Source: Methanosarcina sp. 2.H.T.1A.6 (lineage in GTDB: Archaea; Halobacteriota; Methanosarcinia; Methanosarcinales; Methanosarcinaceae). Taken from it: DNA of 33,356 nt. Positions 1 through 33,356 of this stretch are shown piece after piece. Numbering within the stretch: position 1 is the first letter of the stretch; every line of letters begins with the position of its first letter. The stretch is taken from assembly GCF_000979455.1 (NCBI RefSeq), contig NZ_JJOY01000021.1, positions 1 through 33,356 of the forward strand, in the 5' to 3' direction. The notes under the pieces are model-generated. The model saw only the letters and a program-made list of their open reading frames with translations. It was not told where the DNA came from and did no database searches. Both the position numbers and the translations under genes were made by a program.

Positions 1-90
1 CAGGACAAGTACATTAATTCAACAGAGCAGGACGGGGAAGTTTACGCATTCCTCCCCTGAGCTAAAGACTCAGGGGTTTCATGCTGAGGG
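1..90 (+). mobile_element. Right-end remnant of an IS200/IS605-like element
   Basis: A perfect 8-bp stem (54-61 with 69-76) closes a 7-nt loop, followed by a short pyrimidine tract. Hairpins of the form CCCCTGAG-loop-CTCAGGGG close to the right end are typical of IS200/IS605 elements, whose TnpA recognises subterminal hairpins and whose TnpB guide RNA overlaps this end. No TnpB or TnpA protein is visible. The frame opening at base 1 runs only 19 codons to a TGA at 58-60, so any transposase gene lies left of the window. The assignment rests on hairpin geometry and remembered similarity. Confidence 0.5.
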
Positions 91-115
91 TTTATGAAAT
101 TGATCTATTTCCAGT

Positions 116-162
116 GCGTTATACAAATGCATTATACAAATGCATTATACAAATGCGTTATA
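116..162. repeat. 13-bp tandem repeat, about 3.6 copies
   Basis: The unit GCATTATACAAAT (variant GCGTTATACAAAT) is repeated at 116-128, 129-141 and 142-154, then partially at 155-162. It lies between the IS-like end and the 3' side of the M48 gene. No coding role is visible. Two other unrelated arrays in this window have the same 13-bp period. Confidence 0.9.
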
Positions 163-180
163 GATCCTCATTATTCGTGA

Positions 181-202
181 AGAGGCTCTCAAACGAGCCT
201 CT
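181..202. other. 8-bp hairpin
   Basis: The arms 181-188 (AGAGGCTC) and 195-202 (GAGCCTCT) are perfect complements around a 6-nt loop. A pyrimidine-rich tract follows on the plus strand. It could be a terminator for plus-strand transcription leaving the IS-like element, or a structure downstream of the minus-strand protease gene. No long T run adjoins it, so the role is open. Confidence 0.5.
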
Positions 203-302
203 CAACCTATTCTTCTTCTAAAGTCTCACCTTGCTTTCCCTCTTTCACGTTCGATAATCCTCTGTATTAGGGGAGGTGGTTGCAGGTGAAGCGAACAGAG
301 GT

Positions 303-1484
303 TCACCCTCTTTTTATTAAATGCTTGAAAACCTGCACTGAGTTCAAAAAAATTCTTTTACGGGTTAGGGCAGATCTTTTCAAAGACGTTTTTCTTCTGG
401 AAAGCTTCGCAGTAGTTCCCATAAGCAGTAAAACTGCGCCTGTATATACTGCAGCAATTCCTCCGTTAACAAGGAAATTGAAGTCTTTGAGTACAAAAGT
501 AACCCCTACTATAATAACAAACAAAAACGCCATGTATGATACAAAGCTGATTCCTATTGCAAGCCTCCAGTTTTTCACATCAAAAAAGCCAGGGACCCTT
601 GAAAGATTATTATTCAGGGTATCGTTTTTAGAGTAAGTTGAATGGCTGAGGATGCGTGCGACCCGGTCTCCGGTTTCGGGATGTGTATCAAACATAGATA
701 TGAAAATAGATAGGTATCCTCTCACCTGCTGTGTGTGGGTGCTGAACAGGTGAAAATGCCCCGGATTAATCCTGCTGGATACTGGCTGAAGGGGGATATA
801 GTTTTCAAGAAACTCGAGGGTTTTTGCCAGGACCTGGGGGTTTCCTGTAAGTTTGACTGCTGCTTCATCGGCTTCAAATTCTCTTTTCACCGGGTTTCTA
901 AGGTGTATGAGCAGTGCCGCAGGCGGTACGGCAACAGAAGTTGCCATATATCTGAAAAATCTGGGTGCAGGGTCTTCTGGCTGTCCGAAACCTGAGAGCA
1001 TGGAGCACCACATCGCAAAATTCGGAAAAGACATTATTGTGCCTGCGAGAAATGCTGTAAACGTATTCTTGCCCACGTCCCTATTTTTTACGTGTCCGAT
1101 CTCATGCGCCATTAAGGCTTCAAGTTCCAGCTCCCCAAACATCTCAAGCATGGACGTTGAAATATTAATCGAGGATTTGCCTGCGTGCCCTACGGTAAAC
1201 ATTGAAGGGATTCCGGACTCAAAGAGGTATATCTCGGGGGGTTGAACTCCTGCCCTGGTAGAAAGATCCTCAAGGATTGAGTACAGCAGGGGTTTCTCGC
1301 TCCTCTGGACCTTCTGTGCTCCGTACCATTTGAGAATCCATTTGCTGCTTGAAAAATATATATAAGCATACAGGAGAAAACCTAAAATTGCAATTATTGC
1401 AACAAACAAAATAACTTCTATTGTAAGCTTGCCTGATAAAACTGAAGAAAAATCAAAAAATTCAGGCATTTCAAATCCAGCCAT
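303..1484 (-). CDS. M48 family membrane zinc metallopeptidase (HtpX-like)
   Basis: This 393-residue protein has the HEIGH zinc motif at residues 127-131. A second motif, R-E-F-E-A-D, spans 201-206, and its Glu202 is the expected third zinc ligand. A hydrophobic segment at about 22-44 precedes the catalytic domain. Further hydrophobic stretches lie around 141-160, 181-195, 309-331 and 339-357, so it is an integral membrane protease. HtpX-type enzymes degrade misfolded membrane proteins with the active site on the cytoplasmic side. The ATG at 1484 follows a GGGGGA ribosome-binding-like tract by about 8 nt. The basic C-terminal tail (Lys/Arg-rich, 360-393) extends past the usual core. It is transcribed alone, away from the DUF1616 gene. 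The family call is firm; the substrate is unknown. Confidence 0.93.
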   Translation of the reverse strand: MAGFEMPEFFDFSSVLSGKLTIEVILFVAIIAILGFLLYAYIYFSSSKWILKWYGAQKVQRSEKPLLYSILEDLSTRAGVQPPEIYLFESGIPSMFTVGHAGKSSINISTSMLEMFGELELEALMAHEIGHVKNRDVGKNTFTAFLAGTIMSFPNFAMWCSMLSGFGQPEDPAPRFFRYMATSVAVPPAALLIHLRNPVKREFEADEAAVKLTGNPQVLAKTLEFLENYIPLQPVSSRINPGHFHLFSTHTQQVRGYLSIFISMFDTHPETGDRVARILSHSTYSKNDTLNNNLSRVPGFFDVKNWRLAIGISFVSYMAFLFVIIVGVTFVLKDFNFLVNGGIAAVYTGAVLLLMGTTAKLSRRKTSLKRSALTRKRIFLNSVQVFKHLIKRG

Positions 1485-1832
1485 TTACATGTCCCCCAGG
1501 TTTTTTTGTTTTATTACTGTTGATAGTATTCCTACCACAAAAGTATTGGTATGAGAATAATGACTATAAATCCTGTGGTATCTGTTTAATTAAAAATATA
1601 TTCATAGGCAGTACGTCTCAAAAAAGTAAAATAGTGAAAAGGCATTATCCAGCTTTCTGTATAAATACTCATACATTTTTGTTTTTGACGATTATTATTT
1701 AATAATACCATATAAAAGTACGGACTTAAAGTAAATGCATCGTATTCTTACCCATTAATCCTAAAGTCCCTGAAAAGGTGTTATCAATATAAGGAAAATA
1801 TTATATCTCTTGTCGAATTACTTCCTAGTGGA
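1485..1832. other. Divergent intergenic region, AT-rich, two promoters
   Basis: This 348-bp gap separates the minus-strand protease from the plus-strand DUF1616 gene. No credible ORF is present. A TATA-like run at about 1799-1806 lies some 27-30 bp before the ATG at 1833. With no purine-rich site before that ATG, the downstream gene probably has a leaderless or nearly leaderless mRNA. Another TATA-like stretch sits at 1708-1716. On the minus strand a TATA-like run (about 1564-1574) could serve the protease, leaving a leader of roughly 60 nt. Confidence 0.45.
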
Positions 1833-4250
1833 ATGCCACACTTAAAAAAATGTGTTTTTGTAGATGATCTGCTTGCAGTTACTCTTCTTTCATGCCTGGG
1901 GGCTGTCTTTGTACTTGTTCCTCCCTTCAATGAAACTTTTCTCAGGATTCCTATAGCTCTATCGCTCTTTTTTTTCGTTCCTGGCTATGCTTTTATATCT
2001 GCACTTTTCCCCGGAAATAAAGAGATCAGCGGAATAGAACGTTTCACCTTAAGTGTTGGCTTCAGTCTTATACTCACAGTTTTTGACGGCTTTTTAATAA
2101 GCCTGCTTCCCTGGGGTTATCGCCCGGCCCCGATAGTTGTATCCATTCTTGGGATCACGACTTTCTTCAGCATTCTTGCAATTTTTACAAGAAAATTACG
2201 GGACGAGAGCGAGCAGTTTTCCTTTTCTCTTAAAGAATTCATAAGGTCAATTCAGTCGGATGAGCTTGATGAAACTCCTGATGAATCTGAAGAAATCTCT
2301 GCTGCGACTGAAAACAGGCGGTTTCACAGGTCAAGGAGCAAAGTTAAAGCAAAGGGTTTAAAGTACCAGCCCGGCACAGAAACTAAAACCGAAGCCAGAA
2401 AAAAGCCTTTGCCTCCGGAAATTGAAAAAGCTCTCGTAATTGCCCTTATAGGTTCAATAATTATCTCAAGTGCAATGCTTGCATACGCCAAGATGACCCG
2501 GGAAAAGGAGACTTTTACAATGCTGTATCTCCTGGGTCCCGATGGAAAAGCCGAAGGCTATCCGAATGAGAGCCTGATCAACGTCCCGATCACGGTCACA
2601 GTCGGAATTGAAAACCATGAGCTTCAAAGTGTAAACTATATCCTCCAGATGAAAATCGATGGAGAGGTTATCGAAGAACTGAATGTTCCTATAAAAGATG
2701 AGGAAAGCTGGCAGAAGAATCTGACATACACCCGCCATAAATTGAAAAGCGGCAGGTCTAAACTTGAATTTGCACTTTATAAAAATGAAGTAAATTATTT
2801 CTCTTACAGGTCTGTCCATCTCTACATAGAAAATAATAACACGTTCTCCCACCTGAACGACGAGAAGTACACTGATGCTTCTGCGCTTCCGAAGATTAAA
2901 AACGGAGAGATGGAATTCTCAACAGGCTGGAACTTTACTTCAAACACTGAAAATATAAAAGGCTCATATATAAATGGTTCCGGGGTGGATTCTTCTTCTG
3001 CTTACAGGATAGGAAATTCCTATGAAGGAAATACGTCCGACTTTTCAGTAGAATTCGGAGAGATTTATCAAAATATAGAATGCAAAGAAGACACTATGGC
3101 TGTACTCTCAGCATATGTAAACGACAGTTTCAATTCAAACTCTCAGGGAGCAGATGCCCAGCTAAAATATGTAACCTTTAACGGAGAAACGATCTGGTCA
3201 GATGGAATCAGTGAAGATGAAGGGTGGCAGCACCTTGAAGTCCCCATAGCTCTGCAGGCAGGCAAGAATAACCTCACACTTGGTTTGAATCAGTTGCCGG
3301 GGGAAATCGTGCCGGTTGAAGTTTTGTGGGATAGTATTTCACTGAAGCCTCTTGCAGACCTGTCTTCATATGTTTCGGAATCCAATACTGTCGAAACAGT
3401 GCCCCCAACCTCAAGTGTGCTGGAACTCCCTGCGTACACAGACAACAAAACCTTTACCGTTTCCTGGAATGGAACGGATGAGGGTTCGGGAATTGCTTAC
3501 TACTCCATAGATTCCAGCACAGACGGAGTTAACTGGGAAACCTGGATCCCAAAGACTACGGATAACTCTTCCACCTTTACCGGAGAGCATAACCAGACTT
3601 ACTATTTCCGTTCAAAAGCTGTTGATAATGCAGGCAACGAAGAACCTGAACATCCGGTCCCGGATACCCAGACTGAAATATATACCGGCGTTCCTAAGGT
3701 CACACTGGATATATCTCCCAACCCCTGCAAAACTGCTACAACATTTACTGTAACATATCCCGTAACTCTCCAGTCAGTGGTATGTCTGGTTACCCGGGAC
3801 GGTTTTGAGACTGAATCCAATGAATTGACGTCCTCGGACGGGATTAACTGGATAGGCAATTACATTGTAAGGAACGGGGACCACTTCTATGTGGAAGCTG
3901 TCTGTACGGATATCTTTGGAAATACAGTGTCTACTTTCGATGAGATTCTGGTTGATAGCTCAATTCCGGACTTTGAAATCGAGATAAAACCGAAAATTAT
4001 CGATACTGGAGATCTGGAAATAAAAGTCACACCCTCAACCACGTTAAAATCGAAGCCTTCAGTATCAGTCTCAGCCAATGAGAAAGTCAGTGTCACCTAC
4101 CTGTCATATTCAGATGGTGCCTACTTCTATGAAGCGAGAATAAAATCGGAAATAAACGAAGGAGATCACAAAGTCTCAGTAACGGGCTATGACCTGGAAT
4201 CTGAAAAAGTAGAAGGCAACACCACATTTGTAGTTGACCATTCCGGTTGA
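1833..4250 (+). CDS. DUF1616 membrane protein with extracellular Ig-like domains
   Basis: The protein has 805 residues. Residues 12-120 hold four hydrophobic segments (about 12-30, 37-59, 72-92, 99-119) with the F-F-V-P-G-Y-A-F and I-E-R-F motifs expected of DUF1616. A charged cytoplasmic linker (120-195, acidic then Lys/Arg-rich) leads to a fifth membrane segment at 199-220. Residues 226-333 match the second, extracellular half of DUF1616, with the typical G-I-E-N-H-E strand. After that come a beta-rich region (about 350-505) resembling a carbohydrate-binding jelly roll, an FN3/Ig-like domain (about 525-625, D-E-G-S-G-I-A-Y-Y) and two further Ig-like stretches. Many N-x-S/T sequons suggest glycosylation. 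Function is unknown. A cell-envelope role is inferred from topology and from the neighbouring PEF-CTERM genes. No frame disruption is seen. Confidence 0.8.
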   Translation: MPHLKKCVFVDDLLAVTLLSCLGAVFVLVPPFNETFLRIPIALSLFFFVPGYAFISALFPGNKEISGIERFTLSVGFSLILTVFDGFLISLLPWGYRPAPIVVSILGITTFFSILAIFTRKLRDESEQFSFSLKEFIRSIQSDELDETPDESEEISAATENRRFHRSRSKVKAKGLKYQPGTETKTEARKKPLPPEIEKALVIALIGSIIISSAMLAYAKMTREKETFTMLYLLGPDGKAEGYPNESLINVPITVTVGIENHELQSVNYILQMKIDGEVIEELNVPIKDEESWQKNLTYTRHKLKSGRSKLEFALYKNEVNYFSYRSVHLYIENNNTFSHLNDEKYTDASALPKIKNGEMEFSTGWNFTSNTENIKGSYINGSGVDSSSAYRIGNSYEGNTSDFSVEFGEIYQNIECKEDTMAVLSAYVNDSFNSNSQGADAQLKYVTFNGETIWSDGISEDEGWQHLEVPIALQAGKNNLTLGLNQLPGEIVPVEVLWDSISLKPLADLSSYVSESNTVETVPPTSSVLELPAYTDNKTFTVSWNGTDEGSGIAYYSIDSSTDGVNWETWIPKTTDNSSTFTGEHNQTYYFRSKAVDNAGNEEPEHPVPDTQTEIYTGVPKVTLDISPNPCKTATTFTVTYPVTLQSVVCLVTRDGFETESNELTSSDGINWIGNYIVRNGDHFYVEAVCTDIFGNTVSTFDEILVDSSIPDFEIEIKPKIIDTGDLEIKVTPSTTLKSKPSVSVSANEKVSVTYLSYSDGAYFYEARIKSEINEGDHKVSVTGYDLESEKVEGNTTFVVDHSG

Positions 4251-4307
4251 GCTGGACAATTACCGGTCCGGCCAACTGGAACTATTCTGAGATAGGAATA
4301 GAACATA

Positions 4308-4385
4308 GAAATAGAACAGCGAAATAGAACAGCGAAATAGAACAGCGAAATAGAACAGCGAAATAGAACAGCGAAATAGAACAGC
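4308..4385. repeat. 13-bp tandem repeat, six perfect copies
   Basis: The unit GAAATAGAACAGC is repeated six times without a mismatch over 78 bp, just 57 bp after the DUF1616 stop codon. A degenerate half-unit precedes it at 4294-4307. The perfect identity points to recent expansion by slippage. No ORF, hairpin or ribosome binding site is associated. It separates the DUF1616 gene from the duplicated PEF-CTERM block. Confidence 0.95.
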
Positions 4386-4869
4386 GGAATTTATTACATA
4401 AGGAAATTTTCGATGAATTTTTAATTTAAAATCTTTTTGAACTACTTTTACCTTTTATTTTCCCACCTGATATTTATTCTGTGAACTTTTTAAGTATTGA
4501 AATTTATAATATTAGTTTTTAAAAATATCCGGCTAAACTCAATTATTATTTCATTATAGGTATCCCCTCACTTTTAAAATATTAATCTGACATTTATTTC
4601 AACTTTGACAAATTTAAAGAGACTAAAGTGATACTAAATACATACGTTTTTGACAAAAAGTGAATGATTCAAGTTCCTAATAAAGTGAAGAATTGAAAAA
4701 AACTCCAGAATTGAGAAGCCAGTATATAAATAGTATATAAGCATTTTTTTGTAAATGGTACAGGTCTGACCTGTGGCATTCAAAATTCGCCATATGTTTT
4801 TATATATAATTGTTTATATTTATTAATCGAGCATCGTGGTCTTATTTTATATATTTAGTCTGCGCATCC

Positions 4870-4877
4870 TTATATAT
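4870..4877 (+). promoter_or_regulatory. TATA box of the first PEF-CTERM unit
   Basis: TTATATAT lies in the context ATCC-TTATATAT-TTC, which is repeated exactly in the second unit. Transcription would start near 4900, leaving a leader of about 280 nt before the ATG at 5184. Upstream, the 4386-4869 stretch is AT-rich, non-coding and holds several weaker TATA-like runs. The match between the two units is what selects this box. Confidence 0.6.
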
Positions 4878-5133
4878 TTCAGGTCAATATAATAGTTGAC
4901 AGTATAAAATGATTAATTTAAAAATTAGCTGGGACCTATTACTGGTTCGTATTCTTTTTCGGATTACCCCTTGCCCCTCTATGTTTGCCCCCCGTGCTCG
5001 CCCATGTAAGGGCAATCCAGAGTACATAATGTAAGGAATGAGAAATTGAACACGACCGTCTTAGTGTTATGAGATAAATAGTAACTTTTTATGGAGTCTC
5101 AGGATTAAGCATTTTATATGTCCAGTTAAAACA

Positions 5134-5172
5134 ACTTTCCGAAAAATAGTGGAGTAGATAAATCTGGAAAGT
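5134..5172 (+). promoter_or_regulatory. Conserved leader stem before the first PEF-CTERM gene
   Basis: ACTTTCC (5134-5140) is perfectly complementary to GGAAAGT (5166-5172), closing a 25-nt loop that contains GAAAAATAGTGG. The 3' arm ends only 11 nt before the start codon and abuts AGGGGTAG, the only candidate ribosome binding site. The same stem occurs before the paralogue. Pairing could control access to the ribosome binding site; this is inferred. Confidence 0.5.
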
Positions 5173-5183
5173 AGGGGTAGATT

Positions 5184-5732
5184 ATGAAAAAAATGTTATT
5201 GCTATTAGTGAGTGGTTTATTGATAGTTTGTATGGCAGGATCGGCGGTGGCAGGTTCTATTACAGTAGTTAATCCCTTGGATTTAACTATAAGTCCTGGA
5301 AGCACTTCTTTTATACATTCTGATTTAACTGTAACCGCAACAAATGATGCCGATTACACATTAGAACTGAAAACAACTGATGGACTTGTAGCATATATAG
5401 GAGATGAAGATTCAGATCTTAAAGTGGGTGATGCTACTAATAATCTGGCAACTTCTACGTCAATGCTAAGTACAACATTTCATTCAGCATCAAACGCTCA
5501 AACTCATTCAGGAAAAGTGTATGTCAAACTGGCTAACCCGGATGACGAGACTTTTAAGGGCGGAGAAGTACATATAACAGTTTACAGAGGAACAGATAAA
5601 GTTGAGACATCGATAGAAGTATCTTCAGCATCTATTGGTGTAAACGTTCCAGAATTTCCCACCGTCGCCCTCCCTATAGCAGCTGTAATTGGACTCGTTT
5701 TCATATTTGGACGTAAGAAAGAAGGGCTTTGA
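5184..5732 (+). CDS. PEF-CTERM secreted surface protein, copy 1
   Basis: This 182-residue protein has a Sec signal peptide (residues 1-24: Lys-Lys, a hydrophobic core, A-V-A cleavage site). The middle is beta-rich and Ser/Thr/Asp-rich with no known catalytic motif. The C-terminus has P-E-F at 156-158, a hydrophobic segment ending about residue 176, then a basic G-R-K-K tail. That tripartite tail is the PEF-CTERM sorting signal, which is processed by archaeosortase C in Methanosarcina relatives. The mature protein is therefore probably released from its transmembrane tail and anchored at the cell surface. It has a diverged tandem paralogue downstream. The role of the mature domain is unknown. 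No sortase gene is visible in the window. Confidence 0.85.
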   Translation: MKKMLLLLVSGLLIVCMAGSAVAGSITVVNPLDLTISPGSTSFIHSDLTVTATNDADYTLELKTTDGLVAYIGDEDSDLKVGDATNNLATSTSMLSTTFHSASNAQTHSGKVYVKLANPDDETFKGGEVHITVYRGTDKVETSIEVSSASIGVNVPEFPTVALPIAAVIGLVFIFGRKKEGL

Positions 5733-5744
5733 TTTATCAATCCC

Positions 5745-5763
5745 CTTTTTTATAAATTTTTTC
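5745..5763 (+). terminator. Oligo-T terminator after PEF-CTERM copy 1
   Basis: Two T runs (six and about six T) start 13 nt after the stop codon, with no hairpin. This is the usual form of archaeal transcription terminators. The next duplicated unit starts immediately after it. Confidence 0.55.
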
Positions 5764-6163
5764 ATTCCTGCGAACTTTATAAGTATTGAAATCTATAAAC
5801 TCAGTTTTTAATAAACATCTGATCAAACTGAGTTATAATTTTATTTTATATATTCACTAGCTTTTGAAATATTACCAGGCTATTTATTTTTAGCCCCAAT
5901 AAATGTGGGAAAATTACAGTAATACTGGAAATCCACTTTTCGGAATAAAATGAATACTTCCAGTTATGAAAACGTGGGAAATTAGCGAAAAAATCCCGAA
6001 TTGAAGGGTTCGTATATAAATCGTGTAACTGTTGTTTTGTAAAAGGTTTAAGCCTGAAGCTTTCAGACTCTCGTAATCTGTGTGTAATATATATTTCATA
6101 TTTATAGATATATTTTAGATAAATATGAATAAATCTTGTTTTATATATTAATCTTGAACATCC

Positions 6164-6171
6164 TTATATAT
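6164..6171 (+). promoter_or_regulatory. TATA box of the second PEF-CTERM unit
   Basis: TTATATAT in the context ATCC-TTATATAT-TTC is identical to the first unit and lies 315 bp before the ATG. The leader would again be about 280 nt. The upstream stretch 5764-6163 is AT-rich, non-coding duplicate sequence. Inside it, AACTCAG and CTGAGTT (about 5796-5832) could form a hairpin that is absent from the first unit. Confidence 0.6.
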
Positions 6172-6429
6172 TTCGTGATCGATATATAGGGTGACATTAT
6201 AAAATGCTTAATTTCAAAACTGGCTGTTAATCCATTAGCTGGTTGGTATATTTCCCTGAATATTCCCCGTTCCCCCCAATCTACGTCCCTGAGTCCCTGT
6301 GTACGATAAACCCGGATGTATACAACATGGGAAATAAGACATAAAATGTGAGATTCGACTATTCCGGGAAAATATTAACTTTTTTAATGGATTCCCCAAG
6401 ATTAAACATTTATAATAAGTCTAAAAATC

Positions 6430-6467
6430 ACTTTCCGAAAAATAGTGGTGTAAAAAATCTGGAAAGT
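6430..6467 (+). promoter_or_regulatory. Conserved leader stem before the second PEF-CTERM gene
   Basis: ACTTTCC (6430-6436) pairs with GGAAAGT (6461-6467). The loop keeps GAAAAATAGTGG and then diverges from copy 1. Preservation of both arms while the loop changed (24 nt against 25 nt) supports a functional RNA stem, although two copies are weak evidence. The ATG at 6479 follows by 11 nt. Confidence 0.5.
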
Positions 6468-6478
6468 AGGGGTAGATT

Positions 6479-7036
6479 ATGAAGAAAATATTGTTATTAA
6501 TAGTGAGCGGTTTATTGATCGCTTGTATGGCCGGATCGGCAATGGCAAATCCGGCTGGAATGGAAGTTAGGTTAAACGGAAATTTAATAGGGCCTGGTAC
6601 TTCGATAACTGTAACACCAGGAAATGAGTACACTTTAGATGTAAAAACGTTCTTGATAGATTACGGATTTACATCTAACCAGGACATGCCAAGACAAATT
6701 ACAGTCAGTTCAACTAGTTTTGGTTCTGGCACGGTTGAAGCAAAACTACTGGCTCCAAGCGGAAGTTGGACAGCTTATGGTACAAGTGTTACTGATACCT
6801 ACACAGCAAAATACCCAACAGGTGACTATACCTATCAAGTTAAGTTCATAGCAAATTCAAAAGGCCATATTGATATAAGGGATGCAGGTTCAAACGATAA
6901 TTCTGCTACTTATACGATCGACGTGGCTCAAGAAGGATACGGCTTAAATATACCAGAATTCCCAACCGTTGCTCTCCCTATAGCAGCCATACTGGGACTA
7001 GTTTTCATATTCGGACGTAAGAAAGAAGAGCTGTGA
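6479..7036 (+). CDS. PEF-CTERM secreted surface protein, copy 2
   Basis: This 185-residue paralogue of the preceding gene has a near-identical signal peptide (1-24, cleavage after A-M-A) and a near-identical C-terminus (P-E-F at 159-161, hydrophobic stretch, G-R-K-K). The mature region is largely different in sequence: residues 30-150 are rich in Thr, Ser, Gly and Tyr and look like an all-beta fold. Conservation at the sorting ends with divergence in the middle fits two surface proteins exported by the same route but facing different targets. It is probably transcribed from its own promoter, given the upstream terminator and TATA box. The mature function is unknown. Confidence 0.85.
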   Translation: MKKILLLIVSGLLIACMAGSAMANPAGMEVRLNGNLIGPGTSITVTPGNEYTLDVKTFLIDYGFTSNQDMPRQITVSSTSFGSGTVEAKLLAPSGSWTAYGTSVTDTYTAKYPTGDYTYQVKFIANSKGHIDIRDAGSNDNSATYTIDVAQEGYGLNIPEFPTVALPIAAILGLVFIFGRKKEEL

Positions 7037-7050
7037 TTTCCTCCCAACCC

Positions 7051-7080
7051 TTCTTTTCTTTAACCTTTTTTAATTTTTTT
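7051..7080 (+). terminator. Oligo-T terminator after PEF-CTERM copy 2
   Basis: Pyrimidine-rich sequence with runs of four, five and seven T begins about 15 nt after the stop codon. It has no hairpin, as is typical in archaea. Confidence 0.55.
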
Positions 7081-7230
7081 ACATGTTAAATGAATTTTTT
7101 GTCTTTTTTGAAAAACCTGCAAGTTTCCCCAGAACTCTCTCACTTCTTGATGATCAATATTCAGAAACTACGTTTCCTAACGTTATTTACTCATCTAATA
7201 TCTAGCTATGTACAATCGTATGTTACGATT

Positions 7231-7260
7231 AAATAGTGGGTTGGAGTAAAATTCTGGAAA
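7231..7260 (+). other. Possible third, degenerate copy of the PEF-CTERM leader motif
   Basis: AAATAGTGG, then GTAAAA and TCTGGAAA, appear in the same order and spacing as in the two PEF-CTERM leaders. No PEF-CTERM gene follows. The 7081-7420 stretch otherwise holds no gene apart from the hairpin at 7280-7318. The similarity is short and may be chance. Confidence 0.3.
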
Positions 7261-7279
7261 TATATTGATATGGTGGCAT

Positions 7280-7318
7280 AATATTGTTACTTAAGATATG
7301 CGCTTGAGTAATAATATT
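7280..7318 (+). promoter_or_regulatory. Long RNA hairpin upstream of the zinc-ribbon gene
   Basis: Bases 7280-7295 pair with 7303-7318 over all 16 positions, using two G-U wobbles (7286-7312 and 7292-7306), around a 7-nt loop. The wobbles pair only in RNA made from the plus strand, which suggests a transcribed structure ahead of the small gene at 7421. It lies about 100 nt before that gene. It could be a leader element or part of a small RNA. Confidence 0.5.
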
Positions 7319-7420
7319 CCCCTGCGAATTTAATTCCATATTTGGGAATAAAATACGTAGTTACTGCCTGTCAAAAAAAATATTATTGAAACTGGAAGCT
7401 AAACAAGTGGGTGATATTTA

Positions 7421-7576
7421 ATGGAGTACGTAAGAAAAACCTGTCCGATTTGTGGGAGTAAGTTTGTAGTCCTGAAAAAGGTCGAAGAAAAGGCAATCTA
7501 CTGTACGCTTGAGTGCCTTGCAGCATCTCAGGGGAAAATGAAAAGGGAGAGAGTTTCCCCTTTAATAACTGTATAA
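7421..7576 (+). CDS. Small zinc-ribbon protein, 51 residues
   Basis: The ORF starts at an ATG preceded by GGGTGAT, a good match to the 16S 3' end, 6 nt upstream, and ends at TAA 7574-7576. The translation begins MEYVRKTCPICGSKF and contains C-P-I-C (residues 8 and 11) and Y-C-T-L-E-C (28 and 32). That gives four cysteines spaced as a treble-clef or ribbon zinc site of the type seen in small archaeal nucleic-acid-binding or FmdB/TRASH-like proteins. A Lys/Arg-rich tail follows. The strong ribosome binding site and the ordered cysteines support a real gene. The specific function is unknown. Confidence 0.7.
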   Translation: MEYVRKTCPICGSKFVVLKKVEEKAIYCTLECLAASQGKMKRERVSPLITV

Positions 7577-7840
7577 GATTATATTGTTTCATGGCAAACA
7601 GTAGAATTTATTTCCATTTATCTTTTTTAAATTTTTAATTAACATACTCTTTTTTTATTAATAAAGTTTTCTCTTTGAAGTTCTATAGATTCGGTTCTTG
7701 AATAAAGTTCAGTGTGTGTCAGGACAGCCACTTCCCAATAATTTTCAAAAAAGATAATCATTTTAGTTACAAAGTGATTTATACTATTAGTGTGTAAATT
7801 TTTTTACTTAGTTGTTGTTTAGTTTAAGGGGATAAATAAT

Positions 7841-8461
7841 ATGGTAAGTGTCGGTCAGGAACTATTGAACGTTCCCTTTGGGGACATGATTCGAGAAATG
7901 GCCCTTGCGATTGCAGAGGGGCAGATCGCTCTGGACATGAATTCTGTGCAGGTTGCCCAGACTCTTGCAGCAACCCAGCTTGATGCAGGAAGCGTTGTAA
8001 TGTATATTGAAGAGACCACGGATGCTGACGGCAATGTGACTGCAAGCAATGTGGTTACTAATGACAAGCCCATGTCTCTTCTGACCTACGGGCTTGAACC
8101 TCGTTTCTACGAATTTACGGAATCGATTATCGAAGTGAAGATGACAATCACCATGATGAGGGAATCTTCAACAGAACTCACTTACGGCAGAGAATTCAAG
8201 TTAAACAACCAGTCAAAAGTCACCGGCAGCATGGAGTCCGGAGGGCTTGCAAAAATCCTCTTTGGAAAGAGCAAGGGGAGCTTTGAAAATACAACATCGG
8301 TTGCCTATACCTCCACGTTTAACGCAAAATATAGCTCAAGATTTTCCTTTAAGGAAGAAGGCACAAGCCTGCTCAGGACAACCCTCAGGCCTGTCCCTGC
8401 TCCGGAGAAGATGATTCCAAAGGTGACAGTCAAAGCTGCGGCACCAGCCAGCCCTAACTGA
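7841..8461 (+). CDS. Beta-rich protein of unknown function, first gene of the PASTA cluster (DUF2589-like?)
   Basis: The protein has 206 residues and no signal peptide or membrane segment. The N-terminal helix (residues 8-46: V-P-F-G-D-M-I-R-E-M-A-L-A-I-A-E-G-Q) is rich in Ala and Gln. Its pattern of helix, then L-D-M-N-S, recurs in the next gene (L-D-L-N-S). Residues 95-185 are predicted strands, including I-I-E-V-K-M-T-I-T-M and a final strand ending L-R-P-V-P-A-P. The tail is Pro/Ala/Lys-rich. The overall plan recalls DUF2589 proteins, but this is from memory and tentative. The ATG follows AAGGGG by about 10 nt. A TATA-like TTTATACTA near 7780 is a possible promoter. The 7577-7840 gap shows nothing else. 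It probably acts in the cytosol with its neighbours. Confidence 0.75.
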   Translation: MVSVGQELLNVPFGDMIREMALAIAEGQIALDMNSVQVAQTLAATQLDAGSVVMYIEETTDADGNVTASNVVTNDKPMSLLTYGLEPRFYEFTESIIEVKMTITMMRESSTELTYGREFKLNNQSKVTGSMESGGLAKILFGKSKGSFENTTSVAYTSTFNAKYSSRFSFKEEGTSLLRTTLRPVPAPEKMIPKVTVKAAAPASPN

Positions 8462-8605
8462 AGCCTTCAATAAAAGATTTTTTACTACAGGAAGGTTCTC
8501 TTAAAATTACGGGGGACCTGACTGTAGTCACGGCAGGTATGGCTTTAAAATACCCTTTTTGCAGGCTGGCTGTATTGCCGTGTTTTTCTATACCCTTTCC
8601 GGGAT

Positions 8606-8670
8606 TTATTTCAAGGAGTTATTTCAAGGACTTATTTCAAGGACTTATTTCAAGGACTTATTTCAAGGAG
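8606..8670 (+). repeat. 13-bp tandem repeat carrying Shine-Dalgarno cores
   Basis: Five units of TTATTTCAAGGAG/C are joined without gaps, with TTATT of a sixth. The first and last units end AAGGAG and the three between end AAGGAC. The last AAGGAG (8665-8670) lies 8 nt before GTG 8679, the proposed start of the next gene. Because 13 is not a multiple of three, copy-number change would shift any frame running through the array while leaving the GTG start intact. Confidence 0.95.
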
Positions 8671-8678
8671 TTATTATT

Positions 8679-9083
8679 GTGGTTAATAACGGGGAAGAAA
8701 TCGGAGAAGTGCTTATTACCCCTCTTTCCAGGCTTCTGGGAGAAATCGGGCGTTCCGTTGCTGAGACTCAGCGGACTCTTGACCTGAATTCCATAAAGAC
8801 CCAGATAAAGATTGATGAAGAAAAAGCCCTCAGCGAGTATGACATTCAGGCTGCATGGTATCATATCCCTGAGGTCGACCTTGAGCTCAAGATGTCGCTT
8901 ACTGTGAAACTTGAAGAGGAACGGGACTCTAAAAACCGGGTCAGGGGCTACAGGCCTGTCCTCAACGCCTCTCCCCTTAATGCCTCGTACAACTCACTTT
9001 ACAGTTACGACGTGCAGGGCTCAAGCTGCATCAAAGCAAAAATAGTGTCCATTCCTGCATATTCAAAGTTAAGGGAGGAATAA
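8679..9083 (+). CDS. Small beta-rich paralogue of the preceding gene
   Basis: The GTG start gives 134 residues. I chose it because a perfect AAGGAG lies 8 nt upstream, and because homology to the 7841 protein starts here (E-V-L-I-T-P-L-S-R-L-L-G-E-I against V-P-F-G-D-M-I-R-E-M). An ATG at 8559 would add 40 residues translated from the 13-bp repeat, which is unlikely. An N-terminal helix with L-D-L-N-S is followed by strands with E-L-K-M-S-L-T-V-K-L and ends C-I-K-A-K-I-V-S-I-P. No signal peptide or membrane segment is seen. Function is unknown. The 8462-8605 gap is short and pyrimidine-rich. The gene probably belongs to one transcription unit with 7841 and 9121. Confidence 0.7.
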   Translation: MVNNGEEIGEVLITPLSRLLGEIGRSVAETQRTLDLNSIKTQIKIDEEKALSEYDIQAAWYHIPEVDLELKMSLTVKLEEERDSKNRVRGYRPVLNASPLNASYNSLYSYDVQGSSCIKAKIVSIPAYSKLREE

Positions 9084-9120
9084 TGCCCTTTTCAGGAAAT
9101 GATCTTTCAGGAGGAAGGGA

Positions 9121-10833
9121 ATGAAGAATATAAGCGAACTCAGGAGCAGCCTGGACGTCTTCAGGAAAGCAGGAAAAATAGATGCGGGCAGTTATTCCAG
9201 CATAATAACTAAACTGAAGGAGACGGAAACAGAATTTGAATCACTTCAAAAGGAAGCCCTTGTCTATAAAGAAAATTCAGACAGGCTGCTCAGGGAAAAA
9301 CTCGTCCTTGACCAGGAAAAAAACAGCCTTGCAGCGCAGGTGAAAAAGCTCTCAAATGAGAAAGCAGAGCTTGAGTCCCGGATTTCCATTTTGCAGAAAA
9401 GCAGGCCTGTACTCTCTTCTTCAAATCTTGTTAGCTCTTTTGCATCCTCACTTGCAGAAATGGACAAAGGACTTAAGAAAGTTCAGTCCGGTCCAAAGTA
9501 CCTTGTCAGCAATATGAATGTGACCTTAAAAACCAATATCGCTCTCGAAGGGGCAGAACTGAGGTTCCAGATGCCAAAAGCCGATGACATCATCAGCCCC
9601 GAAAACCTCAGCACAATAGAATTCTCCCTAAAGGCGGTTCCCGAAAAGCCGGGTATTGACTCTTATAAGGAGGTCCCGGAACTTGTGGGGCTCTCAAAAG
9701 AAGAAGCCGAAAGCAAACTGTTTGAATCAGGCTTTAAGGCAGGAGACGTCCTTGAAAAAGAAAGCAGCAGACCTCAGGGTACGGTCATAGCCCAGCTCCC
9801 CTCGGCAGGCTCCCTTGCAGAACCGGGGGCAACTGTAGACCTTACAGTTTCCAGGATTTATTCTGTAAAAGTCCCGGAACTTGTGGGGCTCGGGCTTGAA
9901 ACCGCAAAAGCCCTTATTGAAAAATCGCGGCTCCGGCTTGAAGGGGTTAAAGAAAAGCCTTCGGACAAAAACCAGGGCAAAGTCCTTGCCCAGAGCCTCA
10001 ATCCGGGTTCTGAAGTCGAAGTTAACTCTGCAATTGTCCTGACGATTTCTACTAAGATCTTCAAAGTCCCAGGCCTGCTCGGGCTTGAGCTTGAGAGTGC
10101 AAAACAGGTCATCGAAAAGTCCGGGCTCCAGTTGGGCAGGGTAAAGGAGCGGTTCTCAGACGGGAAACCAGGAGTTGTACTTACTCAGAGCCCAAACCCC
10201 GGGCTTGAAATAGAAGCAAACTCAAAAGTTGACCTTGTCGTTTCAGCAGGAGAAAAGGAAGTAGTGCTTGAAAAACCCTTGAGGACTTTCCCCGAAACTG
10301 TTGTAAAAGAAACAGTAAATAAAGCTCCGTTTGAAACTCCCTCAAAACTGCAATCCGAAACCACATACAAAGTATCCGGTACAACTTCTGCCAGTGCACC
10401 TGCCGAAGCTCAGGTAAAAATCTCTGCAGAAGCTCAGGTACAATCCCAGACAGAATCCTCAGTTAAATCTCCATCCCAGGTTGAAAATTCAGTAAAGCCT
10501 CTGAATGAGGAAGCTATTTTCAGGGGAACCACTTCAGGAGAAATCACTCTAAAACCTCCTGTCCCTCTGAAAAAAGAAACTGTAGAACCTCCGAAACCAG
10601 AACCTAAATTAGTTCCTGGCGTTATCGGGATGTCTCTTGAAAAGGCGGTCTCTGTACTCAGGGCTCAGATGATAAATGTTGGAAATATTTCGGAAGCCAT
10701 TTCGAGAGCTGCTGCCGGCACAGTTATACGTCAGAATCCGGGTGCAGGTTCTACGGTTAACCCATCGGTCCCGATGAATCTTGTAGTCTCAAAACAGGCG
10801 CCTGGAACTCAAATGCACAGGAGCATTCTCTAA
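9121..10833 (+). CDS. Cytosolic coiled-coil protein with four PASTA repeats
   Basis: The protein has 570 residues and begins at an ATG behind AGGAGGAAGG. Residues 30-95 form a Leu/Glu/Lys coiled coil. Residues 120-175 are beta-rich with V-T-L-K-T-N-I-A-L and end F-S-L-K-A-V-P, resembling the strands of the two preceding proteins. Three PASTA domains follow (about 184-244, 250-310, 315-376), each with V-P-x-L-x-G, an Ala/Glu helix, V-x-x-Q-x-P-x-x-G and V-x-L-x-V-S. A Pro/Ser/Lys linker (377-496) leads to a fourth PASTA domain (497-557). PASTA domains usually sit outside the cell on kinases and penicillin-binding proteins. Here there is no kinase, signal peptide or membrane segment, and the cells have no peptidoglycan, so the ligand is probably a protein. 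The domain call is firm; the function is unknown. Confidence 0.85.
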   Translation: MKNISELRSSLDVFRKAGKIDAGSYSSIITKLKETETEFESLQKEALVYKENSDRLLREKLVLDQEKNSLAAQVKKLSNEKAELESRISILQKSRPVLSSSNLVSSFASSLAEMDKGLKKVQSGPKYLVSNMNVTLKTNIALEGAELRFQMPKADDIISPENLSTIEFSLKAVPEKPGIDSYKEVPELVGLSKEEAESKLFESGFKAGDVLEKESSRPQGTVIAQLPSAGSLAEPGATVDLTVSRIYSVKVPELVGLGLETAKALIEKSRLRLEGVKEKPSDKNQGKVLAQSLNPGSEVEVNSAIVLTISTKIFKVPGLLGLELESAKQVIEKSGLQLGRVKERFSDGKPGVVLTQSPNPGLEIEANSKVDLVVSAGEKEVVLEKPLRTFPETVVKETVNKAPFETPSKLQSETTYKVSGTTSASAPAEAQVKISAEAQVQSQTESSVKSPSQVENSVKPLNEEAIFRGTTSGEITLKPPVPLKKETVEPPKPEPKLVPGVIGMSLEKAVSVLRAQMINVGNISEAISRAAAGTVIRQNPGAGSTVNPSVPMNLVVSKQAPGTQMHRSIL

Positions 10834-10863
10834 AGGCTCAAACTTTGATCGGCAGGTTTATCG

Positions 10864-11127
10864 ATGCCAATTGAACCACATCTTATAAAGGTTGCAGAAA
10901 ATGCTACTGCCTTTCAGGTTCAGGGAATTCTTAAAGTGGTTCTGGGAACCGGAGGGCGAATTGAAATGGTAACAGGAAAAACAATTATAGCCAGCCTTGA
11001 CAGCAACTATGCCGAATTAGTAAAGAAAACACCGGGCGTGGCGCTGGCGGGTGGGATCAGCTTCAGGGGTCGGAAGATTCCTAAAATCATAAAAAAGGTT
11101 TCAGACGAAAAACAGGCAGAATCCTGA
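10864..11127 (+). CDS. Small alpha/beta protein of unknown function, last gene of the PASTA cluster
   Basis: This 87-residue protein starts at an ATG 30 nt after the PASTA gene; GGCAGG upstream is a weak ribosome binding site. Strand and helix patterns (G-R-I-E-M-V-T-G-K-T-I-I-A-S-L, then a helix with N-Y-A-E-L-V-K-K-T-P-G-V) suggest a small ferredoxin-like fold, as in propeptide-inhibitor-like domains. That is a guess. The C-terminus is Lys/Arg-rich. No signal peptide is present. Orientation and short spacing place it in the same operon as the PASTA protein. Confidence 0.7.
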   Translation: MPIEPHLIKVAENATAFQVQGILKVVLGTGGRIEMVTGKTIIASLDSNYAELVKKTPGVALAGGISFRGRKIPKIIKKVSDEKQAES

Positions 11128-11660
11128 GATTTTTTCAGGCTATATAGCGCGATCTGGAATTCATGACCAGGAATTTTCAAGATGTAACCGGATCTTCAAA
11201 TTTGTCCTGGATTTTCAAAATGTTTCTACCTCCTTAAAGCTCTTCCCGAAAACCTGTAAACAGGACATGTTGTTGAATAGAGGTAGTTTCCCCGAGTGTG
11301 TTGCCACCAATGTATTATATAGGAGATATAGAATCTGCCCAATCTCAAAAAGGTGAACCATGGAAAACAAGGACAGACTGTAATTTTGTAGCTTAGTCCT
11401 CTTGAGCGAGTGAAGCTCACTGCTAAAACCCATAGATTAGCCCTCTTGAGCGCAGCGAAAAGGGCAGCGTACTGTAGCACTTGCAGTGCAACTCCCAGAA
11501 AATCTCCGATTTCCTGAGATCCCGATGCGAAACTCGGGCAAGGCGCAATTCGAGAAGGAAAACTCGGGATACAATCTTTGACAGGCCTAAACATTAGAAA
11601 TTATTATATTTTTTCTCCCCTGTCATTGATTCTTCTTTTTTATAATTCCTCGTCCCCTGC
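11128..11660. other. Gene-free region with REP-like hairpins and a stray start signal
   Basis: No convincing gene is present. TTAGTCCTCTTGAGCG (about 11393-11408) and TTAGCCCTCTTGAGCG (about 11437-11452) are near-identical. Each is followed by a hairpin-prone sequence: AGTGA-AGC-TCACT after the first and GCCC...GGGC around the second. A TATA-like TATTATATAG (about 11311-11320) and a strong AAAAAGGTGAACC-ATG (ATG at 11360) lead only to a 7-codon frame, MENKDRL. This looks like a truncated gene start. A T-rich stretch at about 11605-11645 could terminate transcription entering from the PASTA cluster. Confidence 0.4.
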
Positions 11661-11666
11661 AAAGGC

Positions 11667-11687
11667 TTTATATATGAGATGTGCTAT
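11667..11687 (+). promoter_or_regulatory. Probable promoter of the ribosomal protein operon
   Basis: TTTATATAT at 11667-11675 is a strong archaeal TATA box, and AGATGTGCTAT follows at 11677-11687. The same 11 bases follow the TATA box before secY. Initiation near 11697 would give a leader of about 680 nt before L3. A second, weaker TATA-like AAAATATAAA near 11836-11845 could give a shorter leader. Confidence 0.5.
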
Positions 11688-11976
11688 TTAAAGGCAAAGT
11701 ACATCAGAGATGTGAGGTTTCAGGCATTATGGTGCTTGGAACTGTTTAATCAGATCAATGTGATGCTTTATGCTAACTCCCGGAAATCTCCGGAAGTAAG
11801 GGCCTTCTACCGTTTTTACGGTTGAATTTCCTGCATAAAATATAAACCAGTGAGAAAAGTCGGATCAACATTAGTGTCAAAGGGCCAATGCTTTGAAACG
11901 CCCGCTTTTGGCGTCGCGAAGACGTCTAAAATCGCACGGAACTGTTCAGGTTTTCGATGAGTCGCGGTTGCAGTTG

Positions 11977-12090
11977 CTGAATACTGAAGTTTCAAATCAG
12001 GTTACTGAGTAAATCAGATTACTGAGTTACAGATCAGGTTACTGAATACTGAAGTTTCAAAATCAGATTGCTATATGTTTCAAATCAGGG
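11977..12090 (+). repeat. Degenerate repeats inside the L3 leader
   Basis: A 20-base sequence, CTGAATACTGAAGTTTCAAA, occurs exactly at 11977-11996 and 12042-12061. Between and after them, AATCAG-GT/AT-TACTGA-like units of about 16 bp recur at roughly 11995, 12011, 12031 and 12061. The array is in the presumed leader, not in a coding frame. Confidence 0.8.
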
Positions 12091-12127
12091 CCGAGTGCCT
12101 GGATTTGGGTCTGCCAGGATCGTAAGG

Positions 12128-12186
12128 TCGGTTCTTAAATCAGATATTTCCTGCTGAGGCAGGAACAAAAGGGAACCGAATATCTG
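12128..12186 (+). promoter_or_regulatory. Interlocking stems: possible pseudoknot or RNA switch
   Basis: TCGGTTC (12128-12134) is complementary to GAACCGA (12173-12179). CAGATATT (12141-12148) is complementary to AATATCTG (12179-12186). The arms interleave, so the stems form either a pseudoknot or two alternative folds. Between them TCCTGC (12149-12154) pairs with GCAGGA (12159-12164) over a 4-nt loop. The structure ends about 190 nt before the L3 start codon. Confidence 0.5.
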
Positions 12187-12361
12187 CAGATGCCTGAAGG
12201 AATGTAGGGTACCAGGAGCACAGAGCTCCGGTCTGCTCGAGGCTTTCCGCCGGCAGGTCTGAACGACATCCCTCCCCCACCTGGTAGCGTTCGGGGAATC
12301 CAGTGCACTTCTCTTTTGTCACTTGTGTTGTTTCGACCGGAGGGGCTGGTATTTCAATTGA

Positions 12362-14406
<2,045 letters not shown>

Positions 14407-14413
14407 GGTGTGA

Positions 14414-15133
<720 letters not shown>

Positions 15134-15148
15134 TGAGGGGTATTCGTT

Positions 15149-19943
<4,795 letters not shown>

Positions 19944-19953
19944 GGTGATTTAA

Positions 19954-20346
<393 letters not shown>

Positions 20347-20360
20347 GGAGGGAACAGGAA

Positions 20361-22340
<1,980 letters not shown>

Positions 22341-22349
22341 GGTGATTAA

Positions 22350-23442
<1,093 letters not shown>

Positions 23443-23452
23443 GGTGGTTTAA

Positions 23453-23875
<423 letters not shown>

Positions 23876-23919
23876 GTAGTGTCATCCCGACCCTACTTAT
23901 TTCATTCTTTTAGTAACTT

Positions 23920-23938
23920 TTTATATTAGATGTGCTAT
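23920..23938 (+). promoter_or_regulatory. Probable secY promoter with shared 11-bp element
   Basis: TTTATATT at 23920-23927 is followed directly by AGATGTGCTAT at 23928-23938, the same 11 bases that follow the L3 TATA box. Initiation near 23945-23950 would give a leader of about 70 nt. T-rich sequence at 23898-23922 could also end some L15 transcripts. Confidence 0.5.
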
Positions 23939-24017
23939 ATACCTTTTATCTTACGGTAAAACATAATCTAATATTTATTATAGTCTAAATAAATGTATAT
24001 TTTGAATGGTGTAATCG

Positions 24018-25493
24018 ATGACTCTCAGGGATACATTAGAACCGTTTTTTAACAAGTTACCCGCAGTAGCAAGTCCGGAAAAACACGTCCACTTTAAGGA
24101 TAAACTCTGGTGGACTCTGGGAGTTCTGGTGCTGTACTTTGCTCTTGCAAATGTGCCGCTCTTCGGAATGTCTCAGGATTCTGTTGACCTTTTTGAATCT
24201 TACCGTGCATTCTTTGCCGGGGCTTCTGGATCTTTAGTCCTTCTCGGTATCGGGCCAATTGTCACGGCTTCTATTATTCTGCAGCTTCTTGTTGGGGCAG
24301 ACATTATAAAAATGGATCTTTCTAACCCCAAAGATCAGGCATTCTTTCAGGGAGCCCAGAAGTTCCTTGTCTTTGTCATGATCCTTCTGGAAGCTCTACC
24401 GCAGCTTCTTGGCGGATACATCCAGCCGGATCCGGGGCTTGCTTCGACTCTTGGTGTAGGCCTGGGAGTGATCACTTTACTGCTCCTTGTCCAGATCTTT
24501 ATCGGAGGCATGCTGATCCTCTTCATGGATGAAGTGATTTCCAAGTGGGGCATCGGGTCAGGAGTTGGGCTTTTCATCGTTGCAGGGATTTCCCAGCAGA
24601 TCGTTACAGGTATCTTTAACTGGCAACTTGAGGAAGGGCTTCCTGTCGGACTCATTCCCAAATGGATCTACATCGCCCAGAACACCGGAGCAGACTATCT
24701 CTTCTCCGGTGAAGGTCTGATGTTCCTGCTTGTCAGAGGAGGAATCCTCGCTCTCGTGAGCACGGTTCTCATCTTCCTGCTTGTTGTATATGTAGAGAGT
24801 ACGAGAATTGAGATCCCTCTCGCCCACAGTGCGGTTAGAGGGGCAAGGGGACGCTTCCCTGTTAAGCTTATATACGCATCAGTCCTGCCCATGATCCTTG
24901 TCAGGGCTCTTCAGGCTAACGTTCAGATGGTCGGGATTATCCTTTCCGGCAGAGGGATTACCTTCCTCGGAGAATTCAGCGGCTCAAAACCACTGAATGG
25001 GATCATGTATTACCTGGCTCCCATACACAGCCCATATGACTGGATACCGTCCCTTGTGCAGCAATCCTTTGCAACCTATGGAGTAGCTGCTCCGGCTACC
25101 TGGCAGATCGCTCTTCACGTCCTCATGGATGCCATAATGTTGATCGGAGGCGGGATTATATTTGCCCTCTTCTGGATAGAAACCACAGGCATGGGTGCAA
25201 AACCCACAGCCCAGAAGATATTCAATTCCGGAATGCAGATCCCTGGTTTCAGGCGGAACATCGGCAGTATTGAAAAGGTTATGCAGCGCTACATTCCAAA
25301 GGTTACCGTGATAGGAGGAGCTTTCATTGGGGGTCTCACCCTGGTTGCAAGCCTACTTGGTACTCTAGGAAGTGCCGGAGGTACCGGACTGCTGCTTACA
25401 GTAAGCATTGTGTACCGTCTGTACGAGGATATCGCTTCCGAGCAGATGATGGAGATGCACCCGATGATCCGTTCCTTCTTCGGGGAGCAGTAA
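24018..25493 (+). CDS. secY: Protein translocase subunit SecY
   Basis: This 491-residue membrane protein has about ten hydrophobic segments. It shows the N-terminal T-L-E-P-F-F-N-K-L-P helix and K-L-W-W-T-L-G-V-L for the first membrane segment. The plug region follows, then S-G-S-L-V-L-L-G-I-G-P-I-V-T-A-S-I, and the E-x-T-x-I-E-I-P cytosolic loop (V-E-S-T-R-I-E-I-P) that engages the ribosome. It forms the SecYEG channel for secretion and membrane insertion, including the PEF-CTERM and M48 proteins of this window. The start codon follows GGTGTAATCG. Adenylate kinase follows after 93 nt. Confidence 0.98.
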   Translation: MTLRDTLEPFFNKLPAVASPEKHVHFKDKLWWTLGVLVLYFALANVPLFGMSQDSVDLFESYRAFFAGASGSLVLLGIGPIVTASIILQLLVGADIIKMDLSNPKDQAFFQGAQKFLVFVMILLEALPQLLGGYIQPDPGLASTLGVGLGVITLLLLVQIFIGGMLILFMDEVISKWGIGSGVGLFIVAGISQQIVTGIFNWQLEEGLPVGLIPKWIYIAQNTGADYLFSGEGLMFLLVRGGILALVSTVLIFLLVVYVESTRIEIPLAHSAVRGARGRFPVKLIYASVLPMILVRALQANVQMVGIILSGRGITFLGEFSGSKPLNGIMYYLAPIHSPYDWIPSLVQQSFATYGVAAPATWQIALHVLMDAIMLIGGGIIFALFWIETTGMGAKPTAQKIFNSGMQIPGFRRNIGSIEKVMQRYIPKVTVIGGAFIGGLTLVASLLGTLGSAGGTGLLLTVSIVYRLYEDIASEQMMEMHPMIRSFFGEQ

Positions 25494-25586
25494 GGGCTGA
25501 TAAACCTCTAACTGCAGAGATAACTGAAAAAGATAGGTCAGAAAGGAAAACAATCAAATAAAAGGACACAAAAAGGGGATCTTCGA

Positions 25587-26234
25587 ATGAACATAATACT
25601 CTTCGGCCCCCCGGGTGCCGGCAAAGGTACCCAGGCCAAAAAACTGGTTGATTTCTATGGAATTCCGCAGATTTCCACAGGGGATATACTGCGGGCAAAT
25701 GTTAGAGAAGGAACGGAACTGGGACTTGCAGCCAAGGCATATATGGACAAGGGAGAACTTGTCCCTGATCAGGTGCTTATTGGAATAATTAAAAACCGCC
25801 TGACAGAGGCAGACTGCAAAAAAGGTTTCATTCTTGACGGATACCCGAGGACTGTCCCCCAGGCTGATGCCCTGGAAGCAATCCTTGATGAAATTGACAA
25901 GCCCATCGATGTCGTCCTCAACCTTGAGGTACCTGACGAAGTGCTTGTAGGAAGAATAAGCGGGCGTTTGATGTGCAAATGTGGAGCAAGCTACCATGTA
26001 GTCTCTAACCCGCCAAAGAAAGACAACATATGTGACAGCTGCGGCGCCGAGGTATTCCAGCGCGTCGATGATACTGCAGAAGCCGTCCAGAACCGTCTGG
26101 ATGTCTACAAAAAGCAGACCCAGCCGCTCATCAACTACTATAAAGAAAAAGTGATCCTTGTCACCCTTAACGGTACAAAGGATATAAACGTGGTCTTTGA
26201 GGATATTAAGGCAATTCTTGCAAAGTTTGCCTGA
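25587..26234 (+). CDS. adk: Adenylate kinase, bacterial-type with zinc LID
   Basis: This 215-residue enzyme interconverts ATP plus AMP and two ADP. The P-loop G-P-P-G-A-G-K-G-T spans residues 7-15. The NMP site has S-T-G-D-I-L-R, and D-G-Y-P-R-T is at 84-89. The LID domain has a four-cysteine zinc site (Cys130, Cys132, Cys149, Cys152). This is the bacterial/eukaryotic family, not the trimeric archaeal AdkA type, and it keeps the secY-adk order of bacterial spc operons. The ATG follows AAGGGGATC. A T-rich terminator follows the gene. Confidence 0.97.
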   Translation: MNIILFGPPGAGKGTQAKKLVDFYGIPQISTGDILRANVREGTELGLAAKAYMDKGELVPDQVLIGIIKNRLTEADCKKGFILDGYPRTVPQADALEAILDEIDKPIDVVLNLEVPDEVLVGRISGRLMCKCGASYHVVSNPPKKDNICDSCGAEVFQRVDDTAEAVQNRLDVYKKQTQPLINYYKEKVILVTLNGTKDINVVFEDIKAILAKFA

Positions 26235-26240
26235 ACTCCT

Positions 26241-26283
26241 CCTTTCTTTTTCATTTGTTTTTACTTTTTTATTATTTTTTATT
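26241..26283 (+). terminator. Oligo-T terminator after adk
   Basis: Several T runs of three to six bases start 7 nt after the stop codon without a hairpin. This closes the secY-adk unit. The rest of the gap to 26437 holds a TATA-like TTTTAAATATT (about 26377-26386) for the next gene. Confidence 0.6.
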
Positions 26284-26436
26284 TTCCGGTGTTCTTAAAT
26301 TTTCTTAATATTTTGAGTTCTTTTAATCCTCGAATTATCTCTCCTGATGGTTTCTTACGCGACAGAGTGATTAAATTTTAAATATTATGCGACTGCTTAT
26401 CTCAGTAGGAAGCTTTGCTGGAGAATCTGAATTAAC

Positions 26437-26715
26437 ATGACTGAAAACTCTATAGACGAACTAATAAAGTGGGTTATCAGCGTTGACCGCCGCCTGATAC
26501 TTATGGAGTCCATGAAAAAGCACACCGCAGTAAGGGCTTCGGATATCGCCCATGAAGCAAGCAGGTCTACACAAAATATCAGTCGCGCTTTAAAAGAACT
26601 TGAGGAAAGGGATTTAATCGAGTGCCTGACTCCTGAGAAAACGACCTGGAAAAAATACATGCTTACGGATAAAGGAAAAAAGATTCTGGAAAAGCTGGAG
26701 GGAAAATACCTTTAA
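26437..26715 (+). CDS. Winged helix-turn-helix transcriptional regulator
   Basis: This 92-residue protein is one DNA-binding domain. Helix-turn-helix R-A-S-D-I-A-H-E-A-S-R-S-T-Q-N-I-S-R-A-L spans about 33-52. The wing has L-I-E-C-L-T-P and K-Y-M-L-T-D-K-G-K-K-I-L, the usual ending of MarR/PadR/ArsR-like winged helices. No sensor domain or cysteine pair is present, so any signal is unclear. The ribosome binding site (GGAG) is weak and far (13 nt). It is alone between adk and a convergent gene. Confidence 0.8.
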   Translation: MTENSIDELIKWVISVDRRLILMESMKKHTAVRASDIAHEASRSTQNISRALKELEERDLIECLTPEKTTWKKYMLTDKGKKILEKLEGKYL

Positions 26716-26809
26716 TATTGGTCAGATACTTTCTATCTGAATCACTTCTTTTTCGTCCTCCGGGATAACTCCGGATAGTACAATTTTTACCTTTGACAGT
26801 ATTTTTCCT

Positions 26810-27355
26810 TCAGCCCTCTTCTCTGAGTCTTAGATAACCTTCCACAAGGTCAATATTGGCCCTGACAACCGATCTTTTGAACTCAGTCAAGTCTTTTGTG
26901 ATAGCCTCAAGAGCATCAGCACAGTCCTGGCTGGTGACCACGATCCCATCGGGCACCATCCTGTCTGAGGAAATTTCTACTCCACGAACAATGGATTTGT
27001 GGAGGATAAGCGTATCTTTTCCAATATTGCAGTCAAACACCACTGCCCCGAACCCTATGAAGCAACGTTCTCCAATCAGGCAAGGACCGTGTACAATGCA
27101 GCCGTGGGCAAGGGAAGTATTTTTGCCGATCAGCACTTCGGAATGTGAGAGGGAATGGACCACGACATTGTCCTGTACATTGCAGCCGCTGTGAACGATT
27201 ATGGATGATCCGGGCTCGTCTGCCCTGAGGACTGCATTGGGCCCGACGAATACATCATCTGCAATACTTACGTTTCCGATTATTACTGCAGTTTCGGATA
27301 TCCATGCCTTTTTGCTGACTTTTGGGTGCTGTTTATGGGGGTTTGGTAGATGCAT
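26810..27355 (-). CDS. Left-handed beta-helix protein, gamma carbonic anhydrase (CamH-like)
   Basis: This 181-residue hexapeptide-repeat protein follows the gamma carbonic anhydrase pattern. Arg44 and Asp46 (L-R-A-D) match Cam Arg59 and Asp61, Gln61-Asp62 match Gln75-Asp76, and the zinc ligands are His67, His84 and His89. The acidic loop and proton-shuttle glutamates of Cam are missing: Cam has 36 residues between its first two histidines, here 17. That is the CamH form. Such enzymes hydrate CO2 and may supply bicarbonate to methanogenic metabolism. The C-terminal helix is long. The start at 27355 follows GAGGTAAAAA. It is convergent with the regulator. Activity is not assured, because several homologues are inactive scaffold proteins. 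Confidence 0.85.
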   Translation of the reverse strand: MHLPNPHKQHPKVSKKAWISETAVIIGNVSIADDVFVGPNAVLRADEPGSSIIVHSGCNVQDNVVVHSLSHSEVLIGKNTSLAHGCIVHGPCLIGERCFIGFGAVVFDCNIGKDTLILHKSIVRGVEISSDRMVPDGIVVTSQDCADALEAITKDLTEFKRSVVRANIDLVEGYLRLREEG

Positions 27356-27811
27356 TTTTTACCTCTTTTATGTGGGGATACGCACGGAATCCCGTTTGGA
27401 ATTTTTATCCCGAATAAGGCTCTCTGTTTTCAGGCTTCAAAGCTTTTTTATGACAAATTATGATAAGTTATTTAAAACTATGCTTTGATTCAACAACCCC
27501 TGAAAATATAATCCAATATTTTTTTCCAGGAAATAGCTCATGGAAAGCGTAGTTCTTCTGGCGAGAAATGTGAGAAAAAAGGAAAGTTAACGTGTCCCGA
27601 GAAGTTCAAAACAAAATAACAGCTAACTGTATTTAAGGATTAAGACCTCTCAGAACAGGGTTTTAAGGAAGACAATAGGTGTCTCAAAACATCAACCACA
27701 TAACAATGGACGACAAATGTAAAAAATGGAATAAATAGAATATTACGGTTCAGTAAACATAATTGAGGCAATAGAAGGGAGAAAATAGAAGGGAGAAAAT
27801 AGAAGGGAGGC
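27356..27811. other. Gap between hisI and the carbonic anhydrase gene
   Basis: I see no credible gene in these 456 bases. The right side holds a 14-bp tandem repeat (27771-27810). The left side holds the minus-strand ribosome binding site and a TATA-like TTTTAAATA (about 27468-27477, minus strand) for the carbonic anhydrase gene. T-rich minus-strand tracts next to the repeat could terminate hisI. A 10-base copy of the hisI 3' end (CAGTAAACAT) occurs again at 27751-27760. Confidence 0.4.
27771..27810. repeat. 14-bp tandem repeat, 2.9 copies
   Basis: The unit ATAGAAGGGAGAAA occurs at 27771-27784, 27785-27798 and partially at 27799-27810, ending two bases before the hisI stop codon. On the minus strand it reads as T/C-rich runs, so it may act as part of a terminator. 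Confidence 0.9.
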
Positions 27812-28174
27812 TCAGTAAACATCCTCAGGCTCAAAGACCTTTTCTCCTACAACCTCTCCTTCGAGATTTCGATAGAAACATGACCTGTACCCCATGTGAC
27901 AGGCTCCTCCGATCTGTTCAACAAAGAGGAGAATGGAATCCATGTCACAATCGATCCGAATCTCCTTCACTTTTTGCAAATTTCCCGAAGTTTCCCCTTT
28001 TTTCCAGAGCTGCTTCCGGCTACGGCTCCAGAAATGGGCGATTCCTGTATCTACAGTCTTTTCAAGGGCTTCCCGGTTCATATAGGCGCACATCAGAACC
28101 TCCCTGCTAATCTGGTCCTGAACTACGGCAAGGATCAGGCCATTTTCATATTTCAGGGTATCAAAGTCAATCAT
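27812..28174 (-). CDS. hisI: Phosphoribosyl-AMP cyclohydrolase (histidine biosynthesis)
   Basis: This 120-residue enzyme opens the adenine ring of phosphoribosyl-AMP, the third step of histidine synthesis. It has [17 protein letters not shown] at about 49-65. The metal site R-I-D-C-D-M-D-S has Asp75, Asp77 and Asp79, plus zinc ligands Cys76, Cys92 and Cys99 ([10 protein letters not shown]). It lacks the HisE pyrophosphohydrolase domain found in fused enzymes. No other his gene is in the window. The gap 28175-28301 to the debranching enzyme is short and shows no clear feature. Confidence 0.97.
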
Positions 28175-28301
28175 GGAGGATAGATTGCCAAACTAGTATA
28201 AAAAGGGAGGTTTAATAAAATAGTTCCTGTTTAAAAAAAGAACCTCTGAAAAACCAAATTTGAAGAGGATACAAAAGTTCTGCTCTCACGAAGTTCTGTT
28301 C

Positions 28302-30281
28302 TTACGGTTTGATCCCAAGTACATCTTCCACGTATGCCCTTAAAATCTCTGCAACGCTCCAGGCCTGCGCAATGCAGCCCCCGGGAGAGTAAGGGTAGTT
28401 ACCATCAAATACCTCGGAAATAGTGCCTACACCTGCCGTTTCAAGATGCATATCAAAACCTTTGAGGAGGGAACGCATAGTTTCAAGGCTCTCTTTTGAG
28501 TAGTTGTGTACTTTCCTGTAGGCTTTGACATAGGACCCAAGAAGCCAGGGCCAGACGGTTCCGTTGTGGTAGGCCAGATCCCTGATTTGAGGACCTCCCT
28601 GATAGCGTCCTCTATAAGAAGGATTATCCTTTGAAAGTGTCCTGAGCCCGAAAGGCGTGAGCAGATCCTTTTCCACCCTGTCCACAATAGCCTTTTCTTT
28701 CTCAGAAGAAAGCATTGTGTAAGGGAGCGCTACTGCAAAAATCTGGTTAGGGCGGATCGATGGATCTTTAATCTGATTTCCCGCCTCATCCTCAGACACG
28801 ACATCATAGAGGCAGTTAGTCTCCGGATTCCAGAAAACTTCTTCAAAGTTAGATGCTACCCCGGCTGCAAGAGTTTCATATGAAGAAGTTTCTTTGCCAA
28901 GGAGACCTCCGAGTCTGGAAGCAGTTTTCAGAGCATTATACCAGAGGGCATTGATCTCACAGGCTTTACCTGCCCTTGGGGTCACTGGATTATCCCCTAT
29001 TTTAGCATCCATCCAGGTCAGTTGAGGGCCCTGCCGAATAAGATAATCAGAGTCCATACCGATTCCAAAGTCTGTACCCTTACGGTAATTATCAATGATA
29101 CTTTCTACAGTATCCCAAACATCAGAGAGAAACAGTAAATCTTTTGTGTATGCGAAATATCGGCCAAGGGTATGAATAAACCAGAGAGAAGCATCCACTG
29201 TATTATAGACTGGCTCTCCTCCGAGAGCAGGGAAAGTATTAGGGACCAATCCCCTCCGGCAGTGCTTTGCAAAGTTTTTGAGAGTGGACCGAGCTTCATC
29301 GAATCGATGGGGAACTAAAAGAAGACCCGGCAGAGAAATCATGGTGTCCCGCCCCCAGTCAGCAAACCAGTGATATCCAGCAATTACCGACTTCTTGCCT
29401 GTAGAGGGATTCTTCACAATAAAAGAGTCAGTTGCCCTGAGAAGCTTAAGGGCGAAAGGTTCGGTAAGCCTGGAATTAAAAGCAAAAAGATTCTGCCGAT
29501 AAACCTCCCTTGTATAGAGTTCCTCAACTTGCTCAAGAGTAAGGGAAGAAATATCTTCGGTTGAAGCAACAATAAAAAACCGGGAAGTTCCCAGTTTGAG
29601 TTTGCTTTCGAAATAACCTGGGTTAAAGTTGTCTTCCTGGAAGGCAAGTCCGCGATCCTTTTCAGTATCATACTCAAAATTGTAGTACCACATCGGATTA
29701 CTATGGTACTGGAGATTGGACAAAAGCGAGAAAGAAAAACCATTAGAACTTTCCAGTTTTAATCTTGTAGACTCGGCTTCCTGATAAAAGGAAAGGTTTC
29801 CGGAGCGAGTAGTGGAATGGAAATCTCTTGAGTTTACCATAGGGAAAATTCTTAGCAAAGCTCCCTCTTTTCTGGATCTGACATCATAAACAATACAGGT
29901 CGTATTATTATTATGAACCATGAAGACCTTTTTCTTCACGGTAAAAACATCGGGCTGGTAAACCCAGAGGGGAAAGGGGGCAAGAATGAATTTGGAAAGG
30001 TAATTAAAACCCGTAGGAGAAACAGTGCCCGGATATTTATGGGTTGCAAGTCGATAGACTTCTTCATTGATAGAAATTTCCTCATCAAGAGAAGAAAGTA
30101 ACAAAATCCTTCCTGGAGAATTCTCCGGAGCTGCTACAAGTAGTCCGTGATAAGTCCTTGTATCTGCTCCAATGACTGTTGATGAAGCATATCCTCCAAG
30201 CCCGTTCCCTATAATCCATTCTTTTTTTATACCTTCTTCATAAGTAGAAAATGAATCTGCTCCAAGCCTGATCCCACTCAT
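28302..30281 (-). CDS. Glycogen debranching enzyme (archaeal type, GH133-like)
   Basis: I choose ATG 30281 (659 residues) over an upstream ATG at 30392. Family-like sequence begins there, and a minus-strand TATA box at 30305-30314 places initiation at about 30284, so the longer start would be upstream of the promoter. The N-terminal domain (about 1-260) has E-W-I-I-G-N-G-L-G-G-Y-A-S-S and T-R-T-Y-H-G-L-L-V. The C-terminal (alpha/alpha)6 barrel (about 270-655) has G-Y-H-W-F-A-D-W-G-R-D-T at 302-313 and P-R-A-G-K-A-C-E-I-N-A-L-W-Y at 435-448. The family removes alpha-1,6 branches from glycogen; Methanosarcina stores glycogen. No signal peptide is seen, so it acts in the cytosol. The mRNA is near leaderless. 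Confidence 0.9.
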   Translation of the reverse strand: MSGIRLGADSFSTYEEGIKKEWIIGNGLGGYASSTVIGADTRTYHGLLVAAPENSPGRILLLSSLDEEISINEEVYRLATHKYPGTVSPTGFNYLSKFILAPFPLWVYQPDVFTVKKKVFMVHNNNTTCIVYDVRSRKEGALLRIFPMVNSRDFHSTTRSGNLSFYQEAESTRLKLESSNGFSFSLLSNLQYHSNPMWYYNFEYDTEKDRGLAFQEDNFNPGYFESKLKLGTSRFFIVASTEDISSLTLEQVEELYTREVYRQNLFAFNSRLTEPFALKLLRATDSFIVKNPSTGKKSVIAGYHWFADWGRDTMISLPGLLLVPHRFDEARSTLKNFAKHCRRGLVPNTFPALGGEPVYNTVDASLWFIHTLGRYFAYTKDLLFLSDVWDTVESIIDNYRKGTDFGIGMDSDYLIRQGPQLTWMDAKIGDNPVTPRAGKACEINALWYNALKTASRLGGLLGKETSSYETLAAGVASNFEEVFWNPETNCLYDVVSEDEAGNQIKDPSIRPNQIFAVALPYTMLSSEKEKAIVDRVEKDLLTPFGLRTLSKDNPSYRGRYQGGPQIRDLAYHNGTVWPWLLGSYVKAYRKVHNYSKESLETMRSLLKGFDMHLETAGVGTISEVFDGNYPYSPGGCIAQAWSVAEILRAYVEDVLGIKP

Positions 30282-30442
30282 ACATACATGATTAGGATTT
30301 GATTTATTATATAGTTGTATGTTTGGAAGGAGGGGGTTTAAACATAGAAAGAAGTATACAGTATAATAAGTTTTAAGATAATTATATTTCAATTGTAAAC
30401 ATAAACTATTTTAGTTGTACAGGACATAAGAAAGTGAGAATT
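30282..30442. promoter_or_regulatory. Divergent promoter region
   Basis: The minus-strand TATA box (30305-30314) serves the debranching enzyme. On the plus strand, AATTATATTT (about 30379-30388) could serve the gene at 30443, with initiation near 30413. The region is AT-rich and has no other clear site. Confidence 0.4.
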
Positions 30443-31588
30443 ATGAATCAAGACCTTTTAGAAATCCTTGTTGATATCTTCAAATCATCCGGATACAATG
30501 TAATAATATCCAGTCAGTCTGATATCCGTGTAGAGAAAAATGGGCATCAAGCTTATGTCATGTGCGCCCTGAAGCCAGACTACGAGGAGATAAAATATTT
30601 TTCCGAAAAGATAGAAGCTTGTACCGGAATATATGTGATGACCCAGAAAATGTCGGGAAAATTGAATGAATATGCAGCTGAACTCGGAATATACATATGG
30701 GACAGAGACGAACTGGCTCTCCAGATCGGAAGGGCGGTTCTGGCAAATATGGAAAGAAAATCGAGTGCTTATCAGACGGAATCTGAAATACCTTTAAAGG
30801 AATCTCAGAACCAGGTAGAAGCTATCCCTGAACTCACCAGAGAAAACTGGGGAGAGGAAGACTTCAGACAGGAGTTTTACTCCGATGGGAGACTTGTACC
30901 ACTTCAAGACATGTCAAGAGAAACAGAAAAAATCTCTTTTGAACCCAGAACCCTTCCAAAACCAGTTGAGGAGAGAAAACCTTTAGAGAGACTGGAAAAT
31001 AGCGAGGTTTCCAGAATTGAGCCGTATGATATGCTGAACATACAATCTGTAGAACCCAGGATATCTAAAGATCAGGCAATTATCATTGCAAAACCCTATA
31101 TCAGCAGCCCTAAAGACGCGATTTTGAAATTCGTACCTTTCTGGAAGTATTCCTACAGTGTTGAGGCAGAAAAACGGTTCAGATCAAAAGTGATGAGCAT
31201 TACAGGAGAAGGGGATGGCTATCTTAATGCTCTGAACAAGTCAAAAGAAAATATTGATATAGAAGGTCTTGGGAATCCGACCAGGATTCCGGCAGTGCAG
31301 TATGAAGTAAAGCGGCCTAATGTAGATAAAAAACAGGCAGAGAAAGTCCTTCTTGATTTGATAATACAGGAAAATACACGTGAGATGCGCTTTAACAATC
31401 TGGAAGGGCAGGCAATTATATATGAACAGAAGAGCATCAGCCCAAAAGCCGATGAAATAGAACTTGACATGGATCTGGTATATATTCCTGTGTGGGAAGT
31501 GAAGGGTAAACGGAATTCTCTTGAGATCAATGCTTATAATGCCAGCGTGCTTGAAGAACCTATAGATGAAGATGCCGAATTCCTTTAA
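30443..31588 (+). CDS. Protein of unknown function with degenerate restriction-endonuclease-like N-terminus
   Basis: ATG 30443 gives 381 residues; a GTG at 30434 is in frame but overlaps the AAAGTGAG site. Residues 1-110 resemble an Mrr-like PD-(D/E)xK fold: D-I-F-K-S-S-G-Y-N-V, then S-D-I-R-V, then A-A-E-L-G-I-Y-I-W-D-R-D-E-L. The catalytic lysine position reads C-A-L-K and the usual Q-x-K is not clear, so it is probably inactive. A charged linker (110-205) follows. Residues 210-370 contain two similar beta units with F-V-P-F-W-K-Y-S-Y and Y-I-P-V-W-E-V-K-G, each followed by N-A-L or I-N-A-Y-N-A. A regulatory or scaffold protein is the best guess. Confidence 0.65.
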   Translation: MNQDLLEILVDIFKSSGYNVIISSQSDIRVEKNGHQAYVMCALKPDYEEIKYFSEKIEACTGIYVMTQKMSGKLNEYAAELGIYIWDRDELALQIGRAVLANMERKSSAYQTESEIPLKESQNQVEAIPELTRENWGEEDFRQEFYSDGRLVPLQDMSRETEKISFEPRTLPKPVEERKPLERLENSEVSRIEPYDMLNIQSVEPRISKDQAIIIAKPYISSPKDAILKFVPFWKYSYSVEAEKRFRSKVMSITGEGDGYLNALNKSKENIDIEGLGNPTRIPAVQYEVKRPNVDKKQAEKVLLDLIIQENTREMRFNNLEGQAIIYEQKSISPKADEIELDMDLVYIPVWEVKGKRNSLEINAYNASVLEEPIDEDAEFL

Positions 31589-31888
31589 GAGAGACCTGGA
31601 AAAAAAATGGAAGAAAAAGTATTGGAAGAAAAATATATAAGACATGAAATATAAGTAGGTCTTGGGAGAAAAACGGATTTCCAGGAGAAGGAATCTGCCC
31701 TTCGAAGACTTATTTGAGAAAAATTTTTCAGATAAAAGAGATGCCATCTCGCATAAGCGTTATATGTATTAGATGCAAGATTATATAACGCTGATGAGTT
31801 ATCTATAAGCTGTAACGGATGACATTTTATAGAAAATAAAGGTCTTCAGTATTTTAAAATTATCGAAAATAAAAAGAGGTATATATAA
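31589..31888. other. Gap upstream of the A-type carrier gene, with a palindrome
   Basis: The 300 bases are A-rich and hold no gene. Small palindromes occur at GAGATG-C-CATCTC (about 31738-31750) and GAAAAATTTTTC (about 31719-31730). The main feature is the long inverted repeat at 31756-31792. A run GTATATATAA lies just before the downstream ATG and contains part of its ribosome binding site. Confidence 0.4.
31756..31792. promoter_or_regulatory. 10-bp inverted repeat upstream of the Fe-S carrier gene
   Basis: AGCGTTATAT (31756-31765) and ATATAACGCT (31783-31792) are perfect inverted copies 17 bp apart, about 100 bp before the start codon at 31889. Each arm includes TATA-like sequence, so the element may be a promoter-operator. 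A dimeric regulator site is possible. A weak terminator hairpin for the upstream gene is the alternative. Confidence 0.4.
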
Positions 31889-32209
31889 ATGATTGAAGTA
31901 ACAGAAAAAGCTGCTGCAGAACTGAAAACACTGCTGGAACAGGAAGGAAAATCTGACCTTGCACTCCGGGTCTTTGTTGCTGGAGTAGCCTGCAGTGGAG
32001 TCCAGTACGGTCTTGCCCTTGATGATGAAGTGAAGGAAGACGATGTGACAATGGAAAGCAACGGAATTAAGCTGGTAATGGCAAAAGACATCGAGAGCAG
32101 CTTCACTGAAGGCAGCATTGATTACGTTGAAGATGAAAACGGAAAAGGCTTCCTTATCCGCAACCTCGGTGCCGGTGGCGGATGCGGTACCTGTGGTGGA
32201 TGCCATTAA
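31889..32209 (+). CDS. A-type iron-sulfur cluster carrier (IscA/HesB-like)
   Basis: This 106-residue protein has the HesB/IscA fold: an N-terminal helix I-E-V-T-E-K-A-A-A-E-L, then R-V-F-V-A-G-V-A-C-S-G-V-Q-Y with Cys35. It ends in a Gly-rich tail with Cys99, Cys102 and Cys105 (C-G-T-C-G-G-C-H). A-type carriers use one mid-protein and two C-terminal cysteines to pass clusters to client enzymes. The extra tail cysteine and terminal histidine differ from the plain C-G-C-G ending. The start follows GAGGTATATATAA. NAC begins 87 nt downstream. Methanogens carry many Fe-S enzymes, so a maturation role is likely. Confidence 0.88.
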   Translation: MIEVTEKAAAELKTLLEQEGKSDLALRVFVAGVACSGVQYGLALDDEVKEDDVTMESNGIKLVMAKDIESSFTEGSIDYVEDENGKGFLIRNLGAGGGCGTCGGCH

Positions 32210-32296
32210 ATAAAAGCAAAAACCTCACAGGGGCATGAAAAAATACCCGAACCTGAAGAAGCAAATAAAAAATGAAAACAAAGGAGAAGGGAATTT

Positions 32297-32647
32297 ATGT
32301 TTCCAGGAATGGGAGGTCGGGGGACGAACCCGGCTAAAATGAAACAGATGATGAAGCAGATGGGGATTGATGTTAAGGAGCTTAAGGACATTGAAGAGGT
32401 TATTATAAAGACTGCGAACTCTAATATAATTATTGAGAACGCAAATGTCACTATAATGACAGTCCAGGGTTCGGAAACATATCAGATTGTAGGTGATGCA
32501 AAGGAAGTCCCAAAATCTCTGGAAATCCCTGCCGAAGACATCAAACTCGTAATGGAGCAGACAGGCGTCTCCGAAGAAGATGCCAGGAAAGCCCTGAAGA
32601 ACTCAAACGGAGATCTGGCAGAAGCCATTGTGGCACTTTCTGCCTGA
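32297..32647 (+). CDS. nac: Nascent polypeptide-associated complex protein (archaeal NAC)
   Basis: This 116-residue protein has an N-terminal M-F-P-G-M-G-G-R-G and K-M-K-Q-M-M-K-Q-M-G-I. A NAC domain covers about 30-72 (I-I-I-E-N-A-N-V-T-I-M). A C-terminal UBA domain covers about 77-116 (V-M-E-Q-T-G-V-S-E-E-D-A-R-K-A-L and G-D-L-A-E-A-I-V). Archaeal NAC is a homodimer that binds the ribosome near the tunnel exit. The ATG lies behind AAGGAGAAGGG. The TGA is followed by a T-rich stretch (32650-32690) that may be the terminator. Confidence 0.96.
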   Translation: MFPGMGGRGTNPAKMKQMMKQMGIDVKELKDIEEVIIKTANSNIIIENANVTIMTVQGSETYQIVGDAKEVPKSLEIPAEDIKLVMEQTGVSEEDARKALKNSNGDLAEAIVALSA

Positions 32648-33308
32648 TCCCTTTTCTTCATTTTACTACCCTGTTATCTTTTTAAAAATTCAAATATGGA
32701 TCGTTCTGCCTGAACATTTTATATCAGGTGTTCTCCTGAGCATTAATCTCAAGATTTTTCCGAGTATTTTTCTGGACGCCTTATCCAGTTCACTCTATAT
32801 ATCTTAATCTACGCTGAACACTTCAGTCTATTTTTAGGTCATAATAATCCTTCCTACGATAAGCCCTGGATTTAATGTTGAAGTATCACACTCCCTTCGG
32901 GACTTAGATAGGGGGCCGGAATAGAAAACAAGTACTTCAAATGATTCGATTCGAACCCGCTTTTAGAGAAGCATAGCTAAAAGAGAGTCAGACCATAAAA
33001 ATCAAGTAAAAAAATAACGGATGAAAATAACGGGATGAAAAAGGTAAGAAATAAAACTTAGAAAACGGTTTCAAAAGAGAAAACATATCAAAAAAATATC
33101 AGAAAAACGTATAAAAAAATAAAGGCAGACAAAATAGTCCAGAAGAGAGACAAAGTAACAAGATCAAGAAGAATAGCAGCTTCAAAGAAGTAAAACAACA
33201 GTAATATAAAAAAATCAGTATCGAAAAACAATTCAGAAAACCATTTCAGAAAAACAATTTTAGAGAAAACGATATTCAGAGTAGATTTAAAGTAGTATAG
33301 GGTGAGTT
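32648..33308. other. Gene-free region downstream of NAC and of a convergent 5S rRNA
   Basis: No gene is visible over 660 bases. From about 33000 the plus strand is A-rich, so transcripts entering from the right on the minus strand meet many T runs (for example at 33208-33213 and 33113-33121). These would end the rRNA transcript. A short G-G-T-T-C-G-A-A-T-C match near 32947-32958 (minus strand) lacks tRNA arms. CCCTTCGGG at 32893-32901 is a small hairpin. Confidence 0.5.
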
Positions 33309-33356
33309 TGGCAGCGATCCAGAGTTCCCGAAGGCTCGCACACTTCAGTACAGTAA
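33309..33356 (-). rRNA. rrf: 5S ribosomal RNA, 3' end only
   Basis: The reverse complement of the last 46 bases reads GTACTGAAGTGTGCGAGCC, then TTCGGGAACTCTGGATCGC and TGCC. It follows the 3' third of euryarchaeal 5S rRNA, including the GUACUG start, the GUGxGCGAGCC loop and the terminal CGCxGCC that pairs with the 5' end. The rest of the gene lies beyond the right edge. 5S is normally last in 16S-23S-5S operons, so an rRNA operon presumably follows to the right on the minus strand. The exact 3' end (about 33308-33311) is not fixed. Confidence 0.85.

Follow-up and report, generated by a model that had tools for sequence, protein, structure and literature searches.

Gene organization and domain content of the locus

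The window analyzed here, a stretch of 33,356 nucleotides from Methanosarcina sp. 2.H.T.1A.6, contains a cluster of four genes, designated A, B, P, and D, with the following features.

7841..8461, + strand: gene A (206 residues), N-terminal helical segment and beta module with an LRPVP end; core subunit
8602..8675, + strand: 13-bp tandem repeat (GGACTTATTTCAA x 5.7) in the gap between A and B, ending 3 bp short of the GTG of B
8679..9083, + strand: gene B (134 residues, GTG start), long helix followed by three strands, IVSIP end; core subunit
9121..10833, + strand: gene P (570 residues), coiled coil, beta module, and four PASTA repeats
9121..9396, + strand: P residues 1-92, coiled coil (predicted); the model of residues 60-184 is helical up to about residue 92, with weak coiled-coil-type Pfam matches
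9403..9654, + strand: P residues ~95-178, helix and three-strand module with an LKAVP end, homologue of B by profile comparisons and model
9670..10248, + strand: P residues 184-376, PASTA repeats 1-3 (Pfam PF03793)
10615..10806, + strand: P residues 499-562, PASTA repeat 4 behind a low-complexity linker (Pfam PF03793)
10864..11127, + strand: gene D (87 residues), small alpha/beta protein, closing the cluster in Methanosarcinales

The positions and sizes of the four open reading frames agree with those of an earlier reading made from the sequence alone (the sequence-only reading), which also described the genes as running in one direction with short gaps. The common direction holds, as do the short gaps for B-P (37 bp) and P-D (30 bp), but A and B are separated by 217 bp. 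The 13-bp tandem repeat in this longer gap occurs once in the genome and is present in one near relative (L092), and the GTG-started frame of B is nested in a longer TTG open reading frame.

The four PASTA repeats previously assigned to P are genuine, with PF03793 matching in four stretches (180.4 bits, E 5.8e-54). The PknB_PASTA_kin equivalog reaches 133.8 of 450 bits on P, over the PASTA part, and Pfam gives no kinase match for this protein. Searches of A, B, and D against Pfam, NCBIfam, PHROGs, and PADLOC returned nothing useful, and PDB sequence searches with their profiles gave nothing significant; among the PADLOC defence models none matched A, B, or D, and the PD-T4-6 matches of P fall on PASTA, the rest being weak. 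For D, which has neither a Pfam nor a PDB sequence match, the sequence pattern hints at a beta-alpha-beta-beta-alpha-beta (Inhibitor I9 or ferredoxin-like) fold.

In a Kyte-Doolittle analysis with a 19-residue window, no membrane segment or signal peptide was detected in A, B, P, or D, as had been proposed: the best mean values were 1.02 (A), 0.72 (B), 1.54 (P), and 0.95 (D), against 2.4-2.5 for two exported PEF-CTERM proteins encoded just upstream of the cluster, which served as positive controls. Because export signals are absent, all four proteins look cytosolic.

Relationship of the A, B, and P modules

A and B, taken to be related in the sequence-only reading, are homologous (hhalign 98-99.8%, best E 7e-30), and in relatives their similarity is seen even by BLAST (E about 1e-5). 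The direct profile comparison of B with the P module is weak (4.7%, E 0.008), superposing the conserved first strand (ELKM / LKTN; LxLKT) and the terminal hydrophobic-x-P strand. When the third protein encoded in DUF2589 clusters and short homologues from bacteria (Sphaerotilus, Rhodobacteraceae) are added as intermediates, the comparison rises to 85% (E 5.7e-6) with a score of 36.4, the highest score of column-shuffled profiles being 15.6 and the reversed control giving 0.5%; with the DUF2589-cluster proteins as sole intermediates it gives 43%. An HMM built from the P modules and the third proteins of DUF2589 clusters was run over 8065 open reading frames from all loci, where 25 of the 29 matches following the P family itself were B proteins and the other four were P-like or neighbouring members of the same clusters, no unrelated frame being matched up to E 0.1. 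A and the P module show no significant similarity in direct profile comparison; their kinship runs via B, and by these profiles the P module is a third, more distant copy.

The idea of a beta module common to A, B, and P is thus upheld by the A-B (99.8%) and intermediate-assisted B-P (85%) comparisons, with the correction that the unit does not consist of strands alone: it comprises a helix and three strands, of which the first is conserved (EVxLELKM / MNVxLKTN) and the last closes with hydrophobic-x-P. Structural similarity among the modules, on which the earlier proposal depended, is found in the AlphaFold2 models of B (pLDDT 71.8, pTM 0.54) and of P residues 60-184 (pLDDT 79.3, pTM 0.49), both of moderate confidence, which have the same order of elements (short strand, helix, long strand, strand, last strand). 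Against solved structures, the B and P-module models gave no convincing match in Foldseek (best E 0.25 and 2.1, respectively), and the best VIA-align Z values were 3.1 (rmsd 2.1, 46 aligned) and 2.5 (rmsd 5.0, 56 aligned). A viral model of 148 residues (A0A516L4Y6) resembles B over its length (E 0.005, TM 0.57/0.52); phages searched by tblastn with B and viral contigs scanned with profiles yielded no relative, and a phage origin is therefore not supported.

A resemblance to DUF2589 had been suggested in the sequence-only reading. Neither A nor B matches Pfam PF11655 (cut-off 23 bits) up to E 10, nor does a PF11655 search of the source genome give any match, so that the relationship is not one of Pfam membership; it takes the form of a distant homology of A, whose family aligns with a DUF2589 set over 159 columns (88.4%, E 2.8e-6, score 44.4, against 0.9% for the reversed control and a score of at most 21.4 after shuffling). 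The comparison of B with DUF2589 is weak (15.9%); that of the P module with the third protein of DUF2589 clusters gives 76% (E 2.3e-5). Judged by these profiles, DUF2589, itself uncharacterised, is the nearest kin of the cluster, real but distant. The DUF2589 model matched none of 35 genomes carrying A relatives in a run whose own controls were silent; the same model matched 11 genomes in a separate search.

Conservation and co-inheritance

In a sample of 150 genomes of the order, the P module is present in 40, all of which also carry A and B (A being truncated in one, G124) and 39 of which carry D, the exception (G136) having a different form of the cluster. Beyond these 40 genomes there are only fragments (G057, G073, G133), lone genes (G066, G005, G038), the partners of which may lie off the contig, and one divergent version (G129). 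Rather than being scattered and varying independently, the four genes vary together, with 39 of the 150 genomes possessing the full set. The order A-B-P-D is kept in every locus read in the order, and among 50 fetched loci with all four genes, a set including some loci fetched twice, none is mixed-strand and the median gaps are 72, 14, and 5 bp. In Methanosarcinaceae the cluster lies 3-5 kb upstream of uL3. A is conserved at the ribosomal level (uL3/uL4), with 73-76% where uL3 shows 69-71%, and P and D evolve faster. The locus is decaying or being lost in parts of Methanosarcina, in which its remnants carry stops and deletions; given this loss in many Methanosarcina, the cluster is dispensable. 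The all-or-none inheritance suggests a single machine inside the cell, and a linear pathway, instead of one particle, could likewise account for neighbouring genes being inherited together.

The wider family and exchange of domains

The cluster is not peculiar to Methanosarcina; many bacteria and archaea have it. When the A profile was run against 84,980 species genomes, 69 loci were located, in Methanosarcinales, Acidimicrobia, Myxococcota, Clostridia, Fibrobacter, Bacteroidales, and deltaproteobacterial MAGs, and further in Rhodobacteraceae, Methanophagales, Methanomassiliicoccaceae, and Methanimicrococcus. Two arrangements dominate among these relatives: Form I, in Methanosarcinales and Acidimicrobia, consists of A, B, a coiled coil-module-PASTA(n) protein with or without HhH, and D; Form II, in most other lineages, consists of HhH-B-PASTA, coiled coil-module, A, and A'. 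The PASTA and DUF4332/HhH domains of representative relatives were confirmed by Pfam. An Archangium A-like protein contains an OmpA peptidoglycan-binding domain. A D-like gene adjoins A in an Acidimicrobia MAG (hhalign 90%), and D look-alikes in Sphaerotilus and Vibrio were rejected (0.7% and 0.2%).

PASTA, after which the sequence-only reading named the cluster, is not at its heart. The number of repeats ranges from 2 to 12 among relatives, bacteria carry them mostly on B and not on P, and some relatives are devoid of PASTA (L128, L138, L139, L142, L149, L153), that from Methanophagales (L128) retaining A, B, and the module only. Since PASTA and HhH change places between B and P, or are absent, they are optional, and what stays invariant as the core is A, B, and the P module, with exchangeable add-ons on P in Form I and on B in Form II.

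Proposed assembly and alternative explanations

We propose, with a probability of about 0.6, that A, B, and P, together with D, constitute a hetero-oligomeric scaffold in the cytosol, with three related subunits whose tails can be exchanged. Co-assembly is suggested by the presence in one gene cluster of three related modules, two in small proteins and the third following a coiled coil; that one and the same domain has moved between two proteins of the operon argues for the two acting within a single complex. That the lone sheets look incomplete and are moderately modelled is as expected if the modules complete each other. In such a scaffold, the A, B, and P modules would pack together into one mixed particle or fibre, and the coiled coil of P would multimerise the assembly, setting its multimeric state. 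The PASTA repeats, and in relatives also HhH, may project as exchangeable adaptors gripping a partner or cargo, and D would be an accessory subunit. PASTA repeats of bacterial kinases bind peptidoglycan fragments, and to our knowledge Methanosarcina has no murein; therefore, the repeats of P must bind something else or act as a spacer.

The same property of the kinase repeats, together with the variable repeat number, could be taken to favour a chain for signalling or regulation, with PASTA sensing a small ligand or glycan intracellularly and no fixed large assembly being formed. We regard this as improbable, since several otherwise complete clusters have no PASTA, three homologous modules in one operon suit co-assembly better, and the loci read reveal no kinase, phosphatase, or DNA-binding effector as a fusion partner or constant neighbour.

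About as improbable, in our judgement, is that the scaffold loads or displays enzymes against other cells, the archaeal version retaining the scaffold only. In about nine loci the Form II core is indeed followed by variable enzyme-like genes, encoding Amidase_2 (L135), DUF6765 and Zn_dep_PLPC (L138, L139, L145), HExxH proteins (L137, L146, L150), and a calcineurin-like protein (L152), and both the OmpA domain of the Archangium protein and N-acetylmuramidase genes found near DUF2589 clusters would fit such an enzyme-carrying particle; many Form II loci, however, have no gene of this kind, Methanosarcinales have none, and adjacency by itself is no proof of cargo.

More doubtful still is that the modules are parts or cargo adaptors of a phage-tail-like contractile injection system, with A, B, and P binding the tube or spike and carrying enzymes. 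This link was tested because one Acidimicrobia MAG (L125) has a T4 gp19-type tail tube gene (E 3e-36) just upstream of the D-like, A, B, and P genes, where the contig ends. Genes downstream of some Form II clusters, encoding an amidase, a Zn-dependent PLC-like protein, and a possible metallopeptidase, the last with a sub-threshold eCIS_core match (E 0.058), and the muramidases close to DUF2589 clusters point the same way. No association was found by co-occurrence, however, which weakens the explanation: the source genome (G000) has no gp19, the 46 of 150 genomes of the order that have it overlap with the 40 cluster genomes in 10 cases where about 12 are expected by chance, and only 9 of the 35 other genomes with A relatives carry it. 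Among the neighbours of A whose translations were read, none was recognised as a sheath or baseplate gene.

Returning to the cytosolic scaffold, we further consider, tentatively and with less confidence than the scaffold itself, that it may represent an undescribed class of assembly in archaea and bacteria, in which three homologous helix-plus-sheet subunits bear swappable PASTA/HhH tails recruiting lineage-specific cargo enzymes. If true, this would be a new type of intracellular assembly spanning distant phyla and conserved like ribosomal proteins where kept, PASTA domains would function inside the cell, apart from peptidoglycan, and the scattered DUF2589 genes would be explained as distant versions of the same module. 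The proposal would be testable in genetically tractable hosts, both Methanosarcina and the Myxococcota relatives.

Comparison with known systems

No annotated family corresponds to this system, and no description of it was found in the annotation libraries or open-access papers searched, the latter holding nothing on DUF4332 with PASTA, on DUF6765, or on cytosolic archaeal PASTA. We rate the system as new because no characterised system has its core and its nearest kin, DUF2589, is uncharacterised. With the PASTA kinases and penicillin-binding proteins (PknB/StkP-type) the cluster shares the four genuine PASTA repeats of P, whereas P has no kinase, transpeptidase, membrane segment, or export signal, and its PASTA part is optional and mobile between subunits. 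The domain of DUF4332/helix-hairpin-helix proteins occurs at the C-terminus of P relatives and at the N-terminus of B relatives, but P of the source genome is without it. In the one paper found that mentions genes of the DUF2589 type, those of A. fulgidus (AF0414-AF0417) are up-regulated on lactate (PMC3949148). The DUF2589 clusters, which occur in Archaeoglobi-like genomes, differ from the present cluster in that those read carry no recognised PASTA, HhH, or D, but they resemble it in their layout, in which two adjacent related small proteins are followed by a helix-plus-strands protein.

Immediate setting and decay of the operon in Methanosarcina

The four-gene cluster, in which A and B encode small homologous proteins and P a protein with a coiled coil, a beta module and four PASTA repeats, is immediately preceded by genes for two exported proteins, and a tandem repeat ends just 5′ of the GTG start of B.

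Window 5184-5732: small exported protein with a PEF-CTERM sorting signal
Window 6479-7036: small exported protein with a PEF-CTERM sorting signal
Window 8602-8675: tandem array of 5.7 copies of the 13-bp unit GGACTTATTTCAA

Every copy of the repeat contains an AAGGA motif resembling a ribosome-binding site; the repeat does not recur in the genome, and one near relative (L092) shares it. Several Methanosarcina genomes show the A-B-P-D operon in decay (loci L050, L085, L086 and L088, and genome G133): A is shortened, A and B survive as fragments, or a lone remnant of D is left.

Variation and neighbours in related loci

Three genes stand out at loci from relatives.

L035 8550-12524, minus strand: second P paralogue, far longer (1324 aa), upstream of A
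L125 510-941: T4 gp19-type tail tube gene, Acidimicrobia MAG
L127 3662-5743: Archangium protein of 693 aa

The long P paralogue combines 12 PASTA repeats with an extended coiled coil, and similar copies are found in genomes G120 and G128. In the DUF2589 clusters of L172 (MT839761) and L173, distant relatives of the A/B/P cluster, the next gene is of N-acetylmuramidase type, as confirmed by Pfam for L172 and assigned by sequence likeness for L173. L172, a fecal contig of 4 kb, is filed as bacteriophage, and no phage structural genes were recognised in it. An AAA ATPase gene resembling the proteasome-activating nucleotidase lies near a DUF2589 cluster or a divergent A-like cluster (L074 and L048, one each), a closeness that may be coincidental.

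The tail tube gene, at which the L125 contig stops, adjoins D-like, A, B and P genes. In loci L135-L152, the second A-like gene (A') is followed by a recurrent acidic low-complexity protein (motif LLxxSxLLDxDF or LLSDEYDD-like) accompanied by TPR proteins, and then by a varying set of genes for enzyme-like proteins (amidase, DUF6765, Zn-dependent PLC-like, HExxH and calcineurin-like). The Archangium protein carries an A/B-like segment at each end, with an OmpA domain between them.

Follow-up and report, generated by a model that had tools for sequence, protein, structure and literature searches.

A 13-bp tandem array with repeated Shine-Dalgarno cores in front of a Methanosarcina gene is probably a slippage-born minisatellite

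The leader of ORF2 in Methanosarcina sp. 2.H.T.1A.6 carries a Shine-Dalgarno (SD) core in each of five consecutive 13-bp units, directly before the start codon. This raises the question of whether the additional cores take part in the expression of the gene or are bystanders of a repeat that happened to form there. Comparison of the window, which is the whole stretch of DNA analysed here (33,356 nucleotides), with related genomes suggests that the array is probably a slippage-born minisatellite in a gap of low constraint, in which the last SD is functional and the inner ones are bystanders. The binding site was most likely caught in the array by accident.

ORF2 is part of a gene cluster (7841-11127; Table 1), the order of which is conserved across the Methanosarcina relatives that carry it. 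A search of 30 genomes of the genus did not find the ORF1-ORF4 cluster in most of the other species. No family was found for ORF1, ORF2, or ORF4 in Pfam, NCBIfam or PHROGs, and the AlphaFold model of ORF2, based on 16 close sequences, was poor (pLDDT 44). ORF3 encodes PASTA domains, which are unusual in archaea.

Table 1. Coordinates of the features of the ORF1-ORF4 locus in the window
Feature	Position	Strand	Evidence
ORF1, 206 aa, upstream paralogue of ORF2	7841..8461	+	Paralogy by BLASTP
Conserved RNA stem-loop 1, intergenic	8484..8528	+	16 pairs, 7 with compensatory changes
Conserved stem 2 (8529-8535 with 8576-8582, CACGGCA/TGCCGTG), then T-run 8583-8587	8529..8587	+	
13-bp tandem array, TRF bounds	8602..8675	+	TRF, 5.7 copies
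Five full units TTATTTCAAGGA(G/C), last base in the order G, C, C, C, G	8606..8670	+	
AAGGAG of the last unit, likely functional SD sequence	8665..8670	+	Orthologue conservation, 16S tail pairing
TTATT, partial copy after the fifth unit	8671..8675	+	
ORF2, 134 aa, GTG start	8679..9083	+	dN/dS 0.08-0.14 vs orthologues, purifying selection
ORF3, coiled coil and PASTA domains	9121..10833	+	Gene order as in relatives
ORF4, 87 aa, conserved neighbour	10864..11127	+	

The initial annotation had described five units ending in AAGGAG or AAGGAC at 8606-8670, and both TRF and a check of the sequence confirmed the array and these coordinates (8602-8675, period 13, 5.7 copies, 95% match, score 127). The cores are AAGGAG at 8613-8618, AAGGAC at 8626-8631, 8639-8644, and 8652-8657, and AAGGAG at 8665-8670, the last being followed by TTATTATT and GTG 8679 with a spacing of 8 nt. 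Markov shuffling of the window, repeated 200 times, gave no array scoring above 65, compared with 127 in the real sequence. No ATG, GTG or TTG occurs within the 13-bp units, so the inner SDs lack a start codon at the proper spacing. The search for a second array of the unit in the genome of Methanosarcina sp. 2.H.T.1A.6, allowing three mismatches, found none; a dispersed repeat family was rejected, since the unit forms an array once in this genome. An RNA structure formed by the array was likewise rejected, as the leader with the array folds no better than shuffled sequence (z 0.18).

The position of the start codon is indicated by the comparison with relatives. In 16 orthologues from Methanosarcina and Methanolobus the protein starts at or near the position of GTG 8679, behind one conserved SD, and most of them have no usable upstream start. 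The Methanosarcina sequences align from residue 1, with GTG, ATG or TTG at the start and one SD before it, and those of Methanolobus begin with TTG one codon earlier, at an equivalent place and with an SD in front. The paralogue ORF1 also aligns with ORF2 from residue 1 of both proteins (BLASTP, E 8e-9). The reading frame continues without a stop for 58 codons before GTG 8679; no ATG, GTG or TTG was found in the open upstream stretch of six orthologues (L002, L004-L008). Because of the residue-1 alignments and the absence of upstream starts in these six, GTG 8679 is likely the start of ORF2 and TTG 8559 would be accidental. The comparison thus agrees with the earlier proposal of a start at GTG 8679, with its SD in the last unit and paralogy beginning at residue 1. 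The same proposal had added that steps of 13 bp would change the frame of any upstream start, which is moot because neither TTG 8559 nor the other in-frame upstream start, at -99/-120, is conserved.

Every Methanosarcina orthologue whose ORF2 is intact keeps the AAGGAG before the start. Pairing was scored against the genome's own 16S tail (...GGATCACCTCCT), with the exact mature end assumed. The last unit forms a 5-bp core (AGGAG with CUCCU) of about -6.6 kcal/mol, and an inner AAGGAC unit reaches -4.7 kcal/mol. The SD of the Methanolobus orthologues, AAGGAGGT, scores -11.4 kcal/mol against the same tail. The last-unit SD is sound but middling: it had been called a perfect ribosome-binding site (RBS) 8 nt before GTG 8679, of which the spacing stands, whereas "perfect" does not fit a 5-bp core of -6.6 vs -11.4 kcal/mol.

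The number of units differs strongly among relatives. The genus search covered 30 genomes, with a full ORF2 in nine (Methanosarcina sp. 2.H.T.1A.6 included) and a decayed copy in one, and a scan of species genomes added Methanosarcina and Methanolobus relatives. A single unit is present in G007, G009, UBA8098, ERenArc_MAG2, KYL-1, BL5_bin.6, BM5_bin.6, UBA9310, and the Methanolobus relatives; SD and start are intact in the eight single-unit Methanosarcina leaders, which include three further MAGs (BL5_bin.6, BM5_bin.6 and UBA9310). G010 has about two degenerate units, STD2_179 has 2.7 copies, and DH2 reaches 9.7 copies with units of 12 and 13 nt. Most inner units of DH2 have CAAAGA, CAAGAA or CCATAA in place of CAAGGA, or retain only CAAGGAT, and the unit before its start keeps CAAGGAG intact. 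DH2, whose array is the longest and the most decayed, retains only the C-terminal part of ORF1 (L016 9476-9733). In G008 the decayed remnants of ORF1 and ORF2 come with about two units that can still be made out, with AAGGAT as the last SD and CTG at the position of the start codon. The expectation that copy number would shift with the gene left untouched was borne out between lineages, with 1, about 2, 2.7, 5.7, and 9.7 copies among species. Copy number is not constant between species, each represented by one genome in the comparison with relatives that had been proposed. Support in the locus tree was 25-50 at most in-group nodes, too weak to count expansions or to tell independent ones from a shared expansion followed by loss.

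That one SD is enough follows from the mostly single-copy orthologues, from the lost or weakened inner SDs of DH2, and from the start-adjacent SD kept everywhere. The last copy alone looks functional, and its sole use is what we infer from these leaders. The alternative view of the initial annotation, in which the extra units are potential landing sites for ribosomes, does not agree with these data if they are taken as selected, since most orthologues have a single SD, the inner AAGGAC is weaker, and the inner cores of DH2 are mostly lost or weakened. The motif was also not kept in every unit over evolution, as would be expected of a contingency locus, given the inner SDs of DH2 and the inner AAGGAC of the present array.

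A path to the array by slippage can be proposed from the single-copy leaders. The ancestral leader would have been one unit (CTTATTTMAAGGAGTTATT..GTG). The leader of G007 holds TTATT twice, 13 bp apart, flanking the SD (TTATTTAAAGGAG TTATTATTGTG), the leader of UBA8098 (L006) has TTAT at an equal 13-bp lag, and the other single-copy leaders are without the full pair of TTATT words. Two such words around the SD would give a slippage register, and the TTATT at 8671-8675, with a TTATT 13 bp upstream, is probably the microhomology pair that seeded it. Slippage between them would duplicate the exact 13-mer together with its SD, and new units would enter upstream, leaving the last SD, the 8-nt spacing, and the start codon unchanged. 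ORF2 would tolerate added units because each of them goes upstream and spares these three elements. The coding sequence of ORF2 is under purifying selection while the length of its leader varies. The sequences of the three inner units do not differ, and AAGGA is retained in all five, which would be predicted by a recent expansion and equally by selection for SDs. The slippage mechanism, the TTATT seed, and near-neutrality are read from the sequences, and the survival of an array at an RBS could reflect tolerance or benefit.

Tandem arrays are common in this genus. Sampled stretches (L028-L128) of four Methanosarcina genomes, 2.03 Mb in total, contained 653 arrays with a TRF score of at least 60, that is 266 to 412 per Mb depending on the genome, mostly noncoding and built from a different unit each time; Markov-shuffled sequence gave 0-2 arrays per 400 kb. 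For Methanosarcina sp. 2.H.T.1A.6 there were 222 arrays of many periods in 833 kb, and extrapolation from the survey gives about a thousand or more arrays per Methanosarcina genome. This density makes an array in a leader unremarkable in itself and, with each array having its own unit, makes slippage the default origin. The window holds four further arrays with units of 13 or 14 bp (115-162, 4297-4390, 27770-27809, and 33223-33280, by TRF), all with different units.

The position over an RBS is less common. The RBS zone was defined as 5-15 nt upstream of the start, with genes from a simple custom caller whose start calls are approximate. Eleven out of 566 noncoding arrays overlapped such a zone, compared with about 46 expected from random intergenic placement, a depletion of about four-fold, and the deficit was present in each of the four genomes. 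Four arrays of at least 2.7 copies overlapped the RBS zone, and an SD-like core is repeated in two of them, the array at 8602-8675 and L086 1387-1451 of G004, where a 19-bp unit (3.4 copies) repeats the core up to the start codon. A candidate in the genome of Methanosarcina sp. 2.H.T.1A.6 (L034 5987-6023) has a 15-bp unit in 2.5 copies with an SD-like core up to the start. The deficit suggests that arrays at RBSs are purged or do not form, and that the array of ORF2 is a rare survivor. Its survival may be explained by the geometry of upstream insertion, and a benefit is also possible. A search of one literature collection found no precedent for tandem Shine-Dalgarno sequences.

Upstream of the array, a two-stem structure with a T-run (8484-8587) lies between the paralogous ORF1 and ORF2, and the array is located in the interval that separates it from the RBS of ORF2. 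In a MAFFT alignment that was not fitted to the structure, 89% of cells pair, compared with 31-52% in slid controls, and changes on both sides were found in 8 out of 23 pairs. RNAalifold independently predicted 21 of the 23 pairs. A covariance model detected the structure in 10 out of 30 genomes, once in each and always at the ORF1-ORF2 locus. At the equivalent place, the Methanolobus orthologues have a hairpin that differs in sequence and is followed by a T-rich tail, as judged by eye and from the folds of L022 and L025. The Rfam search of the window gave no match. The structure and its T-run may serve to terminate or process transcripts of ORF1. In L132 (G008) and L138 (G023), ORF1 and ORF2 are decayed remnants and the RNA structure is still recognisable.

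Lying exactly between the structure and the RBS, the array might act through its length and weak structure, parting the stem and T-run from the RBS or altering the accessibility of the latter, with the SDs irrelevant. We consider this unlikely, since single-copy species keep structure and RBS close together and ORF2 conserved. As copies are added, the predicted cost of opening the region from -20 to +13 around the start drops from 10.7 kcal/mol to about 8-9, alternating slightly between odd and even numbers, but past two copies the predicted shifts of about 1-2 kcal/mol do not exceed model error. With two or more copies instead of one, opening the start region is predicted to cost 1-3 kcal/mol less, which is close to model error. 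Copy number need therefore not be without effect, and a length or accessibility effect of the array is possible according to these models.

The number of SD units could also set the translation of ORF2 relative to its paralogue ORF1, as a slippage-driven rheostat working via standby binding or access to the last SD; this appears rather improbable. About as little credit is given to the version in which extra SDs recruit 30S subunits near the start by standby binding, so that their slippage-set number fixes the expression of ORF2. The five successive AAGGA cores with no start codon among them would suit it, as would the rarity of SD-covering arrays in the genus, beyond plain random placement; nonetheless, one unit suffices in most orthologues, the inner AAGGAC is weaker, the inner cores of DH2 are mostly lost or weakened, and the inner SDs lie at least 21 nt from the start, outside the usual spacing. 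Tuning by copy number is a candidate hypothesis with little evidence behind it, and is not the best-supported reading.

It is very improbable that an RNA-binding protein or an SD-masking small RNA binds the single-stranded array at multiple sites, one per repeated unit. A small RNA that masks a ribosome-binding site has been described in M. mazei (review PMC3600222), and the TAACTGA repeats upstream of Beggiatoaceae starts were proposed as such sites (PMC4679880), but the array of the 13-bp unit is unique in the genome and is not retained among relatives, so the unit has no regulon. Translation from TTG 8559, with the array as an N-terminal extension, is scarcely credible despite the 58 open codons, as each 13-bp step would alter the frame, the alignments with the paralogue and the orthologues begin at residue 1, and L002 and L004-L008 lack an upstream start codon, and this extension was rejected by the orthologue comparison.

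Variable tandem repeats in bacterial promoters or leaders can cause phase variation. As in those systems, a change of copy number near an expression signal could alter the output of ORF2, with the variation known here between species only. Among described repeats, a probable slippage-born minisatellite is closest to the satellites defined as tandem arrays with a unit of 10-200 nt in at least four copies, in which Methanosarcina is the richest archaeal genus under a stricter definition, mostly with short units, and whose birth the survey authors attributed to DNA replication anomalies (PMC6749651). The array at 8602-8675 falls within this definition with its period of 13, 5.7 copies, and 95% match. 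It resembles the Methanosarcina short-unit satellites in genus, unit of 10-30 bp, at least four copies, unrelated unit, and noncoding position, as well as in the array-rich genome (222 arrays of differing units in 833 kb) and the copy number unstable between relatives (1 to 9.7). Unlike them, it covers an RBS, where arrays are depleted in the present survey. Similar to the TAACTGA repeats of marine Beggiatoaceae (PMC4679880), it consists of short direct repeats over the RBS region, ending a few nt before the start. However, those repeats are one heptamer at about 170 sites with little SD character, whereas the ORF2 array is a single locus with a 13-bp unit and an SD per unit; it occurs once in the genome, and the unit does not recur before many genes. 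The tandem repeats of Borgs (PMC9879509) are likewise recent, locus-specific, fast-changing direct repeats in Methanosarcinales, but they are extrachromosomal, A-enriched, and often coding, in contrast to the chromosomal leader of ORF2.

Almost no Methanosarcina minisatellites overlap an RBS, though by extrapolation the genomes hold about a thousand or more. An SD-bearing array is rare because arrays are depleted about four-fold over RBSs, yet the sequences give no evidence that this one is a device. Its relatives provide a natural series of 1, 2, 3, 6, and 10 copies over an otherwise conserved leader and gene, with which the role, if any, of extra upstream SDs in an archaeon could be examined. 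If the extra SDs do nothing, the ORF2 array shows how arrays are tolerated.
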